Assembly: GCA_030828165.1 (NCBI GenBank)
Contig: JAURDA010000002.1
Coordinates: 1 to 64,000, forward strand
Length of the DNA: 64,000 nucleotides
From: Candidatus Poseidonia sp.
Lineage (GTDB): Archaea; Thermoplasmatota; Poseidoniia; Poseidoniales; Poseidoniaceae
Reading direction: 5' to 3'
The translations under genes and the position numbers were made by a program. Numbering within the stretch: position 1 is the stretch's first letter; each line of letters opens with the position of its first letter. The notes beneath the pieces were generated by a model that saw only the letters and a program-made list of their open reading frames with translations, did not search any database and was not told where the DNA came from. Below are positions 1 to 64,000 of the stretch, in pieces.

Positions 1-548
1 GCCCACATCACTTCGGTGAATTCGGTCTGCGGTTCAAGGTCGATGGTCGGTACGGTCTGCCAAGAACCGAGATGGAGGTGGAGAAAGGCGTTGTCAAACT
101 GAACCGGGCCAAAAGGCGGGGTGATGCGGTGACTGAGCGTCCGGATGCCGGACGTCTCGACGGGGAACCGGCCGGATTGCACCAAGGGAAGCCATTGACG
201 CTTGTCTTCAACGATGGCCCGCCTCGCATCCTCGGGGAGGGCGACCGCCCCGTTGAAGGTTGGCGTCAACCCCAATTCTTCGCTCATTTCCCGCAAGATG
301 CACGCCATGGACGGCCCTTGACTTCCGCCAAGTTGCGGCAAGGCTTCAACGGCTGCTCGGTCAACGGAGGAAACGCCTCCACCGGGAAAGGCCCAGTAGT
401 TCGGAAAAGCCCGCATCGTCACCGAACGGAGGCCAAGCAGGACCTCCACGCCATCGGGACCGTCTCGGGTGAGGGTCATGGTGGCGGTTGGACGCGGCGA
501 GCCACGTTCGGGTGCGGCCATGACAACGCCTTCGGGGACCTCACTCAT
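1..548 (-). CDS. Nudix hydrolase, NUDT19-like (3' end cut by window edge)
   Basis: The reading frame is open from an ATG at 548 to the left edge, so about 182 N-terminal residues are visible and the C-terminus is missing. An early strand ending in WAFPGGGV is followed about 35 residues later by REMSEELGL, which fits the Nudix-box pattern REUxEExGU. The insertion between the GG and REUxEE halves is longer than in compact Nudix enzymes and resembles the NUDT19 (RP2p/CoA diphosphatase) type. Members hydrolyse nucleoside diphosphates linked to another moiety. The substrate cannot be read here; CoA or a CoA ester would be the family-based guess. It is probably cytosolic because no signal peptide is seen. 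The next gene runs divergently. Confidence 0.75.
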   Translation of the reverse strand, partial: MSEVPEGVVMAAPERGSPRPTATMTLTRDGPDGVEVLLGLRSVTMRAFPNYWAFPGGGVSSVDRAAVEALPQLGGSQGPSMACILREMSEELGLTPTFNGAVALPEDARRAIVEDKRQWLPLVQSGRFPVETSGIRTLSHRITPPFGPVQFDNAFLHLHLGSWQTVPTIDLEPQTEFTEVMW

Positions 549-639
549 GCTGGGGCGTTGATGGCTGTCCTTTCAAAGGCTTGTGAGCGAGGGAATCCGG
601 TGGCGGGGAGTTGAAATAACGGGGCAACGAGAACGAGGC

Positions 640-834
640 ATGACCCACGATTCGGTTGAAGAGCACCTGGCCGAATTGGCCGACTTGGTGGCCCAGGCCG
701 AAGCGATGGGGATTGACCTCTGGCCGGAGACGAAACCAGCGCGACCTTGGGCGAAATATGCGCTCGCCTCGTTCATGATCATCATGATCCTCTCGTGGGT
801 GTCAAAGGTTCTGTTTCGTTTCGTTTCGGTGTGA
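640..834 (+). CDS. small C-terminally anchored membrane protein, unknown
   Basis: A 64-residue protein with an acidic helical N-terminus (residues about 5-25, EEHLAELADLVAQAEAMG) and one hydrophobic segment near the C-terminus (about 40-60, ALASFMIIMILSWVSKVL). This is the layout of a tail-anchored protein. The ATG at 640 was chosen over an upstream in-frame GTG at 583 because it starts at the helical region and the upstream extension has no character. It lies between the divergent Nudix gene and tRNA-Gln. I do not recognise the family and infer no function. Confidence 0.55.
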   Translation: MTHDSVEEHLAELADLVAQAEAMGIDLWPETKPARPWAKYALASFMIIMILSWVSKVLFRFVSV

Positions 835-886
835 AGGTCACGGCTTACCGCTGAATTGAAGAAGGCGAGGTCGCTCGCCCGACCAC

Positions 887-959
887 AGTCCCTTAGTGTA
901 GCGGTCCATCATGGAGGATTCTGGTTCCTCCGACCTCGGTTCGAATCCGGGAGGGACTA
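887..959 (+). tRNA. tRNA-Gln (anticodon CTG)
   Basis: Cloverleaf found by eye. Acceptor arm AGTCCCT (887-893) pairs with AGGGACT (952-958). Anticodon stem GAGGA/TCCTC encloses the loop TTCTGGT with anticodon CTG at 921-923. T stem CTCGG/CCGGG encloses TTCGAAT. The discriminator is A959. The 3' CCA is not encoded, unlike the tRNA-Ser at 57.2 kb. No intron is seen. Confidence 0.93.
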
Positions 960-1003
960 CTTCCGCTCAACCCACACCTCTTTTACACCCGTTTCGTCAA
1001 AAG

Positions 1004-1019
1004 TTTCGGGTGCCCTAAA
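1004..1019. promoter_or_regulatory. palindromic operator-like site 1 upstream of the PhnD-type transporter
   Basis: TTTCGGGTGCCCTAAA is a near-perfect inverted repeat of the form TTTnGGGnnCCCnAAA. It lies just before an AT-rich TATA-like element (ATTATAC, 1021-1027). A second copy follows at 1038-1053. The half-site layout loosely resembles operators of DtxR/MntR-family metal regulators, but that is a resemblance and not an identification. Confidence 0.5.
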
Positions 1020-1020
1020 C

Positions 1021-1027
1021 ATTATAC
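1021..1027 (+). promoter_or_regulatory. TATA-like element of the transporter operon
   Basis: ATTATAC sits between the two palindromic sites. An archaeal TATA box here would start transcription near 1047-1052, inside the second palindrome. A ribosome binding site, GGAGGTG at 1066-1072, precedes the ATG at 1078, so this operon would have a short 5' leader. Confidence 0.45.
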
Positions 1028-1037
1028 GGGTCTGTTT

Positions 1038-1053
1038 TTTCGGGTGACCTAAA
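1038..1053. promoter_or_regulatory. palindromic operator-like site 2 upstream of the PhnD-type transporter
   Basis: TTTCGGGTGACCTAAA differs from site 1 by one base and lies exactly 34 bp downstream, about three helical turns. It would overlap the transcription start predicted from the TATA-like element, which fits repression. Confidence 0.5.
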
Positions 1054-1077
1054 CCGCAAGGTATCGGAGGTGTTTTC

Positions 1078-2109
1078 ATGAACGGCTCATCACGGTCAAA
1101 CGCCTTTTTCCTCTGTCTGGTGATGGTTTTGGGAAGCTTGAGCGGGTGCCTCTCCAACGAGGACGACGACACGCTGAGAATCGCCTTCGCCATCAAGGAC
1201 GATTACGCAAGTTTCGACGACAACCCCCAGAAACTCGCCGATTACCTCAGCGAAGCGACGGGGAAAAGCGTGGAATTGTACGCCATCACCTCCGACGCCC
1301 TCGCCCTTGAAGCCCTCCGTTTCGGAAGTGCAGACATGGCGTTTCTTGACGGCGGTGCTGCTTGGATGGGCTGGCAACAATACGGATTGGAAGCGATGGC
1401 GGCCAGCACGAACGCTGACGGTCGATCTCATTACAACGCCCAAGCATGGGTGCTCACCGAGAGTGATGCCGGTCAAGCGGCGACCGATAACGACGATACA
1501 ACCGACCCCTTTGCTCTGCTTGAAGGCAGCGTGACGTGCCACACCGGGTGGCTCAAATCAGCGGGGATGTTGATTCCAATGGGCTATTTCATCGGCGAAG
1601 GTTACGCTGAGGTGGTCGGCGACGAGGACGACATCGAGTCCCTCCGTTCGACCATCTTCAACCACTTTTCCGAGGACGCTGTCATCCCCGAGTCGGGTAC
1701 GCCATACTACGGATACGGGGGAGCGCTTCGTTGCCTTTCCGAGGGCGAAGGTGCCGTGGCTTTCGTCAAAGACACAAGCGTCGATACATACTGTCCCGAA
1801 AACGGTGACCGTGAAGCTTGGTGCTTGGACCGCGACCGTTACACGCCGCTTCCGCCGTTTGGGCAAGCCCCCTCTCACCCGCTGATGTACCAACCCGATT
1901 CAATTGACGATGAAACACGGGCGAGTTTGGTTGCTGCCTTCGTGGCGCTCAATGCGACGGAAGACGGGCGGCAAATCCTCGCCACCATCCTCAACGCCCC
2001 CAACGTCATCGAAGTCGACACCGCATCGCACCTGGGCGATTACGGCTCGCTGATCGAGCACGTGCCCGGAATTACCGCCTACTTGGACGAGAAGTTTTCC
2101 TCGGAGTGA
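1078..2109 (+). CDS. PhnD-type ABC transporter substrate-binding lipoprotein
   Basis: A 343-residue exported solute receptor. Residues 1-24 form a lipoprotein signal with lipobox LSGC (Cys24), so the mature protein is probably lipid-anchored outside the cell. The sequence after it (LRIAFAIKDDYASF, then LADYLSEATGKSVELY and GSADMAFLDGGAAW) matches the phosphate/phosphite/phosphonate-binding periplasmic family (PhnD/PtxB). It is first in an operon with an ATPase and a permease. Orientation and spacing fit co-transcription. The ligand is uncertain: phosphonate, phosphite and phosphate are family precedents, and the metal-regulator-like palindromes upstream leave open something else. Confidence 0.85.
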   Translation: MNGSSRSNAFFLCLVMVLGSLSGCLSNEDDDTLRIAFAIKDDYASFDDNPQKLADYLSEATGKSVELYAITSDALALEALRFGSADMAFLDGGAAWMGWQQYGLEAMAASTNADGRSHYNAQAWVLTESDAGQAATDNDDTTDPFALLEGSVTCHTGWLKSAGMLIPMGYFIGEGYAEVVGDEDDIESLRSTIFNHFSEDAVIPESGTPYYGYGGALRCLSEGEGAVAFVKDTSVDTYCPENGDREAWCLDRDRYTPLPPFGQAPSHPLMYQPDSIDDETRASLVAAFVALNATEDGRQILATILNAPNVIEVDTASHLGDYGSLIEHVPGITAYLDEKFSSE

Positions 2110-2113
2110 TTTC

Positions 2114-2776
2114 ATGGAGGAAGTCTTGGTCCACCTCCACGACGTGAGCATTGGCTATGATGAGGCGCTCATCGCCGGCATTAACGTCGAGATTCAAGCG
2201 GGCGATGTGATTGCGGTCTTGGGGCCGTCCGGCATCGGGAAAACCACGCTTTTGCGAACCATTGCTGGATTGGTTCGCCCGCTCGAAGGTGACGTCGAAC
2301 TGGGCGTTCCGTCTCGAGGGGGCTTGGGCTACATTCCGCAGCGTTTGGGCTTGGTCGGTAACAGCACCGTTCGCACCAACGTGGAAATGGGCGCCCGGGT
2401 GGGTTTGTCTCGCTGGTATTTCCCTTTCCTCCCGCTTCCCGCTCAACAACAGCGCTATGCACAACGGGCGATGGAGGATTTGGGCATCGCTCATCTTGCT
2501 GAGCAACCGGTCCGTATCCTCTCAGGAGGTCAACAACGGCGGGTGGCAACGGCGAAAACCCTTGCACAGCGGCCAAAACTCGTTCTCGCAGATGAATTCC
2601 TTGGGGAATTGGACGACGACAACGTCGATATCGTGATGAAAACCGTTCGCTCGGCCATCGAGGCCCAAAACTCGGCGATGGTGATGGTGGAACACCACGA
2701 AGAACTGGCGAAGCAGGTCGCCAATCGGATTTGGCGCATCACCGACCATACGCTGGTTGAGGAGGTGGTTGAGTGA
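2114..2776 (+). CDS. PhnC-type ABC transporter ATP-binding protein
   Basis: A 220-residue ATPase that powers the importer. It shows Walker A GPSGIGKT (37-44), Q-loop Gln76, signature LSGGQ (136-140), Walker B VLADE (157-161) and an H-loop His near 194. It starts 4 bp after the receptor gene and its stop overlaps the permease start. It is slightly shorter than a typical PhnC, and it lacks any C-terminal regulatory domain. Confidence 0.88.
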   Translation: MEEVLVHLHDVSIGYDEALIAGINVEIQAGDVIAVLGPSGIGKTTLLRTIAGLVRPLEGDVELGVPSRGGLGYIPQRLGLVGNSTVRTNVEMGARVGLSRWYFPFLPLPAQQQRYAQRAMEDLGIAHLAEQPVRILSGGQQRRVATAKTLAQRPKLVLADEFLGELDDDNVDIVMKTVRSAIEAQNSAMVMVEHHEELAKQVANRIWRITDHTLVEEVVE

Positions 2777-3681
2777 ACAAGCGGTTCTACCTCTGGGGCG
2801 GAGCGCTTCTCGCGTTGACGTTCATCACCTTCATCGACCTTGCAGGCGATTGGGGTCGGTTGAGTGGGGGATGGACGAACCTCAAGCGCTTTTTCAGCGA
2901 AAGTCTCTGGCCACCAAACTGGTCCGTGCTTGAGGCTCAATCGTATCCTGTTTGCGATGCAAGTTTCGATTTCATGTGCTCCGTCGCATGGATTGGCATG
3001 TGGGAGACGATAAAAATCGCCTTCGTCGCTACGGTGCTGGGTTTTCTTGTCGCCTTGCCTCTATCGGTGTTGGCTGCAAGCAACCTCTCGCCCATCGAAT
3101 TGGCCATCCCCACCCGAGTCGTGCTTGCTGGTATGCGCAGCCTGCCTTCCATCATTTGGGCGGTTTTGTTCATGATTGTCTTTGATGTCGGCGCCTTAGC
3201 AGGGATCTTCGCCATGACGTTCTACACGGTGGGCTACCTGGGAAAACTTCAGTTTGAGTCGATGGAAGGCATCAAAAACGCTCCCTTGGAAGCCGCAAGG
3301 GCCATGGGCATGACGCGAAGCGAGACCGCTTGGTTGGTCGCGATTCCCGAATCCGCAAACAACCTCGTCAGCCACGTCCTGTTCATGTTCGAATACAACG
3401 TTCGGCACGGGACCGTGATCGGGTTGGTCGGGGCGGGCGGCATTGGCCTGTACATCAACACCTACCTCAAACTCGCTCAATACGACAAGGTCGTCGCTCT
3501 TCTCTTGGTGGTGTTCGTGGTGGTGGTTCTCATCGACGCCCTCTCGATGATGCTCCGAGCCGCCGTCACCGAAGAAGGGGACGTGGAACGTCCTGCATGG
3601 TCGTCGTTGTTCTTGCCCGCTGCGATTTCCTCTGCCCTCCACCCGACCCCGATGCCTTCGGTTTCGGCTGAGGACGAATGA
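2773..3681 (+). CDS. PhnE-type ABC transporter permease
   Basis: A 302-residue inner-membrane subunit starting with GTG in a 4-base overlap with the ATPase stop. An N-terminal anchor (about 7-25) is followed by several transmembrane segments. The cytoplasmic EAA-type coupling loop reads EAARAMGMTRSETAWLVAIP, about residues 173-192. This matches the PhnE/binding-protein-dependent permease fold. There is only one permease gene, so the transporter is probably a homodimer of this subunit. Confidence 0.87.
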   Translation: MNKRFYLWGGALLALTFITFIDLAGDWGRLSGGWTNLKRFFSESLWPPNWSVLEAQSYPVCDASFDFMCSVAWIGMWETIKIAFVATVLGFLVALPLSVLAASNLSPIELAIPTRVVLAGMRSLPSIIWAVLFMIVFDVGALAGIFAMTFYTVGYLGKLQFESMEGIKNAPLEAARAMGMTRSETAWLVAIPESANNLVSHVLFMFEYNVRHGTVIGLVGAGGIGLYINTYLKLAQYDKVVALLLVVFVVVVLIDALSMMLRAAVTEEGDVERPAWSSLFLPAAISSALHPTPMPSVSAEDE

Positions 3682-3683
3682 AC

Positions 3684-3899
3684 TCAATCCGCAGCGATGT
3701 GGATGGAGCCTTCCTTGTAGAAAATTTGAATCCGCTCGGGCGCCTTTTTGCTCAGCGCAGCCACGGCGTCGTACACCTCGTCTTCGGTCACCTTGAACGC
3801 CTTGGCTGCGGCTTTGGTGGACCAAGGTTGCAAGTGAAACTCGCTTTTGACGAGCCACTTCAACAGTTTTGCTTCAAACTCCGTCAACTCGTCGGCCAT
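3684..3899 (-). CDS. small winged-helix-like DNA-binding protein, unknown
   Basis: A 71-residue protein. Residues 1-20 form an acidic helix; the middle (STKAAAKAFKVTEDEVYDAV) looks like a helix-turn-helix, and the end (RIQIFYKEGSIHIA) looks like a beta wing. This would fit a mini winged-helix protein that binds DNA or partners in transcription. It is convergent with the transporter operon, with a 2-bp gap to the permease stop, and lies directly downstream of gpsA on the same strand. The target is unknown. Confidence 0.6.
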   Translation of the reverse strand: MADELTEFEAKLLKWLVKSEFHLQPWSTKAAAKAFKVTEDEVYDAVAALSKKAPERIQIFYKEGSIHIAAD

Positions 3900-3944
3900 G
3901 GTCTCGTCAGGGGGCCGGCCCTCAAAATAGCACCGATGAGCGCC

Positions 3945-4943
3945 TCAACCCAAGGCGACCATTCGGCGGCAGCATTCCTCGGCGTTGATGTCGCCGTTGA
4001 GCAAGGTGTTGAGGGCTTTGGTGAACGGCGTGTTGAGGTTGGCATCTTCGGCTCGTTCGGTGAACATGCGTGTCGCTCGAACACCCTCAGCAACCATGTG
4101 CATCTCGTTCAGCGCTTCTTCAAGCGTCAATCCGGTACCGAGTTTTTCACCCATGGTTCGGTTCCGGCCGTGAGGCGAGGTGGCGGTGACGTACATGTCA
4201 CCAAGCCCTGCGGGACCGAACGCCACTTCGGCGCGGGCGCCAAGCTCGGCGAGCAACAAGCATCCTTCTTTGAAGCCGGACATGAAAATGGCCGCCTTGA
4301 GGTTGTCCCCCCCGAGGTCGCCAACCTGTTTCAAGCCGTCAACCAAACCGCAGGCAAGGGCCACGACGTTCTTGTAGGCGCCCCACAATTCCGCACCGAC
4401 CGGGTCGCTTGCAGGATGAAGAATGAAACTCGGCGTGCTCAAGGTTTGAGCGAGGCGCTGAGCGATGGCCTGATCCTCGCTGGCCACCAGAGCCGTCGTC
4501 ATGACGCCGCCTGCGGCTTCTGGGGCGATGGTCGGTCCGGTTAGCACCGCAAGCGGGTTGGTCTTCCCCTCTTCCTTCAAACGGGCGTGAATGGCCTCGG
4601 AGATCAACCGACTGCCGGGTGCGAGTCCCTTGGCGAGGTCGAGAAGGACGTGGCGGGGCTGAAGATGCGGAAGAACGTCTTCCAAGACTTGGAGAATGAC
4701 CGAGGACGGCACGGCGAGCACGACAATTTCACTGCCCTCAAGGGCTTCGTCGATGTGCATCGTGACGTCAAGACCAGGAACGGGATGCTCGGGCAGGTAT
4801 TTTTCATTCACTTCGCTCATGGTTATGGATTCATACACTTCCTGCTCAATGGTCCATCCTGTGACCTTGTGCCCTTCCAGCAACCACAAACGTGCGATGG
4901 CCGTCCCCCAGTTTCCCAATCCCAACACAGCGACATGAGCCAT
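3945..4943 (-). CDS. gpsA: NAD(P)-dependent glycerol-3-phosphate dehydrogenase, bacterial type
   Basis: A 332-residue enzyme that would interconvert dihydroxyacetone phosphate and sn-glycerol 3-phosphate. The Rossmann motif GLGNWGTAIA begins at residue 8. The catalytic-domain blocks AYKNVVALACGLVDGL and GLGDMYVTATSPHGRNR match GpsA closely. The block GPTIAPEAA replaces the usual GPSFAxE(V/I)A. Most archaea instead make sn-glycerol 1-phosphate with the unrelated EgsA. Here a bacterial-type GpsA is complete and, as far as the motifs show, intact. It has its own TATA-like element 30 bp upstream of the start. Confidence 0.93.
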   Translation of the reverse strand: MAHVAVLGLGNWGTAIARLWLLEGHKVTGWTIEQEVYESITMSEVNEKYLPEHPVPGLDVTMHIDEALEGSEIVVLAVPSSVILQVLEDVLPHLQPRHVLLDLAKGLAPGSRLISEAIHARLKEEGKTNPLAVLTGPTIAPEAAGGVMTTALVASEDQAIAQRLAQTLSTPSFILHPASDPVGAELWGAYKNVVALACGLVDGLKQVGDLGGDNLKAAIFMSGFKEGCLLLAELGARAEVAFGPAGLGDMYVTATSPHGRNRTMGEKLGTGLTLEEALNEMHMVAEGVRATRMFTERAEDANLNTPFTKALNTLLNGDINAEECCRRMVALG

Positions 4944-4971
4944 GGCAATCGTAGGCTTCCCTCCTTCGTTG

Positions 4972-4980
4972 GTTTATACC
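4972..4980 (-). promoter_or_regulatory. TATA-like element upstream of gpsA
   Basis: On the minus strand this reads GGTATAAAC, centred about 32 bp before the gpsA ATG. That spacing would give a transcript starting only a few bases before the start codon, so a leaderless or near-leaderless mRNA. A GGAGGG motif also lies about 15 bases upstream of the ATG, which is too far for a normal ribosome binding site. Confidence 0.45.
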
Positions 4981-5037
4981 ATTTCGGGACAAAAATCGGC
5001 CGAGGTCGGCGTTTTGAGATGCCGGTTGGGGAGCCAA

Positions 5038-6183
5038 TCAGAACAAATCGTCGTCGTCCTCTTCGAATTCAATGATCTCGTTGTCCTCTGCCTTTGCCGT
5101 TGCTTTCGTTGGTTTCGGGGTTGCAACGGCCTCGGTCTTCGCAGGCTCTTTGGGAGCGGGTGCGTCCTCCTTTTCGGCAGCGGGTGTTTCCGTTCGGGCT
5201 TGGGCCAACTCGCTTTCCTTTGAGCGAAGTTCCTCTTCGCTTTTCCCGGTTTGGAGGGCCAGTGCACGGCGACGGTCTTCTCGGGCTTTGCGCTCGAGTT
5301 GCTTGTGACGAGATTTTTCGATGTTCTGCATCATGTACATGGCATCGTGCTCAAGCAGAGGTGAATCCGAAATCAACGTGATGTCCAGCCATCCGCCGTC
5401 TTCGACGATAAATTCAGCCAGCGGTTCGAAATTCAAATCCGATTTCTTGATCTGTGTGTAGTGCATGGCGTTCCCGGTTCGGTGTTCAACCCCTGAGAAG
5501 TGACAGTAGAACTCCTTGGTCCCGATGGTTTCACGGACCATGTCAAACAGTTCTCCGTAATCTTCTGAGGTCCGCATCTGGCCGTGGCCCCGAGCGTGTA
5601 TGTGGGCGATGTTCAGCACCGGCACGGTGCCTTCAACATGGTTCACGACCTCAAGCACCTCTTCGAGGCTTCCCCAGAGTTCCTGGCGGCCCGAGGTTTC
5701 AACGCCGATTTTTGATGGCGTTCCGTCCTTGATCCAGGGGAAAACAGGGAATTCATCCTCGTCGTCGTGCCAGATGGAATGGATTCGGTCGACGATTCCC
5801 GAGAAGACGTTTGCGACTTGCTCGTTGGCTGCATGGCCGCGTCCAAATTCACCGTAATGGCCCGTGTGGAGGGTGATGTGACGTGCATTGATGGTGCGGG
5901 CCGCTTGGAGCGTGGCCTCGATCTTGGCCAAGGAGCGACCGCGTTCAACACGGTTGCCGAGCAACTCCGAGTAGTAGGGGCCGTGGATGTTCATTTCGAA
6001 GTCGGTCTTGTTGGCCAACACCCCCGCCTGCCAGTATTGTTCAAAGTGCTGAGGGGCGACCATGCGAACGGTTTGCACCTCCATGGTCTCAAGGCCGAGC
6101 GAAATGATGTCGTCCATTCCTTCGACGATGGTTCGCCCTTTGCACGAGAGCGGGACGCCCGCAGGTCCAAGTTTTACCGACAT
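5038..6183 (-). CDS. endonuclease IV / xylose-isomerase-like TIM-barrel protein with acidic tail
   Basis: A 381-residue protein. Residues about 1-285 are a TIM barrel of the AP endonuclease family 2 type; 286-381 form a charged, Ala/Lys/Glu/Pro-rich tail ending in a run of Asp and Glu. Compared with E. coli Nfo, metal ligands equivalent to H69 (NIHGPYY), H109 (TLHTGHYG), E145 (GVETSGR), H182 (NIAHIHARGHG), H216 (CHFSG) and H231 (AMHYTQ) are visible. D179 reads Asn, D229 reads Ala, and E261 falls in SDSP. The role is probably DNA base-excision repair, but the altered ligands leave other barrel chemistry possible. The tail may be a protein-interaction handle. Confidence 0.75.
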   Translation of the reverse strand: MSVKLGPAGVPLSCKGRTIVEGMDDIISLGLETMEVQTVRMVAPQHFEQYWQAGVLANKTDFEMNIHGPYYSELLGNRVERGRSLAKIEATLQAARTINARHITLHTGHYGEFGRGHAANEQVANVFSGIVDRIHSIWHDDEDEFPVFPWIKDGTPSKIGVETSGRQELWGSLEEVLEVVNHVEGTVPVLNIAHIHARGHGQMRTSEDYGELFDMVRETIGTKEFYCHFSGVEHRTGNAMHYTQIKKSDLNFEPLAEFIVEDGGWLDITLISDSPLLEHDAMYMMQNIEKSRHKQLERKAREDRRRALALQTGKSEEELRSKESELAQARTETPAAEKEDAPAPKEPAKTEAVATPKPTKATAKAEDNEIIEFEEDDDDLF

Positions 6184-6324
6184 TCGTATCCCCCCCGAAA
6201 CCTACCCAAGGAGCACCCCATGATAATCCCTTTCTGTTGGCTGTCCGCTTTCTCGGCGCCGTGGGCTTGATTTCAAGAACGAACGCATACGACTCTTCAT
6301 GAAGGTGAGGGTTCAGGGGGAATC

Positions 6325-7053
6325 ATGGAGGAGGGTGTTCGCAAAGCCGTGGAGGCGTTCAAAAACGGGCGCCCAGTATGCCTCTTTGATTCGGAAAAAA
6401 GGGAAGGCGAAACCGACCTTTTGTTCCCGGCGGCTGCCGCCGTCCCCGCCACGATGCGACAACTCCGACGGGATTGCGGAGGCTTGCTTTTTTTGGCCAT
6501 CGGTCACGAAGTTGGGGAATGCTTCGGCCTGCCGTTCCTTCAAAACCTTCACACGACCGAAGACGCCACGCAACGGCACCCCGTCTTGCGCCAACTCATC
6601 ACCAACGACCTTCGCTACGATGCCCGCTCAGCCTTCACGCTCTCGCTCAACCATCGTGACACCTACACCGGCATCACCGACCACGACCGCGCCCTCACCA
6701 CCCGCAGGTTCGCCGAATTGACGCAGGACTGCCTTCGTGAAGGGCTGGACCAAGAGCAAGCGATGGAACGTTTGGGCGCTGAATTCCGAACGCCCGGTCA
6801 CATCCCCGTCTGCCGGGAAGCCGAAGGCGGCTTAGCGGTTCGACAAGGCCATACTGAACTAGCGGTGGGGCTGGCTCGCTTGTCCGGTTTAGCCCCCGTT
6901 GTCATCGGTGCGGAAATGTTGCAGCCGGAAGGCGACTTTGCTTTGGGTGTCGAAGATGCCAGAGCGTGGGCGCAGGAGCACGGAATACCGTTCCTTGAAG
7001 GAGCGCAGGTCGTTGCTGCGCTGGGCCACGCCGATGCACCGTCATCACTATGA
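6325..7053 (+). CDS. ribB: 3,4-dihydroxy-2-butanone 4-phosphate synthase
   Basis: A 242-residue enzyme making the four-carbon precursor of riboflavin from ribulose 5-phosphate. The N-terminal acidic metal-binding block reads DSEKREGETDLLFPA, matching the family D-E-x-RE-x-E-x-D pattern. The C-terminal block FRTPGHIP followed by RQGHTELAVGLARLSGL is the family signature. It is first in a four-gene riboflavin/FAD operon (ribB, ribL, ribE, ribH). Its stop overlaps an in-frame ATG of the next gene. There is no fused GTP cyclohydrolase II domain, as expected for archaea. Confidence 0.93.
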   Translation: MEEGVRKAVEAFKNGRPVCLFDSEKREGETDLLFPAAAAVPATMRQLRRDCGGLLFLAIGHEVGECFGLPFLQNLHTTEDATQRHPVLRQLITNDLRYDARSAFTLSLNHRDTYTGITDHDRALTTRRFAELTQDCLREGLDQEQAMERLGAEFRTPGHIPVCREAEGGLAVRQGHTELAVGLARLSGLAPVVIGAEMLQPEGDFALGVEDARAWAQEHGIPFLEGAQVVAALGHADAPSSL

Positions 7054-7085
7054 GGCAAAGGACGAACCCAAACATCGGTGGTTGC

Positions 7086-7526
7086 ATGAAGCGTGTCATG
7101 GCGGTTGGCGTGTTTGACCTGCTGCATGCCGGTCATCTGCATTACCTCGAACAGGCCAAAGCCTTGGGCGGTCACCTTACCGTCGTGGTGGCCCACGACG
7201 ACACCGTTCGTCAACGAAAACACGAACCGGTGACCAACCAGGAATTTCGCCGTCGAATGGTGGCGGGGCTTAAACCGGTGGACGAGGTCGTGGTCGGCAA
7301 CGCCCCGGACGTCCCGATTTTTGACATCCTTCCAACCATCAACCCTGACATCATCGCCTTGGGTTATGACCAAGAACACGCCGAAGGCTCCATCCGGTCT
7401 GCGCTGGCTGAACGCGGTTACGACGGCATTGATGTGGTTCGTGTTGAAGGCCTGAGCGACGATTTGGACGGAACCCGGAAAATCATCGCCCGCATCCTTG
7501 AACGGGCCAAATCAAAGGAGGCCTGA
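7086..7526 (+). CDS. ribL: FAD synthase, RibL-type cytidylyltransferase-fold enzyme
   Basis: A 146-residue nucleotidyltransferase that adds AMP to FMN. It opens with MKRVMAVGVFDLLHAGHLHY, with the HxGH motif (HAGH) of the family; GLSDDLDGTRKI near the C-terminus corresponds to the ISSTKI-type substrate block. The ATG at 7086 is preferred because family members begin right before the first beta strand and GGTGG precedes it. An in-frame ATG at 7050 overlapping the ribB stop is the alternative. Operon context favours FAD synthase over a glycerol-phosphate cytidylyltransferase. Confidence 0.85.
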   Translation: MKRVMAVGVFDLLHAGHLHYLEQAKALGGHLTVVVAHDDTVRQRKHEPVTNQEFRRRMVAGLKPVDEVVVGNAPDVPIFDILPTINPDIIALGYDQEHAEGSIRSALAERGYDGIDVVRVEGLSDDLDGTRKIIARILERAKSKEA

Positions 7527-7528
7527 AG

Positions 7529-8131
7529 GTGTTCACCGGCATCGTGCAGGGCATCGGCACCGTGCGTTCGGTGACCAAAGGGGCAGCCGTGTGGACCTTC
7601 GCCATCGAACTGCCCGACACCAACGGTTTGCAGCGAGGTGCGAGCGTTGCCGTCCACGGCGTGTGCTTGACCGCAACCGACATCGTCGGCTCTTGCGTTC
7701 ATTTTGATGTGATTCCCGAGACGCTGGAACGCACCACGCTCTCCTCGTTGGAAGCGGGAAGCGAGGTCAACATCGAGCGCTCGCTGAAGATGGGTGACGA
7801 ACTTGGAGGGCATCTGCTCTCGGGCCACATCATGGCGACCGGGACGGTGGAGCAGCGCACGGCGGTGGGTGAGGGTGTTGACCTGCAGATTGGCGTGCCG
7901 GCAGATATGATGAAGTACATCAACGAAAAGGGGTACATTGCGCTGAACGGGGCTTCCTTGACCGTTGGCACGGTCATCGACCGGACCTTCACCGTACACT
8001 TGATTCCGGAAACGCTTCGCCTCACGACCTTTGGTTCAGCGCAAGTCGGTGACGGCATCAATATTGAGATCGATGCGATGACGCAAACGGTGGTCGCTAC
8101 CGTGGAGCGAATCCTCAAACAGGATGGCTGA
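7529..8131 (+). CDS. ribE: riboflavin synthase, two-lumazine-domain (bacterial/eukaryotic) type
   Basis: A 200-residue enzyme that dismutates two 6,7-dimethyl-8-ribityllumazines to riboflavin. It starts with GTG 2 bp after ribL. The N-terminus MFTGIVQGIGTV and the internal repeat (GVCLTATDIVG in the first half, GASLTVGTVID in the second) define the duplicated lumazine-binding barrel. Many archaea use a different enzyme, RibC, related to lumazine synthase. This locus has the bacterial-type enzyme inside an otherwise archaeal-looking operon. Confidence 0.93.
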   Translation: MFTGIVQGIGTVRSVTKGAAVWTFAIELPDTNGLQRGASVAVHGVCLTATDIVGSCVHFDVIPETLERTTLSSLEAGSEVNIERSLKMGDELGGHLLSGHIMATGTVEQRTAVGEGVDLQIGVPADMMKYINEKGYIALNGASLTVGTVIDRTFTVHLIPETLRLTTFGSAQVGDGINIEIDAMTQTVVATVERILKQDG

Positions 8132-8143
8132 GGTGGGCAACGC

Positions 8144-8536
8144 ATGGGCAAACGCATCGGTTTGGTTTGTGGCTCCTTTCACCGGAACGAGGTCGAGCGC
8201 ATGTTGGCGTTCGCTGTCGAAGAAGCGGAAGGACTCGAATTCGTGGTCGGGGACGTTGTCTGGGTTCCCGGTTCGATGGAAGTTCCGTTGGCCCTGGACC
8301 GACTCCTGTCCAACCACGACGCTGTTGCCTGTTTGGGCATCATCGAGAAGGGCGAAACGCAACACGGACTGGCGATGGGTCAAGCCGTCATCAAGACCAT
8401 TCTGGATCTCCAGCTCAAGCACGACAAGGCCGTCGGTTTGGGCATCATCGGCCCGGGTGCTGAACCGCATCACATTGAGCCGCGGTTGGAACCGCATGCT
8501 CGAGCGGCTGTTCGGGCACTCGCCGATTTCTCCTGA
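8144..8536 (+). CDS. ribH: 6,7-dimethyl-8-ribityllumazine synthase
   Basis: A 130-residue protein, somewhat shorter than typical RibH (about 140-155). It contains the family blocks VPGSMEVPLAL, LGIIEKGETQHGLAMG and LGIIGPGAEPHH. It condenses 5-amino-6-ribitylamino-uracil with the RibB product. It is the last gene of the rib operon, 12 bp after ribE. The alternative is archaeal RibC, but the complete ribE next door makes a second riboflavin synthase unlikely. Confidence 0.88.
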   Translation: MGKRIGLVCGSFHRNEVERMLAFAVEEAEGLEFVVGDVVWVPGSMEVPLALDRLLSNHDAVACLGIIEKGETQHGLAMGQAVIKTILDLQLKHDKAVGLGIIGPGAEPHHIEPRLEPHARAAVRALADFS

Positions 8537-8590
8537 ATCACCTCTCTGCTGCGTATCTTCGTGGGTACCCACGGCAACAGCGCGAGGGGG

Positions 8591-9592
8591 CTAATTTCCA
8601 GGGTTGGTGGTGTGAACAATCGATACGCCGTCGTTTCGTAACCTCTCGATGATCGAGTGGATGGTGTCCGTCGCCAGGTTTTCGGGCGGATGAACGCCCT
8701 CGCTGAAAAGGGCCTCCTGCTCCCAAGCCAGAACGCATCCCACGGTCACGAGTCCGGTCGTGCGAGCCATGCTTGAATCGCCGTCCTTGCCCGTGTCTTC
8801 AACGGTCCATACCTCCTCCACATCGCCGGCTCGGCAACGAACCTCCATCCAGGTGAATTCCGGCCGGTTTGCGTCGAAACGCCAAGCTTCAACCAATTCG
8901 TCGGGGTGCAGGTCCGTGTTTTGGTAACGCTGGATATGCCCGGGCCAACGGACGGTGTATTCGCCCATGGACGTCGCAGGCAGGTCCACCAAGGAACGCA
9001 ATCCATCGGTGAGAAACGCCTCCATCGCCCGTCCGTTGGCATCGATGGGATGAAGGTCGCTCATGGCCGGGACCACCGCGAGTTTGTTGTTGCTTACAAT
9101 GCGTGCTGGACGGGTGTATTCGGCGATCACGTCGTGAGGTGAGAACGGGGCCATGTAGGACCACTTCCCGTCGGGTTGAGCCGGATTGCCGCCGACTTTG
9201 ATGCTCACTTCATCGAGGTGGCCGTGGTTGCGTTGTGCCAAGGCGACCAGCATGTTTGACAGGCCCGGGGCAATTCCGACGTCCCACAGCACTGGGCTGA
9301 CGGGGTCCTTCAAAGCATCGGGGGTGGTTTCGCTAAAGGACAGGTCGATGACGGGCACGCCCGTTTGGGTCACGGCCTTGAGGACATCGTGGCCGATCGA
9401 GCCCGGAACCATGTTGACGATGAGGTCGGCGAGGGTGTGGTCGGCTTGCAGGGCGTTGCCCAAGTGGAAGGTTGCCGATGATGGTCGAGGCACGATGTCG
9501 TAGAGGTGGACGTCCATCCCCGCTTCCACCAGTCTTCGGGTGACAAAGGAGCCCACGAGGCCGCCACCGAGGCAATGGATTCGCATGGACAT
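8591..9592 (-). CDS. saccharopine/lysine dehydrogenase-like NAD(P)-binding protein
   Basis: A 333-residue protein with an N-terminal Rossmann motif (IHCLGGGLVGSFVTRRLVE). The rest of the layout (VIDLSFSE, WDVGIAPGLSNMLVALA, EYTVRWPGH) is characteristic of the saccharopine dehydrogenase-like family, which includes lysine 6-dehydrogenase. The substrate is not known; an amino-acid or imino-acid oxidoreductase is the likely class. The start at 9592 (MSMRIHC) puts the nucleotide motif at the N-terminus; an upstream ATG at 9634 would add 14 uncharacteristic residues. It is convergent with the rib operon. Confidence 0.75.
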   Translation of the reverse strand: MSMRIHCLGGGLVGSFVTRRLVEAGMDVHLYDIVPRPSSATFHLGNALQADHTLADLIVNMVPGSIGHDVLKAVTQTGVPVIDLSFSETTPDALKDPVSPVLWDVGIAPGLSNMLVALAQRNHGHLDEVSIKVGGNPAQPDGKWSYMAPFSPHDVIAEYTRPARIVSNNKLAVVPAMSDLHPIDANGRAMEAFLTDGLRSLVDLPATSMGEYTVRWPGHIQRYQNTDLHPDELVEAWRFDANRPEFTWMEVRCRAGDVEEVWTVEDTGKDGDSSMARTTGLVTVGCVLAWEQEALFSEGVHPPENLATDTIHSIIERLRNDGVSIVHTTNPGN

Positions 9593-9680
9593 GCCAGCGA
9601 AGGGCCGGTGACAAACCTTGCCCAATCCCTCCATGAATTCGGTGGAAAGGGATTATTTGTCGAGTTGTTGAGTTGGGACC

Positions 9681-10025
9681 ATGAGCATCCTCGAACAATA
9701 CGAAATCGCCTTCCAATCCGGGGATAAAGACGCCCTCAACAACGTGATTCACGACGATTGCAAGTTCCACCCCCACGTCGGGGGCATGGTCATGTCCAAG
9801 AGCGACATCATGGCCTTTGCCGGCACCGGTGCCGTGCGTACGGAATCCCATCGAATCTTGTTTGAGAACGACGAAGTCGGCGTAGCGCATTCGATTGCCC
9901 ATTTCGCCAACGGGTCCACTTCCGAGGCCGTCTTGGCCTTCTACCGATTCAAGGACGGGCAGATCATCCACGTTGAAACGGGAGCGACGCCGATCAGCGA
10001 CGACTACACCGTTATCGGTCAGTGA
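9681..10025 (+). CDS. SnoaL/NTF2-like small protein
   Basis: A 114-residue protein that matches the NTF2-like cone fold: an N-terminal helix (ILEQYEIAFQSGDKDALNNV), a short strand region, then long strands (AVLAFYRFKDGQIIHVETGA). The segment FRFxDGxI is typical of SnoaL-type polyketide-cyclase-like or ketosteroid-isomerase-like proteins. No specific substrate can be named. It runs divergently from the saccharopine-dehydrogenase-like gene. Confidence 0.72.
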   Translation: MSILEQYEIAFQSGDKDALNNVIHDDCKFHPHVGGMVMSKSDIMAFAGTGAVRTESHRILFENDEVGVAHSIAHFANGSTSEAVLAFYRFKDGQIIHVETGATPISDDYTVIGQ

Positions 10026-10145
10026 CGGCGAACGCACGCCTTGAACCGACGGTTCCGTCCTCGTCCTCGCCCTCGTCCTCAAAGGTCGTTACTGCACCTC
10101 TCACGGAAGGTGAACATCCTCCGGTTGCCGATTTTGAAGTGCGAA
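10026..10145. other. 120-bp intergenic region between convergent genes
   Basis: This stretch lies between two gene ends. It contains a CTCGTC-rich microrepeat at about 10058-10080 and nothing that reads as a gene or clear terminator. Confidence 0.4.
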
Positions 10146-10823
10146 TCAAAGCAGCGGCCCGATTTGAACGCCGAGAAGCAGCACCGCCGTGGCGGCCACG
10201 GTGATGAGGATGTTATCGTCGATGGGCCCGAACTCGTACCGCTCAACGAAGGTCGCCACGGTGGCGGATAGGAGGCCCCATACGGGAAGGCTTGGGTCGC
10301 CTGCCTTCGCGGCAAACCAACCCAAAGGGGCGCTCACGATGAACATGAAGACGTTGCCAATCGGACTTTTTGATCGCTTTTGAACTACGGCGTTTCGAAC
10401 CACGCCGGTGATGCCATCGCCAAACGCCATGAACAACGAGGGGACGATGGCCAACCAAGGGTCGCCCACCAACCACCATATCAGCGATATCGAGACCCAC
10501 CACATCAAGGCGAATTTGACGTCGTTTTGGTTCTGCTCGGTTTGGAACCAATGCATGACCACTCCGGCACGGTGGGATGCGTAGAGCATGACCGTGAGCA
10601 GCAAGCCAGCGAGCATGGGGTACCAAAGGTCGGTGAACAAAAACGGAACGCTGAGGGAGCCAACACCGCCGGCGAACATGTGAACAATTTTCCTGTTGTA
10701 ATACACCGCTCGAATGTGTTCCATGCCACGGTCGACCATCATGGTGTAGGGAATTTTGGTGGCGTACAGCACCACCATGACGTACACGCCCATGCCCACA
10801 GCTGCAACCCATTGGTCGACCAT
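10146..10823 (-). CDS. dolichol/phytol-kinase-like membrane protein (CDP-alcohol/prenol kinase family)
   Basis: A 225-residue polytopic membrane protein with about six hydrophobic segments. Two family-like blocks are visible. The first is RKIVHMFAGG near residue 44, resembling the RKxxH motif of CTP-dependent prenol kinases such as Sec59 and VTE5. The second is MAFGDGITGVVRN followed by KRSKSPIGN, resembling the FGDxxAxxxGxxxGKxxxxGK CTP-binding region. Members phosphorylate dolichol, phytol or farnesol, or transfer CMP to phosphatidate. In an archaeon a lipid-precursor or prenol-salvage role is plausible. The substrate is not determined. Confidence 0.7.
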   Translation of the reverse strand: MVDQWVAAVGMGVYVMVVLYATKIPYTMMVDRGMEHIRAVYYNRKIVHMFAGGVGSLSVPFLFTDLWYPMLAGLLLTVMLYASHRAGVVMHWFQTEQNQNDVKFALMWWVSISLIWWLVGDPWLAIVPSLFMAFGDGITGVVRNAVVQKRSKSPIGNVFMFIVSAPLGWFAAKAGDPSLPVWGLLSATVATFVERYEFGPIDDNILITVAATAVLLLGVQIGPLL

Positions 10824-10925
10824 GGCCGGAGTATCATGTTCCGGTTCTATTCCTTTTTGCCTCGAAAGACGGTCGCGGGCGAATCTTCAAACACCCCCGC
10901 TCTTCACCGACCGATGGGAACCGTC

Positions 10926-11855
10926 ATGTCAGAAGTACGCAACGTCATCATCATCGGTTCAGGGCCCGCAGGCTACACCGCCGGGTTGTACGCCGGGCGC
11001 GCCATGCTCAACCCGCTCATGTTCGCCGGCTACATGTCGGGAGGTCAACTCATGCTGACCAGCGATATTGAGAACTTCCCCGGTTACCCGGAGGGCATCG
11101 CCGGTCCCGAGATGATGATGCAACTTCGAGAGCAGGCCGAGCGCTTTGGCCTCGAGGTCCAAGACCGCAACGTCGACGAGGTTGATGTTTCTCAACGCCC
11201 GTTCAAGGTGATGGTTGAAGGCGAGACCTATCTTACCCACTCCATCATCGTCTGCACCGGAGCTGAATCCGTGTGGCTCAACGCCCCGGGTGAAGCCGAA
11301 CAGAAAGGCCGAGGCATCTCCACCTGCGCCACCTGCGACGGGGCGTTCTTCCGCGACGAGCACGTGCTCGTGATTGGAGGAGGGGACTCCGCCTGTGAAG
11401 AGGCGACCTTCCTCACGCGCTTTGCAAGCAAAGTCACGCTGATCCACCGACGAGACGTCTTCAAGGCCTCCACCATCATGTACGAGCGGGCGGCGAACAA
11501 CCCGAAAATCGAGATTCGCACGTTCCGGCAAATCAAGGAATGGCTTTCCGACGACAAGGGCCTGACCGGGGCGGTTTTGGAAAACACTCAGGACGGGACA
11601 ACCGAAACCATCGAAGCGACGGGGGCGTTTATCGCCATCGGCCACACCCCCATTACGGACTTCCTCGGCGGTCAGGTTGAAACCGACGCCAACGGCTACA
11701 TCGTTCACAAGGAACACACGATGACTTCGGTGCCGGGCGTGTTCGCTGCAGGCGACGTGGTCGACACGCGCTACAAGCAAGCCATCACCGCCGCCGGCAT
11801 GGGGTGTTCCGCAGCCATTGACGTTGAAAAGTGGCTTGAAGAGAACGTCCACTGA
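10926..11855 (+). CDS. trxB: thioredoxin reductase
   Basis: A 309-residue FAD/NADPH flavoprotein reducing thioredoxin-like proteins. The FAD motif GSGPAGYTAGLYAGRA lies at the N-terminus; the redox-active disulfide is CATCDGAFF, and the NADPH site is GGGDSACEEATFL. The C-terminal FAD block GVFAAGDVVDTRYKQAITAAG is intact. The start is taken at MSEVRN (10926); an in-frame ATG at 10914 is an alternative. It is divergent from the prenol-kinase-like gene. Thioredoxin-like proteins at 31.3 and 54.1 kb are exported, so they are not obvious direct partners. Confidence 0.94.
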   Translation: MSEVRNVIIIGSGPAGYTAGLYAGRAMLNPLMFAGYMSGGQLMLTSDIENFPGYPEGIAGPEMMMQLREQAERFGLEVQDRNVDEVDVSQRPFKVMVEGETYLTHSIIVCTGAESVWLNAPGEAEQKGRGISTCATCDGAFFRDEHVLVIGGGDSACEEATFLTRFASKVTLIHRRDVFKASTIMYERAANNPKIEIRTFRQIKEWLSDDKGLTGAVLENTQDGTTETIEATGAFIAIGHTPITDFLGGQVETDANGYIVHKEHTMTSVPGVFAAGDVVDTRYKQAITAAGMGCSAAIDVEKWLEENVH

Positions 11856-11894
11856 GGGCGTTCCCTTCATGTGGGGTTGGCTCGTGGCGTGTTC

Positions 11895-13064
11895 ATGGTG
11901 GATGTGGCGCGACACGCGAGGCACATCAGCCTCCCCAACGTGGGCATTGAAGGGCAACGTCGGCTCAAAGACTCGAGCGTCCTCATCATCGGAGCGGGCG
12001 GTCTTGGTTCACCCGCGGCGTTGTATCTCGCCGCAGCAGGCATTGGGCGCATCGGGTTGGTGGACGACGACACCGTTGACTTGAGCAACCTCCAGCGCCA
12101 AATTCTCCATTCAACCCAAGACGTTGGAACACCGAAGGTGGACTCGGCTCGGGCAACCCTGAAGGCCTTGGATCCCGGGGTTGAGGTCGTCACGTACGCA
12201 ACACGGCTTCATCCCGAAAACGCCCTCGAAATCATGGAGGGGTGGGACCTTGTTCTCGATGGTACCGACAACCTGCCCACACGGTATCTGGTCGACGATG
12301 CTTGTTCATTGCTCGGAACCCCCTGGGTGTACGGCTCTGTGTTCCGCTTCGAAGGGCAGGTTTCGCTCTTCAACCACGAAGGCGGACCCTGCTATCGTGA
12401 CCTCTTCCCCGAACCACCGCCTCCCGAAGCCGTTCCTTCCTGCTCGGATGCTGGCGTGTTTGGCGTTCTGCCTGGGATGGTCGGTGTTTTGCAAGCCACC
12501 GAAGCCATCAAACTCCTGCTCGGTCTTCCACACTCGCTGAGCGGTGTTCTCCTCGTTTACGATGCGTTGACGATGGAATTCAATCGGCTTTCCTTTTCAT
12601 CAGACCCCCATCGCCCACGGGTGGCTGACCTTTCCCAAGCGGCAGCTTTGCTCTCCGATGATGAATGGTGTTCGGTGGACGGGCGTCGGGACCCGATGTC
12701 GGAAGAACAAAAATCCCCGTCCTCTCCCCGGGAAAACATGGTTCACCAAATCTCGATGGAGGAAGTGCTTGAACGACGCGCCAACGGTTGGGCACCGTTC
12801 ATCCTCGATGTTCGCTCCGACGGTGAACACGAGCAAGTCCGCATCGCTGATTTTTCGCTTCACGTCCCGCACCCCGAGGTCCTCTCGGTCTTGCACGAAC
12901 TGCCCAAAGACACGGACATCTTGCTCCATTGCAAAGGTGGCATGCGCTCTCAGTTGGCTGCCAACACCTTGGTGAGTGCCGGATGGGATGCCAACCGCTT
13001 GTTCAACCTTCAAGGTGGCATCATGGCGTGGTATGCGGCAGCGCCACACGACATCGTCAACTAG
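11895..13064 (+). CDS. E1-like adenylyltransferase (ThiF/MoeB) fused to rhodanese
   Basis: A 389-residue two-domain protein like MoeZ/MOCS3. Residues about 1-245 are the adenylating domain with GAGGLGSPAALYLAAAG for ATP and the DNLPTRY block. Residues about 285-389 are a rhodanese with active-site Cys in LLHCKGGMRS. It would adenylate and sulfurate the C-terminus of a ubiquitin-like sulfur carrier for molybdopterin, thiamine or tRNA thiolation. Oddly, the zinc-binding cysteines are mostly gone: the usual CYRCLF reads CYRDLF and the later CxxC is absent. The start may instead be GTG at 11871. Its 3' end overlaps the convergent channel gene by 8 bp. Confidence 0.88.
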   Translation: MVDVARHARHISLPNVGIEGQRRLKDSSVLIIGAGGLGSPAALYLAAAGIGRIGLVDDDTVDLSNLQRQILHSTQDVGTPKVDSARATLKALDPGVEVVTYATRLHPENALEIMEGWDLVLDGTDNLPTRYLVDDACSLLGTPWVYGSVFRFEGQVSLFNHEGGPCYRDLFPEPPPPEAVPSCSDAGVFGVLPGMVGVLQATEAIKLLLGLPHSLSGVLLVYDALTMEFNRLSFSSDPHRPRVADLSQAAALLSDDEWCSVDGRRDPMSEEQKSPSSPRENMVHQISMEEVLERRANGWAPFILDVRSDGEHEQVRIADFSLHVPHPEVLSVLHELPKDTDILLHCKGGMRSQLAANTLVSAGWDANRLFNLQGGIMAWYAAAPHDIVN

Positions 13065-13881
13065 GCAAGGCTTCACCGCAATGCTTGCAGTGCTTGGCGT
13101 TTGCATCGTGCCCCTCTCTGGAGCAGGCTTGACAGGACCGAGTCGTCACTTCGCTCAGCCGGACCAGTTCGGAGGAAAGAATCCCCGTTGGGACGATGAT
13201 CAGGCTGTACCCCAAAACCATGATGAACACCGCCAACATCTTTCCGGCCGGCGTCAGCGGGACCGTGTCGCCGTAGCCGGTTCCGGTGATGGTGGTTAGG
13301 GCCCAGTAGACGCTTTGTGGGATGGAGGTGAAGCCGTTTTTCGGCCCCTCAATGAGGTACATGAACGCTCCCGAAATGAAGCCGAGAACGGTGACGGTGA
13401 AGAGGAAGATGACGATGCGTGTTCTTGATTGGGCCACGGCTTGACCGAGCACGTTGGCTTCGGCGATGTACCGGCCGAGTTTGAACACCCTGAAAATTCG
13501 CAACAGACGAATGGCTCGAATCACGAGCAAGCTTTGTGCTCCTGCGACCACAAGGCTGAGGTACGTTGGAAGGATGGCCAATAAATCAACGAGGCCGTAA
13601 AAGGAAGTGGCGTATTCCTTTGATTTCTCGGTCGCGTACAAACGCAACCCGTATTCCACGGTGAAAAGCAGCGTAATCACCCACTCAACCGTTCGCAACA
13701 AGGCGTGGTGTTCGGCGTTGACGGCATCCACGGACTCAAGGGAAACGGTCACGATCGATGCCAAAATGGCCACCAAGAGAGCGACATCGAAGAATTTTCC
13801 AGAGGCGGTGTCGGCCTCAAAGATGACCCGATGAAGAGCAGCCTTTCGGCTGGAAGATTCAACACCGTTGTTCGTGGCCAT
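13057..13881 (-). CDS. voltage-gated potassium-channel-like protein with C-terminal zinc ribbon
   Basis: A 274-residue Kv-type channel subunit. S1-S4 include a voltage sensor with spaced arginines (IRAIRLLRIFRVFKLGR). The pore reads WALTTITGTGYGDTVP, so the filter is GTGYGD where TVGYGD is usual. After S6 (MLAVFIMVLGYSLIIVPTGI) comes a short cytoplasmic tail with CxxC...CxxC (CQACSREG, HCKHCGEAL), a zinc ribbon. There is no TrkA/RCK domain. Start taken at ATG 13881; an ATG at 13956 would add 25 residues. Confidence 0.85.
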   Translation of the reverse strand: MATNNGVESSSRKAALHRVIFEADTASGKFFDVALLVAILASIVTVSLESVDAVNAEHHALLRTVEWVITLLFTVEYGLRLYATEKSKEYATSFYGLVDLLAILPTYLSLVVAGAQSLLVIRAIRLLRIFRVFKLGRYIAEANVLGQAVAQSRTRIVIFLFTVTVLGFISGAFMYLIEGPKNGFTSIPQSVYWALTTITGTGYGDTVPLTPAGKMLAVFIMVLGYSLIIVPTGILSSELVRLSEVTTRSCQACSREGHDANAKHCKHCGEALPS

Positions 13882-14031
13882 GCTAGGTGTGGTCGTTTCT
13901 TCGTTTAGATGGGTTGCGGCGACGGCGCTCGTGGGCGATGGATTTGCAAACCTCAAACCTCCCTCCGCCTTCGAATTGAGGGGAGAGGTTGATAGCGACT
14001 CTTGTTCTCCTTTTGGAACGGAGGCGGGGCC

Positions 14032-15138
14032 ATGGCGAGCATCATCATCGCTGATGAGAACGAAGGCAGACGGAACCTGCTCGCCAACACCTTCGAGCGG
14101 AACGGCTACGAAGTCACGCGATTGAGCACGCTTGCGCAGGCCGAGGCGACCGGGGCAGCCGTGTTACCGGATGTTCTTCTGCTCGAAGGGGAGTGGACAC
14201 AGGGTAGCGCTTTGGACACCTGCCAGCGCTTGAGTAGCCAACCAAAATTCCGAACCGCCACGCGCACGGTGGTGTTGTCCCGGACCACGGCTCCCGATTA
14301 TTTGGCTTCGGCCGCCATGGCGGGCGTCGCCGAGGTGATCGGCAAGCCCGTTGACATGAACCAACTCATCTCCCAGATTCAACGTCACGCATCCAAACAA
14401 TTTGTCGCACCGCCGGCCGAGGTTTCTGCTTCCGGAGGGAGCGGTTTCGGCGCCCCACGCTTCGATGTCGGCATGACGATGAACGACAGCGAGTGGGCCT
14501 TGCCCATGCTACGTCGTTTGGTGGAATCGGGAAACATCGACGACGATTTTGTTGCTTCACTTCGTGATCAGATGGCCGAAGAAGGTCATTCTATAGAAGA
14601 AGAGGGCGCGGGCATTTCGGGCGCGACCATGACCGAAATGCTTCGACTGGCGCTAAACCGATTGGTGGGTTCGGGAGAAGGCGCCCAAGTTGGTCAAGAC
14701 GCTCAAACGCTGCCCACGGCTGAACCCCAAAGCGCCTCTACCAACGCCGCACCCTCGTTCAAGGACCTCAACAAGGGAGCGATGTTGGGCGAAGCACCGA
14801 CGCCGTCCTCGCCAGGTCTTGGTTTGAAAAGTGCGATGGAAGACATCCTCGAACGCCAAGCCGAGGACATCGCAAAGGAGGTTGAGGGCGCCATGGAGGG
14901 GATTCTCTCCGAGGAGCCGGAGTACGTCGCCCTTCTCTCCGAAGCCGAGAAGGTGGGCTTGGATCCCGAAACGGTCGAATTGACCCGATTGTCCGCCGAG
15001 GTGTTCCTCGAATTGATGACCTCCCTCCAGCGGCCGGGAGCCCTCTCTGACCTCACATTGCTCACGCAGATTGAGGATGCAGAGCGATTGGCGAGCGATG
15101 TTCTCGATGCCCTCCCTGCCAAGGAGGAAGAGGAGTGA
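14032..15138 (+). CDS. receiver-domain-like protein with long C-terminal extension; phospho-Asp position is Glu
   Basis: A 368-residue protein. Residues 1-120 have the CheY-like layout: acidic pair DE near the start (IIADENEGRRNLL), then PDVLLLEGEW at the phosphoacceptor strand, VVLSRTT, and the conserved Lys in GKPVD. The phosphoacceptor position reads Glu in place of Asp, suggesting a pseudo-receiver or a constitutive mimic. Residues 130-368 are low-complexity and helical, rich in Glu and Ser, with no DNA-binding or enzymatic motif seen. A GGAGGCGGGG ribosome binding site precedes the ATG at 14032. The MFS gene follows with a 4-base overlap. Confidence 0.7.
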   Translation: MASIIIADENEGRRNLLANTFERNGYEVTRLSTLAQAEATGAAVLPDVLLLEGEWTQGSALDTCQRLSSQPKFRTATRTVVLSRTTAPDYLASAAMAGVAEVIGKPVDMNQLISQIQRHASKQFVAPPAEVSASGGSGFGAPRFDVGMTMNDSEWALPMLRRLVESGNIDDDFVASLRDQMAEEGHSIEEEGAGISGATMTEMLRLALNRLVGSGEGAQVGQDAQTLPTAEPQSASTNAAPSFKDLNKGAMLGEAPTPSSPGLGLKSAMEDILERQAEDIAKEVEGAMEGILSEEPEYVALLSEAEKVGLDPETVELTRLSAEVFLELMTSLQRPGALSDLTLLTQIEDAERLASDVLDALPAKEEEE

Positions 15139-16385
15139 GCGCTCCCAAAACGACATCTCAACGAGCGTTTTACGCACTGTTCTTTGCTTTCTTTGTGAAC
15201 TTTCTCGGGTATGCGTTCATCGTCCCCGTTCTGCCCGCATGGCAGACCCAATTCGGATTGAACACGACTCAGGCCACGCTTTTGGTGTCGTTATGGGCCG
15301 TACCGTTGTTTCTGCTCGGACCGGTGACGGGTCGCATCACGGACCGCTACGGCGCTGGGCTTACGGTCGCCGTCAGTCTGCTCTTGTTGGCCGGCTCAAG
15401 CGGATTGTACGTGGTGGCCACCAAGGAATGGGTCGGTCGTCCGTTCATTTTGCTTGCCTTTGCGCGTTTGGTGCACGGGGCCTCGGGAGCGACCATCATG
15501 ACCGCAGGCCTTGCATCGGCCTCTCAGTTGTGGCCCACCAGGTTTGGAGAACAAGCAGGAAAATTGCTCGGAATCGCCGCTATCGGCGGCCTCTTTGGGC
15601 CGGTGATGGGGGGGGTGTTGTTCACCTGGGGAGAGGCATGGGCCTTCGCCGTCTTGGGCGGCCTCACGTTGGTCGTTGTTCCCGTGGTGCTCGTTGCCAT
15701 GAAGGAGATCGGAGGACCTGTCGAAGGGAGTTCAGCTACGGTTTCGCTCCGCGTGTTCTTCGAGGACGCCATCTTGTTCCGGGTCGGGGTGCTCTTGGCC
15801 ATCACGACGGTGGCGACCGGGGCCTTGGAAGCCGGCGTTCCGCTCTTCCTTGACGACACGCTCGGGCTTTCCTCTGCGGAAATCGGCGGGGTGTTGTTGG
15901 TGATGGTCTTGATGCAAGGCATCGGTTCGGTGGTTTGGGGGCGACTGGTTGACCGGAAAGGCCCGACCCGCTACATGGTCATCGGATGGACCTTCGTCGT
16001 GCTTTCGCTGGTGGGTGTCGCGGCTACCGGTGCGTTGCTCAAGGGAGACGTGGCCGTGTTTGCCATGATCGGCTTGCTCGGTGCATTCCAGTTCTCCATC
16101 GCCGCTGCACAAATTCCCATGTTGCCGATGATTGACACCGCCACCAACCGGGCCCTTGGTGAAGGAAATCCAGGCTTGGCGTTCGGCGTTTTCGGGGCTG
16201 CATGGGCCGCCGGGACCATCCTCGGACCTTTGTTGGTGGGCCCGGTCTTCGACCTCTTCGGTTCTTGGGCGATGGCGCTTGGAGGGCTTGCGATTCCTGC
16301 ACTGGGGGCGCTGCTCATCACCCTGGTCAACCGAGAAGTTCTTCGGGATTGCTACGAAACCGAAATCAACAAACGCAAGTGGTGA
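15135..16385 (+). CDS. MFS transporter
   Basis: A 416-residue transporter with about 12 hydrophobic segments. The loop between TM2 and TM3 reads GPVTGRITDRYGAG, close to the MFS GxLaDRxGRr signature; a second such loop, GRLVDRKGPTRYM, follows the central loop. It resembles drug/proton antiporters and other efflux-type MFS members. The substrate is unknown. It starts with GTG or the overlapping ATGA context at the receiver-like gene stop, so the two are likely co-transcribed. Confidence 0.87.
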   Translation: MSAPKTTSQRAFYALFFAFFVNFLGYAFIVPVLPAWQTQFGLNTTQATLLVSLWAVPLFLLGPVTGRITDRYGAGLTVAVSLLLLAGSSGLYVVATKEWVGRPFILLAFARLVHGASGATIMTAGLASASQLWPTRFGEQAGKLLGIAAIGGLFGPVMGGVLFTWGEAWAFAVLGGLTLVVVPVVLVAMKEIGGPVEGSSATVSLRVFFEDAILFRVGVLLAITTVATGALEAGVPLFLDDTLGLSSAEIGGVLLVMVLMQGIGSVVWGRLVDRKGPTRYMVIGWTFVVLSLVGVAATGALLKGDVAVFAMIGLLGAFQFSIAAAQIPMLPMIDTATNRALGEGNPGLAFGVFGAAWAAGTILGPLLVGPVFDLFGSWAMALGGLAIPALGALLITLVNREVLRDCYETEINKRKW

Positions 16386-16406
16386 ACCTTCCTCCTCCTT
16401 TGCTTC

Positions 16407-16426
16407 ATGCTCTCAAAGAAGAGCAT
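16407..16426. repeat. short perfect inverted repeat (7-bp arms)
   Basis: ATGCTCT and AGAGCAT pair perfectly around a 6-base loop (CAAAGA), 22 bp after the MFS stop and 40 bp before the E1 start. It could end the upstream transcript or be an operator for the dehydrogenase gene. No T-run follows it, so a factor-independent terminator is not well supported. Confidence 0.4.
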
Positions 16427-16465
16427 TGAAACCACCCATCGCCTGCGAAGGGACGAGGGCAGACC

Positions 16466-19069
16466 ATGGCACAGGGTGACCTTCCGGAAATTTTTGGCCA
16501 AGAATGGAGGCCGGAGCATCCCCTCGATTTCGTCCGCCCCTTGCCCGCAACCGCTGCGCGAAGCGAAGTTTTGGCTTTCGTCGCCCAACAACACGACGCT
16601 CATCTCTTCCTCGTCGCCAACGTTTGGGACCACATGATCGGCTCGGAGCCCGAGACCTTCGAAGGTCCGTCGTGGCAGACGTTTTCCAACCGCTTTGTCG
16701 AGAGCCTTGAACGGGGTCTGAAAAAACAGATGGACAGCACGCTCGGCGATGAACTCGAGCGCGAGGTCATACCCCGTCGGAGCATGGCGCTGATGCTCGA
16801 ACGGCGACGGAGCCATTTTCTCATTGACCTTCGTTTGATGATGCGACGGTTGGCCCACTACATGGCCATCACCGTTGACCTTCGCTTGGAATGGCAGCGC
16901 TACATGACCCGTACCCGTGCCCTCGATACGGCGCTGAAATCCATCTTCACCGACGGCGTTGAGACCCCCGATGGCGGGCGATTTGGCGGCAAAGGTTTCC
17001 GCTCGACATGGCAGGAGGGCGTCGTTGCGGTTGCAACCGCACTTCGGCGCCAACCGGATGCACCACGCGACGCTCGCCCGGGAGCGGGTTACGACGGCGA
17101 TGTCGTCGCCCCCATGATCCGTGACATCGGCCTTGGTTTGGCGATGGGTGACACCCCCTTGGACGTGATGGCGGCCAACCTCGGCAAAGTCAAATCCAAT
17201 CAAAACGGAGGTTGGGAAGACGCCGGAGGGCGGGACCTGCACGTTGGTGCCTGGCACGTGGGGGTCTTGCCGCCCACAGCGCCCCTCCCGATTGCAAGCG
17301 CCACCATGACGGGTCTTGCCTTTGCGGGTTGGCGTCAGGGACTCGACCGATTCCATGTCGCTTGCATCGGCGAAGGTTCGTCCTCCAGCGGTGAATTTTG
17401 GGAAGCGATGAACCTTGCCGGCGCTCGTGGTTTGCCCATCACCTACATTTTGCAAAACAATCAAATCGCCTTGGACACGCCGCCTGCGAAGCAATCCGGT
17501 GTTGAACTTTGGGCCGACAAAGCCCGAGCCATGGGCTTCCCTGCATGGACCATCGACGGGTCGGACCCTGCTGCTTGGCACGCCTCTACCGCCGTTGCCC
17601 GTGAATTTGCCATGGCCGGAGGCGGCCCTACCCTGATTCACGTGGAGACCATGCGAGGTTGCGGCCACGCCCATCATCACGACGACCTTTACCTCGGCAA
17701 CCCGAGCGGAACGCCTCCGGGGTACGTCGACCGAGAATTACTGGCGTATTGGGAAGCGAAAGACCCGATTCCAACCCATCGCGAGTTGTTGCTTGAATTG
17801 GGCGTGGAGGAATCGATGCTCGCCACCATGGAAGAGGAGGAGCACGAAGCCGTGGAGAAGGCGCATGCGGAACTGCTTGAAATGGCGTGGCCCGAACCCG
17901 AGACGGTGACCAAAGGCGTCACGTCCATCAACGACGCCGACACCCACGCCGACCATCTTCTCCGGGTGACTGGAAACGCACCGCCAACACCGCTCCCCGC
18001 TCCTCTCAAGTCGGGTGAACGGGCTTGGAACTATGCCGACAAAGGGGGATGGACGTACGCTCGTGCCATCCAGCAAGCCATGGCCGACATCGCCACCATG
18101 CACGGGGATGATTGCGTCTTCATCGGCGAAGATATGGAGGTTGCAGGAGCCTTTGGCATGAACATGGCGCTGAAGAATGCCGGGCACGAAGACAAACTCA
18201 TCGACATGCCCTTGTGCGAGGCCATCATCGTTCACACCGGCGTCGGTGCCGCTCTTTCCGGCATGAAACCCATGGTGGAAATTCAATTTGGCGGGTTCGC
18301 AGCGCTCGGTTACAACGCCCTGATCAACAACGCCTCGATGTTGCGTTGGCGATGGGGAGCAGACTGCCCCATGACGGTTCGCATTCCACTGGGCGCTCGC
18401 ACGCGCTCCGGACCGTTCCATGCAAACATGATCGAGTCCTGGTTCGCCAACGATCCCGGGCTGGTGGTGCTTGCTCCGGGAACCCCACAGGACGCCTACG
18501 ATTTGTTGGTCGAAGGGGCCAACCTTCCCGACCCGGTCTTGATGCTGGAACACATCGGTCTCTACGGTCTTCGGGGTGGAAAAACAGGTTGGGGGATGAA
18601 CATCAACCAAGAGGTCGACACCGCCACCGTTCAACGCCATGTCGAAGCCGGAACCCCGTACAAGTTGGGCCGAGCAGCCGTGATTCGAGGCGGGAGCGAC
18701 GTGACGCTCGTCACGTGGGGAGCGATGGTCCATATCGCTCTTGAAGCCGCTGAAACCATGGCTGCTGAAGGGGTCGAAGTTGAGGTCGTCGACTTGCGGA
18801 CGTTGCTTCCCTTCGATGCCGAGACCTGCGTCGCTTCCGTCCAGCGCACCGGTCGTTTGGTCGTGCTTCAGGAGGGTCAATGGTCCGGCGGCTTGGGTCA
18901 CACCGTCCAGTCTCGCATCATGGAGTCGTGCTTCTACGAACTCGAGGCAGCACCGGTTGTCATCGGTGCCCTTGACACCCCCGTGCCGTTTTCCCCTCCT
19001 CTGGAAAACCACACGGTCCCTTCGCTTGAACACGTCGTCGCCGTGCTCAAAGCGACAACCGGAGCATGA
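16466..19069 (+). CDS. 2-oxoacid dehydrogenase E1, alpha and beta subunits fused
   Basis: An 867-residue thiamine diphosphate enzyme decarboxylating a 2-oxoacid. The alpha half carries the ThDP motif GEGSSSSGEFWEAMNLAG followed by QNNQIAL (about residues 302-335). The beta half starts near 520 and includes IGEDMEVAGAFGMN and EIQFGGFAALGYNA. Fused E1 proteins of this layout act on pyruvate or branched-chain 2-oxoacids. No E2 or E3 gene is in the window. The N-terminal 150 residues are only loosely like canonical E1 alpha. Confidence 0.87.
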   Translation: MAQGDLPEIFGQEWRPEHPLDFVRPLPATAARSEVLAFVAQQHDAHLFLVANVWDHMIGSEPETFEGPSWQTFSNRFVESLERGLKKQMDSTLGDELEREVIPRRSMALMLERRRSHFLIDLRLMMRRLAHYMAITVDLRLEWQRYMTRTRALDTALKSIFTDGVETPDGGRFGGKGFRSTWQEGVVAVATALRRQPDAPRDARPGAGYDGDVVAPMIRDIGLGLAMGDTPLDVMAANLGKVKSNQNGGWEDAGGRDLHVGAWHVGVLPPTAPLPIASATMTGLAFAGWRQGLDRFHVACIGEGSSSSGEFWEAMNLAGARGLPITYILQNNQIALDTPPAKQSGVELWADKARAMGFPAWTIDGSDPAAWHASTAVAREFAMAGGGPTLIHVETMRGCGHAHHHDDLYLGNPSGTPPGYVDRELLAYWEAKDPIPTHRELLLELGVEESMLATMEEEEHEAVEKAHAELLEMAWPEPETVTKGVTSINDADTHADHLLRVTGNAPPTPLPAPLKSGERAWNYADKGGWTYARAIQQAMADIATMHGDDCVFIGEDMEVAGAFGMNMALKNAGHEDKLIDMPLCEAIIVHTGVGAALSGMKPMVEIQFGGFAALGYNALINNASMLRWRWGADCPMTVRIPLGARTRSGPFHANMIESWFANDPGLVVLAPGTPQDAYDLLVEGANLPDPVLMLEHIGLYGLRGGKTGWGMNINQEVDTATVQRHVEAGTPYKLGRAAVIRGGSDVTLVTWGAMVHIALEAAETMAAEGVEVEVVDLRTLLPFDAETCVASVQRTGRLVVLQEGQWSGGLGHTVQSRIMESCFYELEAAPVVIGALDTPVPFSPPLENHTVPSLEHVVAVLKATTGA

Positions 19070-19071
19070 GT

Positions 19072-19710
19072 TCAGTGGCTTCCATGAAGCCGGCGGTCCA
19101 AGTCGACCGCAAACCAGGCTCCCAACGCTGTTGAGATGAAATAAAACGGCAGCGTTCCCCAAAGGCCGGAAAGGAGGTTGGGGCCAAACGTCCGTGCCGG
19201 ATTCATGCTGGCGCCCGTCAAGGGGCCGGCGATGAGCGCCAACACGGCAACGGTTCCACCCACCCAAGCGGCGATGATGATGCGGCGTTGGGTTCGTCGC
19301 ACGACGATGAAAATGCTCAGCATCAAAGCAGTCGTAATGCCCACTTCAACGAGAAAGGCTTCGAACAGTGAGAGGGAGGGCACCACGGTCGTTGGCGCTG
19401 CCGCACCAACCGTCCATGCAGCCAACAAGGCTCCGGAGCATTGGGCCAACCAATACGGAAGAAGGCGTGCGGATTCGAGATGGCCGGACCGCCAAAACGC
19501 CAGTGAGACGGCTGGATTGATGTGAGCGCCGCTCCAAGGCCCGAAAAGCAGAATCGCCACGGTCACCACGACCCCAAAGGTCAGCGACACCAACAAGTGA
19601 TCGGCACCGATAGCAACGCTTCCGCACCCAACACCCACCATCAGGGCGGTGCCGAGGAATTCGCCCATGACTGCCCTTCTCATCGGCTTGCCCAAGCGGA
19701 CTCGGAACAT
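19072..19710 (-). CDS. aquaporin / MIP-family channel
   Basis: A 212-residue six-helix channel with both half-helix motifs: GAHINPAVSL and GASMNPARTFGP. The residue after the second NPAR is Thr, whereas glycerol facilitators typically have Asp (NPARDFGP). This favours a water channel over a glyceroporin, though small solutes are not excluded. It is convergent with the E1 gene, with a 2-bp gap between stops. Confidence 0.9.
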   Translation of the reverse strand: MFRVRLGKPMRRAVMGEFLGTALMVGVGCGSVAIGADHLLVSLTFGVVVTVAILLFGPWSGAHINPAVSLAFWRSGHLESARLLPYWLAQCSGALLAAWTVGAAAPTTVVPSLSLFEAFLVEVGITTALMLSIFIVVRRTQRRIIIAAWVGGTVAVLALIAGPLTGASMNPARTFGPNLLSGLWGTLPFYFISTALGAWFAVDLDRRLHGSH

Positions 19711-19808
19711 AGGTTTCGCTTCTCCATCACCTCACGCGTGGAAGTGGGAACCGTCAAGAAGTGGTGCTGGTTGGTTCAACCATGGGAGGTGACGAGACGG
19801 GTGGGGTC

Positions 19809-20912
19809 ATGGGTATCCCACAACTCGTTTTGAGCAACACCTTGGTGCTGAACGGGGCCCTCTTCCTTGGCATCGTCCTCCTTCGTTCAACATCGGATGG
19901 TTCGACAAACAACGACCACCTGTTTTCCCTCGCTTTGCTGGCTCTGGCCTTGATGTTGCTCATCAAATCGGCCGATATTTTCATCGAAGGGGCGAAAGGT
20001 TTGGCGTACCGGGCCGGTTTGCCTGAGGTTGTCATCGGCCTTACTATCGTGTCCATTGGGACCTCGTTGCCTGAAATTCTGGTCACCTCAACCGCCGCTG
20101 CTGACATTCCAAACAATCCCGCAATCGGCGATCTCGCTATCGGTGGCATCTACGGCTCGGTGCTTGTGCAAATCACGCTCATCCTGGGCGTGGTTGTCGC
20201 ATTCCGGGGTGTTAAAATCCGACCTTCGTGGCTGAAGCGAGACGGCTTCATCATGTTCTCATCCATCGGTTTGTTGACCCTTTTCTTGGTCACCGGAGGT
20301 GGCCTGAGCCGTCTGGAAGGGGGTGTTTTGATGTCGCTGTACATCGCCTACATCTACTGGCTGCTCTCCAACCGTGAGGAGATTCTTGAGGATGAACTGA
20401 GCGGAGGCGAACCGGTGGAGCGACGCTTGACTCGAACCACCGCATCCTATGCGGTCATGGTCACGATGGGTCTCCTGTTGGCCTTGTTCGCAGCCCATCA
20501 CTTGGTGAACGTTGCCAGCGACCTCGCTTACGCCATGAAGGTCCCTCACGCCGTCATCGGTACCACCGTTTCGGGTTTGGGCACTTCGTTGCCTGAACTC
20601 ACCATTGCCTTCATGGCCGCCAAGCGGAGTGAGGGTGTTGCCATTGGGACCCTCATCGGTTCAAACATCACCGACCCCCTTCTCTCCATCGGGTTTGCTG
20701 CCGTCGTTCATCCCTTGGCGGTGACGCAGGCGAGTGCCAATCTTACCTTCTTCCTCATCATTCCAGCGACCTTCATCGGTACCGGTGTGGCCCTTTTGAT
20801 GATGCGGTCGCAATACGAGTTCAAGCGATGGGAGGGCATCGTTCTCATCATGATTTACGTCGTCTTTGTCGCCCTTCTGCTCGCTGAACGGCAAGGTATT
20901 TTGGTGCTCTGA
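19809..20912 (+). CDS. CaCA-family sodium/calcium (cation) exchanger
   Basis: A 367-residue membrane antiporter with about ten transmembrane segments and the two alpha repeats that define the family: SIGTSLPEILVTSTAA in the first half and GLGTSLPELTIAFMAA in the second. The acidic residues that coordinate the cation are present in both repeats (GTSLPE). The family exports Ca2+ or exchanges K+ against Na+ or H+; the ions here are not known. Start at ATG 19809 follows a GGTGGGG stretch; ATG 19782 is an alternative. Confidence 0.9.
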   Translation: MGIPQLVLSNTLVLNGALFLGIVLLRSTSDGSTNNDHLFSLALLALALMLLIKSADIFIEGAKGLAYRAGLPEVVIGLTIVSIGTSLPEILVTSTAAADIPNNPAIGDLAIGGIYGSVLVQITLILGVVVAFRGVKIRPSWLKRDGFIMFSSIGLLTLFLVTGGGLSRLEGGVLMSLYIAYIYWLLSNREEILEDELSGGEPVERRLTRTTASYAVMVTMGLLLALFAAHHLVNVASDLAYAMKVPHAVIGTTVSGLGTSLPELTIAFMAAKRSEGVAIGTLIGSNITDPLLSIGFAAVVHPLAVTQASANLTFFLIIPATFIGTGVALLMMRSQYEFKRWEGIVLIMIYVVFVALLLAERQGILVL

Positions 20913-20972
20913 AGGCGCTGATGCGTGCACCCGAAAGACATCGCTCATAAGGGGGCGACCCTTCGCAGAATC

Positions 20973-22121
20973 ATGGTGGACTTCCAACTCGATGAAATGC
21001 AAGCCATGCTCAAGGAACTGGCGCATGAATTCGTCGTTGACGAGGTTCGGCCTCATGCAGAGCATTGGGACGAAACCGCCCACTATCCCAAAGAAACGAT
21101 TCAGGCCGCCCACGAAATGGGATTGTTGAACCTTCACATTCCCGAAGCCTACGGCGGCGCAGGCCTTGGTTCGTTTGAAGAGGTGCTGGTGAACGAAGAA
21201 CTTGCATGGGGAGACCCCGGCTTTGCCACGGCGGCGTATGCGACAGCGCTCGCCAGCGCCCCCATCATCACCGGAGCAACCGATGAGCAGAAGGAACACT
21301 GGTTGAGAAAAATTGCCGAAGAGGGAGCGCTCGCTTCCTACGCCGTAACCGAGCCCGGCGCAGGCTCGGACGTTGCGGCGTGCAAAACAACAGCGCTCAA
21401 AGACGGCGATGAATACGTCATCAACGGGTCCAAGATGTGGATCACGGGGGCCGGCCACGCCGACTTTTTCTTCGTCCTCGCCAAAACCGACCCCGACGCC
21501 GGTTATCGAGGCATGTCAGGGTTCATCGTCGAAAAGGATGCAGAGGGGTTTTCACTGGGCAAGAAAGAAACCAACATGGGGCAACGCTGTTCGGACACTC
21601 GGTCAATTTCCTTTGACGACGTGCGTGTGCCCGCTGACCATCTCATCGGCGGTTCGGAATCCGGCGGGTGGATGAACGCCATGAAGGCGTTCGACATGAG
21701 CCGTCCAAACATCGCTGCGCACGCCACCGGTCTTGCGAGAGCTGCTTACGAACACGCGCTGCAATACGCCAGCGAGCGCCACACCTTCGGCAAACCCTTG
21801 CATCAACATCAAGCCGTTCAATTCATGCTGGCTGACATGAAGACCAACATCGAAGCCGCTCGCATGTTGACGTGGAAATCCGCTTCAGAATACGATGCGG
21901 GTGTCCGAAACACCGAATCCGCAGCGCACGCCAAGCGCTTTGCTGCCGATATGGCGATGCAAGTCACGACCGACGCCGTGCAAGTCTACGGTGGTTACGG
22001 GTACTCCGAAGAATACCCGGTTGCTCGGTTGATGCGCGGGGCAAAGGTGATGCAGATTTACGAAGGCTCTTCTCAGGTTCAACGCATGATCATTGGACGT
22101 GAAATCACGAAAGGCCTGTGA
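20973..22121 (+). CDS. acyl-CoA dehydrogenase
   Basis: A 382-residue flavoenzyme of the acyl-CoA dehydrogenase fold, oxidising a CoA thioester at C2-C3. Family blocks visible are AYAVTEPGAGSDVA, MWITGAGHADFFFVLAK, ERHTFGKPLHQHQAVQFMLADM and QVYGGYGYSEEYPVARLMRGAKV. The C-terminal catalytic Glu lies in IYEGSSQVQRMIIG, as in short/medium-chain enzymes. Chain-length preference is not readable. The ATG at 20973 is preferred over an upstream GTG at 20925. The electron acceptor is presumably ETF, whose genes are not in this window. Confidence 0.92.
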   Translation: MVDFQLDEMQAMLKELAHEFVVDEVRPHAEHWDETAHYPKETIQAAHEMGLLNLHIPEAYGGAGLGSFEEVLVNEELAWGDPGFATAAYATALASAPIITGATDEQKEHWLRKIAEEGALASYAVTEPGAGSDVAACKTTALKDGDEYVINGSKMWITGAGHADFFFVLAKTDPDAGYRGMSGFIVEKDAEGFSLGKKETNMGQRCSDTRSISFDDVRVPADHLIGGSESGGWMNAMKAFDMSRPNIAAHATGLARAAYEHALQYASERHTFGKPLHQHQAVQFMLADMKTNIEAARMLTWKSASEYDAGVRNTESAAHAKRFAADMAMQVTTDAVQVYGGYGYSEEYPVARLMRGAKVMQIYEGSSQVQRMIIGREITKGL

Positions 22122-22898
22122 TCACGCATGCTTCTTTCGTAACTCGTCTTCCATGGCCCAAATCTTGTCTTCATCGTGATGCCAGGGAACCTCACTTTCC
22201 TTGATGGCGAACACATGGTCGTTCTCCTTGAACCAGTCGTCCAACGCCATCTCTTCTCGCAGTTCGGCCTCCCTTCGCCACTCTGCGTGAATTTCAAACA
22301 ACGAGGGTGTTGGCTCATCGCACTCGACGCCGTAAACGTCCTCAAACGGGTCTTCGGCACTCACGGCGTTTCTGACCCAATCGGTATCGAGGTCATCGAT
22401 CGTCATGACACCCTCCTCGGCAAACTGGTAGATGTCTTTGAGCATTCGACGTTCGGTCACGATGAACTGGGCGAGAAGCGGAATGCGGAGCGACGTGACT
22501 CTGTCGTTGCACAATGCAAGCGCCAAGGCTGCGATTTGGTCCCCCACGGGGAGTTCTCGCCCCGCGTCATGTGGATGAATGCAGATGGAGGTTTCGTAGA
22601 CGTTTTCCTCCACCAAGTCGCTCTTGTAGACTGCCCCACTGACGTGAAGGCTGAACACCGTCTCGTCAACAAAACCAGCACCGGGGACCCACTTATTTTG
22701 GAAATGAATGGTGACGTCAATTTTGTACCACCGTCGTGAAGCTCCACGGACGTACAGGCCCGGCACGATGGCTTTTGGGAAATCGATGTGGATTTGCGGT
22801 GATTGTTTTGCAATCTCTCGGACGAACTGGATGGAACGGTCGTGCGCATCGCGACGCTCCTTACTCCAATGCGCTGGGGGCGACCACAATTCGACCAT
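22122..22898 (-). CDS. conserved-looking hypothetical protein
   Basis: A 258-residue soluble protein with no signal peptide or membrane segment. It has a strand-rich middle (WYKIDVTIHFQNKWVPG, TVFSLHVSG) and a charged C-terminal third rich in Glu, Asp and Trp. I recognise no family motif. The ATG at 22898 is preferred over one at 22970 because the longer form would run into the promoter region of the divergent mocA-like gene. It is convergent with the acyl-CoA dehydrogenase and directly abuts its stop. Confidence 0.6.
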   Translation of the reverse strand: MVELWSPPAHWSKERRDAHDRSIQFVREIAKQSPQIHIDFPKAIVPGLYVRGASRRWYKIDVTIHFQNKWVPGAGFVDETVFSLHVSGAVYKSDLVEENVYETSICIHPHDAGRELPVGDQIAALALALCNDRVTSLRIPLLAQFIVTERRMLKDIYQFAEEGVMTIDDLDTDWVRNAVSAEDPFEDVYGVECDEPTPSLFEIHAEWRREAELREEMALDDWFKENDHVFAIKESEVPWHHDEDKIWAMEDELRKKHA

Positions 22899-22976
22899 TC
22901 GAGCAAACACCTTGCTTGAGACTATTTGAAGTCCAACGGGGAGAAACTCCTTGAAGCCGGTGGAGGACAACGCCTC

Positions 22977-23588
22977 ATGACCTCAAAGGCCCCGCTTGGG
23001 CTCGTTCTCTGCGCAGGTTTGAGCAAAAGGCTCGGCTCCGCAAAAGCCCTGGTTGAGGTGGGCGGTGTCCCTTTGGTGGTATGGGCGTGCAGGCACTTGC
23101 TCGATGCCGGGTGTGCGGAGGTGGTCGTGGTGACCAACGAGCAACTGCGTTCCAATTTGGGTGCGCTGCCTAACGGCGTCCAAGTGGTGACCAATCCTGA
23201 GCCCGAAAACGGGCGAACGGGGAGTTTGCAGGTCGGTTTGAACCACTTGCGTTCACGGTTTCCGTCTCTCAAGCGGGTCGTCATGGCACCGGTTGACCGA
23301 CCGGGATGGCGGGCGGGGGTGGTTCGCACCTTGGTGGCCAAGACCGGCTCTTCTTGCCCCGTTTTCGAAGGTCGTCGGGGTCATCCCGTCGTCTTGGACA
23401 ACGAGGCCCTTCAATCCGTGTTGGACGCTCATCCAAACACTCCATTGCGAGATCTCGTTGATTTTCAGGCAGTTGAGGTTGATGCTCCTTGGTTGGGTTT
23501 GAACGTCGATACGCCCGAGCAACTCGCTGAACTTCGACGCAACGAAGGCAACCTCCTCGCCTATTTCACGCAAGGCGAAGGGATATGA
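22977..23588 (+). CDS. mocA: MocA/MobA-like nucleotidyltransferase (molybdenum cofactor cytidylyltransferase)
   Basis: A 203-residue enzyme. The N-terminal block GLVLCAGLSKRLGSAKALVE matches the NTP-binding G-x-x-L-AAG-x-S-x-R-x-G-x-x-K of the family; the second block APVDRPGW sits where LADMP is usual. MocA adds CMP to molybdopterin for xanthine-oxidase-family enzymes. The neighbour xdhC and the molybdenum hydroxylase at 33-37 kb support that role over the GMP-specific MobA. A GGTGGAGGA ribosome binding site precedes ATG 22977. Confidence 0.8.
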   Translation: MTSKAPLGLVLCAGLSKRLGSAKALVEVGGVPLVVWACRHLLDAGCAEVVVVTNEQLRSNLGALPNGVQVVTNPEPENGRTGSLQVGLNHLRSRFPSLKRVVMAPVDRPGWRAGVVRTLVAKTGSSCPVFEGRRGHPVVLDNEALQSVLDAHPNTPLRDLVDFQAVEVDAPWLGLNVDTPEQLAELRRNEGNLLAYFTQGEGI

Positions 23589-23611
23589 GGGCCATCCGCT
23601 GAGGCATCGTC

Positions 23612-24484
23612 ATGACCGCCCGCGTGCTCGAGTGGGTTCTTCAAGAGCAACGAGCGGGTCACCGGGTCGCCATGGCTTCGGTTCTCAACACCTCAGGCAG
23701 TGTTCCCGGGAAAACCGGGGCCCGACTCGCCATGTCCTCCCGGAACGAAACTTGGGTGGGGACGGTTGGCGGGGCAGGCCTCGAAAAAACCGTCCTGAAT
23801 CGGTGCAGGGAACTTCTCGCTGAGGCGACAGCCCCCTTCGCCGAGGTCCATACGTACGGATTGAACAAAGGGGCGAAGGGCTATGAAGTGACGCCGCTTG
23901 ATTCGTTGTGCGGTGGCCGCGTCACCGTCTCACTTGAGGTGATGATTCCCATGCCCCACGTCTACATCATGGGTGGCGGTCATTGCGGTGAAGCCTTGGC
24001 GCTCTGTCTTGACCGTTTGGAATGGTCGTATTCCGTCCACGACACCCGTGAAGAGTTCGTTTCTATAGAAAAATATCCAACCGCTCAAATGCGGTCAACG
24101 GTTTCCGCAGATGCGGTGTTTTCCGAGGAAACCGCCGAAACTCTGCAGCGGTTTTCCGACGTCTTGTTGCTCGGTCACGATTGGGCTGAAGACCAACAAC
24201 GGCTTCTCGCTTTGTTGCATCTTGTCCACGAAGCGGGTCTTGCGCTCAACGGTGTTGAAGCCCCTCGAGTTGGCGTTATTGGGAGTCGCTCAAAGTGGCA
24301 AACCTTCGAGGCCGTCTGCCTTGAAGCGGGAATTCCCTCAACCCTTCTTGCGCAGGTTGTTTGTCCCATCGGCCTAAACATCGGCGCTCAGACCCCCCAA
24401 GAAATCGCCGTTGCGGTGGTCGCTCAAATCATGGCGGCGTACAAAAACGTCGACCCGAACGAGGCAACTTGGCGTCAATCTTGA
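23612..24484 (+). CDS. xdhC: XdhC/CoxI-family molybdenum hydroxylase maturation factor
   Basis: A 290-residue protein with the N-terminal XdhC/CoxI domain (ASVLNTSGSVPGKTGARLAM, then GTVGGAGLE), a Rossmann-like centre (VYIMGGGHCGEALALCLDRL) and the C-terminal family signature CPIGLNIGAQTPQEIAVAVV. Such factors bind molybdenum cofactor, help insert the terminal sulfido ligand, and hand it to xanthine dehydrogenase-type enzymes. It follows mocA by 23 bp, so the two look like an operon. The likely client is encoded at 33.2-37.6 kb. Its 3' end overlaps the convergent orn gene by 10 bp. Confidence 0.9.
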   Translation: MTARVLEWVLQEQRAGHRVAMASVLNTSGSVPGKTGARLAMSSRNETWVGTVGGAGLEKTVLNRCRELLAEATAPFAEVHTYGLNKGAKGYEVTPLDSLCGGRVTVSLEVMIPMPHVYIMGGGHCGEALALCLDRLEWSYSVHDTREEFVSIEKYPTAQMRSTVSADAVFSEETAETLQRFSDVLLLGHDWAEDQQRLLALLHLVHEAGLALNGVEAPRVGVIGSRSKWQTFEAVCLEAGIPSTLLAQVVCPIGLNIGAQTPQEIAVAVVAQIMAAYKNVDPNEATWRQS

Positions 24485-25023
24485 TGCGTGAAGATGCGTT
24501 CTCTGAAGTAGCGAAGCTCTTCGATGCTCTCCAGCGTATCGTCCAAGGCCAAGTGAGCCCCTTTTTTCGGATAGCGGGACAGGTTGGGGTACCAGCGACT
24601 TGCGAGTTCCTTGATGGTTGAGACGTCCACCATGCGATAGTGGAGGAAGTCAAGCAAGCGGGGCATTTCCTTCTCCAAGAAGCGGCGATCGTTCCAGATG
24701 CTGTTCCCACACAAGGGGGCGGTGTTCGGCTCAACCCATTGCGACAGGAACGCCAAGGTGGCATCCTCCGCTTCCTCAACGGACACCCCCTCGGTTTTGA
24801 TTCGGTCGACCAAACCGCTGTTATGGTGATGGGTGGTGTTCCACTCATCCATGGCCTCGAGCAGAGCATCCGGTACGCGAATCGCAAGGTTCGGTCCTTG
24901 AGCGAGGATGTTCAGGTCGCCGTCGGTGACCACCGTTGCAATTTCGATGATGGATTCCGTTGAAACCGAAAGTCCGGTCATTTCAAGGTCCATCCAAACC
25001 ATACGACGCCCTTCTTCGCCCAT
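24475..25023 (-). CDS. orn: oligoribonuclease (DEDDh 3'-5' exonuclease)
   Basis: A 182-residue exonuclease that degrades short RNA oligomers. The DEDDh residues are visible: D and E in MVWMDLEMTGL, the middle Asp in GNSIWNDRRFL, and the C-terminal His/Asp in HLALDDTLESIEELRYFR. The length matches bacterial Orn. The ATG at 25023 gives the family-like start just upstream of the first motif; an ATG at 25071 would overlap the neighbouring stop. Orn is well known in proteobacteria and eukaryotes and uncommon in archaea. Confidence 0.9.
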   Translation of the reverse strand: MGEEGRRMVWMDLEMTGLSVSTESIIEIATVVTDGDLNILAQGPNLAIRVPDALLEAMDEWNTTHHHNSGLVDRIKTEGVSVEEAEDATLAFLSQWVEPNTAPLCGNSIWNDRRFLEKEMPRLLDFLHYRMVDVSTIKELASRWYPNLSRYPKKGAHLALDDTLESIEELRYFRERIFTHQD

Positions 25024-25067
25024 GCACGACACTACGGCCGTCACGCTTTGGTTCTTCGCAGGAGGCC

Positions 25068-28000
25068 TCAAGCATCGGAGATGCTCTTCGCCTCTTCAAA
25101 GGTCAGCATGATTTCGCCCGTCGGTCCAAAGGCGACCACCGGCACGTAGCCGTCGTGCGGGGTGACCTTGAGCGTACGGATGATCTTCTCCACCGCATCG
25201 CTCGGCAATCGGAGTGAGAACCCTTCACCGGTTGAGAGCAGGCCGCTGTGCCCGGGGGCTGGTGGTTCCAGGGCGGTGGCTTCCACCAAGTCCTCAAACC
25301 CTTCAAATTCATCTTCATCAACGGCTTCATCGGGTGTTTCTTCCAACGATTCCGTTGCCTCTCCAGGCGCCTCGTCCAAGATTTCCGAGCCTCCCTCGCC
25401 GTCCACCTCGGGAGCGTCCTCATCCTCCGTTTGGTCTTCGGTTTGCTCCGGCAAACTTGGAGGCTCGGCCACGGGTGCCATCGGTTGGATTTCTTGGTCA
25501 ACATAGATGCCATCGTCTTCGTTCATGCGTTGCATGAACAGGAAGCCGAAACCGAGGGCAATAATTCCCATCAAAACGAAGGCGATGGCGCCGAAAATGG
25601 AACTCTCGAGGGAGTTTGCGAACAAAAGCGAGGTGAAGATCGAACCGTAGCCACCCAAGCCGCGCCGCCAAACGGCGTCGTTTTCTTCGTCGAAGCCTTG
25701 CACGCCGACGATGACGAGGTACACCGTCATGAGCAAGTAGGCAATGGATTCCAAGTCAGCGGTGTTCAATGCAACGTAAACCCCAACAAGCGAATAGGTC
25801 AAACCTGCCAGACCAAGGCGGTCCATGAAGGCAAAGAAGGCGTCGTCCGAATCCCACGAAGCCCCTTCCCAATCGTACATGAGGTCGTCCTTTGCAGAAA
25901 GAAGGGTCAGCATCACGCCTTGAACGGCCAACGCCAAACCAGCCACGGTGGTTTGTTGGTCGTCGGTGCCAAGGTCGCTCTGGACCATGATGTTGATGAT
26001 GCTGAAGGTTGAGAGAAGCGGGAAGAGCAGCACGCCTCCGAGTTTTCCGTTTCGAAGCATGGACCACGAGAGGATGGCCAAGCCCAACAACGGACCCAGA
26101 CCGTAAAACACGCTGTATCCTGCAACAAAACCCAAGCCGCCGATTTGGACGGCAAGTTGAGCAACATCGTTTTGCTTCCGTTGTTCTTCTTCATCCTCAG
26201 GTGCTTGCTTGAAGAGCATGCCTTTCGCATGAAGCGCTGCCATGACGCAGCCGCCCGCGCCGGTGAGCACACCGCTCCAGCCCGCCGCATCCCCCTCGCT
26301 GATGGGTTGGAAGGTGTCGCTGCCGGAGAATCCAATAAACAACGAAACAAAGAGCAGTCCAAGCGTGAAGGGAAGGCCATCGCTTCGGTTGCTGGCGTAC
26401 AGGTACGGCATCAGCAGGAGCGTGACAAGCGTTGGAATCCAATACCCGTCCGGAAGGACGGAAAGAAGGGCCAACGTGAACCAAAGGATGGCTCCCATCA
26501 CCCAAAGTCCGCTTCCTTCTTCGGATCCGTCCGTCTTGTACATGCTGTAGAGTTGGGAGGTCATGTGAACCATGATGAGAAGCCCCTCAAAGGCAGGGTA
26601 CGGTCCGTTGTGGTTGTTCACCAGGTAGTTGCCCACCGATGCTGGAAGGGCTTCGATGGCCTTTGCAACCAATCCTGCAGAATCGCTGCCGATATCCGCT
26701 ATCAAGACCGCAAGCGGAACCAACAAGGTCAGCACGTGGTAACGATGGAGAACGGTGCGCCAGGCCACCAATACCGCCAAGGGCAAGAACAGAAGTCCGC
26801 CTGAAGTGTCAAGCAAGGCCAAACCCAGCAACATCAGGTACATCGCTCCATCAGCCTCACGGTTGAGCGATGTTTCGTCGATGCCTCGGCGCACGATGAC
26901 ACCGTTCACCACAAAGGGCGCGGCCACCAAGATGGCATCCAACAAAAGGCCTGCTTGGAGGACATCGTTTCCAACCGCCCCTGCGTCGTTCAACTTCCAG
27001 GAGAGCGGAACGGCGAGGAAGATGAGGAGGGCAACACCAACGGCTCTGTCGATGGAGCCGATGGTGTCCATCTGAACGATGTCCCGCACCAGCATGGCGA
27101 CCGGTAGGACGAGCAACAGCACGATGTACGGGTCGCTTGCCCACACATCACCCCGTATCGTGCTGATGGAGAGGGTGAACAGCATTAACCAGCCACCGAC
27201 GGACAATCGGGCCAGAGGACCCCATGCAGCCTCGGCGATTGCTTCCTCCGTGCTGGTTTCCTTGGCGTCCGGGACAATCCATGTTCCGCTTTCAGCGTCG
27301 TAAGTGGGTGCCGCGGCATTTCCCTGGTCCAACCACTTGAGAACCGAACCGAAATCAAGTTCAACGGAGCGCGCCTTCGCTGAAACCGCATAGAGGGCGA
27401 TACTCAACAACAAAAATTGCGGTCGGGAGCCCAGCGCTGTAAGGTCCTCAAGCACCGCAACGTCCGGAATCGTCAAGTTGTCGAGGACGGCGAGCAAAAG
27501 AACGGTTAGGGTGGTGAAGATCATCGAGAGCGTGACGTCCTTTCGGTGTTGGAGCGTCACCGGTGTGGCCGTGCGAAGCATGCGCCAGTTGATCGAGAAC
27601 ATGTACGCGACAAGCAACCAGGGAAGGTACCATTCTGGGTCAAGAATGGCCCTCGAGAGGATAACCGAACCGATCATCGCCAGCGAGATGCTGGTTTGAA
27701 GCCGTTGGCGAGAGCGTCCGAGTTCAGCGACGCTGAGGAGGAACACCGGGATGAGCACATGCAGCCACGTACCTCCAAACGCCTCCTTGGCAGGAATGTC
27801 TTGGGTGTATGCATACCAATCCGTGAGGAGGTAGGAAACGCTGAAAGCCAGCATCGTCAAGTTCACGACCCATGTTCTGGCGACTTTTGAGATGAAGACC
27901 ATGTAGGGGAGAATGAGCATGCTGAGCACCCACGGCACGGTTGAGGACGCCATCGGGAGGACGAGCAGTGCCACGGCTAAACCGATGGGCATCCACGGCA

Positions 28001-29138
28001 CTCGCTGTTTCAGGACTGCGGGGAAATATGCGAGCAGAACGGTGCACCACAAGGCTACGGGGACGTTGATGTAATCGGCGATGGCGGGATAATCACCGGC
28101 TCGGAACGGACCGAGGATGAGGTTAAACTCGTTCGTCGAGATTCGGACCAGGAAGAGGGCGAACACGACTTGGCCGATAAGGAACAACGACGCTCGCTCC
28201 ATGACCTCTTTTCGCAGGTCCTCTCTTGCGGCAAAATACCCTTGAATAGCGATGATGAACACCATCAGCGAGAGTGCACCGCCCGTGCCGTCGACCGGTG
28301 CGTTGGTGTTCAGCCCTTCGTAAACGAGAGGAACCAAACCTGCAACGAAGGCAACGACCACAAAATTGAGGGCTTTGTTCGAACGCAGCGACATTTCCAA
28401 CGAAACCAAGGTAATGCTCAGCATGGCGATGCCGAGTTCCCAACTCACGACGTCGTTGGACCATCGGATCCACGGACCCACGCCGGCGAGGAGAATCGCC
28501 ATGGGCGCATAGGTTGCAACGCCCCATCCGAAGCTGGTTTGTCCGTTGTAGCGTTGGAGCAGTCGGTAGTGCCCGTAGGTGAGGAGCAAACACGTTGCGG
28601 TTTGGGCGTAGATGGCGTTCGCATTCGGCGACCAATCCGTATCGGTGTAGGCTGAAGGGTCGCCAAACACGTCCAACTCAAATGTTCCCGTCGCAACGGC
28701 GACAAGGTAACGAGTGCCCCACAACACGCCCACGGTGGAGAAGAAAAAGGCGATGCCGAGGATGTAGTTCTGGATGTCTTGGAGGTGGTAATCGTTCTTT
28801 TTGCTTTGAAGTTCAATCAGGGCGATCGAAACGGCGAAAGAGGCCAATCCGCCGACAAAGAGCACGAGGAAATTCTCGTTCGTCGCTTCCTCGTCGAACG
28901 CCACGCTGAAAATTCCACCCCAAATGGCGAGGAAACCGATGCCCATCATCACGAGTTGAGACACTTTGAGCATGAACATGTCCTGTTCTCGAACCGAAGA
29001 CCCCGGTGCGTGAACGGTCATCGGTGGTGCGCTGGTTTGACCCTCTGCCCTGAGGCCGCCTTGCATCGGAGATGCGCTTGAGGCTGCGGTGGTTGCTGGT
29101 TGTGAGGCTTGGATTTTTTGACGACGCGGTGCGGCCAT
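25068..29138 (-). CDS. giant polytopic membrane protein (1356 aa), unknown
   Basis: A 1356-residue protein. Residues 1-53 are Ala/Ser/Pro-rich and soluble. Residues about 55-1210 are a nearly continuous series of hydrophobic segments, by eye more than 30. Residues 1220-1300 are acidic and Pro/Glu-rich (QTEDQTEDEDAPEVDGEG and on), and the last 55 form a small globular-looking domain (DGYVPVVAFGPTGEIMLTFEEAK). No glycosyltransferase, protease or transporter motif was recognised. The size and repetitive helix content recall DUF2339-like proteins, but this is only a resemblance. A cytosolic C-terminal domain coupled to a large membrane body is the plain reading. Confidence 0.8.
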   Translation of the reverse strand: MAAPRRQKIQASQPATTAASSASPMQGGLRAEGQTSAPPMTVHAPGSSVREQDMFMLKVSQLVMMGIGFLAIWGGIFSVAFDEEATNENFLVLFVGGLASFAVSIALIELQSKKNDYHLQDIQNYILGIAFFFSTVGVLWGTRYLVAVATGTFELDVFGDPSAYTDTDWSPNANAIYAQTATCLLLTYGHYRLLQRYNGQTSFGWGVATYAPMAILLAGVGPWIRWSNDVVSWELGIAMLSITLVSLEMSLRSNKALNFVVVAFVAGLVPLVYEGLNTNAPVDGTGGALSLMVFIIAIQGYFAAREDLRKEVMERASLFLIGQVVFALFLVRISTNEFNLILGPFRAGDYPAIADYINVPVALWCTVLLAYFPAVLKQRVPWMPIGLAVALLVLPMASSTVPWVLSMLILPYMVFISKVARTWVVNLTMLAFSVSYLLTDWYAYTQDIPAKEAFGGTWLHVLIPVFLLSVAELGRSRQRLQTSISLAMIGSVILSRAILDPEWYLPWLLVAYMFSINWRMLRTATPVTLQHRKDVTLSMIFTTLTVLLLAVLDNLTIPDVAVLEDLTALGSRPQFLLLSIALYAVSAKARSVELDFGSVLKWLDQGNAAAPTYDAESGTWIVPDAKETSTEEAIAEAAWGPLARLSVGGWLMLFTLSISTIRGDVWASDPYIVLLLVLPVAMLVRDIVQMDTIGSIDRAVGVALLIFLAVPLSWKLNDAGAVGNDVLQAGLLLDAILVAAPFVVNGVIVRRGIDETSLNREADGAMYLMLLGLALLDTSGGLLFLPLAVLVAWRTVLHRYHVLTLLVPLAVLIADIGSDSAGLVAKAIEALPASVGNYLVNNHNGPYPAFEGLLIMVHMTSQLYSMYKTDGSEEGSGLWVMGAILWFTLALLSVLPDGYWIPTLVTLLLMPYLYASNRSDGLPFTLGLLFVSLFIGFSGSDTFQPISEGDAAGWSGVLTGAGGCVMAALHAKGMLFKQAPEDEEEQRKQNDVAQLAVQIGGLGFVAGYSVFYGLGPLLGLAILSWSMLRNGKLGGVLLFPLLSTFSIINIMVQSDLGTDDQQTTVAGLALAVQGVMLTLLSAKDDLMYDWEGASWDSDDAFFAFMDRLGLAGLTYSLVGVYVALNTADLESIAYLLMTVYLVIVGVQGFDEENDAVWRRGLGGYGSIFTSLLFANSLESSIFGAIAFVLMGIIALGFGFLFMQRMNEDDGIYVDQEIQPMAPVAEPPSLPEQTEDQTEDEDAPEVDGEGGSEILDEAPGEATESLEETPDEAVDEDEFEGFEDLVEATALEPPAPGHSGLLSTGEGFSLRLPSDAVEKIIRTLKVTPHDGYVPVVAFGPTGEIMLTFEEAKSISDA

Positions 29139-29278
29139 GACAATCGCTAGTGCCTCGTCCGTGCAGACTTAACATTTCACCCTGCATTTTGGTGGAGAAC
29201 ATGAAAACTGAGGCCAAACCTGATTGTAGGGCCTCCAATGACTTGAAGACCCTCCCTCACGTCGCAAAGTGCGGTGAG

Positions 29279-31258
29279 ATGATGAACCGCACCCTTCTCT
29301 CGGCATTTTGCTTCGCGCTGATGATGACGCCGTTGTTTGCATCAGCGGTCCCCGTCCATGCCAGTCCTGATGATGGAGAAGAGATCGGTTGGTGGGTCGA
29401 CACGACGGTTGACCGTAACAAGAACGGGATTGGCGACATGGTTGAGAAATACAACGACCATCCGTTGTTTCTGGACGAAGCCAACACCCTCCCGCTCATC
29501 ATCGACTTTGACCACACGCCTACTGAAGCGGACGTTTCCATGCTGGAGCGAGAAGTCGGCTTCCAGCACCAGTGGACCCTCAAGCATATCGATGCGGTTG
29601 CTGGGCGAGTTCCCCACAACATGATTTTGGAAACAACGACCCTCCCGGGCGTCGTGATGCTTGAGCTCGACGGTATTCTTACGGTTCAGAACGGAGATGC
29701 CGCCGTGATTCATGAAGTCGATTTGGCCCAACAACAGACCGGCTACGACGGCTCGGGCGTCACCGTCGCCGTCATCGATACGGGCATTGATAGCACCCAT
29801 GCGGGTTTGGACGATCTCGACGACGACGACAGCACGCACGACCCGAAGGTCATCGGTTTCTACGACCCCGTGAACAATCCCGACAAGACCAACGGCACGG
29901 AAATTCAAGCCTACGACGACCAAGGTCACGGTTCACACTGTGCAGGAACGGTGGCCGGCACCGGTGCACCAACCTTTGAACACCCCGGGATGGCCCCTCA
30001 AGCCTACCTCGTCGGTGTCAAAGTTCTGGATGCGGGCGGTTCGGGAAGTTTCGCTACGGTGATGGCCGGCATGGAATGGACGGTTGACAACCGCTTCAAG
30101 TTCAACATCCGTGCGGCTTCGATGAGCCTCGGTGGCCCGGGCCCCATTGAATGGACCTCTTCGGAAGAGGACAGCGTGAACCGATACGCCAACGAAATGG
30201 TACGGGCCGGCATCACGATGCTCATCGCAGCAGGCAACAGTTTCGCTTCTGCGCAAATCGGAACGCCCGGTTCAGCCGAGGACGTCATCACGGTTGGGGC
30301 GTTGGACAAGAACACCGCTATCGCCGTTTACAGCAGCCAAGGTCCAACCGAAGAAGGGCGTGTCAAACCCAACATTGCCTTTGTGGGCTCCGACGTGATG
30401 TCGGTTCAGCACAACTCCGGGGACGGGTACGTCGCCTTCAGCGGAACGAGCATGGCCACCCCCGGTGTCGCCGGTACCGTGGCCTTGATGCTCCAAGCCA
30501 ACCCCGACTTGTCGCCTTTTGACGTCCGCAACATCTTGCAGGAAACGGCAACGTATCGGCAATGCCACTACATGCTGGCCAACGAACCCTGTCTTGAAGA
30601 TCAAATCCCGAAGAACCGACAGAACAACGTCTACGGCCACGGCCATGTAGAAGCGCTTGCAGCGGTGATGGAGGCTGCTCAGCGGGATTACGCCTTTGAC
30701 ACCTCCCGGTCGTTGGTGGTCACCACCGAGGCGGGCCTTGACGACCGCATTCACCTGAAGCCAGGCGACAGCGTTGAAGTCGATGTTCAGGGTGAGGTGA
30801 ATACGGTTCAGTGGCGCAGCAACCACCTGCGTGACGATTGGGCAAATCTCCACACGTTCGACGAAGGAGACGCCACGGCTTCCCTCGATTTGGTCACCAT
30901 TGTGCACCAACTTGAGCACCTTCCCGGCATCGAGGTTGAGGGCAACCACACCTTCTCCCTCCGAGGCCTCATCGCCAACGAAACCGACCCCCTTGGCTCT
31001 CCATCGTCCACGCCTCTTGTCACGCTCAACGTGATGCTCATGGACACGGCCAATGCAAAGAACGGCGGGGACGATGAAGGCGTCTTCGGAGCGCTTTCCG
31101 ACTGGGCAGTGCCTGCAGCGGGCCTGTTCTTGCTGCTCCTTGTGGTTCTTGGCATGTACGTCATCAACCGTGCCGAGGAAGCCACCATGGTGGAGAAGGT
31201 CTTCAGCGTTGACGACGACATCGAAGCGGTTGTCAACGAGGCCAACGTTCCCGAATGA
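29279..31258 (+). CDS. exported, membrane-anchored subtilisin-family serine protease
   Basis: A 659-residue protease with a signal peptide (about 1-28, ending FASAVPVHA). A pro-domain (about 45-140) precedes the peptidase S8 domain, which has the full triad: Asp in VAVIDTGIDSTHAG, His in DQGHGSHCAGTVAG and Ser in FSGTSMATPGVAG. The oxyanion Asn lies in LIAAGNSFAS. The C-terminal part is beta-rich (LEVEG-type segments), then a membrane segment (VPAAGLFLLLLVVLGMYVIN) and an acidic cytosolic tail. The role is probably degradation of extracellular protein or processing of surface proteins. ATG 29279 gives the only start with a proper signal peptide. Confidence 0.93.
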   Translation: MMNRTLLSAFCFALMMTPLFASAVPVHASPDDGEEIGWWVDTTVDRNKNGIGDMVEKYNDHPLFLDEANTLPLIIDFDHTPTEADVSMLEREVGFQHQWTLKHIDAVAGRVPHNMILETTTLPGVVMLELDGILTVQNGDAAVIHEVDLAQQQTGYDGSGVTVAVIDTGIDSTHAGLDDLDDDDSTHDPKVIGFYDPVNNPDKTNGTEIQAYDDQGHGSHCAGTVAGTGAPTFEHPGMAPQAYLVGVKVLDAGGSGSFATVMAGMEWTVDNRFKFNIRAASMSLGGPGPIEWTSSEEDSVNRYANEMVRAGITMLIAAGNSFASAQIGTPGSAEDVITVGALDKNTAIAVYSSQGPTEEGRVKPNIAFVGSDVMSVQHNSGDGYVAFSGTSMATPGVAGTVALMLQANPDLSPFDVRNILQETATYRQCHYMLANEPCLEDQIPKNRQNNVYGHGHVEALAAVMEAAQRDYAFDTSRSLVVTTEAGLDDRIHLKPGDSVEVDVQGEVNTVQWRSNHLRDDWANLHTFDEGDATASLDLVTIVHQLEHLPGIEVEGNHTFSLRGLIANETDPLGSPSSTPLVTLNVMLMDTANAKNGGDDEGVFGALSDWAVPAAGLFLLLLVVLGMYVINRAEEATMVEKVFSVDDDIEAVVNEANVPE

Positions 31259-31296
31259 ACGGTTTGTGCCTCCCAACCTTGGACCAAACGGGCGAT

Positions 31297-31851
31297 TCAA
31301 GCCGATGCTTCGTCCCACTTTGCTTGGATCTCAGCGGAGTCGTCCATTCGCCCTTCGTTCTTGAAGGTCACTTCACCCGCGCCGTTCACGAACACCACCG
31401 AGCCCGGCTTCGTGATGTCGAGGGCTTGACCGGCATCACTTCCTTTCATGAAGGCGTAGGTGGTCAAACTCACCCCCTCTTCCGATTCATCCACGGCTCC
31501 ATCGCCGTTGTCGTCGTTGTCGTCGTGGGCGTTCGCTGATTCATGCCATTCGGAAAGGGTGAGTCCACCGGCGTTTTCGACGGGGTCGGTCGACATCACC
31601 AGCACGGTGGTTTCTGGGATGGTGTTCCAGATGGCGTGCATGGTGGTGTAGCAAGGGTTGTTGCACCATTCGGCCGAGAAGATGACGATGTAGGGAGCCC
31701 CGCTCATGCGGGCGTTGTCGTAGGTTTCTCCGTTATCGGCCGTTTGTGAGAATGCCGGAAAAGCAACGGTCTCTGCTTCTTCATCGCCTGTGCAACCGCT
31801 CAACGGGGAGAGAAAGAGGGTAATAACGAGCAAGATGGTGATTTTGTTCAT
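31297..31851 (-). CDS. thioredoxin-like lipoprotein with an EF-hand-like loop
   Basis: A 184-residue lipoprotein with lipobox LSGC (Cys20). The middle resembles a TlpA/thioredoxin-like fold: APYIVIFSAEWCNNPC with a CxxxC-type pair at the position of the redox CxxC. A calcium-loop-like insert (DDNDDNGDGAVDESE) follows. It probably faces outward and could be an extracytoplasmic redox or binding protein. Because the pair is spaced CNNPC, thioredoxin activity is uncertain. It is convergent with the subtilase gene. Confidence 0.7.
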   Translation of the reverse strand: MNKITILLVITLFLSPLSGCTGDEEAETVAFPAFSQTADNGETYDNARMSGAPYIVIFSAEWCNNPCYTTMHAIWNTIPETTVLVMSTDPVENAGGLTLSEWHESANAHDDNDDNGDGAVDESEEGVSLTTYAFMKGSDAGQALDITKPGSVVFVNGAGEVTFKNEGRMDDSAEIQAKWDEASA

Positions 31852-31940
31852 GAATCTAAAATTGTGAGCGGGTCCTATTCAAAAGTTCCTCAGCATCCCC
31901 GCCCAATAAAGCCATTAGGAACACCAAGCCTCTACTCTCC

Positions 31941-33101
31941 ATGAAGCGTGGCGTTCCACTTGTGCTTCTCCTTCTCCTCACCAGCATCTTGGCAAGCGGC
32001 GTTGGCGCTCAATCGTCCTCTGAAACCACCGATTCCTGCGAGGTCGCCGGCGATTCCACCGAAGACAGGGTGGGGTGCTTGGACTCCGACGGGGATGGTT
32101 GGTCCGACCCGGATGCAAGTTGGAACGAAAGCAACGGCGCTGATGCCTTTCCAAACAACGCCACCGAGCATCGAGACCTTGACGGCGATGGCATCGGGGA
32201 CAACTCGGATGCCGATCGTGATGGCGACGGCGCAGAGAATTCGGCCGATAAATGGCCTGATCAACCTCTCATCTGGTCCGATATGGACGGCGATGGCTAC
32301 GCAGACCAAAGTCAGCATGCTCTTTCTGACGATTGTCCGTTTACCTATGGGAAAAGTCGTATCCGTTTGGTAGGCTGTTCAGATATTGACGGCGATTTTG
32401 TTCCCGACCAATACGACGACGATGCCGATGGGGACGGGATTCGAAACGAAATGGAACGGTCAGCCTCGACGGGTACGGTGCTCTACGACCCCTACAACGC
32501 CGAATCGACGCCGCTTGATTCCGATGCGGACACCATTCCGGATGTTTTGGACCACGACAACGACAACGACGGGTGGCCCGATGACGTTGAACTCGATCGA
32601 GGCTCGGACCGGTTTGACCCCGGGGAAACGCCGTTCAACATGTATTTCGGCATCAACACCGGCTTGTTTTACGCTGGGGGTTTGGGCCCAGGCTCGTTTT
32701 CCAAAGAATTCCAAGAAGACGAGATGGAATTTTCGGTCTCCGGCGTGAGTGAAATCGTTTTCGAAGAACTCGTGATTCCGCTTCTTCTCATTCCCGTGTA
32801 CTTGGGCGTCTACTTCGCTCGCCGGCAAGAGTACCGCCGTTGTTTGGAAACCATCGAGGCTTGCAAATCGCTTGAAGAACTTCAAGAGGTCGAGCGGGTG
32901 GTGAACGACTTGGTGAAATCAAAGAAATTGAGGGTTTACCACGGCCTTGTTTTGAGAAACGCCATCGAAGAGCGAGAGGGTGAATTCGGTGGGGAATTCA
33001 CCGGATTGCCCGACACAGAGAAGATTGATCCGTTGGGCGATGAAACGACGGACGGTTCCCCAAAAAACGAAGAAACAACGCCTTTGAGCGAGGAAGAATA
33101 A
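31941..33101 (+). CDS. exported protein with thrombospondin type 3-like calcium repeats and a membrane anchor
   Basis: A 386-residue protein: signal peptide (1-23, LLLLLLTSILASGVGAQ), then residues about 45-215 with many Asp-rich repeats (DSDGDGWSDPDA, DLDGDGIGDNSDADRDGDG, DSDADTIPDVLDHDNDNDG), which bind Ca2+ in the thrombospondin type 3 fashion. A membrane segment near 275-293 (ELVIPLLLIPVYLGVYFA) is followed by a cytosolic tail of about 90 residues with a coiled-coil-like segment. This looks like a cell-surface structural or adhesion protein. Confidence 0.8.
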   Translation: MKRGVPLVLLLLLTSILASGVGAQSSSETTDSCEVAGDSTEDRVGCLDSDGDGWSDPDASWNESNGADAFPNNATEHRDLDGDGIGDNSDADRDGDGAENSADKWPDQPLIWSDMDGDGYADQSQHALSDDCPFTYGKSRIRLVGCSDIDGDFVPDQYDDDADGDGIRNEMERSASTGTVLYDPYNAESTPLDSDADTIPDVLDHDNDNDGWPDDVELDRGSDRFDPGETPFNMYFGINTGLFYAGGLGPGSFSKEFQEDEMEFSVSGVSEIVFEELVIPLLLIPVYLGVYFARRQEYRRCLETIEACKSLEELQEVERVVNDLVKSKKLRVYHGLVLRNAIEEREGEFGGEFTGLPDTEKIDPLGDETTDGSPKNEETTPLSEEE

Positions 33102-33167
33102 GTTCCGTTCTTCCCGGTCCGTTGAGGTGGTGCTCCCCCAATTATCAAAGGGTGAAGGGCCTACGCA

Positions 33168-33785
33168 ATGTCAGGGACGACCATGGTGGGCAAGGAACAC
33201 GTGCCGATGATTCCATCGCCGAAGGGCCGTCCATGGCTGGCAACGGTGAACGGACAGGCGGTTGAAGTCCTTGCTCCGAGCAACGCTGTGCTCCTGGACG
33301 TCCTGCGGGACAAGGTCGGAACGCTCGGTGTAAAACGGGGGTGCGACTTGGGCACGTGCGGTTGCTGCACGGTGATGGTCGATGGCGTTCCGAAGCTCTC
33401 GTGCCTCACGCTCGCCGGTCAGGTCGAAGGAGCGGACATCATCACGGTCGAAGGCCTCTCAAACGGCGCCCACCTCGCCCCCATTCAAACCTGTTTTGCG
33501 ACCCACGGGGGCTCGCAGTGCGGTTTTTGCACACCCGGTTTCCTCGTGGCTTCCCAGGCTCTGCTGAACGAAAACGATTCTCCGTCTCGGGAGGAAATCG
33601 CCACGGCGATTGAAGGCAACCTCTGCCGCTGCACGGGGTACCAGCAGATCATCGATGCCATTGAAGCGGCCGCAGCCATTCACCGAGGCGACGCCGAGGC
33701 CGCAGAACCGGCCAGTTCCCCCCACCCCGACCCTCATCCATCAGGGCCCGAGGAGCCCACCATGCCACCCGGCCATGCGAAGTGA
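33168..33785 (+). CDS. molybdenum hydroxylase, [2Fe-2S] subunit (CoxS/HcrC-like)
   Basis: A 205-residue electron-transfer subunit. The plant-type ferredoxin cluster motif reads GCDLGTCGCCTVMVDG and the second, helical-domain cluster has CGFCTPGF and CRCTGY, as in all xanthine-oxidase-family small subunits. The N-terminal 15 residues and the Pro/Glu-rich C-terminal tail (after residue 180) are extensions. It is first in a three-gene operon; its stop overlaps the start of the large subunit by 4 bases. Confidence 0.93.
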   Translation: MSGTTMVGKEHVPMIPSPKGRPWLATVNGQAVEVLAPSNAVLLDVLRDKVGTLGVKRGCDLGTCGCCTVMVDGVPKLSCLTLAGQVEGADIITVEGLSNGAHLAPIQTCFATHGGSQCGFCTPGFLVASQALLNENDSPSREEIATAIEGNLCRCTGYQQIIDAIEAAAAIHRGDAEAAEPASSPHPDPHPSGPEEPTMPPGHAK

Positions 33786-36592
33786 TCACCATGGGCTCCT
33801 ACAAGCAACAACCGGGCGCCTCGTCCTCGGAGGTGCGAAAGGACGGAAAACGAGTTGCAGGGAAGCAATCCTTTCCTCCTCCCGGCTCGGGAGGTTCCAA
33901 CCCGACCATGCGTCCCAGAGACCTGGATTTTATTCCTGAAACCGTGGGAGGCAAAGAGCCCAAACCCGCTGGCGACCACATTCACGACCGTGCGAGGACG
34001 GGAACCTCCGTCGGCAAATCCATGCCGCTGGTTGATTCCAATGCGAAGGTGACCGGACAGGCCTGGTACGGCGATGACGTGCGGCTCCCCGGGGAGTTGA
34101 TTGGGAAAATTCTCCGCTCCCCTCACCACTACGCTCGCATCAAATCCATTGACACCTCAAAGGTCGAAGCGCTCCCGGGCGTTGTGGCCGTCGCCACCGG
34201 CCAGGATGCACCCAATCGATTCGGCGTTCTTCCCGTCACCAAAGACGAACACGCCATGGCCGTGGAAAAAGTCCGCCACGTCGGCGATTTGGTTGCGTGT
34301 GTTGCTGCAGTTGACGAAGCGACGGCCATTGAGGCCCTTGCGCTGTTTGAAATTGAATGGGAGGAACTTGAACCTGTTTTTGACCCCAAGGAAGGATTGG
34401 AAGACCATGACGAACCCATTCATTGGCGCGGCAAATACCACCTCGCTCGAACGAATGTTCAGAAGCGGGTCTTCCAAGAATTCGGCGACCGTTCGTTGGT
34501 CAACAACCCCCACGCAGCCTCCCACGGCTCATGGACAATGTCGGGCGTGCACCACGGCTTTACCGAGCCTCACGCTGTTGTCGCTCATTGGGGGCCGAAC
34601 GGGCGCTTGCAGTTGTACACGCCTCAACAGGTTCCCCATTACACCCACCGGGCGCTCTCCACCGTCCTCGACGTCCCCATGCACCAAATCAACGTGATTC
34701 GCACTTTTGTCGGCGGTGGCTTCGGCGGCAAATCCGACCCGTTTCCTCACGAGATGTGCGCTGCCATCCTGGCTCGTAAATCCGGAAAGCCGGTTCGCAT
34801 CACCTTCGACCGGGAAGAGGTGTACTGGATCAACAGAGGCCGGCACCCCAGCCACATCGACGTGAAGATGACCGCGGACGATGAAGGCAGAATTTCGAGT
34901 TTCGACATCGACGCCCTCATCGACGGCGGAGGTTTTGCTTCCTTCGGTCACGTGACATCGTACTACAACGGCGTGCTGGCCACCGCACCCTACGAGCTCG
35001 GCTCCTTCCACTACACGGGCGCTCGCGTTTGGACCAACAAACCCGCTTCGGGGGCCATGCGAGGCCACGGGGCGGTCAACACGCGGTGCGCCGTTGAAGT
35101 TGGGTTGGACGAAATGGCTGAAAGCATGCAAGTGGACCCCATCGACCTTCGGCTCGCGAACCTGCTCCCGCCGCACAGCCGCACCATCAGCGGGTTCCGC
35201 ATCACTTCAAACGGCATGCGAGAAGCGCTTGAGCGGGTCCGAGAGGGTTCAAGTTGGGACGAGAAATTCCGTCAGATGCCCCTTGGAAAAGGTATCGGTA
35301 TTGGATGCGGTTTCTTCATTTCAGGGTCTGGCCTTCCCATCCATTGGGACCCGAAGAATTTCCCACACGCCACCGTGCACATCCAAGTCGACATGGACGG
35401 CGGCGTTACGGTCCACACCGGTGCCGCTGACATTGGCCAAGGTTCCACGACCGCCGTTGCTCAAGTGGTGTCGGAAGTGTTGGCGTTGCCCGTTGAGATG
35501 ATCCACGTTCGCAGCCACGAGAGCGACACCAGCCCCGTTGATTTGGGGTCATACTCCAGCCGAGTGACCTTCATGAACGCCAACGCCGCCATCCGGGCAG
35601 CGATTGAAATCCGGGACCAGTTGCTCAAAGCCGCCTGGCAGATGTTGGGTTACCACCCCAACGTGCTGGTCTTGAACGATCGGCGCATCTACTACAAACA
35701 CGACCCCGCCATCGGCGTCTCTTATCTTGAAGCCTTGCACAAGGCGCAAGAGGACACGGGTGCGCTCATCGCTCGTGGTGCCTACCGTTCCCCGCCGATG
35801 GGCGGCGTCCACAAAGGGGCTGCTGCGGGCCTTGCACCTGCCTATTCGTTCTCCGCCTACGTCGCTGAAGTCGATGTTGATGTCGAGACCGGTTTGGTTT
35901 CGTGCACGAACGTTTGGGCCGCCCACGATTGCGGTAAAGCCCTGAACCCGCTTGCGGTCAAAGGGCAAATCATCGGGTCGTGTCACATGGGTCTGGGCCA
36001 AGTGTTGAGCGAAAAGATGGTCTACGGCCGCACGGGTCATCTGCAAAACGCCAACTTGCTGGAATACAAAATTCCCTCCGTTCACGAAATGCCCCACGTT
36101 GAGGCGATCATCGTGGAATCCAGCGACCCTGAGGGGCCGTTTGGGGCGAAGGAGGCCGGTGAAGGCCCCTTGCTCCCCATTCTTCCTGCGGTTGTCAACG
36201 CCGTTTACGACGCCATCGGCATTCGTCTTCGAGACCTTCCATTGACCCCTGATGTGGTCTACGCCGGGATTGAGAAGCACCTCAAGAAGGAAGGCATCGA
36301 AGACCCGCTCGACCTCGCCTCGCCGCGACTTGAGCACGGCCCCTTGCAAAGCACGCTCAAGGTCCGAAGCGATGCCCATCGAGAGCGAGACCGTCGGCGA
36401 CAACGCAGCGAAGACACGTCAGCCTACGTCAACGGCGTCTTGTTTGGCTTTGACCCCAACCGGCCGCTCGCAGAGCAAGTGGAGGGCTGGCGTGAAGCCG
36501 ATGAACCGCTCCCCGAACAACTCGCCGAATTGGGCTTTGCAGGGCGCGCATGGCTCAAAAAAGAACAACGCCACATGGGAGGTGACCTCTGA
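33782..36592 (+). CDS. molybdenum hydroxylase, molybdopterin-binding large subunit (HcrA/XdhA-like)
   Basis: A 936-residue catalytic subunit. Residues about 85-200 are the aldehyde oxidase/xanthine dehydrogenase a/b hammerhead (VRHVGDLVACVAAVDEATA). The Mo-pterin domains include RTFVGGGFGGKSD, SGAMRGHGAV and, near the end, the catalytic-Glu block GPFGAKEAGEGPLLP. The form I CO dehydrogenase signature (AYxCSFR) is absent, so CO oxidation is not supported. The FAD partner suggests an enzyme of the 4-hydroxybenzoyl-CoA reductase branch; the substrate is unknown. An N-terminal extension of about 70 residues is unusual. Start GTG 33782 or ATG 33791. Confidence 0.92.
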   Translation: MITMGSYKQQPGASSSEVRKDGKRVAGKQSFPPPGSGGSNPTMRPRDLDFIPETVGGKEPKPAGDHIHDRARTGTSVGKSMPLVDSNAKVTGQAWYGDDVRLPGELIGKILRSPHHYARIKSIDTSKVEALPGVVAVATGQDAPNRFGVLPVTKDEHAMAVEKVRHVGDLVACVAAVDEATAIEALALFEIEWEELEPVFDPKEGLEDHDEPIHWRGKYHLARTNVQKRVFQEFGDRSLVNNPHAASHGSWTMSGVHHGFTEPHAVVAHWGPNGRLQLYTPQQVPHYTHRALSTVLDVPMHQINVIRTFVGGGFGGKSDPFPHEMCAAILARKSGKPVRITFDREEVYWINRGRHPSHIDVKMTADDEGRISSFDIDALIDGGGFASFGHVTSYYNGVLATAPYELGSFHYTGARVWTNKPASGAMRGHGAVNTRCAVEVGLDEMAESMQVDPIDLRLANLLPPHSRTISGFRITSNGMREALERVREGSSWDEKFRQMPLGKGIGIGCGFFISGSGLPIHWDPKNFPHATVHIQVDMDGGVTVHTGAADIGQGSTTAVAQVVSEVLALPVEMIHVRSHESDTSPVDLGSYSSRVTFMNANAAIRAAIEIRDQLLKAAWQMLGYHPNVLVLNDRRIYYKHDPAIGVSYLEALHKAQEDTGALIARGAYRSPPMGGVHKGAAAGLAPAYSFSAYVAEVDVDVETGLVSCTNVWAAHDCGKALNPLAVKGQIIGSCHMGLGQVLSEKMVYGRTGHLQNANLLEYKIPSVHEMPHVEAIIVESSDPEGPFGAKEAGEGPLLPILPAVVNAVYDAIGIRLRDLPLTPDVVYAGIEKHLKKEGIEDPLDLASPRLEHGPLQSTLKVRSDAHRERDRRRQRSEDTSAYVNGVLFGFDPNRPLAEQVEGWREADEPLPEQLAELGFAGRAWLKKEQRHMGGDL

Positions 36593-37560
36593 TGCTCATG
36601 CCGCCGTTTGAACTCCATCGTCCCGGGACCGTTGAGGAGGCCATTGCGCTTGCCGCCTCCCTCATGAACGCCGGCGAATCGTTCGATTGGGTGGCCGGTG
36701 GGACGGATGTCCTGCCGAACTACAAGTGGCGCATCAATCCCAAGCCCCATGTCATTTCTCTTGCAGGTGTTGAAGGAGCACACACGCTCACCTCCTCCGA
36801 AATCGGGTGCATGGTGCCGCTTTCATCCCTTACCGTCGCCAACGGTGCTCATCCCTTGCTGGCCGAGGCCGCTGCCAAGGTCGCCTCCTCCTTGATTCGC
36901 AAGAGCGCAACGGTAGGCGGCAATCTGTGTCTCGACACCCGTTGTTTCTGGTACAACCAAGGCGAAGACTGGCGGCGTTCCATTGACTGGTGTCACAAAG
37001 CCGACTGCGGTACAGGAGCCGATTGCCGAGTCATCCCCAATCAAAACACCCTTTGCGTGGCCACCTATCAAGGCGACCTCGCCCCCAATTTCATGGTCTT
37101 GGGTGCAAGCGTGGTGTTGATCGGTCCGGGCGGCGAACGCACCCTTCCTCTCGAGGAGTTCTACGCCTTGGACGGCATGAAGAAAAACGTGCTCGAAGAA
37201 GGCGAGTTCCTGCTCAAAGTGGTTCTGCCCGAAACGGCGCATCAGCGGACCGGCTCGTATCAGAAATTGAGGGTTCGCGACTCGTGGGATTTTCCCGAGG
37301 CTGGAATCGCTGCATCGTGGATCGAGGGCCAACCGGAATCCCTCGCTATTGCAAGCACGGCGCTTGAATCGATTCCACGCCTCCACGCCGAGGAAGTTTC
37401 CAACGTGCTCGGTGAAGAGGGCATGGACGGCGTCGCCCTCGCCAAAGCCATTCACAAAGCCGTCAAGCCCGTGAACAACACGGCCCTTCCGCCCCGGTAT
37501 CGACGCTCCATGGTGAAAACCTTGACAAAACGGGCGGTCAAAGCCTTGTTGGGTGAGTGA
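36592..37560 (+). CDS. molybdenum hydroxylase, FAD subunit with HcrB-like cysteine-rich loop
   Basis: A 322-residue FAD-binding subunit of the CoxM/HcrB family, starting one base into the large-subunit stop (TGATG). The FAD block is VAGGTDVLPNYK (about 34-45) with KSATVGGNLCLDTRC at 104-118. Residues 113-155 contain six cysteines (C113, C118, C134, C139, C145, C155). In 4-hydroxybenzoyl-CoA reductase the beta subunit has an insert here binding a [4Fe-4S] cluster; the first spacing (C118 to C134) matches what I recall for it. Ordinary CoxM proteins lack this loop. An extra cluster is therefore likely. Confidence 0.88.
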   Translation: MLMPPFELHRPGTVEEAIALAASLMNAGESFDWVAGGTDVLPNYKWRINPKPHVISLAGVEGAHTLTSSEIGCMVPLSSLTVANGAHPLLAEAAAKVASSLIRKSATVGGNLCLDTRCFWYNQGEDWRRSIDWCHKADCGTGADCRVIPNQNTLCVATYQGDLAPNFMVLGASVVLIGPGGERTLPLEEFYALDGMKKNVLEEGEFLLKVVLPETAHQRTGSYQKLRVRDSWDFPEAGIAASWIEGQPESLAIASTALESIPRLHAEEVSNVLGEEGMDGVALAKAIHKAVKPVNNTALPPRYRRSMVKTLTKRAVKALLGE

Positions 37561-37561
37561 G

Positions 37562-38512
37562 ATGCGAGGCGCAGCACCTGCAATTTTGGTGTTCACGCTC
37601 CTCCTTGCATCGTTTCCCGTCGCTGGACAAGGCATGCAAGGTCCTTCTTGGGAAATGGGCTGGGTGACCGATGTCGACCCAAAATACATCGTTGATTTGG
37701 AAGAAGATTGGGATTTGAGCGGTTCGTTGGTGTTCTTCGTGAACAACGAAGGTCCCGGAGAATTGAACCTCGCCATCACCTACGATTACGACGAGGATGG
37801 CCCGTTCACCTTTGATGGACCCGAGAGCGTATCCGTTTCCGGGAACACCAACGATACGTTCACCATCAACATCGAGGGCGGGACCGCTGAGGAAGTCCGG
37901 GCGTTCTCGCCAAGTTCGAGCATCGAACTCACGGTGCTGGCCGAAGAGCAAGTCGGCACCTCCACGCTTCGAAGCCAAGAAGCATCGGCAGACGTGACGG
38001 TACCCCGAATGTACCGGTTGCTCCCCGAGATCACGCCTCCTACCGAAACGCTCTTCCCAGGTTCATGGGTTGAATTTTCACTCCAAGTCAAGAACATGGG
38101 GAACACGCAAGATGCAATCACCGTCGGTGAAGCCACCATCCGAAGCTGCCCCCACCTCTCCGTGGTGGGTCTCGAGGAACTTGAGAACACCGTTGTCCCC
38201 GTGACGGAATCAAACGGGAACAACGCCGTTGGGTTCACCCTTCGCCTTGAAGCCACCAGCAGCCATCAAGAGCGAACCTGCGAGGTGTCCATTTCCGTTG
38301 AATCTGAAGGGGACAACAACCTTCGGTCCAGCACCATGGACGTCGCTGTGAAAGCACCGCAAGTGGATACGGACGCTCCAACCGATGACGAGGATGAGGG
38401 GGAAACCTCAAGCAGGAACGAGACCTTGCCGTGGTTTGGCGCTCCGGACACGATTGGAACGCTGTTCTTGGCGTATCTCCTAGCCAATCGGCGGCGTCTC
38501 GTTTCAGCGTGA
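37562..38512 (+). CDS. exported, C-terminally anchored beta-rich protein, unknown
   Basis: A 316-residue protein with a signal peptide (1-21, ending FPVAGQ). The body looks like two or three immunoglobulin-like beta domains (ELNLAITYDYDEDGPF, WVEFSLQVKNMGNTQDAI), in the style of CARDB or NEW3 cell-surface modules. A short acidic linker precedes a weak C-terminal hydrophobic stretch (TIGTLFLAYLLANRRR). ATG 37562 immediately follows the FAD-subunit stop; a GTG at 37553 would overlap it. Whether it belongs functionally with the hydroxylase operon is unclear. Confidence 0.65.
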   Translation: MRGAAPAILVFTLLLASFPVAGQGMQGPSWEMGWVTDVDPKYIVDLEEDWDLSGSLVFFVNNEGPGELNLAITYDYDEDGPFTFDGPESVSVSGNTNDTFTINIEGGTAEEVRAFSPSSSIELTVLAEEQVGTSTLRSQEASADVTVPRMYRLLPEITPPTETLFPGSWVEFSLQVKNMGNTQDAITVGEATIRSCPHLSVVGLEELENTVVPVTESNGNNAVGFTLRLEATSSHQERTCEVSISVESEGDNNLRSSTMDVAVKAPQVDTDAPTDDEDEGETSSRNETLPWFGAPDTIGTLFLAYLLANRRRLVSA

Positions 38513-38529
38513 GCGAGGAAAAGTGTAAT

Positions 38530-38570
38530 TTCTGGAGAATTTTCGCCGTTCTCCGGAGAACAAAGAACGG
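38530..38570. repeat. paired inverted repeats in the intergenic region before the DUF4350/MoxR operon
   Basis: GTTCTCCGGAGAAC at 38548-38561 is a perfect 14-base palindrome. A degenerate copy, TTCTGGAGAA, lies at 38530-38539, centred 20 bp earlier. Overlapping arms CCGTTC (38546-38551) and GAACGG (38565-38570) can also form a hairpin. It may be an operator for the downstream operon or part of the upstream gene's transcription end. A TATA-like TATTATG follows at about 38619. Confidence 0.45.
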
Positions 38571-38688
38571 CGCTGTGGACGGAAAACTGTCACCTTGCCC
38601 TGCCCAAGGCTGAGCAACTATTATGTGTGGAATGTGTCTCCGAAGGTTGTAAATCTGTCGTTTTGCATCGGAAACAGGAGGGAAGAAA

Positions 38689-40272
38689 ATGGCGGACGCT
38701 GAAAAATCCCGATTGAGTCTCGAAGCATGGCTCATGATTGGGCTGGTGGCTTCCGTTGCCCTCTCTACGCTGGTGATTGCCATCGTTTCCGCAGGCAAAA
38801 CCACGGTCTTTTCCCCGTACCAGACCGACGAAGAAAACGCCTACCAACAACTCACGTCCATGCGGGAAACGCTTGACGATCAGAGTTTCAACATCGCCAA
38901 CACGATGTCCACGCCGATGTTGGTGAACGACTGGCAGAATCCTCACCGGACGCTTTTGGTCATCGCCGCTCCCGAGAAGCCGTTTGACGCTGCCGAAGCG
39001 GCCGCTCTACACGACTTCGTTACCGAACGAGCCGGAAAGGTCATTCTCGCCTCCAACTCAACCAACGCCCAACTGGTCGCTGAGGAATTTGGCGTCAAGT
39101 ACTTCGATTCACCCATTCGGGACGATATCAATACCGGGCGCTACTACGAGGTCACCGCCGATGACGGAACCCGTGTCTCGCCCGATACTCGCAAGATTTG
39201 GGCCGTCTCGAGCATTACCCGTGGCGTTGACGCCATGGGTGAGGAAAAAGCCGTCCCTTGCTCGGAAGACGATGTGAGTCAGCAAACGGTGAGCAACTGC
39301 CGAACGCCCGTTCTCTTCCACCGACCCACTGCCATTCAAGTGCTCGATGAACAAGTTGACACCGGTCGTCAGGTTCACGTCCTCGCCGCTGCCTCCACCT
39401 CGGCGGAGATCGACGCCGGCAAAGGCGAATCCAACCCGACCCTCGGCGAAGGCGAAACCGGCCTCATCATTCGCATCGACTACCCCGGCCAAGAGGTGCT
39501 GGACCAGCGTTCCATCACGGCCGGTGGTGACATCGGCGAAATCAGCGCTACGGGAAGCATTGTCTTCGTCTCCGACCATTCGGTGCTTGCGAACCACCTG
39601 TGGGACCAAGCCGTGGCAGAGGAGACCGGAAAGCAACAATGCGATTCCGAGCTCTACATCCAAAACGGGCACATGTGCTGGGACACCGATTCCGAAGGTT
39701 TGAACAAAGGACTCGGCGAAACCACCTGGCGGGGCAACGAATTCTTCTTCACGGCCCTCATCAACGACATGATGGAGTTTGACAACGATGAACTGTCCGC
39801 CACCGTCGCTCGAAACACCGGTGCCTTCAACATCGTTTTCGACGAGAGTCGGCACGTTTCCGGCACCCTTTCCATGCCGTTCACTGAAGCCATGGGAGCC
39901 ATCGTTCTGCTCACCAGCGATGGCGTCCTCAAGTGGCTCATCATCCTCAATCTCTTCGCCCTTCTTGCCATCGCCATCATGGTGGTGCCAGAGAAAGAAA
40001 ATTGGCGTCACGTCTTTGATTTGACCCGATTCAGGGAACGTCCAACAAAACTGGACCCTTCCCAATACCAACGGCGGACCCGTGAGGCATTCCTCTCGAA
40101 GGTCCGCAACTTCAACGACCTGACGCGCGATGACTTTGCGCGCAAGTCCCCCGCAGAGATCATGCAAATGGTCCGCGAACCCCGATTGGTCGAACTCGTC
40201 AGTTCGAACCGTGTCTACTCCAGCGATGAATTGAGGGAACTCATCCCGCACATCCGTCGTTGGGGAAATTGA
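38689..40272 (+). CDS. DUF4350-type membrane protein of a MoxR/DUF58 operon
   Basis: A 527-residue protein. An N-terminal membrane segment (about 14-36, LMIGLVASVALSTLVIAIV) is followed by a large extracytoplasmic domain of DUF4350 type (FSPYQTDEENAYQQL, AAALHDFVTERAGKVILASN and ending FNIVFDESRHVSG). A second segment (about 413-432, WLIILNLFALLAIAIMVVP) leads to a cytosolic helical tail with many charged residues. DUF4350 proteins sit beside MoxR ATPases and DUF58 proteins in many prokaryotes. The function of the family is not established; it is presumed to act with the MoxR chaperone at the membrane. It starts the operon 38.7-43.7 kb. Confidence 0.82.
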   Translation: MADAEKSRLSLEAWLMIGLVASVALSTLVIAIVSAGKTTVFSPYQTDEENAYQQLTSMRETLDDQSFNIANTMSTPMLVNDWQNPHRTLLVIAAPEKPFDAAEAAALHDFVTERAGKVILASNSTNAQLVAEEFGVKYFDSPIRDDINTGRYYEVTADDGTRVSPDTRKIWAVSSITRGVDAMGEEKAVPCSEDDVSQQTVSNCRTPVLFHRPTAIQVLDEQVDTGRQVHVLAAASTSAEIDAGKGESNPTLGEGETGLIIRIDYPGQEVLDQRSITAGGDIGEISATGSIVFVSDHSVLANHLWDQAVAEETGKQQCDSELYIQNGHMCWDTDSEGLNKGLGETTWRGNEFFFTALINDMMEFDNDELSATVARNTGAFNIVFDESRHVSGTLSMPFTEAMGAIVLLTSDGVLKWLIILNLFALLAIAIMVVPEKENWRHVFDLTRFRERPTKLDPSQYQRRTREAFLSKVRNFNDLTRDDFARKSPAEIMQMVREPRLVELVSSNRVYSSDELRELIPHIRRWGN

Positions 40273-40289
40273 AACAAGGAGGATAAGAC

Positions 40290-41417
40290 ATGCAACCCCC
40301 AGCCCCCCCAGCAGCCCCGCCCGCGCCTGTTCCTGCAGCGCCCGCAGCACCTGTGGCCCCAGCCGCCCCAGCCGCACCAGCGGCACCAGCGGCACCGGTC
40401 GCACCCGTTGCGCCTGCAGCACCGGCCGCTCCGGCCCAGCCGAAGCACCAAAGCACCCCCGAAGTCCGAGAGCGCCTGAAGGCCGTCGGTGCGATTGCTC
40501 ACGCAATCTCCGCCGAAGTCCAGAAGGTCATCATCGGAAAGTCACACGTCATTGACAACGTGTTGATCAACATCCTGTCCAACGGGAACCTTCTCTTCGA
40601 AGACTACCCTGGATTGGCAAAGACGTTGATGACCAACACCTTCGCCGATGCACTTGGTTGTGACTTCAAGCGTGTTCAGTTCACGCCTGACTTGCTCCCT
40701 GCCGACATCACCGGTACGAACATCTACGACGCCAAGAAGGGCGAGTTTACGTTCAAGCCCGGTCCGTTGTTTTGCAACCTTCTCCTCGCTGACGAGATCA
40801 ACCGTGCTCCTCCCAAGACCCAAGCTGCTTTGCTTGAGGCCATGCAGGAGAAGCAGGTGACCATCGGTACGGTCACGCACAAGTTGCCTGCCCCGTTCAT
40901 CGTTATGGCCACCCAGAACCCCGTGGAGCAGGAAGGTACGTACCCGCTTCCTGAAGCACAGCTTGACCGTTTCATGTTCAAGATGTCCGTGGGTTACCCT
41001 GACCGTGCCGACGAAGACGAAATCCTCGCCCGCCGTATCAACCGCGGAAAGGACGCCGTCGATGTCGACGTCATCACCGACCCCGCTCGTGTGATCGCCA
41101 TGCAGCAGGCTTGCGAAGACGTGTACGTCGACCCAGCCCTCCGCATGTACATGGTGGAGATTGTTTCCCGCACTCGCGAAGACCCCCGTGTCCTCGTCGG
41201 TTCTTCCCCTCGTGGCTCCCAAGCCCTGCTGAAGACCTCCCGTGCGGCAGCCGCTCTTCGGGGTCGCGACTTCGTCACCCCCGACGACGTCAAGGCCATC
41301 GCAGAGTTGGCCATCGCTCACCGAATCATCTTGAAGCCAGAGCACCAAATCAAGGGTCTTGAATCCGGAGAGGTCATCCAGACCATCCTCCGTGAAGTCC
41401 CGGTGCCTACGGTTTGA
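40290..41417 (+). CDS. MoxR-family AAA+ ATPase with Ala/Pro-rich N-terminus
   Basis: A 375-residue ATPase. Residues 1-50 are almost entirely Ala, Pro and Val repeats of PAAPAAP type, a flexible linker. The core has the family Walker A variant EDYPGLAKTLM, Walker B LLADEINRAPPKTQAALLEAMQE (starts about residue 168) and sensor 1 ATQNPVEQEGTYPLPEAQLDRF. MoxR ATPases act as chaperones that load metal or other cofactors or assemble membrane complexes with a von Willebrand-type partner; the DUF58 protein next door is the expected partner. The codon usage here is more GC-uniform in the Ala/Pro region, which is simply compositional. Confidence 0.93.
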   Translation: MQPPAPPAAPPAPVPAAPAAPVAPAAPAAPAAPAAPVAPVAPAAPAAPAQPKHQSTPEVRERLKAVGAIAHAISAEVQKVIIGKSHVIDNVLINILSNGNLLFEDYPGLAKTLMTNTFADALGCDFKRVQFTPDLLPADITGTNIYDAKKGEFTFKPGPLFCNLLLADEINRAPPKTQAALLEAMQEKQVTIGTVTHKLPAPFIVMATQNPVEQEGTYPLPEAQLDRFMFKMSVGYPDRADEDEILARRINRGKDAVDVDVITDPARVIAMQQACEDVYVDPALRMYMVEIVSRTREDPRVLVGSSPRGSQALLKTSRAAAALRGRDFVTPDDVKAIAELAIAHRIILKPEHQIKGLESGEVIQTILREVPVPTV

Positions 41418-41447
41418 AGTTGAAACGCACATCGAGGTGAATCAAAC

Positions 41448-42761
41448 ATGTGGAGTCGTAAATCAGCATTGCTAGGAAGCATGGCAGTTGCCATGTATCT
41501 TCTTGGCTTAACGCTCCGAAACACCCAACTCGTCACGATCGCTGTGGTCATTTTTGTGTTCCTCACATGGGCTGCACTCTTGGGGAACCATGCCGACGTT
41601 GCATCCAGCGGTCGACGAGCAGAGGAATGGTCGGGAGAAGAAGGCGCTGCCCTAGGCAGCGTTGTTTCCATGCGCAAACTCTCGAGCGCCCGCATGTTTG
41701 AAGACGGCGAATTGAACGTGACGCTGAGAATGCAAAACACGTCATCGTTGCCGAAGATCTTGGAAGTCCGCGACCGTGTTCCCGAAGTGATGCGCATCAA
41801 GGAAGGTGCAAACTACATTTTGATGGAACTCGGTCCTCGACGTGAAACCTTCATCGAATACACGGTGGAATGTCCGCTCCGAGGTTTTTACAGCCTCGGC
41901 CCAGTGACTGTCCGCATTCAGGACGCCTTCGGTTTGTTCCACAAGGAGAAAGAATTGCATGTCTACAACGATTTCCTTGTGTTCCCGAAGATGGAGGACC
42001 TCAAAGAGACCTTTGTCAAATCCCGTGTGCCCAAGATTTTCACCGGTGCCGTGAACATTCGTCAACCGGGTCCCGGTTCCGAGTTTTACTCGCTGCGTGA
42101 GTATTTCGAGGGCGATTCCTTCCGTGCCATCAACTGGTCAGCCTACGCTCGGTCAGGGAAATTGATGGTCAACGAGCGCGAGCGAGACGCCGTTTCCGAC
42201 GTCATCATCATCGTGGACTCCCGAGCCGTTGCCGAAACGGGCCCGGTGTCTCGAAACGCTTTGGTGTACTCCACCCGCGCTGCTGCGTCGCTCGCCAAGT
42301 ATTTCCTCGGCCGACGTGACTCCGTCGGTGTGATCGTGTACGGCGATGAAGTCGTCAGCGTTGACCGCGATACCGGAAAGAAACAGCTCTACGTGATTTT
42401 GACCAAACTTGCTGGAGCGGTCGCCCGAGGCAACATCCCCTTGCAAGTCGTGGTGAACCGTATCTTGCCCCACATCAACAAGGGAAGCCCAATCATCTTC
42501 CTCTCCAACCTCGAGGACGACCCCACCATCGTCAACGCCTTGCGCGACTTCCGGGCTCGTGATTTCGACGTCACGGTGCTTTCACCCTCGTCGCTTGAAT
42601 TTGAGTTCGATGCCAAGCGCATCGACCGCACGGGATACGAGGTCATGAAGACCGAACGAGACGTTCTCATCGGGGAGCTTCGCGGTTTGGGCATCAACAT
42701 CATGGATTGGGAGCCGGACATGTTGCTCTCAACCGCTCTTGCAGGTGCACGAGGATTCTGA
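41448..42761 (+). CDS. DUF58-family (von Willebrand A-like) protein
   Basis: A 437-residue protein. Two membrane segments at the N-terminus (about 5-45) precede a beta domain, then the DUF58 core: PGPGSEFYSLREYFEGDSFR, the family's R-E-Y-x-x-G-D-xx-R-x-I-xW pattern, followed by the vWA-like strand IIIVDSRAVAETG. The metal-ion-dependent adhesion site reads DSRAV instead of DxSxS, a known feature of many DUF58 proteins. It lies between MoxR and a multi-pass membrane protein, and is the presumed MoxR partner. Confidence 0.9.
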   Translation: MWSRKSALLGSMAVAMYLLGLTLRNTQLVTIAVVIFVFLTWAALLGNHADVASSGRRAEEWSGEEGAALGSVVSMRKLSSARMFEDGELNVTLRMQNTSSLPKILEVRDRVPEVMRIKEGANYILMELGPRRETFIEYTVECPLRGFYSLGPVTVRIQDAFGLFHKEKELHVYNDFLVFPKMEDLKETFVKSRVPKIFTGAVNIRQPGPGSEFYSLREYFEGDSFRAINWSAYARSGKLMVNERERDAVSDVIIIVDSRAVAETGPVSRNALVYSTRAAASLAKYFLGRRDSVGVIVYGDEVVSVDRDTGKKQLYVILTKLAGAVARGNIPLQVVVNRILPHINKGSPIIFLSNLEDDPTIVNALRDFRARDFDVTVLSPSSLEFEFDAKRIDRTGYEVMKTERDVLIGELRGLGINIMDWEPDMLLSTALAGARGF

Positions 42762-42770
42762 GGTGAGACC

Positions 42771-43694
42771 ATGACGATCAACAAGCCATCGGCCGACACC
42801 TCCCATCTCTACGACGGCAAGACCGTCCGGTCATCCGCTCCTTCGCGCAAGAAGGCTGCCGGCCAGGTTGGTAGCGGGAGCGATATTCCCAAGGATGCCA
42901 TCCCAACCGTCGAGATACCCTCGTTCATTGAAAGCCTCTTGGGCGGACCTCTGGTCCCGAAAATGAAGTTCCTTCCTCCTGACAAGATGGTACAAAACCT
43001 CCAAATCGGCGTCTACGGTGTTTTGGTAGCTTTGGCCTTCCTCACCTACATCATCTCGCCTCCTCAAGGGACCATGTGGTACATCGTGACCGGGAGCCTC
43101 GGCTTCGCCAACATCATGCAGTTGTTGGTCATCGCTGCTGCGACCGTTCTCGGCTTCATGGGCACCTTCAAGCGAGACGCTCGCCTTTCGTTGGGCAGCA
43201 ACTTGCTGTTCATTCTCGCCATTCTTCGCTTCGCCTCGTCCACGACGGCCCTGTCAAACGACCTCTTTGGTCTTCAGGACAGCCCGACCATGCTTTCCAT
43301 CCTCGTGGTGGTGTATTCCGTGTTGCTCATCATGTACTTTGAACTCAGCAACGGTGTGATTCGCTACTCCATGCTCGACACGAGTATCCGTACCAACGAA
43401 GTGTACGTTATGAATCCGAAAAAGATCGTTTCGAAGTACCACCGTTCGCTCGTGATCAACCCCGTGCTCGCCACGCTCCTGGCCTGGTTCGTCCTCTCAG
43501 CGAACACCATCTTGCCTGCGATTGTCGGCATCTTTTCCGAAGACACCGCTTTGCGAATGCGCGAATCGGTTGAGTTGACGTCCGTTTACGGCGTGGCCCT
43601 TGGCACCTTGTTCGTGTTCATCACGGTGGGCATCTTGTTCGGATTGAACTTGCCCACCCACCTGCAGCGTTTCCGAGAAAAGCAAGCCGAGTGA
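42771..43694 (+). CDS. multi-pass membrane protein, last gene of the MoxR operon, unknown
   Basis: A 307-residue protein: a cytosolic N-terminus (1-70, with basic and Ser-rich stretches), then about six hydrophobic segments (for example VYGVLVALAFLTYIIS, IMQLLVIAAATVLGFMG, MLSILVVVYSVLLIMYFE). No enzymatic motif is seen. Co-location with MoxR and DUF58 genes suggests it is a membrane component of that complex. It is 9 bp downstream of the DUF58 stop, consistent with one operon. Confidence 0.8.
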   Translation: MTINKPSADTSHLYDGKTVRSSAPSRKKAAGQVGSGSDIPKDAIPTVEIPSFIESLLGGPLVPKMKFLPPDKMVQNLQIGVYGVLVALAFLTYIISPPQGTMWYIVTGSLGFANIMQLLVIAAATVLGFMGTFKRDARLSLGSNLLFILAILRFASSTTALSNDLFGLQDSPTMLSILVVVYSVLLIMYFELSNGVIRYSMLDTSIRTNEVYVMNPKKIVSKYHRSLVINPVLATLLAWFVLSANTILPAIVGIFSEDTALRMRESVELTSVYGVALGTLFVFITVGILFGLNLPTHLQRFREKQAE

Positions 43695-43702
43695 ACGGAT
43701 GC

Positions 43703-45016
43703 TTAGGCTCTTGAAGCCTTGATTGAGGTCATTAATTCGTCCAACATCGCTGAGATGTCGACCCGTTGCGTGAGAAGGTGCGCTGACGTCTCCGTGACGT
43801 GGAGGAGACCTTCCTCAAGGGGCGTGTCTTCACCCATCAGTGCCTGAACTTCGGTCGCGTCTTTGCAACCGATGAAGGTGAGCATGGCGGCGAAGTAAGC
43901 GTACGTGGGTTCGAGGTCATGGCCGTTGAGAAGTTCAACACACCGTTTGACATCGTGCTGAGGGATGATGAGACGCCATCGGTTGGGTGTCGTTTCAAAC
44001 GAGCAGATTCGCACTTCGTTTTCCTGCAATTCGCTGAACACTTTTCCGAGAACGGTAGCGGCATCTTGAGTGTACTTGAGTCGGACATGCAAACAGGCTA
44101 CCCGGGGAATGCAAGCGACGCCTTTGACATACGAGGCGCCTTCAATGTCCGGGCCGATCACGGTTTTCATCTTGCTTTGTCCGTGCCCGGCAAGTTGCCG
44201 AATCTCAATGGGAATGCCGATGTTGTACACCGGTTCAACCGTTGCAGGATGGATGATGGTGGCGTCCGCATTGGCGAATTCAACGGCTTCTGCATAGCCG
44301 AGGTAGGGAATGGGGGACGAGGTGATGCCCCAGCGAGGGTTGACGGGATAGATGCCGAGAACGTCTTTCCACAACACGACCCGCTGAGCCTTCAATAAGG
44401 CGCCCAGCGCCGTCGCCGTGTGGTCGCTGCCCCCCCGGCCGAGGAGGGCGACGTTTCCGTCTCGTCCTTCGCCGAACCAACCCGTGACGACCGGAACACC
44501 GGTGAATGAATCGCGGTCAAGTTTCTCGGCCGACCGAACGAGGTCGACCGAACGCGCCGTCCCGATGCCGTCCAAACTCAGGCCAATGTCTTCTGCACCC
44601 AGAGGATGGGCATCGATGCCTCGCTGGACAAGGCCGTGGGCAATCACCAATGCCGAAAGCCGTTCACCAGCGGCGAGTAAACGGTTGTAGGCAACGGTGT
44701 CCCTGTCGTTGCTCGCAAGCGAGGCGAGCGACGTCTCAATGCCAGCGAGCACCCGCTGAAAGAGTTCGTACAGCGGCGAATCAACGAGGGAAGGAGCGAA
44801 CCGCAAATGGTGGCTGGCAAGGTCGTTCACCAGGCGACCTGCATACCTGGGTTCCTTGGCGGCCCGAATCAGTCGGTCCGTTGTACCCCAAAGGGCCGAT
44901 ACGACGAGGACAACCGGTTGGTCGGCCTCGTGAACGATGTGAGCAATGCGTTCAAGGTCGCTGCGATCCCGCAAGCACGAACCTCCAAACTTGTGGACTT
45001 CGGGTGCTTCATGCAT
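43703..45016 (-). CDS. lysC: aspartate kinase
   Basis: A 437-residue kinase making L-4-aspartyl phosphate. The N-terminus VHKFGGSCLRDRSDLERIA is the KFGGxS motif. The kinase body includes AGERLSALVIAHGL, VVTGWFGEGRDGNVALLGRGGSDHTA and the lysine-site region KDVLGIYPVNPR. The C-terminal 120 residues are two ACT-like regulatory domains. It starts inside the aroC stop (ATGCATGA, 8-base overlap), so it is translationally linked to the aromatic operon. A much longer open frame to 45355 exists but reads through aroC and is not real. Confidence 0.93.
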   Translation of the reverse strand: MHEAPEVHKFGGSCLRDRSDLERIAHIVHEADQPVVLVVSALWGTTDRLIRAAKEPRYAGRLVNDLASHHLRFAPSLVDSPLYELFQRVLAGIETSLASLASNDRDTVAYNRLLAAGERLSALVIAHGLVQRGIDAHPLGAEDIGLSLDGIGTARSVDLVRSAEKLDRDSFTGVPVVTGWFGEGRDGNVALLGRGGSDHTATALGALLKAQRVVLWKDVLGIYPVNPRWGITSSPIPYLGYAEAVEFANADATIIHPATVEPVYNIGIPIEIRQLAGHGQSKMKTVIGPDIEGASYVKGVACIPRVACLHVRLKYTQDAATVLGKVFSELQENEVRICSFETTPNRWRLIIPQHDVKRCVELLNGHDLEPTYAYFAAMLTFIGCKDATEVQALMGEDTPLEEGLLHVTETSAHLLTQRVDISAMLDELMTSIKASRA

Positions 45017-46112
45017 CGTTGAACCCTCCACGGACCAACAAATCTGCGATGACCACGATGGCCATGGCTTCGACAACAGCCACGCCACGGGGCGCAAGCA
45101 CCGGGTCGTGACGTCCTTTGACCAACAAGGGTTCTTGTCGGTTGGATGCCAGATTGAGGGTGACTTGTTCTTGAGGGATGCTTGAGGGGGGTTTGAGGGC
45201 CACTCGCACGTGAACCGTTGCACCGGTCGCAAGGCCTGCCAGAGCACCGTCCGGCCGGTCACCTTCCAAAGCAGGGGCGTCTGCGCTGCCGCCCCACATG
45301 TCGTTGTGTTCGCTACCGTGCATGGTTTGGACGCCAAAGCCGGAGCCGAATTCAACTCCGCGGGCGGCGGGGACGGCCATCATCGCTCGAGCAAGTGCAG
45401 GTTCCAATCCATCAAACCAGGGTTCGCCAAGGCCTAGGGGAAGGCCACGGATTTCCAAATCCACCCTTGAGCCGATGGAATCCCGCTGCTTTCTCGTCGC
45501 TTCAACGGTGTCCGCCATGTTTTGAGCGGCGCCGGGGTCTCGACAACGCAACGTTCTGCAGAGCTCGGAGGCCCATCGAGGGGGGCATTCTTCCATCGGC
45601 TTGGCTTGCACGTCACCAATGGCGCCGACTTGGGCTTCGATGGTGATGCCGTTGGTAAGCAGCCAAGGACGCAACAGAGCCGCCCCGGCTACCAAAGGGG
45701 CGGTCATGCGTGCGCTGGAGGTTCCCCCTCCACGGAGGTCGGCTTCACCCTTGGTTCGCTTGTGCATCACGAGGTCTTGGTGGCCGGGTCGCGGATGGTC
45801 GGGCAAGAAACCGTAATCCTTCGCCCTCGCATCCGCATTGGCGATTTTCAACGCAACGGGGCCTCCGGTTGTCATGCCGTTTTCGATTCCGCTGATCCAT
45901 TCAACGCGATCGTCTTCCTTTCGCTTGCTGCTGTAGGTGTCGCCGGTTTTCCTCAACGCCATGTCGGCGTTGATGCGGTCCTCGTCGACGGTCAAGCCGG
46001 GGGGGACGCCTTCGAGAACTGCCCCGACATGAGGTCCATGGCTCGACCCGTTGAGGGTAATGCACACAACTTCACCAAGGCGCATCTGCATGATGAACGG
46101 ATTTTTCCACAT
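45009..46112 (-). CDS. aroC: chorismate synthase
   Basis: A 367-residue flavin-dependent enzyme converting EPSP to chorismate. Family blocks visible are SSHGPHVG at the N-terminus (where the family usually reads GESHG), PRPGHQDLVMHKR and RGGGTSSARMTA. The catalytic His residues are present in both positions. Its C-terminal region ends in MAIVVIADLLVRGG. It lies between aroK and lysC on the same strand, and its stop overlaps lysC. Substitution of the usual Glu by Ser at the first motif is the only oddity. Confidence 0.92.
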   Translation of the reverse strand: MWKNPFIMQMRLGEVVCITLNGSSHGPHVGAVLEGVPPGLTVDEDRINADMALRKTGDTYSSKRKEDDRVEWISGIENGMTTGGPVALKIANADARAKDYGFLPDHPRPGHQDLVMHKRTKGEADLRGGGTSSARMTAPLVAGAALLRPWLLTNGITIEAQVGAIGDVQAKPMEECPPRWASELCRTLRCRDPGAAQNMADTVEATRKQRDSIGSRVDLEIRGLPLGLGEPWFDGLEPALARAMMAVPAARGVEFGSGFGVQTMHGSEHNDMWGGSADAPALEGDRPDGALAGLATGATVHVRVALKPPSSIPQEQVTLNLASNRQEPLLVKGRHDPVLAPRGVAVVEAMAIVVIADLLVRGGFNDA

Positions 46113-46133
46113 CTTTGCCCTTTTAGAAGGTGT

Positions 46134-47027
46134 TCACTCAAGTTCGTCGTCACCTTCGAGGGAGAGAAAGGAGGTTTCAAGAATTTCAATGCCCTTGTAG
46201 CGCCCGGTGTACCACGTCTTGATGCGGTCAACCGCTGCACGTTGATTTTCCGGAATCACCAAGGCCAAGGCGGGTCCAGAACCCGTGATACCGGCAGCTC
46301 GAGCGCTGTTCATGAACGAGTCGTTGGTCATTTTTCGACCATCGATGTCCCGCAGCGCGGCTGCAATGCCACGACCGTTCCACGTTAGAGCCACGAGGGG
46401 GTTTCGGGCTTGGAGGGCATCAAGTGCCTGCTGAAAGGCGGGGAGATGGGGTTCAAAGTCCGAAAGTTGGGGTTGATGCTCCCGCGGTCCACGGAGCACC
46501 AAGATCACGATCCATTCGTCGCTCGCCAGCCCTTCATCCTCAAGCAAAACGCCCTCCTCAATGGGTGCTTGAACGTCCACAAGTTTCCATCCGGGGGTCA
46601 TGCACCCCCATGCATCGTCAATCGAACCGGTCAACGACACGCCCGCTGCCAGCTGTGCCGTGGCGGCAAGGTGCACCCTTTCGTGGTCCTCCAAACGGAT
46701 TTCGGTGGCGTTTTCAAGCGCTCGAAGAGCCGCAATGCAAGTGGCTGCGGAAGACTTGAGGCCTTGTTTTGCGGGGATTTTAGAGTTGACCCCCCAATGA
46801 AGTTCCTCAGCGTTGTACCCCTCCGGGAGGGGTTGACCGGCGGCCTGCCAAGCCTCAAGCAATCGGTCAAGAAGCCCGTCGGGGTCACTGATATCCCGTT
46901 TGCTCGGGCGGTCGAGGAGGCGCACGGCGATCGGAAGGTTCAGCGCCATGCATGCGCCGTAGCCGAGCGGGGCTGCGTGCAACAGGCTGCACGCACCGTG
47001 GGCAGAACCCTTCCCCAAAACCGCCAT
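46134..47027 (-). CDS. aroK: shikimate kinase, archaeal GHMP type
   Basis: A 297-residue kinase of the GHMP fold, unrelated to bacterial AroK. It shows the ATP loop IPAKQGLKSSAATCIAALRAL, the N-terminal AHGACSLLHAAPLGYGACMAL and the C-terminal block AAGITGSGPALALVIP. Context is decisive: it lies between 3-dehydroquinate synthase II and chorismate synthase. It would phosphorylate shikimate at the 3-hydroxyl. The gap to its upstream partner (aroB') is 2 bp. Confidence 0.93.
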   Translation of the reverse strand: MAVLGKGSAHGACSLLHAAPLGYGACMALNLPIAVRLLDRPSKRDISDPDGLLDRLLEAWQAAGQPLPEGYNAEELHWGVNSKIPAKQGLKSSAATCIAALRALENATEIRLEDHERVHLAATAQLAAGVSLTGSIDDAWGCMTPGWKLVDVQAPIEEGVLLEDEGLASDEWIVILVLRGPREHQPQLSDFEPHLPAFQQALDALQARNPLVALTWNGRGIAAALRDIDGRKMTNDSFMNSARAAGITGSGPALALVIPENQRAAVDRIKTWYTGRYKGIEILETSFLSLEGDDELE

Positions 47028-47029
47028 CG

Positions 47030-48058
47030 TTACCTTTCCTCCACACGGCTGTCAATGGTCTTCCCCAAGTGACGTCTTCCGTGCCCACTCCATCCCAGCG
47101 CAACATCGCCAGCGGCGATGTCGGTTACGGAGACAGGTGTATCGAGATTGGCCATCAAACGAACCGTCTCTGCTTGTTGCATGAACACATGAGACATTTG
47201 AGGTTTCCGTTTGCTGTTCCCGGTCGGTTTCACCGTGATTTTCAACATCGGACGTTGTTCAATTTTGATTCGGCCAAGCACAACAGGCCTCGTGGTCCCG
47301 ATGGAAGTCACCGCCAAAAGAGCGTCTCCAGCACGCAACTCAGCCATGTACTTCGTTGAACGGTCGGCCATCAAGACGTAGGCGTGCGGTGCTCCTGCAT
47401 TGACGCGAAACGGGCGGGTAGGAACAAAGGTTGAGGGCACGGTTTCGCTGTGAACGAGAATGAGCGTGGATGCGGACGAGCCGATCAGCAGGCCTTCTCC
47501 GGGTTGAAGCAGGGAGAGGAAGTCCAGGCAATAGCGGTCACCAAGACCGGCTTCCTCCACGCTTTCAACGATCATTTCGCAAACAGGAAGCTCATCCCCG
47601 TATTCAACCGGGACGGGCGAAGGATCCTCGTGCTGATGGCGTTGCGCTTTCACCACGGCAGCGGCCTCGAGGAGGGCAGGGGCCCGCTCCACAACCAAGG
47701 CATCGACGCCTTGTTCAAGGGCAAATCCTGCTCCTTGTGCTTGCAGCGGTGTCGTGATGACGGCGGCGATTTTTGTCGGGCTACCGGTGCGGGCCGCGAT
47801 GAGGTTCTCCAAGGGAATCATCGACCACGATTCGCATTCGACCAAAATCCATTCCACACTACCGATCAGTTCAATCCCGCTGGCTTGAGAGGCTCCATCC
47901 TCGATTCGAACGTAAGCGCCCAAAGGGCCATCCGGGCCAACAAGGCTGCCGGTGGAAACATGGAGGTGGTGGTCGGTGGGTTCTGGGAGGAGGTATCGGT
48001 CAATGCCCTCGTTCTCCAACGGAACTTCTCCGGGAGCGAGACGAAGCCAGATTTCCAT
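47030..48058 (-). CDS. 3-dehydroquinate synthase II (AroB', archaeal)
   Basis: A 342-residue enzyme of the archaeal DHQ synthase II family, which oxidatively deaminates and cyclises 2-amino-3,7-dideoxy-D-threo-hept-6-ulosonate to 3-dehydroquinate. Typical blocks are PLENLIAA in the first third, GLLIGSSASTLILVHSE, and the C-terminal QQAETVRLMANLDTPVSVTDI. It replaces the DAHP-dependent AroB. Start at ATG 48058 is supported by a GGTGAG ribosome binding site; it overlaps the end of the upstream aroA' gene by a few bases of leader only. Confidence 0.93.
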   Translation of the reverse strand: MEIWLRLAPGEVPLENEGIDRYLLPEPTDHHLHVSTGSLVGPDGPLGAYVRIEDGASQASGIELIGSVEWILVECESWSMIPLENLIAARTGSPTKIAAVITTPLQAQGAGFALEQGVDALVVERAPALLEAAAVVKAQRHQHEDPSPVPVEYGDELPVCEMIVESVEEAGLGDRYCLDFLSLLQPGEGLLIGSSASTLILVHSETVPSTFVPTRPFRVNAGAPHAYVLMADRSTKYMAELRAGDALLAVTSIGTTRPVVLGRIKIEQRPMLKITVKPTGNSKRKPQMSHVFMQQAETVRLMANLDTPVSVTDIAAGDVALGWSGHGRRHLGKTIDSRVEER

Positions 48059-48066
48059 GCACTCAC

Positions 48067-48864
48067 CTACCATTCACAAGCAGCGAGGGCTTCTTCGACG
48101 GTCGCTCCTTTGTGAACGAGCAACACCAAGGCCCTTGCCATCGATTCGGGGTGGGGGTGGGCGAACACTTGACGCCCCATGCAAACGCCTCCCGCCCCCA
48201 CTTCCAAAGCCGAGGCCACCATCTCGAGCACCGCTCGTTGGTCGCCGCTTGCAGGGCCACCAGCGACCAACAGCGGGATTGGGGCCGCAGCGACCACGTG
48301 TGAAAACGAGGCTTGTGTCCCGGTCCACGTGGTCTTTGCGGCATCGCATCCCAATTCAAAAGCCAAGCGAACTGCGTGGGCTTGGCAGCCCGTGAGGTCG
48401 CCTTCAACGGGGTTGAGGTTTGGGCCCCGGGCATAGACCATACCAAAGGACGGGAGGCCGAGCAGGTGTGCCTGCCGATTCAATTCACCCATTCGCTCGA
48501 TCATCTCGGGTTCGGTTTCGCTTCCCATGTTGACTTGGCTTGAAACGCCGATGCCCCCACGACTCAAGGTCTCGTCCGCTCCGCCAACGAGCACCTTGTT
48601 GTTGCTGTTGGCTCCAGCGTGGCGGGTTGAAACCGAGTAGTGAATCACCATGTTGGTTTTCGTGCCTTGGCAGAGATGAGCATACCGGCTCACCACGCCT
48701 TTTTGCGCAAGAATCACGTCAACCTCAGCACGAACCAACTTTTTGATGAGCCCTTCGAGGTCGTCAAGACCGGCGTTTGGAAAGTCGGATGCTCCGTGGT
48801 CAATTGGAATCCAGACGCCCTTGCCGCCGGGAAGCAGAGCCTTGAGCCGTTCGGCTTTGTCCAT
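48067..48864 (-). CDS. 2-amino-3,7-dideoxy-D-threo-hept-6-ulosonate synthase (AroA', class I aldolase fold)
   Basis: A 265-residue class I aldolase of the archaeal FbaB/ADH synthase family, joining L-aspartate 4-semialdehyde with a deoxyketohexose phosphate. The opening VWIPIDHGASDFP is typical, and the Schiff-base Lys is in CDAAKTTWTG. The end reads GGVCMGRQVFAHPHP. Position directly before DHQ synthase II strongly favours ADH synthase over fructose-bisphosphate aldolase. It fits the White-type early shikimate route known from Methanocaldococcus. Confidence 0.9.
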   Translation of the reverse strand: MDKAERLKALLPGGKGVWIPIDHGASDFPNAGLDDLEGLIKKLVRAEVDVILAQKGVVSRYAHLCQGTKTNMVIHYSVSTRHAGANSNNKVLVGGADETLSRGGIGVSSQVNMGSETEPEMIERMGELNRQAHLLGLPSFGMVYARGPNLNPVEGDLTGCQAHAVRLAFELGCDAAKTTWTGTQASFSHVVAAAPIPLLVAGGPASGDQRAVLEMVASALEVGAGGVCMGRQVFAHPHPESMARALVLLVHKGATVEEALAACEW

Positions 48865-48907
48865 GGTGATGGGATGTCGCCCCGTTCATCAAAGGTTTGT
48901 ATCTCCC

Positions 48908-49546
48908 TCAATTGTCCATTTGGTCGGCCAACCATTTGAGCGCTGTTTGTTCAGCCGTGCTGAGGTGCTCCTGGAACGTTGACCTGGCGATGCCCTTGAC
49001 CTCGGCAAGGCCTTGCATGGTGATGCGTTTGGGGTCTTCGTAGAATCCGTGTTGTGCGGCGAGACGAAAGCATTCCAATTGCCGGACCGTGAGGTGATCT
49101 TCAAAACCTTCAAGCTTCTTTTCGAGGTGTTGGACAGTTACCGTTGAGGGAGGAATGAAGGTTTTGCTCATACGGACGAACCGGGCCACTGCGTCGGGAA
49201 GTCCTCGTATGGTGAGGGAGAAGCCCCCGTCCTCGTAAAGGCACGGAACAAGGATGTGGATGTTCTCGGTGGTGGTGGCCAAACGCACCAAAGGGTGGGT
49301 GTTAAAGGCGACCAAGGCGGCCACGCCGTTTTGGTTCAGGACTTGTTCCACCTCAAGGAACGGTAACGCTCGGAGGTCGTCCACGCCCTTGCCTTCTCTG
49401 TAGACCGGGGCGAGGAGTTGGCGAACCCCCTTCTCGTTGATGAGGAGGTTGCCAGTGATGCTCAATCGCTGAACGATGTCGTCCATGACTGCCATCGGCG
49501 TCCCAGCGAGGTCGCTTCTGCTCCACGCCATCATGACCTCTCGCAT
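48908..49546 (-). CDS. HTH_10 (bacterio-opsin activator-like) transcription regulator
   Basis: A 212-residue regulator. Residues about 1-145 form a sensor domain without recognised family; the last 60 residues are an HTH_10 domain of bacterio-opsin activator type (LTVRQLECFRLAAQHGFYED and IARSTFQEHLSTAEQTALKW). It is the first gene of the minus-strand block leading into the aromatic operon (43-bp gap to aroA'), so it probably controls that operon. A TATA-like element lies 25 bp before its start codon, suggesting a leaderless transcript. Confidence 0.83.
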   Translation of the reverse strand: MREVMMAWSRSDLAGTPMAVMDDIVQRLSITGNLLINEKGVRQLLAPVYREGKGVDDLRALPFLEVEQVLNQNGVAALVAFNTHPLVRLATTTENIHILVPCLYEDGGFSLTIRGLPDAVARFVRMSKTFIPPSTVTVQHLEKKLEGFEDHLTVRQLECFRLAAQHGFYEDPKRITMQGLAEVKGIARSTFQEHLSTAEQTALKWLADQMDN

Positions 49547-49569
49547 GATTCAACCTGCCCTCAAATGGT

Positions 49570-49577
49570 TGTATAAA
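49570..49577. promoter_or_regulatory. shared TATA-like element for divergent genes
   Basis: GTATAAAC on the plus strand reads GTTTATAC on the minus strand, so it can act in both directions. On the minus strand it lies about 25 bp before the regulator gene's ATG at 49546, the spacing expected of a leaderless promoter. On the plus strand it would start a transcript about 50 bp before ATG 49652. Confidence 0.5.
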
Positions 49578-49651
49578 CTATCGCCGTCCATTAAAGATGG
49601 TGGATAGCCGGGTTGCGTATGTTTCAAGAGGTAGTTCGGTATGGAGAAAAC

Positions 49652-51394
49652 ATGGCGTTGACCGATTACATGTTGACCTACGCTCTTGGAGGGGCGTTCG
49701 TGACGGGTTTGCTGTTCATCGTCATGCGTCGCGAGGCACAGGTCAACATTCAAAGTGGAATGAATGCGGAAGGCCTGATGCAACAACATTCCGGTATGGG
49801 TTTTGGGAAAGCCAAGAAGAACCTCGATCGAAAACTCGCCACGGTTCAAGAGATGCTTCGCCAACAAAACCAAGGCGACCGAGCGCTCGCGGAGGAACGG
49901 TTCAACGCAAGAAGGGAACAGCAAGCGTCGGCCGAAGCCGAGGCTCGACGTCAGCGGGAACTCGAGGCTGAGCGTCTGCGTGCTGAACAAGAAGAATCCC
50001 TTCGCAAGGAGCAAGAAGAAGCCGACCGTCGGGCCGCTGAGCGAGAGGCTGAAGAGGCCCGTTTGGCTGCTGAACGGGAAGCTGAGCGACAGCAAGAACT
50101 CGCTGACGCCGAAGCCGAACGTCTCCAAGAAATTGAGGCTGCCCGGGAACAAGAGGAACTCGAATCCCGGGAGGCTGCACAGCGGGCCATGGCCGAACTC
50201 CGAGCCCGGTTGGAACGCGAAGGTGCTCAATCTTCCGACGTCCAAATTTCCTTGATGTGGAACAACTACAACGACCTTGACATCCACGTTGTCTGCCCGT
50301 CCGGTGAGCGCATTCACGGCGGCAACAAAACCTCCGAGTGCGGCGGTGTGCTGGACGTCGATGCCAACGTTCGGGCCGAAACCCGAAAGCCCGTCGAGAA
50401 CGTGTTTTGGGAAGATGGAAAAGCCCCGGCGGGGAAGTACCAAGTCTACGTCCACTATTACAAGAAGCACAAGAAGCGACGCAGCAAGGACCCAACCAAG
50501 TTCCAGGTCATCATCAATCAAGGCGGCGACCCGCGTGAATACAACGGCGAGTTGTCCGCCGGAGACCCGATCATGCTCGTGGCTGAGTTCACCCTTGCCT
50601 CTCCCGAGGAACGGGCTGCTCGCCGGCGAGAACTCGAAGCCGAACTCAGGGCTGAAGGCATTGACGTGCCGGAGGCGAACGAAGAGGCTGCTGAGGCGGA
50701 GGCTCAACGGCAGGCAGCCATGGCAGAGGCTGAAGCCGAGCGTTTGGCCGAAATCGAGGCTGCGCGGGAGCAAGAGGAGTTGGAATCGCGCCAAGCGGCT
50801 GAACGGGCAATGTCGGAATTGAAGGCTCGACTTGAACGAGAGGGTGCGCAGTCGTCCGATGTTCAAATCTCGTTGATGTGGAACAATTACAACGACCTCG
50901 ATCTCCACGTTGTTTGTCCGTCCGGGGAACGCATTCACGGCGGGAACAAAAAATCCGCTTGCGGCGGTGAGTTGGACGTTGACGCCAACGTTCGAGCCGA
51001 AACTCGAAAGCCCGTTGAGAACGTGTTTTGGGAAGATGGCAAGGCTCCCGCAGGGACGTACCAAGTCTACGTTCACCACTACAAAAAGCACGATAAGCGG
51101 CGTAGCAAGGACCCGACCAAGTTCCAGGTCATCGTCAACCAAGGCGGCGACATGCGGGAATACAACGGGGAATTGTCAACCGGCGACCCCATCATGCTCG
51201 TGGCTGAATTTGCCCTGCCCTCTGTTGAAGAGCGAGCCGCCCGCAAGCGAGAACTCGAAGAACAACTCCAGCATGCTCAAAGCGGCGCTGAAGATGATGC
51301 TCCCGATGCAGGTGACGGCGAAGGTGCGGAGTCCAAGGAAGACGATGCGCTTCCGTCTGCACCCGACCTTGACGCTCTCTCAGGCGACGAGTGA
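49652..51394 (+). CDS. membrane-anchored coiled-coil protein with tandem YfaP-like domains
   Basis: A 580-residue protein. A short hydrophobic segment (about 8-26, YALGGAFVTGLLFIVMRR) precedes a long charged coiled coil (about 60-195). Then come two near-identical copies of a beta domain reading SSDVQISLMWNNYNDLDIHV, with PSGERIHGGNK and GGVLDVDANVRAETRKPVEN, like YfaP/DUF2135. A second coiled-coil segment joins the two copies, and the C-terminus is acidic. The copies start 621 bp apart and extend about 530 bp. ATG 49652, behind GGAGAAAAC, is preferred; an ATG at 49619 is also possible. Probably anchored and cytosolic; the function is unknown. Confidence 0.8.
   Translation: MALTDYMLTYALGGAFVTGLLFIVMRREAQVNIQSGMNAEGLMQQHSGMGFGKAKKNLDRKLATVQEMLRQQNQGDRALAEERFNARREQQASAEAEARRQRELEAERLRAEQEESLRKEQEEADRRAAEREAEEARLAAEREAERQQELADAEAERLQEIEAAREQEELESREAAQRAMAELRARLEREGAQSSDVQISLMWNNYNDLDIHVVCPSGERIHGGNKTSECGGVLDVDANVRAETRKPVENVFWEDGKAPAGKYQVYVHYYKKHKKRRSKDPTKFQVIINQGGDPREYNGELSAGDPIMLVAEFTLASPEERAARRRELEAELRAEGIDVPEANEEAAEAEAQRQAAMAEAEAERLAEIEAAREQEELESRQAAERAMSELKARLEREGAQSSDVQISLMWNNYNDLDLHVVCPSGERIHGGNKKSACGGELDVDANVRAETRKPVENVFWEDGKAPAGTYQVYVHHYKKHDKRRSKDPTKFQVIVNQGGDMREYNGELSTGDPIMLVAEFALPSVEERAARKRELEEQLQHAQSGAEDDAPDAGDGEGAESKEDDALPSAPDLDALSGDE
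50111..50640. repeat. intragenic tandem duplication, copy 1
   Basis: Codes for the first coiled-coil-plus-YfaP unit. It aligns with copy 2 at a constant 621-bp offset (207 codons), so there has been no net indel between the copies. Most differences are silent or conservative, which suggests either recent duplication or strong sequence maintenance. Confidence 0.8.
50732..51261. repeat. intragenic tandem duplication, copy 2
   Basis: The second copy. The domain core differs from copy 1 at only a few residues (for example KTSECGGV versus KKSACGGE, and YYKKHKKRR versus HYKKHDKRR). Confidence 0.8.
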
Positions 51395-52507
51395 TCAGGA
51401 AATGATGTCGTCAAGACGGTCGTTGTCCAAAGCGTTCCGGATTGAACGGGCGATACGTCGTCCGGTTGACATGAACCGTTCGTTGATGTCCGAGTAAGGC
51501 GAACCTCCGATGAAGGGGTTGGAGCCGGCGACGATTCGTGCGCTGATTTCAAACACCTTGAACTCGAGTTGGTCCGTCACGATGGTTTCGAGACAGAAGG
51601 GCCCGAGCATGCCCCGAGACGCCTCCTCCAACTCGTACGAAGCCGCAACCGTACCTTCGGCCATCTCAAACGCACGGGGGAGCAAGGATTCTCGTATGAC
51701 CACCGGCTGGTTTCCCGTCACCACGAAGGAAGGCTCTAGGGCCATCTCACGGAGGTCACGAAGGGAGCCGAGTTTGTAGAATTCATCGACGTTGCTTTCG
51801 TCACGTCGGTCCATCGAAAGCAACTCAAGACGGCCAAGATTCTTCCCAGCGTTTGCGCCTCGTCCCTGAACTTGGTAACCGTCGCTTGCGGTGGGGTCGA
51901 AGAAGAAGTGAAGATAGTACCGGCACCCGAGAACATATTCTTGAATCGTGAATTCCTCTTCGATGTCCACGTTGCGTCGGAAATCTCGGTAGTCCCGAGC
52001 GATGAAGTAGCCGCGTCCACCTTTCGCCCCTGCATACTTGACAATGACAGGGCCGGCGATGTTGTGCGGGTCTTCGATCACCTTGGGCATCGTACAACCC
52101 CCATCCTCAAGCCATTGGCGTTGGAGGGCTCGGCTGCTCTCCCAATGGAGGATGTTGCGGTTGCCGAACGTGGGGACCTCAAGGTTTCGGAAGTTGTTCG
52201 CACCGAGGTATTCGACCAACGACCCGTGGGGGACGATGATGACGTTCTTTTCCCGGAACCATTCAGCGTGATCAAGCATTTCTCGGTAGTCATCAAGCAT
52301 CAACCATTCATCGGGGTCGGCGCCTGGGAAGGCTTTGTAGAAGCGACGTCGGTTTTCGCCAACGGCGATCCCCAGGGTGCGAAAGCCCTCTTGCCGGGCG
52401 CCGTGCAGGATTTGGAGCGAGGAGTGCGAGGCTACAACACCGATGGTGATGGCATCTCGGTCGTACGCACTCAGCCAGCTTTTCACGGTGGAGTAGGGTA
52501 CGCCCAT
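51395..52507 (-). CDS. purP: FAICAR synthetase (archaeal purine biosynthesis)
   Basis: A 370-residue ATP-grasp enzyme that uses formate and ATP to make FAICAR. Family blocks are VVASHSSLQILHGARQEGFR, VPHGSLVEYLGA, VIVKYAGAKGGRGYFIARDY and FEISARIVAGSNPFIGGSPY. Archaea use it in place of the folate-dependent PurH formyltransferase step. ATG 52507 (MGVPYS) is chosen since family members start just before the first strand; an upstream start at 52633 would add 42 uncharacteristic residues. It abuts the YfaP-like gene end to end. Confidence 0.94.
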   Translation of the reverse strand: MGVPYSTVKSWLSAYDRDAITIGVVASHSSLQILHGARQEGFRTLGIAVGENRRRFYKAFPGADPDEWLMLDDYREMLDHAEWFREKNVIIVPHGSLVEYLGANNFRNLEVPTFGNRNILHWESSRALQRQWLEDGGCTMPKVIEDPHNIAGPVIVKYAGAKGGRGYFIARDYRDFRRNVDIEEEFTIQEYVLGCRYYLHFFFDPTASDGYQVQGRGANAGKNLGRLELLSMDRRDESNVDEFYKLGSLRDLREMALEPSFVVTGNQPVVIRESLLPRAFEMAEGTVAASYELEEASRGMLGPFCLETIVTDQLEFKVFEISARIVAGSNPFIGGSPYSDINERFMSTGRRIARSIRNALDNDRLDDIIS

Positions 52508-52661
52508 ATGGAGGGGTTTTGTAATCGCTCTATGAGTATTATGTCCGAGTTTGATGTTCAGCAAGGATTGAGTGGCCCGGATGGACCGTCCGTAACGAGG
52601 TTGGAACAAACCGGGATGGTTTGGGTGAAGCATTCATTTGGCCGTTTTGCCTCGTGCGAGC

Positions 52662-53765
52662 ATGGCCGATGGACCCAGCGATGCTCGGATGACCTACGGG
52701 GGCTATCTTCGTCTCGACGAATTGCTCGCCTTGCAGGAAGGCCCCGAGGGGTATTCGCCAGCACCCTCGAACGACGAGTTGCATTTCATTATCGTGCACC
52801 AAACCTTCGAGTTGTGGTTCAAACTGATTCTGAGGGAACTCAAGGAGGCCAGAACCTTGCTCACGCAGTCCAAAGTCGAAGAATCGCAGATACCTGTTAT
52901 CGTCCACCATCTCGAACGGGTGAGCGAAATTTTCCGCTTGCTCGCCGACCAATGGAAAGTGATGGAAACGCTGTCGCCTCAGGACTTTTTGGCATTTCGC
53001 GACCGATTGGGGACTTCGTCCGGTTTTGAGTCATGGCAGATGCGTGAACTCGAAGTCCTTCTCGGACTTGAGCAAACCCAACGGGTTGGTGGTATGGATC
53101 CGTTGGCCCACATGCAGAAGTTGAGCGAGGAAGGGAAAGTGACCGAAGAGGTGATGAAGGCCTTCGAAGACACGAACGAAAAGCCATCGCTCAACGACGC
53201 CCTCAACGCTTGGCTTTCTCGGACCCCCATTCATGCATCCTTACCAGAAAGCGAAGGCGACGAGGCCACGGTTCAAGCCTACGTCGACGGTCATCTCCAA
53301 GCCATGATGGACCACGGTGAGCAAGTGATCGCTCACATGGTCCGAATTGGCCACGGAACAGAGGCCGGTGTTCGCCCCCGAATTGAGGCGGGAATTGAGG
53401 GAGCCAGAACGTTCCTTTTGCCTGACGGAAAACCTCATCGCGGAAGAGCAGGACTCCTCTTTATAGAATCGTACCGGGATTTGCCGCTGCTCTCCTGGCC
53501 ACGTCGACTCTTGGACAGTTTTGTCGAACTGGAACAAGCGATGTTGCTCTTCCGCACCCACCACGCCCGCATGGTAGAGCGGATGATCGGTCGACGAATG
53601 GGGACCGGAGGTTCCAGCGGCGTGGACTATCTCGATGCCACCACGAAGTATCGGGTCTTCGTTGATTTGTGGGCGGTACGCACCCTTTTGGTCAAGCGAG
53701 AGGCCTTGGCCGACGTAAGCAACGCCGAATTCTACGGGTTTTCTTCCGACACTCAGTCTTCGTGA
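52662..53765 (+). CDS. kynA: tryptophan 2,3-dioxygenase-like protein
   Basis: A 367-residue heme dioxygenase. It shows the TDO pattern DELHFIIVHQTFELWFKLIL (the His of HQTFE acts in catalysis), then GTSSGFESWQMRELEVLLGL, and FRTHHARMVERMIGRRMGTG with the family heme-ligand His and GSSGVDYL. It would oxidise L-tryptophan to N-formylkynurenine, feeding degradation or NAD-type products. No kynurenine-pathway partner is in the window. The start at ATG 52662 is chosen over a TTG at 52638. Its 3' end overlaps the convergent rpoK gene by 13 bp. Confidence 0.9.
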   Translation: MADGPSDARMTYGGYLRLDELLALQEGPEGYSPAPSNDELHFIIVHQTFELWFKLILRELKEARTLLTQSKVEESQIPVIVHHLERVSEIFRLLADQWKVMETLSPQDFLAFRDRLGTSSGFESWQMRELEVLLGLEQTQRVGGMDPLAHMQKLSEEGKVTEEVMKAFEDTNEKPSLNDALNAWLSRTPIHASLPESEGDEATVQAYVDGHLQAMMDHGEQVIAHMVRIGHGTEAGVRPRIEAGIEGARTFLLPDGKPHRGRAGLLFIESYRDLPLLSWPRRLLDSFVELEQAMLLFRTHHARMVERMIGRRMGTGGSSGVDYLDATTKYRVFVDLWAVRTLLVKREALADVSNAEFYGFSSDTQSS

Positions 53766-54013
53766 GGGTCAATGTCGATGGGAATCAAATGGTTCTCGTA
53801 TTCGTAGAGCGCAATTTTGAGCGGGTCGAGAACGAAGCGGATGTTGGCCTCTTCCAGACCGTAAAGGGAGACCAACTCTTCCATGAATTGGGCACGAAGA
53901 ACTTCTTCGGTAGCGTAGAGGGGTGCGCCCATGCCGATTTGGAGAGCACGAGCCCCGATGATTCGGGCTCGCTCGAAGCGGGTATGTTGTCGTGCAGGTT
54001 TTACCATGGTCAT
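53753..54013 (-). CDS. rpoK: DNA-directed RNA polymerase subunit K (omega homologue)
   Basis: An 86-residue subunit. The core TRFERARIIGARALQIGMGAP is the diagnostic RpoK/Rpb6/omega motif. It stabilises the polymerase by binding the Rpo1 subunit. The C-terminal half (about 45-86) is longer than in many archaeal RpoK and ends in an acidic IDIDPHED. Start may be GTG 54016, ATG 54013 or ATG 54007. Confidence 0.95.
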   Translation of the reverse strand: MTMVKPARQHTRFERARIIGARALQIGMGAPLYATEEVLRAQFMEELVSLYGLEEANIRFVLDPLKIALYEYENHLIPIDIDPHED

Positions 54014-54066
54014 CACGTGCGAGGCTTTCGCACTCCGCCGACATAGCGACTCTTTTTGAACCTACC

Positions 54067-54981
54067 TCATTCGCTTTCCAAGGTTGCAGGCGTCTTTTTT
54101 GCGGGCAGGTCTCGCATCAAACCCCGGTGCATCAGAAGGGCGGGCGTGAGCGTCGCCGCCAAAGCGATCATCGCACCCAAGGCCCACCATCCGTTGCCGA
54201 AATTGAAGGTGTTTTCCGTTGAATCCACGTCGCCCTCGCTCAAGTCCATTGCTCCGGTTGGCGCGAGGGAAGCGATGTTCAGCGCTCGAACCCCGGGATC
54301 CTCAACCATCACGACCAACGTTCCGTTTTCGTTCAAGTTGAACACCGTCGTGTTGAGGGTGCCATCGCTGGCGTTCACCTCGGCAAAGGCCCGGGCCAAG
54401 GTTGGGTGGATACGGTCCTTGGTTTCGTGAGCCGTGGGCTCAACGTACCAAACACGGACCTTCTGGTCGCCGCTGACGTTCCATGAAAGGGAGGTGCCGT
54501 TCGCCGTTAGGGAATCCAAATCGTTGGAAAACGGTGCTGAACCGTTGAGAACGCCGTTCAAATCCATGGCCTGTCGCGACCCGGTGAGCAGGTCTGTCCC
54601 GTCCACGACCAACGAAGGAATGAACAGGAGCCGAAACTCGTGGTCGTAGCGAAGTTTTGAGGCTGACAGAAAGGTTGCATCGCTTGGCGAGGCGTGGTGT
54701 TGCAACACAAAGCCTTGTTCGCTCGTGAGGTTCCGTAGTTCATCGGCCACCGGTTCGCAAGGTTCGCACCAATCGGCCCCGTAATACTCCACGAGATGTG
54801 TTGGTTGCGTGATGTTGCATTCACCGCCAAGAAGGCAGGTCGCAGGGACGAGGCGAACGTCGTACAACGCTCCCTGTTCCGCGTCTTGGGCTTGGTCGGA
54901 GGCTTGCGCCGGGGCCACGCCGGCAAGAACGAGCATCCCCAAGGCGAGGGCGCTCAAGCTTGCAAGCCGGGACCAACCCAT
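54067..54981 (-). CDS. exported thioredoxin-like protein with C-terminal membrane anchor
   Basis: A 304-residue protein: signal peptide (about 1-26, ending APAQA), then a thioredoxin-like domain with the active site EYYGADWCEPCEPVADELRN (CxxC = CEPC). The remaining body is beta-rich. A membrane segment near 267-285 (WWALGAMIALAATLTPALLM) and a short basic tail close the protein. It probably faces outward as a thiol-disulfide oxidoreductase. Divergently placed beside the heme A synthase gene, so a role in cytochrome oxidase maturation (like Sco or TlpA proteins) is possible but not shown. The start may be at 54999. Confidence 0.8.
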   Translation of the reverse strand: MGWSRLASLSALALGMLVLAGVAPAQASDQAQDAEQGALYDVRLVPATCLLGGECNITQPTHLVEYYGADWCEPCEPVADELRNLTSEQGFVLQHHASPSDATFLSASKLRYDHEFRLLFIPSLVVDGTDLLTGSRQAMDLNGVLNGSAPFSNDLDSLTANGTSLSWNVSGDQKVRVWYVEPTAHETKDRIHPTLARAFAEVNASDGTLNTTVFNLNENGTLVVMVEDPGVRALNIASLAPTGAMDLSEGDVDSTENTFNFGNGWWALGAMIALAATLTPALLMHRGLMRDLPAKKTPATLESE

Positions 54982-55032
54982 GCACAGGGGGTGAGGCATT
55001 TGTTCAAAAGGGGTCTGCTCTCACCCTATTTC

Positions 55033-56127
55033 ATGGAGCCCTCGTGGTGGCGTCGCCCCTCAGCGCTCCCGCTGCTGCTTGTCGTCATGGCGCTGCTCAT
55101 CGTCGTCGTTGGGGGCTCGATACGCATCAACGACGCCGGAGAGTCCTGCCCGGAATGGCCGACCTGCTTCGGAACTTGGCACTTCGATGTCTCCGATGAC
55201 GAGCAAGCGGCGTATTGGGCAGCAAACCCGGACCAGATCGACTCTCGGGGCGAAGACCACCGCTACACGACTTTCCAGATCTTCGTTGAATGGTTTCACC
55301 GTTTGCTCGTGGGGATCATCGCCGTTCCGATCGTGTGGAACGTCGTCTCAACCCGCCGTTCACGTGGCGTTCACGGGGATGCCGTTGCGAACGCAGCCGC
55401 TTTTTCCGCCGTCTTGTTGTTTATCCAGGCTGCCGCTGGATACGTGACCGTACGTTTTGACAATGCGGATTGGACCGTAGCGCTTCACCTTTCCTTGGCC
55501 TGCATCTTTGCTTCGGGTTTGTTGTGGCAGTACATGGCCATGCGCATCCACGAAGGGGTGAAGTGGCCTTTTTTGCATGCAGCCACCGATTATTTGGACG
55601 CCCACACCAAACGGGTGTACAGCATGACTGCAGCGGTCGGCGTCTTGTTGGTGCTCGGCGCATGGGTGTCGTCCTCTGCCGGGGGTCAATACAACCAGAG
55701 TTGTTCGGTCGGGTTTCCCAGCGGATGGCCGAAATGTCAAGGGTCCTTCCTTCCTTCCCTCGACGGGCCCGGGATTTTCATTCAAATGATTCACCGTTTC
55801 GGGGCCTTGGTGGTGGGTTTAATTCTCGTGCTCAACCTCAGCAACATGCGGTCGGAAGCGTACGAAAACGAGGGCAATCAAGCGCTGCTCCGCTCGGCGG
55901 AGATCACGACGGGGCTCTGGGTTCTCAACGTCATCGTCGGTGGCTCGTACATTGTCTTCGCCAAAGTTGGGGACTTCCCCGAATGGCTGTCTTTGCTGCA
56001 TCTCGTCGTCGGCGTCAGCGCTTTTCTTTCGGCTGTTTACGCCATGTTTTGCCTTCAATTCGCCCGCAAGGCGAACCGGCAAGGCGCTGGTTCGGTGACG
56101 GCCAAGGTTGGGGTTGAGTCGGAATGA
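55033..56127 (+). CDS. ctaA: heme A synthase (CtaA/COX15)
   Basis: A 364-residue eight-helix membrane enzyme oxidising heme O to heme A. The N-terminal helix ends in INDAGESCPEWPTCFG, whose cysteine pair matches the CtaA extracytoplasmic disulfide; a second pair lies in QSCSVGFPSGWPKCQG in the second half. The heme-ligand His residues are in FVEWFHRLLVG and HRFGALVVGL. ATG 55033 is chosen, since the upstream part of the open frame has no character. Followed by ctaB with a 4-base overlap. Confidence 0.93.
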   Translation: MEPSWWRRPSALPLLLVVMALLIVVVGGSIRINDAGESCPEWPTCFGTWHFDVSDDEQAAYWAANPDQIDSRGEDHRYTTFQIFVEWFHRLLVGIIAVPIVWNVVSTRRSRGVHGDAVANAAAFSAVLLFIQAAAGYVTVRFDNADWTVALHLSLACIFASGLLWQYMAMRIHEGVKWPFLHAATDYLDAHTKRVYSMTAAVGVLLVLGAWVSSSAGGQYNQSCSVGFPSGWPKCQGSFLPSLDGPGIFIQMIHRFGALVVGLILVLNLSNMRSEAYENEGNQALLRSAEITTGLWVLNVIVGGSYIVFAKVGDFPEWLSLLHLVVGVSAFLSAVYAMFCLQFARKANRQGAGSVTAKVGVESE

Positions 56128-57134
56128 GCGAAGCATCCTCTCCGTCCCCTCCAAAGCCAAGTCTCTTGACCGTGATGATGCGATTGATGAAGTTACGAGT
56201 GATCGTTCTGCTGCAAATCACGGCGCTGTGCGCCATTCTCGTCCACGACACCCTCGCCCGAAACGGCACCCTCGACATCACCCGAACTTGGGGAGACACC
56301 TTGACCGTCGCGGTCGTGACGTTGGTGGGCGGAACGCTCTCCGCAGGGGGCTCAAACGCCATCAACATGTGGTACGATGCCGACATCGACCCGCACATGC
56401 GGCGAACCATGAATCGCCCGATTCCCCTCGGGCACGCTACGCCGCGATTTGCGCTGATTTTTGGCACCGTCATCGCCGTCCTCGGTTCGGCTCTCTTTTT
56501 GGTCGTCAGTCCCAAAGCAGCCTTTTGGTCGGCGTTTTCGGTGGTGTTCTACGTGTTCGTATACTCCATTTGGCTCAAGCGTCGGACACCTCAAAACATC
56601 GTCATCGGAGGCATCGCCGGCTCCACACCTCCGTTGATTGGGTGGGCTGCAGCGGCGGGGGATTCGATTGCCGGATCAAACGTGTTTGACCTTGGCTCGC
56701 CCATCCCGTGGATGCTGTTTTTCCTCATCTTCTTCTGGACCCCCCCTCATTTTTGGGCCCTTGCCCTTTACCGCTCGGGCGAGTACGGGAAGGTGAACAT
56801 CCCCATGATGAACGAGGTTCGGGGTCCGGAGTACACGGTCTTCCAATCAAAGGTGTACTGTGTTCTGCTTCTTTTCTTGGGCTCCGTGCCCTGCTTTTGG
56901 CCCGACTCAGGCTTGCCGTTGTTGTGGGCCTTCGTCTCTGGCGGCCTGACGCTGTGGTACGCCGCCTCGGTTTGGGCGATCGACCCGAACGAACCCTTCG
57001 ACGACAACGGTCGCATGCCCAAAGCAGCCTCCTCCTTCTTCCGGAGTCTGTTCTACCTCGGTTGGATGTTCCTTTCCCTCGTTCTCATCACCTTCATTCC
57101 AACCGATTGGTTGGGTTTCCTCGGTCCGCTATGA
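56124..57134 (+). CDS. ctaB: protoheme IX farnesyltransferase (heme O synthase)
   Basis: A 336-residue UbiA-family prenyltransferase with about nine helices. The first aspartate motif NMWYDADIDPHMRRTMNRP is the family signature; the second motif region reads LYRSGEYGKVNIPMM. It makes heme O from protoheme and farnesyl (or geranylgeranyl) diphosphate, then CtaA makes heme A. The pair shows that this organism builds an aa3-type terminal oxidase, whose subunit genes are not in this window. Confidence 0.94.
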   Translation: MSEASSPSPPKPSLLTVMMRLMKLRVIVLLQITALCAILVHDTLARNGTLDITRTWGDTLTVAVVTLVGGTLSAGGSNAINMWYDADIDPHMRRTMNRPIPLGHATPRFALIFGTVIAVLGSALFLVVSPKAAFWSAFSVVFYVFVYSIWLKRRTPQNIVIGGIAGSTPPLIGWAAAAGDSIAGSNVFDLGSPIPWMLFFLIFFWTPPHFWALALYRSGEYGKVNIPMMNEVRGPEYTVFQSKVYCVLLLFLGSVPCFWPDSGLPLLWAFVSGGLTLWYAASVWAIDPNEPFDDNGRMPKAASSFFRSLFYLGWMFLSLVLITFIPTDWLGFLGPL

Positions 57135-57210
57135 GCCGAACGGTGGGGTTCTCCAAGCACCCGTTCAAACCGTCATGTTCATGTGAACTTGTCAGGTCGG
57201 CGGGTTGCGA

Positions 57211-57297
57211 GCGGCAGTCGCATAGCCTGGCCATTGCGCCGGATTGCTAATCCGGTGGTGTCTCACCTCGGGAGTTCGAATCTCCCCTGCCGCGCCA
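57211..57297 (+). tRNA. tRNA-Ser (anticodon GCT), class II
   Basis: Acceptor GCGGCAG (57211-57217) pairs with CTGCCGC (57287-57293). Anticodon stem CCGGA/TCCGG encloses TTGCTAA with anticodon GCT at 57246-57248. A long variable arm (GGTG TCT CACC) is characteristic of serine tRNAs. T stem GGGAG/CTCCC encloses TTCGAAT. The discriminator is G57294 and CCA is encoded at 57295-57297. It lies 76 bp after ctaB and ends 4 bp before the convergent surface-protein gene. Confidence 0.95.
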
Positions 57298-57301
57298 ATG
57301 C

Positions 57302-60259
57302 TCATTCGAAGAAGTCGTCGAATTCATCGGTAGCCGCCGCCATGTTTCGCTTTCGGGCTTCCATGACGCGCTTCAGGCGCTTTCGCTTCTTGAGAATGAG
57401 TGGCAAGAGGATGAAGTTCAGCAAGATCGTGGCGAGGAGAGCAACGCCGGCAACCTGGAATTCTGCAACTTGCGTGGCGTCGTTGAGTTTCTGCAACCAT
57501 GGCATGCCGAGCGGAGGTTCAGGAGGCTCAGGTTCGGGGGGAATCACGTGTTGGTTGTAGGTCCACCAATCGTCGTCGATGTGGACCCGTTCGATGTTCG
57601 GAGAGGGGTAATCTGCGATGAGTTGCTCGTTGCCGACGCTGTCGATCGGAGCGAGGATGTAGTAGTAGGTGCGGTAAGGCCGCAAGCCGTCGTTGTCAAG
57701 ACCACGCTGGGTGTAGGTTGCCGACTCGCCGGGTACGCCCGAGAGCCCCTCCACAAGAGGCTCAATGAAGCGGAGGTTGACGTTGTCGGGTGCGTTCTCG
57801 ACGCGATACAGATTCCAACTGAGGTTGCCTTGAGCTTCATGGTCTGGCCATACCCAAGTAAGGGTGACTTCGTAGCACAGGGACCAATCCTTGCGCAAGT
57901 CAAAGCAGGTCGAACTGTTCGTGAAGACCCAGTCGTGGTTGAACTGCTCGACGCTGGTGCTCGGAGCGATGGCGTCACCGCAAAGCAGGCCGGCTTGCCC
58001 GTTGACTCGGGTGATGTTGATCATGTCGTAGTTCGGCAACCCCTCGCGGTCGATGGGCGCGATGGCATAGGATGCACAAATGCCGGTTTCAAGCGGCTGA
58101 GGGTCGAGCCATTCCGTTGCATCGATGGCGAGGGTGGTGGCCAGCGTGTCGGCGGTCAATTCCTCCCAAACGTTCTCAGACACGCCCGTGACGGGGTCGG
58201 GGAACACCGTGGTCCCTTCGATGCCCGAGATTCGGTAGATGTTCCAACCGCCGACGTATGGATTGGTCGTGTCGCCTTGAGCCTCCCAACCGAGGTGGAT
58301 CTGTCCACCTTCGCGCTGCGTCCACGCAAAGTCAACCGCATGCACATCGGTGGGTGGCAAATTGCCGATGAGGAGAATCACGCCGTCTTTGGTCAGCGAA
58401 AGGGAAATACGGTCGCCGGTCGGGTTGAATGCATAGGTATCTTCACCCTCGATTAGGCTCCAGAGTTGGGTGTCGGTGGAGGGAAGGTAGCGAACATCAA
58501 CGGTGGACAAGTCAATGCTTTCGGGCAAGAGTGCGCTGAGGTTGAGATCAAGCTCGATGCTTCGAAGCCCGTTGTCGGCCCCGTTGACGCCCTCGACGTT
58601 GAGGTCGAGCAACATCAGCGGGGATTTTCCTTGGCCGATGCTGTAGGACACGCCGAGTTCAGGCAACAAAATGCTGTGTTCAAACGTGGCTTCGGCTTCG
58701 GTGGTGGCTCGACCGGTGAAGAAGGGTTCGTTGGAAATGTCCAAGGCGTTGAGAACATCGAACTCCACATAGGCGTATTCGGTGTTCCCCCACGGGTCTT
58801 GAACTTGGAGGGATATGTTGTGGTAGCCCAAACCAAAGTCCTCGCCGGTTTGGTTCAACACCTGTCCGTATCCCCAGACATAGAATCCTTCGCGCCAGGT
58901 GTAGTTGAGGGGCTGTGAAGCCACTTCGCTAAATCGACCAACCAACTCGACATCGTCATCGCTCAGGTACACCTTGCTTTGGGAGTTGACCTGAATGTTG
59001 GGGTTGATGGGTCCGATTTCCACATCGGCGGTCACCAAGTACAGGTTGTCGCCCATGCGGATGTCCTCGCCAACCGAAAAGATGGTTGGAAGTTGGGCGC
59101 GTAGCAAGCGGGCGTTCCCTGTTGTGGTGAGGTTGAGCGAGCACGACACCGATTGCCCGGGATGCATGGTAGGGAGGTCGCAGCTGTCTGCAACTTCCAG
59201 TTCATACTGTTCATCGTAGACCTCAAAGTTCAGCGTTGCTCCACTCACGGTGGTGTTGCCGTTGTTTGAAACTTCAGCAACCACGCGCTCAGTACCGAAA
59301 TAAAACACGCTTGCTTGCTGGTCATGGCTTGGATACACGTCGTCAATCTTGAGGTCAATGCTGTCGTTGAGCACGATTTCAAACTCGGTCAAGTCGTTGA
59401 AGGCATTCAAATCTCCAGTGGGGTTGCCCGTGCTGTTGAAGAGGCCGTACTTCAGCAAGAAGCGTCCTTCATCGGGGTGGCTGAACGCAGGAAGATCGAG
59501 GTTGAACGGGCTGAAGCCACCCCATGCAGATGGCCCCGACCACGTTACGATTCGGTAGTTTTGGCTCAACAGAAGGGTTTCGTCAAGGGTCCACAACTGC
59601 CAGCCAAACTCTGCATCGAGGACACAACCCGAACAAACACTCGCTTGGCCTTTGCTCTTGAGCACGTAGTCGGTGTTTGAGTTGAGGACCTGTTCGTCGT
59701 CGTAGACGGAGAGGTTGGGGAGATGGTCAAGCGGGTTGTGATTGGTTTGGACGATGGCTTCGATAAAAGCGTTGGTGATGTTGATGTGGAAAAGATATGC
59801 ATCGTCGGAAGGGTCTTGGTCGACGTTTGAAAAGGTGTAGAGCACGGTGAACAGCCCGTTGGCACTCCCGCCAGGGCTCCACGTGTTGGCCGAGGTGATG
59901 GTCTCGGTCGCCCCCGCGGCGATGCTCGGCATGGTGAAGGTCCCGGTAGCAGCGTGGACGGATTTGCAAGAGGGGATGTCGACATCGCCTTCGCAAGCGT
60001 ACCATGTCAGCGTTCGTGATGCCCCTGAGGCGGTTGCGCGATGGTTGGTGACATCGGCGCTGAAGGTGAGCAGATCCGTGTTCTGGTAATAGGCGTCACC
60101 AAGAGGTGAGGCGCTGTCCATGATGCCGAGGTTTCCGCTCACGGCGGCGCTCGCTGTTGGTGCGACAGCGAGGCTGGCCATCGTCGAAAGCACCAGCAGG
60201 GTGACCAGTCCGACCCCCTTGTGTTGACGCCAACCGTTGCGTTGCTTTCGCTCGCTCAT
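57302..60259 (-). CDS. large exported, membrane-anchored beta-domain surface protein
   Basis: A 985-residue protein. Signal peptide about 1-37 (LVTLLVLSTMASLAVAPTASA). The body is repeated beta-sandwich-like modules: CARDB-like (FGTERVVAEVSNNGNTTVSG, and similar), then two fibronectin type III-like modules (VGGWNIYRISG, LSWNLYRVENAPDNVN). The C-terminal end has a Pro-rich spacer, a membrane segment (AGVALLATILLNFILLPLILK) and a basic, acidic-tipped cytosolic tail. Cysteine pairs are few. Presumably part of the cell surface or an adhesin. ATG 60259 with an upstream GAGGGAACC is chosen; an upstream start at 60286 would lengthen the n-region. Confidence 0.82.
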   Translation of the reverse strand: MSERKQRNGWRQHKGVGLVTLLVLSTMASLAVAPTASAAVSGNLGIMDSASPLGDAYYQNTDLLTFSADVTNHRATASGASRTLTWYACEGDVDIPSCKSVHAATGTFTMPSIAAGATETITSANTWSPGGSANGLFTVLYTFSNVDQDPSDDAYLFHINITNAFIEAIVQTNHNPLDHLPNLSVYDDEQVLNSNTDYVLKSKGQASVCSGCVLDAEFGWQLWTLDETLLLSQNYRIVTWSGPSAWGGFSPFNLDLPAFSHPDEGRFLLKYGLFNSTGNPTGDLNAFNDLTEFEIVLNDSIDLKIDDVYPSHDQQASVFYFGTERVVAEVSNNGNTTVSGATLNFEVYDEQYELEVADSCDLPTMHPGQSVSCSLNLTTTGNARLLRAQLPTIFSVGEDIRMGDNLYLVTADVEIGPINPNIQVNSQSKVYLSDDDVELVGRFSEVASQPLNYTWREGFYVWGYGQVLNQTGEDFGLGYHNISLQVQDPWGNTEYAYVEFDVLNALDISNEPFFTGRATTEAEATFEHSILLPELGVSYSIGQGKSPLMLLDLNVEGVNGADNGLRSIELDLNLSALLPESIDLSTVDVRYLPSTDTQLWSLIEGEDTYAFNPTGDRISLSLTKDGVILLIGNLPPTDVHAVDFAWTQREGGQIHLGWEAQGDTTNPYVGGWNIYRISGIEGTTVFPDPVTGVSENVWEELTADTLATTLAIDATEWLDPQPLETGICASYAIAPIDREGLPNYDMINITRVNGQAGLLCGDAIAPSTSVEQFNHDWVFTNSSTCFDLRKDWSLCYEVTLTWVWPDHEAQGNLSWNLYRVENAPDNVNLRFIEPLVEGLSGVPGESATYTQRGLDNDGLRPYRTYYYILAPIDSVGNEQLIADYPSPNIERVHIDDDWWTYNQHVIPPEPEPPEPPLGMPWLQKLNDATQVAEFQVAGVALLATILLNFILLPLILKKRKRLKRVMEARKRNMAAATDEFDDFFE

Positions 60260-60414
60260 CAAGGTTCCCTCGCATCCGTGCTTCAAAGACTCATCGCTTT
60301 TGCTTGTCCCCGAGGGCTCTTTTTTTGCGCGCTCAGCGTCATCGGTTTTGGGATTGCCCGCAGTACCCGATGAACATGCGGTAACCTCATCAATTGCGAA
60401 CCAATGGTTAGGGC

Positions 60415-61500
60415 ATGCGTAGCCCAGCGTTCGTTTCCGACGAGCGGCGTGAGGGTGGCCTAACGGCGGTCATTGAGTTTCTGTCCGCCTTTACGTTGTT
60501 TTTGATGATCCTCACGGCGTTTATCTCCCTGGCGCAACTGCAAATGGGTTCCAACGACCCCGAAGTCGACCGCTTGGACCGTGCAGCGGCCCAAGGCTTG
60601 GACAGGCTCACTTCCGGCGAGGGGTGGTTCGTCCCGATGGGCGCTGACCTCGACTATGCCAACGCGACGGATGCATGGCATACTTTTGACGCCGAGGCGC
60701 TTCAACAGGGGCGCGTCCAAGCCGGGTTGGTGTCCTCGTACCGATTGGACATGGATCGCATCGCCGCCCTCCACAACGTGACCGAGGACGGCATGGCCGC
60801 CGGGCTTGGTTTGGCCGACGACATGAGCCTTCATCTCTCGGTCAAGGTGGTGGAAAGCACGAACGAAAGCCGAGAAGGGACCTTCCTTTTCTCGGGCGGA
60901 ACGGAGCGGGGCACCGCCCCTTCGTCCTCCACCGCATACCGTTCCTTCCAGCAGGACGGGGAGTTGATTCGGGTGGTGCTTGAGGTTCACGACGGGGGGC
61001 GCAAATTCAACCAGCTCCACATCACCGAAGTGATGACCCGCCCCTCCTCGAACGGTCCGGAATGGATCGAGGTCCACAATCCCAACGATTTTGCGGTCGC
61101 CCTCAAGGGTTGGTCCTTTAACCACACCTCCGGCTCATCGGGAAGCAACGTTTTACTCCAAGAAGGGGTGCTGTCAGGGGGTTCATTGTCTCTTTTCACC
61201 GGTGATGTCTCAACCCAAGAGCGACGCAACGCCACCCACGTCATCGACCTCGGCTCGGCGGGCTTCCTCGGCGTTGGCCAACTCAGTGGACTCGCTGACG
61301 GTCAGGGTGTTTTGCGCCTGCGTTACACCCAACTCGACGAAATCACCCCCGCAGACATGGTAAGAGTGGAATGGGGCGGTAACACCGGTTTGTTCATGGT
61401 CAGAGGGCAATCCTTGGTGTGGGACGGCGTCGACACATTTGACGCTGCTTCGTGGAGTCTTGAGGATGCACCGACCCCCGGCGAATCCTCCATGGCCTGA
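60415..61500 (+). CDS. prepilin-like protein carrying a lamin-tail (LTD) domain
   Basis: A 361-residue protein. The N-terminus is type IV prepilin-like: a short basic leader ending RREGG, then the hydrophobic helix LTAVIEFLSAFTLFLMILTA (about 16-35), with a Glu near the helix start. Residues about 45-200 have no recognised family. Residues about 200-340 read as a lamin-tail domain: LHITEVMTRPSSNGPEWIEV, then NPNDFAVALKGWSFNHTSG. Prepilin leaders are cut by PibD-type peptidases and the helix packs into a filament. It is directly upstream of three KaiC-like genes. This combination is not one I know. Confidence 0.65.
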   Translation: MRSPAFVSDERREGGLTAVIEFLSAFTLFLMILTAFISLAQLQMGSNDPEVDRLDRAAAQGLDRLTSGEGWFVPMGADLDYANATDAWHTFDAEALQQGRVQAGLVSSYRLDMDRIAALHNVTEDGMAAGLGLADDMSLHLSVKVVESTNESREGTFLFSGGTERGTAPSSSTAYRSFQQDGELIRVVLEVHDGGRKFNQLHITEVMTRPSSNGPEWIEVHNPNDFAVALKGWSFNHTSGSSGSNVLLQEGVLSGGSLSLFTGDVSTQERRNATHVIDLGSAGFLGVGQLSGLADGQGVLRLRYTQLDEITPADMVRVEWGGNTGLFMVRGQSLVWDGVDTFDAASWSLEDAPTPGESSMA

Positions 61501-61568
61501 GCCGCGATTTTCAGCAGCGGCGGTGCAAACACTTCATCAACCTGCGGTGCCTCCTCGTGTTTGGTCCC

Positions 61569-62351
61569 ATGCAACCCAGCAGCGTTTACACACGAGACCG
61601 ATGCGTGACGGGCATCCACGGCTTGGATGAGATTCTTCGAGGGGGCATTCCCTACGGCTCAACGGTGCTCGCAGCAGGAACCTGCGGCTCCGGAAAGACC
61701 ACGTTGGGCATGGAATTTCTCGTCAGAGGAGCCCTTGCTGGCGAGGCCTGTGCCCACTTCACCGCCACCGAACCCTCGGTGAAGCTATTGGAGAACATCC
61801 GCCAATATGCCTTCTTCGACATGAACATGGTTGACTCCGGCCTCATCAACGTCTTCGACATGGACGTGCTGTATTCGTGGCTTGGGCTGGACAAAGCCTC
61901 CTTTGAACTGGACGACGTTCACGCCCTCATCAAGTCCATCGTCGACATCGTCAACACCATCGGCGTGACCCGCCTTGTGATCGACTCGGTCACCACACTT
62001 TGTTACAAGATCAAATCCGAACAACTGATTCGAGATTTCCTCTTCACCCTCGGGAAGAAATTGGCGACCCTAGGCTGCACCACCATCCTCATCTCCGAAA
62101 TCACCTCGGCCACCGAGAATGCGCACTGGTCCTCGTTCGGCGTGGAAGAAGCCATCGCTGACGGCATCATCGTGATGGGCGATTCGGAACGGATGGGCCA
62201 CCTGTTGAGGTTCTTGCAGGTTGTCAAGATGCGGGGTACCTCTCACAGCCGTGCGAAGCATGCCATCGAACTGACGCCGTTGGGCGTGATGTTGATTCCG
62301 ATGCTGAAATGGGGTGCATCCGCCGATAAAACATCCAGATGGGGGCAATGA
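61569..62351 (+). CDS. single-domain KaiC/RecA-family ATPase (intact P-loop)
   Basis: A 260-residue protein of the KaiC family. It opens with VTGIHGLDEILRGGIPYG and has Walker A GTCGSGKTT (residues 37-45). Walker B is LVIDSV near residue 145. Further family blocks are SFGVEEAIADGIIVM and VKMRGTSHSRAKHAIELTPLG at the C-terminus. The KaiC double Glu after the first strand is replaced by TEPSV. It likely binds and hydrolyses ATP to switch a partner. ATG 61569 is chosen over GTG 61557. The second KaiC-like gene overlaps it (ATGA). Confidence 0.88.
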   Translation: MQPSSVYTRDRCVTGIHGLDEILRGGIPYGSTVLAAGTCGSGKTTLGMEFLVRGALAGEACAHFTATEPSVKLLENIRQYAFFDMNMVDSGLINVFDMDVLYSWLGLDKASFELDDVHALIKSIVDIVNTIGVTRLVIDSVTTLCYKIKSEQLIRDFLFTLGKKLATLGCTTILISEITSATENAHWSSFGVEEAIADGIIVMGDSERMGHLLRFLQVVKMRGTSHSRAKHAIELTPLGVMLIPMLKWGASADKTSRWGQ

Positions 62352-62938
62352 CGATGTTTGAACTCGACCAACGGATTGCTGAGCAACTCACCCAGGTGTC
62401 CCTCAACAGCTCGGTGCAGGTTCGTATGAGCGCAGCCAACACCTTTGCCGTGACGGCGAGCACGATGGTCCCCCTCATGCAGATGTTTGAGATGGGCGGC
62501 GTGTACATCTCTGCGAGCCGCGGAGCAGCCGAAATCATCCAGGCCTTCGAAGCCATCGGCATCGACGTGTCCAACATTCATTTCCTCGACCTCGTCTCCT
62601 CGGGTGTGCTTGGCGGAACCGATGTTCCGTATCCAAACATCACCTTCGTCGACAGTCCCATCATGCTTGAGAGCATCCTCCTTCGAACGCTCTACACCTT
62701 GCGAACGGTGAACAACCAGCGAAACTTCGTCTTCCTCGACAGCGTGAATGCGCTGGCCATTTACAACGACGATCGCATGTTGGCCGAGTACCTTCACACC
62801 TTCATCAACACCTTCCGCCAACGGGAGGTCCTTTCGGTGATTCTGAACGTACCGGACCAAACGCCCCCGCTGGTGTTGGCCAACCTCGACACGTACTGCA
62901 CCGACCTCATCGATCGCGGTCAGGTGGTCCTTCTCTGA
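62348..62938 (+). CDS. KaiC-like protein lacking the P-loop (partner 2)
   Basis: A 196-residue protein. The centre is RecA-fold-like (GGVYISASRGAAEIIQAFEA, ITFVDSPIMLESILLRTLY, NFVFLDSVNALAIYNDDRML) but no Walker A is present where the nucleotide would bind. ATG 62348 overlaps the first gene's TGA. The Walker B-like strand FVFLDSVNAL is retained. It is probably a pseudo-ATPase or scaffold acting with the upstream ATPase. Resembles archaeal KaiC-like and DUF835-like proteins, but I cannot name a family. Confidence 0.72.
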   Translation: MTMFELDQRIAEQLTQVSLNSSVQVRMSAANTFAVTASTMVPLMQMFEMGGVYISASRGAAEIIQAFEAIGIDVSNIHFLDLVSSGVLGGTDVPYPNITFVDSPIMLESILLRTLYTLRTVNNQRNFVFLDSVNALAIYNDDRMLAEYLHTFINTFRQREVLSVILNVPDQTPPLVLANLDTYCTDLIDRGQVVLL

Positions 62939-62949
62939 GGTGATGATGC

Positions 62950-63753
62950 ATGGCACGGAAAATGACGTTTGATGCAGAGGACGAGGAATTCTTTGGCACC
63001 GTTGGCTCCTTCGGTGTGCCCAAATTTGACGCTGAAATGCGCGGCGGTGTGCCTCGTGGTTTCACGATGATCGCCTTTACCGAAACGGGGTCGGGCAGCG
63101 AGTTGTTTGCAAAACAGTTCACCTCTCCAGCCGAAGAGCCCGAAAACACGCTCTACATCACCACCGACGAGGGTCAACAGGAAATTGTCAGAATCTTCCA
63201 AAAATATGGATGGCCCCTCGACATCAACGTCCGTACCATTGGAGAGGAATATAACGCCAACGTGTTGGAACGTGAACTGTTGGCCAGTCGTTACCGGCTT
63301 GAGGGCTTCCAACTTGCCGACATCCAACGCTTGGCTCAAACCCGTTTCGTTGACGACAGCAACCAGGATTACTTGACGGAAGTCACCAACGAAATCATGG
63401 GACTAGGTCCGTATTTCCGAGCCGTTTTGGACAATTTGGACTTTTTCCTGCAGCGTGACGACCCCGCCCGTGTGATCTCAATGGTGCGAATGCTCCAAGC
63501 CCACGCCCAAATGGTCCGGGGTTTGCTCATGATTTCGGTCTCTACCGACGGGTTGGACCCGTCCATCAAACAGGAACTTTCCTCAATCGCCGACATGGTT
63601 CTCTCATTCAAGGTCCGAACCATCGGTACCGAATTCGAGAATTCGATGATCGTTTCAAAATTCCGAAACGCTCCAGAGAACCTGAAGATCTTGGTCTTCC
63701 GCGTGACCCCCGAAGAAGGCATCACGCCAGAAACCGTGGAACGTATCGCTTGA
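62950..63753 (+). CDS. KaiC-like protein with degenerate P-loop (partner 3)
   Basis: A 267-residue protein. It starts like KaiC domains (FGVPKFDAEMRGGVPRGFTM) but the P-loop reads TETGSGSELFAKQF, without the conserved Lys and Ser/Thr. Later strands (FRAVLDNLDFFLQRDD, LLMISVSTDGLDPSIKQEL) keep the RecA outline. It could bind nucleotide weakly or not at all. Starting 11 bp after partner 2, it completes a three-gene array on one strand. Its C-terminal half is helix-rich. Confidence 0.78.
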   Translation: MARKMTFDAEDEEFFGTVGSFGVPKFDAEMRGGVPRGFTMIAFTETGSGSELFAKQFTSPAEEPENTLYITTDEGQQEIVRIFQKYGWPLDINVRTIGEEYNANVLERELLASRYRLEGFQLADIQRLAQTRFVDDSNQDYLTEVTNEIMGLGPYFRAVLDNLDFFLQRDDPARVISMVRMLQAHAQMVRGLLMISVSTDGLDPSIKQELSSIADMVLSFKVRTIGTEFENSMIVSKFRNAPENLKILVFRVTPEEGITPETVERIA

Positions 63754-63807
63754 TGCTCGTCGTGGACAAAACGACATGTCCAAAACGGACGGGTGTTCGG
63801 CACCACC

Positions 63808-64000
63808 ATGGGCAAGCGTTCAGCGACGGGGGGATTTGACCCCTCCGGCATCGATGCAGATGCTTGGGAGGTGCTTGAAGGCCAACTTGAGGCCACCATA
63901 CCCAACTACGACCGGGTCAACACCTGGATGACGTTTGGGCAAGACAGGCGATGGCGACGGAACGTCCGCAACCACGCCAAGCCCGGCATGAAGGTCCTCG
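63808..64000 (+). CDS. UbiE/MenG-type methyltransferase (3' end beyond window)
   Basis: Only the first 64 residues are visible. They show the typical entry YDRVNTWMTFGQDRRWRRNV, then AKPGMKVL, which in UbiE/COQ5/MenG leads into the SAM-binding DxGxG motif. It methylates demethylmenaquinone or a related quinone precursor, supporting a respiratory quinone. The start ATG at 63808 has no clear ribosome binding site. Confidence 0.78.
   Translation, partial: MGKRSATGGFDPSGIDADAWEVLEGQLEATIPNYDRVNTWMTFGQDRRWRRNVRNHAKPGMKVL

Follow-up and report, generated by a model that had tools for sequence, protein, structure and literature searches.

Glycerol-3-phosphate dehydrogenase without a recognised EgsA in Poseidoniales, and its predicted role in membrane-lipid synthesis

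The chirality of the glycerol phosphate backbone is held to divide archaeal from bacterial membranes. Marine Group II (MGII) archaea rank with the most abundant in surface ocean waters, and the occurrence in them of a bacterial-type GpsA in place of EgsA has been published before (Rinke et al., 2018, PMC6461757; Besseling et al., 2020) and is reproduced here. According to Rinke et al. (2018), no glycerol-1-phosphate (G1P) dehydrogenase was present in any of 270 MGII MAGs, a glycerol-3-phosphate (G3P) dehydrogenase was present in every MGII genus except one, and the archaeal lipid gene set was complete in the order; mixed lipids built on G3P were proposed. The pattern reported below concerns the same organisms and is the same observation as that of Rinke et al. 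(2018) and Villanueva et al. (2017); beyond it, 193 genomes, the sister order, the PlsY, GlpD-type and GlpK genes and the residues of GGGPS were covered, and these additions are modest. The mirror-image gene content of Marine Group III (MGIII) and an insertion in GGGPS, both described below, had no prior description in the titles and abstract openings listed by searches of an open-access collection.

Two kinds of described GpsA are closest to the one studied here. That of Archaeoglobus fulgidus (PDB 1txg) belongs to the same enzyme family and is also archaeal, but A. fulgidus additionally has EgsA (PMC5059525), whereas none was found in MGII. Bacterial GpsA (Coxiella 3k96; Escherichia, Nonomuraea) shares domains, length and motifs with the protein studied here, which is 34-37% identical to the Escherichia and Nonomuraea proteins; unlike the bacterial enzymes, the MGII copies form a clade of their own on a long stem.

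The gpsA gene and its surroundings

The window, a 64,000-nucleotide stretch of Candidatus Poseidonia sp. DNA, is contig 40 of an assembly (G000) of 1.79 Mb that is 84% complete. The features nearest gpsA are:

1078-3681, phnD-phnC-phnE set (PhnCDE-type transporter), phnE last
2773..3681, plus strand, PhnE-type permease, convergent to gpsA (TIGR01097, 223.7 bits, cut-off 216.7)
3945..4943, minus strand, gpsA, NAD(P)-dependent glycerol-3-phosphate dehydrogenase (ORF; PF01210 and PF07479; NF000942 over cut-off)
5038..6183, minus strand, AP_endonuc_2/xylose-isomerase-like TIM barrel with an acidic C-terminal tail (PF01261, 41.2 bits)

The gpsA ORF is intact, starts with ATG and encodes 332 aa, filling exactly positions 3945-4943. 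Pfam recognised both halves of the protein (PF01210, 124.5 bits, residues 4-160; PF07479, 128 bits, residues 180-324), and the NCBIfam subfamily models NF000942 (273.6 vs. cut-off 257) and NF000940 (218.9 vs. cut-off 202) were exceeded; among the matches listed, the equivalog-level GpsA models of NCBIfam scored under their cut-offs. The protein aligned over most of its length with solved structures of bacterial, eukaryotic and Archaeoglobus GpsA, including 3k96 (E 9e-46) and 1txg of A. fulgidus (E 1e-30). Six residues that we take to be catalytic from human GPD1 (K105, N192, D249, T253, R260, and N261) were identical in all 115-116 rows covering each, out of 118 Poseidoniales rows. Relatives at 75-97% identity came from records named Poseidonia, Poseidoniales or ‘Euryarchaeota archaeon’, the closest named ones being Poseidonia MAGs with up to 97% identity across all 332 residues. 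The original prediction of a complete GpsA with intact motifs in an archaeal, Marine Group II setting was thereby confirmed: the gene is real and complete, and its predicted product is sn-glycerol-3-phosphate. It is a single copy, being the sole PF07479 match in the assembly.

The TIM-barrel gene lies 94 bp upstream of gpsA on the same strand and is possibly co-transcribed with it; it was co-oriented with gpsA in 77/77 Poseidoniaceae loci having room upstream, and was not seen in 33 MGIIb gpsA loci, which are only ∼2.2-3.4 kb long. Among the gpsA loci, many of them short, phnE was found in 70 of 80 from MGIIa and 19 of 33 from MGIIb, and riboflavin genes come next in the neighborhood (Pfam, NCBIfam). 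Neither the family scans of the window nor the comparison of Poseidoniales gpsA loci placed a glycerol-catabolic gene among these neighbors. A UbiA gene in the window, considered as the next lipid enzyme, was rejected as such since it encodes a heme O synthase (TIGR01473, 241.3 vs. cut-off 210.3). At 10146-10823 (minus strand), a 225-aa membrane-like protein has motifs that, by eye, presumably recall CTP-dependent polyprenol/phytol kinases; the idea that this gene may be related to lipid precursors found no backing in family searches, as neither NCBIfam nor Pfam, the latter even at E 10, gave a match.

Gene content across Poseidoniales, the sister order and the phylum

GpsA was present in 176 of 193 Poseidoniales genomes and in 32 of the 34 that are at least 90% complete. 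No protein in the 193 genomes, that of the window included, or in the 34 most complete exceeded the cut-off of the EgsA-type family PF13685, and 11 weak matches fell below it; because PF13685 is wider than EgsA and also rings in E. coli, the count of 0/193 is a strict result. GGGPS (PF01884), the first enzyme of ether-lipid synthesis, was found in 155/193 genomes and in 27/34 of the most complete. The genome search that the original prediction had proposed as a check thus yielded, for the window’s own assembly, one GpsA, no EgsA and a GGGPS of 129 bits, and the predicted presence of GpsA without EgsA was borne out both there and across the order; the gene lies among transporter, TIM-barrel and riboflavin genes, not in a catabolic cluster.

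Five of the 11 sub-cut-off PF13685 matches (L112, L113, L114, L115, and L119) were followed as possible hidden EgsA, and all were rejected: by family scan L114 is an AroB-like protein and L115 a DAGK/YegS-type lipid kinase (DAGK_cat, 99.6 bits), which L112, L113, and L119 resemble by eye. The latter four thus form a set of MGIIb YegS/BmrU-type lipid kinases, whose gene adjoins, by eye, a riboflavin deaminase/reductase-like gene.

Genes that would point to other uses of G3P were nearly absent. PlsY was found in 0/193 genomes (0/34 of the most complete), as was the GlpD-type domain DAO_C (0/193 and 0/34), which also rang in no archaeal control genome, such that an archaeal GlpA could escape it; the glycerol kinase GlpK gave a single match in 193 genomes, below cut-off (461 bits vs. 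590), and none in the 34. Glycerol catabolism, a GlpD shuttle and a PlsY-dependent acyl-lipid route are therefore poorly supported, and the respiratory or redox role offered as an alternative in the original prediction has lost ground.

One genus of the Thalassarchaeaceae (g17; e.g., G024, G026, and G075) had GGGPS in only 3/15 genomes vs. 68/82 in the other genera of the family (Fisher p 3.7e-6, counts by hand), with GpsA in 13/15. Either part of the genus lost GGGPS, or the gene lies in a poorly assembled place. Two g17 copies, those of G052 and G094, share 65-72% identity with their best matches in other genera and are therefore no strays from the genera examined.

The sister order of the same class, represented by 21 genomes of one family and three genera (completeness 54-97%), is presumably MGIII, since the class, as defined by Rinke et al., consists of MGII and MGIII. 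EgsA exceeded the cut-off in 12/21 of these genomes, GpsA was found in 0/21 and GGGPS in 16/21; the three EgsA proteins scanned scored 437.8, 433.6, and 443.8 against the G1P-dehydrogenase model NF002022 and all passed its cut-off of 413. These counts suggest that the sister order kept the archaeal EgsA, and this mirror image of Poseidoniales places the swap from EgsA to GpsA probably on the Poseidoniales branch. They disagree, for MGIII, with Besseling et al. (2020), who describe both MGII and MGIII as being without a G1P enzyme, and they fit the suggestion in PMC6470261 that MGIII makes archaeol lipids.

In a wider sample of 194 genomes of the phylum, PF13685 exceeded its cut-off in 133, leaving, by subtraction, 130 of the 141 genomes that belong to neither Poseidoniales nor the sister order. 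GpsA occurred in 10 of these 141, all 10 of which also had PF13685 over cut-off (nine strongly, G221 weakly), so GpsA alone implies no switch of backbone. Within the 194-genome sample, GpsA combined with an order-wide lack of EgsA is found only in Poseidoniales.

GGGPS and the likely use of the GpsA product

The GGGPS of the window’s genome lies on another contig, and in five MGIIb genomes a 219-235 aa protein (28-48% mutual identity, no Pfam match) is encoded immediately upstream of GGGPS, in the same orientation, and is possibly a partner in lipid synthesis:

G000:C19:31257-31958, GGGPS (PF01884), 129 bits
L254:5944-6618, protein upstream of GGGPS
L255:4662-5336, protein upstream of GGGPS
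L251:9039-9701, minus strand, protein upstream of GGGPS
L256:7549-8205, minus strand, protein upstream of GGGPS
L257:7442-8146, minus strand, protein upstream of GGGPS

GGGPS was compared among 32 MGII, 15 sister-order and 34 other sequences, after one divergent row of the latter kind (L184) was dropped, at nine sites aligned to the Archaeoglobus G1P-binding residues given in PMC9385802; the Methanothermobacter (Mt) residue numbers in that paper mismatch the PDB chain numbering, and aligned positions were used. Eight of the nine contact sites were invariant in 32/32 MGII sequences, among them the two tyrosines and the glutamate to which stereospecificity for G1P is ascribed; the ninth, a phosphate-site residue (Mt 226), was T in 12/32 and N in 20/32. 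The contact sites tested thus gave no sign of a re-engineered G1P pocket. Of 46 columns that are 90%-conserved in 49 reference rows, 34 are also 90%-conserved in MGII. Following Mt position 72, all 32 MGII sequences contain 15-18 additional residues, an insertion found in none of the 15 sister-order rows and represented by a single extra residue in one of the 34 others. Among the matches listed, family scores were ∼114-159 bits in MGII vs. ∼174-189 in the sister order (one truncated copy lower), which may reflect general divergence. On the question of a separate origin of the MGII GGGPS, the tree places MGII and MGIII apart, though a topology uniting them was not rejected (p-AU 0.194, insertion columns kept in).

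With no EgsA, PlsY or GlpD-type gene found and almost no GlpK, GpsA would be the sole recognised source of glycerol phosphate in the cell and lipid synthesis its sole recognised outlet. Judged from gene content, GpsA most likely supplies membrane-lipid synthesis with G3P, for the backbone or for the head group. In the reading that we prefer, to which we give a probability of about 0.5, GpsA would reduce dihydroxyacetone phosphate to G3P, having replaced an archaeal EgsA lost on the branch to Poseidoniales; the G3P would enter membrane-lipid synthesis, with the backbone as its likeliest use; and GGGPS would take G3P, no G1P being there to compete for the site, to give isoprenoid ether lipids with the bacterial handedness. 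We infer which way the reaction runs, that GGGPS uses G3P and what chirality the lipids have. The evidence pulls both ways: the unchanged GGGPS pocket argues for G1P and fits its continued use, which counts against a G3P backbone, whereas the missing EgsA argues against G1P. Published enzymology (PMC9385802, PMC13400652) is compatible with either backbone, and the former, a review, records that the GGGPS of Methanococcus maripaludis accepts G3P with eightfold lower affinity. With the G1P-contact residues kept, the G3P backbone stays a proposal, and the interpretation in the original prediction is partly supported.

The same invariant pocket (8/9 sites in 32/32 MGII) speaks for a different division of labor, in which GpsA would supply G3P for polar head groups of the phosphatidylglycerol type only and the backbone would be built on G1P from an unrecognised enzyme. 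G3P is believed to be the substrate of archaeal head-group synthases (PMC9385802), and engineered E. coli without a known G1P dehydrogenase still produced archaeal lipids of correct chirality (PMC13400652), which means that a gene background of this kind can harbor an unrecognised source of G1P. Against this stand the lack of any candidate G1P enzyme, PF13685 staying below cut-off in all 193 genomes broad as it is, and the sister order, which keeps EgsA and shows no GpsA, so that GpsA is apparently dispensable for head groups there. We regard this arrangement as a contender, though less likely than the preferred reading. A bolder version of the preferred reading, that the whole order swapped the handedness of its backbone and GGGPS adapted to G3P, perhaps through the insertion, while the sister order kept G1P, we consider somewhat doubtful; if true, the lipid divide would have been crossed in nature, and a close relative would serve as the control.

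GpsA serves glycerol catabolism or respiratory and redox shuttles in other organisms, and the phylum members that carry GpsA together with EgsA are in keeping with such a role, but the absence of DAO_C (silent in the archaeal controls as well, so that GlpA could escape), the lone sub-cut-off GlpK and gpsA neighbors free of catabolic genes make it very unlikely in Poseidoniales. Supply of G3P to fatty-acyl phospholipids of bacterial type, with or beside ether lipids, is also unlikely: PlsC homologs and fatty-acid genes have been reported in MGII (Villanueva et al., 2017, as relayed in PMC6962369), but PlsY was found in none of the 193 genomes, the 34 most complete included, and Coleman et al. 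(PMC6431249), who mention PlsC and PlsY from bins of Marine Group II/III, doubt that these act in membranes. Sister orders of opposite gene content, both with GGGPS, together with the finding of no GlpD-type or PlsY gene and only one sub-cut-off GlpK in Poseidoniales, narrow the question to a few enzyme assays, namely which glycerol phosphate Poseidoniales GGGPS uses and whether the insertion matters.

Origin of GpsA in Poseidoniales

Phylogenetic analysis grouped the MGII GpsA proteins in one clade (support 100/100), one mis-trimmed paralog aside, whose stem measures 2.16 changes per column. This fits, but does not by itself establish, a single acquisition before the split of MGIIa and MGIIb. 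Inheritance from within the phylum was rejected, since the other Thermoplasmatota copies, nine in this tree, form two groups that lie away from those of MGII; with long branches and only five bacterial rows, the tree resolved no bacterial donor. A Tistrella row (L246), of which about half the length was recovered, was omitted, and the badly trimmed row L012 proved to be a different paralog. This paralog belongs to a distinct GpsA-like protein of genus g14 (G007, G038, and probably G149) that is ∼27% identical to the GpsA of the window:

L012:1021-2028, g14 GpsA-like protein
L018:1021-2028, g14 GpsA-like protein

An extra, strongly bacterial-like GpsA (L002, 8.4e-54) occurs in G035 on contig 16, which is 4.7 kb long, also carries, by eye, a D-Ala-D-Ala ligase-like gene, and is probably a contaminating contig.

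Follow-up and report, generated by a model that had tools for sequence, protein, structure and literature searches.

The stretch of DNA that we analysed (the window, 64,000 nucleotides) corresponds to positions 1-64,000 of contig C40, which belongs to a 1.79 Mb genome, 84% complete, from the family Poseidoniaceae (Ca. Poseidoniales, Marine Group II, MGII). Open reading frames and profile matches in the window placed four genes, g1, g2, g3 and g4, head to tail on the plus strand. These genes, their features and a divergent neighbour are as follows:

57302-60286, minus strand: divergent neighbour, a secreted CARDB-like protein of 994 aa (profile match) that often, not always, adjoins g1
60415-61500, plus strand: g1, prepilin-like N-terminus and lamin tail domain, 361 aa (PF00932 match, AF2 model)
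60457-60534, plus strand: putative class III signal-peptide site of g1, G15|L16, with the hydrophobic helix (about residues 16-40; ortholog conservation)
61009-61212, plus strand: matched stretch of the g1 lamin tail domain, residues 199-266 (PF00932; fold match)
61569-62351, plus strand: g2, KaiC-family ATPase with an intact P-loop (PF06745; start from ortholog alignment)
61677-61700, plus strand: intact P-loop of g2, GTCGSGKT (sequence; GK[T]T invariant in the g2 alignment)
62226-62234, plus strand: putative trans finger of g2, K-M-R (invariant in the g2 alignment; aligns with the KaiC finger)
62348-62938, plus strand: g3, short protein of the KaiC fold that lacks both P-loop and finger (fold match; distant orthologs)
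62950-63753, plus strand: g4, KaiC-fold protein with a dead P-loop (PF06745, 58.7 bits)
63088-63102, plus strand: P-loop remnant of g4, GSGSE, S50-E51 replacing K-T (sequence; orthologs)
63658-63666, plus strand: finger of g4, K-F-R (R239 invariant, K237 nearly invariant in orthologs)

The g2 start at 61569 was picked by ortholog alignment (an alternative GTG at 61557 would make the gene four codons longer). The preferred g3 start, the ATG at 62348, overlaps the g2 stop as ATGA, and 11 bp separate g3 from g4, so the coordinates bear out both the 4-base overlap and the 11-bp gap that had been read from the sequence at the outset. This tight spacing was seen elsewhere in Poseidoniales: ATGA was found at the end of 38 of 96 g2 genes, and the g3-g4 gaps were mostly 8-13 bp. 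Downstream of g4 lie a methyltransferase gene and then an A-type ATPase operon. It is uncertain whether the CARDB-like neighbour belongs to the module. An NCBIfam search placed none of g1-g4 above its cut-offs.

The sequence-only reading had described the first gene as a prepilin-like N-terminus fused to a lamin tail, and both features were present. The lamin tail domain scored 36.6 bits against a PF00932 cut-off of 34.3, and the AF2 model of g1 (pLDDT 84.5, with an N-terminal helix at residues 10-44) had human lamin tail domains as its best fold matches (Foldseek, E 5e-4). At the N-terminus, G15 precedes the hydrophobic helix. The prepilin-type site was conserved in all 93 orthologs examined, with G (49) or A (44) at -1 and L, M, V or I at +1; a small residue of this kind followed by a hydrophobic one fits what is expected of class III signal peptides, and cleavage of g1 is putative. 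Bacterial pilins have a conserved Glu at +5, and g1 has a conserved Glu at +6. A profile search of g1 against the named archaeal pilin families (e.g. PF07790) gave no match.

The KaiC ATPase with an intact GTCGSGKTT that had been noted in the sequence is g2, a single-domain KaiC protein scoring 177.7 bits with PF06745 (cut-off 26.6, E 3e-52). Its Walker A P-loop is complete, and both GK[T]T and the K-M-R finger were invariant in the ortholog alignment (A3). The nearest solved structures were those of KaiC (E 9e-45), a closeness that would favour a KaiC-type clock or timer. However, clock KaiC is a double-domain protein whereas g2 has one domain, the score with the clock profile TIGR02655 was 96.8 bits against a cut-off of 546, and KaiA or KaiB genes were not seen in the flanks read. 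The domain number and the TIGR02655 score ruled out a recent KaiC clock, and we regard a clock or timer function of the trio in general as very unlikely.

In the two relatives that follow, the P-loop had been read as missing or as GSGSELF, and this is what we found: g3 has none, and g4 reads ETGSGSELF where GxGKT is expected. For g4 the KaiC assignment is direct (58.7 bits against the same PF06745 cut-off of 26.6). The g3 sequence begins past the P-loop region and stops short of the finger, and its PF06745 match in the window was below threshold (20.9 bits vs 26.6). Two of its distant orthologs (L258 and L260) passed the cut-off, with 33.1 and 32.0 bits, and the AlphaFold2 model of g3 (14 sequences, pLDDT 71.8) had KaiC structures as its top matches (E 3.8e-6, TM ~0.57). 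This fold comparison was the only informative one, as searching the PDB with the g3 sequence returned nothing useful. From the fold match and the KaiC Pfam scores, those of the distant g3 orthologs included, we conclude that g3 and g4 both have the KaiC fold, in agreement with the earlier reading. Neither has a working Walker A, and their KaiC membership is one of descent and fold only. Some orthologs also match the Elp4/Elp5 Pfam families (one distant g4 passed the Elp4 cut-off with 33.2 bits against 28), which we read as shared fold only.

The altered motifs of g4 are themselves conserved. The P-loop Lys and Thr were replaced in 16 of 16 aligned Poseidoniales orthologs, the Thr always by Glu or Asp; distant orthologs keep E or D at the Thr position, and those of MGIII type still have the Lys (GSGKELL). 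In rings of KaiC, the K-x-R finger reaches the ATP of the neighbouring subunit. The finger of g4 reads KFRN in the window and [KR]-x-[RK]-N in 12 of 12 distant g4 proteins, so that in the aligned orthologs a dead P-loop is kept together with a K-x-R finger across the phylum.

Two genes without a working P-loop beside an active one could be decaying duplicates of g2. Against this, g3 and g4 form old clades that are kept across the phylum, with a mean column identity in the ortholog alignments of 80% for g3 and 72% for g4. In a tree of 84 KaiC-fold proteins, g2, g3 and g4 formed separate clades (support 66, 100 and 98), each with members from MGII, from the MGIII-type lineage and from other Thermoplasmatota. 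Together with the conservation, this tree ruled out the local duplication and decay of one KaiC gene, and decay of g3 and g4 now has a negligible probability. The KaiC trio is three old orthologous groups and not a recent local array.

To evaluate the conservation of the four genes as a block we used a fixed sample of 116 Poseidoniales genomes, 58 from family f1 (Poseidoniaceae) and 58 from family f2 (presumably Thalassarchaeaceae). We detected g1 in 68, g2 in 69, g3 in 69 and g4 in 68 of them, adjacent and in unchanged order wherever the contig allowed. Nearly all f1 genomes had the block, and so did 12 of the 58 f2 genomes, the same ones for each gene (genera g14, g16, g18 and g21); gaps inside these sets were of the kind expected for genomes that are 78-97% complete. 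All four genes stood together in 94 of the 98 Poseidoniales loci read, and this arrangement is therefore not due to chance. The genes are thus collinear and present or absent together, which supports the view of the block as a unit.

Over 390 Thermoplasmatota genomes, within and outside Poseidoniales, a g3 profile gave matches in 201: 83 of these belong to Poseidoniales, seven to the second lineage of the class, presumably MGIII, and 111 to further families. We read 20 of the outside neighbourhoods. In 13 of these, from 10 families, g2, g3 and g4 occurred in order (two with one inserted gene), while two were cut by contig ends and five had g2 and g3 only. A gene of the g1 type (LTD 44.3 bits, prepilin-like start) was found upstream of the set in family f20. 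In families f13 and f20 a gene for a MetOD1 signalling domain, a domain described in PMC5847659, sits between g3 and g4.

That the block is linked to a surface filament had been proposed, and type IV pilin and prepilin-peptidase genes do adjoin it. A Pilin_N (PF07790) gene lies directly 3' of g4 in f1 genus g9 and in f2 genera g16 and g18. In the source genome the corresponding pilin is on contig C51, about 5 kb from a Tad-type ATPase gene, a placement that would fit a single inversion, about 75 kb long, in most Poseidoniaceae. Outside MGII, Pilin_N genes adjoin the set in eight loci from seven families, all above the curated cut-off; these loci may all belong to a single clade that inherited its gene order. 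An archaeal prepilin peptidase (PF06847) gene abuts the block only in genera g16 (upstream of g1) and g14 (downstream of g4), with scores on both sides of the cut-off and with both Asp motifs readable in locus L078 (LDHKTRRVSN and GGADAK). That the peptidase gene occupies two different positions makes it less likely that the neighbourhood was simply inherited.

A point against a role in pilus control is that the block itself contains neither a motor ATPase nor a platform gene. Elsewhere in the source genome, on contigs C84 and C51, lie two more ATPases of the pilus type, each accompanied by a pair of T2SSF platform genes (the platform protein of the C84 set is split). Among the 58 f2 genomes, orthologs of both ATPases occurred in all 12 that carry the block, while the other 46 had neither; this shared distribution may reflect as little as one shared loss. 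A tree of A-type ATPase subunits and a gyrase tree were not reliable enough as species trees for counting losses and were left unused, since the two families were mixed or backbones weakly supported. Taken together, the association of the KaiC trio block with type IV pili is well supported.

Some Thermoplasmatales lack secretion ATPases (PMC4858521). Whether the set stands beside pilins where a pilus motor is missing was therefore examined in one genome, the one-contig G242, of which 1.6 of 1.82 Mb (88%) was covered; the idea was not borne out there, since this genome has a pilus cluster. Within the covered 1.6 Mb, its sole clear Pilin_N match lies 3' of g3, two pilus ATPases and two platform genes are found about 40 kb away, and a g4 ortholog was not seen.

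Since ArlH is a KaiC-fold protein of the archaellum, we also evaluated the trio as an archaellum accessory, that is, an additional ArlH system. The resemblance of g1 to filament subunits and a weak ArlH match of g4 would favour this. With the ArlH profile NF052589, however, g4 scored 49.6 and g2 34.9 bits, neither reaching the cut-off of 215, and the source genome has its own ArlH in a separate archaellum operon on contig C39. Archaella have been described in all Poseidoniaceae and in half of the Thalassarchaeaceae genera, chemotaxis genes not being identifiable (PMC6461757). Across our 116 genomes ArlH was found in f1 and in f2 genera g13, g14, g18 and g20; eight f2 genomes had ArlH without the block, while genera g16 and g21 had the block without ArlH. 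The block is thus neither encoded in the archaellum operon nor co-inherited with it, as an ArlH would be. A link to the archaellum is not borne out by these distributions, and we consider an archaellum role highly improbable.

A broader reading makes the trio a general hub of KaiC signalling that would read the state of the cell from ATP or ligands to act on transcription or on several targets, with the pilus genes being some of its outputs, or neighbours for other reasons. Archaeal KaiC proteins have been proposed as hubs (work cited in PMC5847659), and the MetOD1 gene inside the set in f13 and f20 points the same way. So do several trio loci without a pilin neighbour: at least 13 loci outside Poseidoniales had no pilin in the stretch read, and neither did the MGIII-type and family f24 loci. 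However, pilin and prepilin-peptidase genes are repeatedly adjacent, in different positions, and the block itself holds the prepilin-like g1. We regard a general hub as rather unlikely, if still a reading to be taken seriously.

On balance we favour the reading in which an ancient Thermoplasmatota module, represented in Poseidoniales by this block, regulates a type IV pilus, with g2 and the pseudo-ATPases g3 and g4 in one heteromeric assembly and g1 as its pilin-like partner. In this reading g2 binds ATP and probably hydrolyses it or autophosphorylates. Its partners would be the KaiC-fold pseudo-ATPases g3 and g4, all three most likely joined in a single heteromeric ring. There g4 would be retained for its fold and for its K-x-R finger, which could act in trans at the ATP site of g2, while g3, having neither P-loop nor finger, could serve as a cap or docking subunit. 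Such an assembly might sit on the motor ATPase or platform of the pilus (the T2SSE/T2SSF sets of contigs C84 and C51 are candidates) and gate pilus formation in the way that ArlH acts on ArlI of the archaellum. g1 would be a minor or regulatory pilin-like protein displaying its lamin tail domain outside the cell. Complex formation, the trans finger, motor docking and the direction of control are all steps that we infer. The full version of this proposal is more tentative, and we hold it to be possible but doubtful: a phylum-wide heteromeric KaiC ring, with one ATPase subunit and two dedicated pseudo-ATPases (one a trans-finger donor, one a cap), that controls type IV pilus assembly and is a counterpart of Elp456 in architecture and of ArlH in task.

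Several known systems resemble the proposed pilus regulator in part. ArlH (FlaH), which binds the motor ATPase ArlI in a nucleotide-dependent manner and autophosphorylates (PMC12024892), likewise has the KaiC fold and belongs with a type IV filament system, but it is one gene, whereas here there are three, with another distribution and with scores far below the ArlH cut-off. Most type IV pili function without an ArlH-like protein (PMC12024892), a point against the proposal. KaiC genes beside archaeal type IV pilus genes, as here, have been noted and pilus regulation predicted for them (Makarova 2016, PMC4858521); the main text of that paper describes no conserved trio with two inactive members and no lamin-tail prepilin. 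Inactivated KaiC domains (iKaiC) are known from archaeal signalling (PMC5847659) and also lack the ATPase motifs, but in haloarchaea they occur fused to REC or HalOD1, whereas the two pseudo-ATPases described here are separate proteins linked to a single active gene. Elongator Elp456, a hexameric ring of three RecA-fold paralogs without a P-loop consensus (PMC11050213), matches the trio in having three distinct paralogs (here three KaiC-fold clades); it differs in that one member is active here, in that Elongator acts on tRNA and in that the ring of the trio is a proposed one. The CdiP pilus machinery of Cuniculiplasma has a split platform protein and two ATPases (PMC12448462); the C84 set and G242 share the split platform and G242 also the two ATPases, but no KaiC trio is reported there.

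We found no description of the trio in the literature searched, outside which lies the mBio 2017 archaeal KaiC paper. KaiC-type regulators had already been predicted for archaeal pili and inactivated KaiC domains are known; what appears to be new is the trio of one active and two inactive members. If the proposal is true, KaiC control of the ArlH kind is not restricted to the archaellum and has an old type IV pilus counterpart with specialised active and inactive subunits. Work on archaeal pilus regulation would also gain a concrete gene set, in a group that is among the most abundant archaea of surface seawater, and rings like Elp456 could be compared with a prokaryotic case.

The five distant g2-g3 loci without g4 were counted against the pilus-regulator reading. 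The distant loci also suggest, in numbers too small for a test, that an R in the g2 finger may go with the presence of g4: the finger carried R (KMRG or KVRG) in all 13 distant loci having g4, and read KMK or KMA in three of the five without it.

Loci that carry g4 (the KaiC-fold gene with a dead P-loop) kept the arginine of the K-x-R finger in g2, the active KaiC ATPase, in all 13 cases (L254, L256, L258, L260-L262, L265, L267-L272); the window copy reads KMR. Among distant loci without g4, this arginine was lost in three of five (KMK, KMA; L259, L266, L273). Loss of the finger arginine where g4 is missing may point to functional coupling. We also observed that in two other Thermoplasmatota families, f13 and f20, a gene for a MetOD1/ATC-hydrolase-like signalling domain sits between g3 (the KaiC-fold gene without a P-loop) and g4.

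L254 3751-4875: MetOD1/ATC-hydrolase-like insert gene
L256 6785-7900: MetOD1/ATC-hydrolase-like insert gene

The C40 region of the window and contig C51 of the same genome (L062) were set against L072, L074 and L077, with Poseidoniaceae genus g9 and family f2 (presumably Thalassarchaeaceae) as the reference arrangement. In most Poseidoniaceae, the g1-g4 block and the Tad-type pilus genes seem to have swapped neighbours through a rearrangement of ~75 kb. At most loci in the two families, the neighbour of g1, the prepilin-like lamin-tail gene, encodes a divergent secreted protein of ~1000 aa, which is CARDB-like in the window. In genus g16 of f2, a prepilin peptidase stands there instead, together with a beta-propeller/TSP3 protein.

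window 57302-60286: divergent-neighbour position beside g1
L074 2643-6191: divergent-neighbour position beside g1

A further frame in the window gave no Pfam family match at E 1e-5.

window 25071-29138, minus strand: open frame of 1356 aa

The pilus locus on contig C84 of the same genome (L063 6954-12016) has a single ATPase gene and a pair of T2SSF platform genes, followed by a 211-aa gene that had no Pfam match and has a prepilin-like start, MERSEGGQMLLATGVVLL.

In trees built from subunits A and B of the A-type ATPase (L086-L114), genus g9 was nested among f2, and one f2 genome, G003, was placed near the Poseidoniaceae. These placements suggest that the operon was transferred within Poseidoniales.
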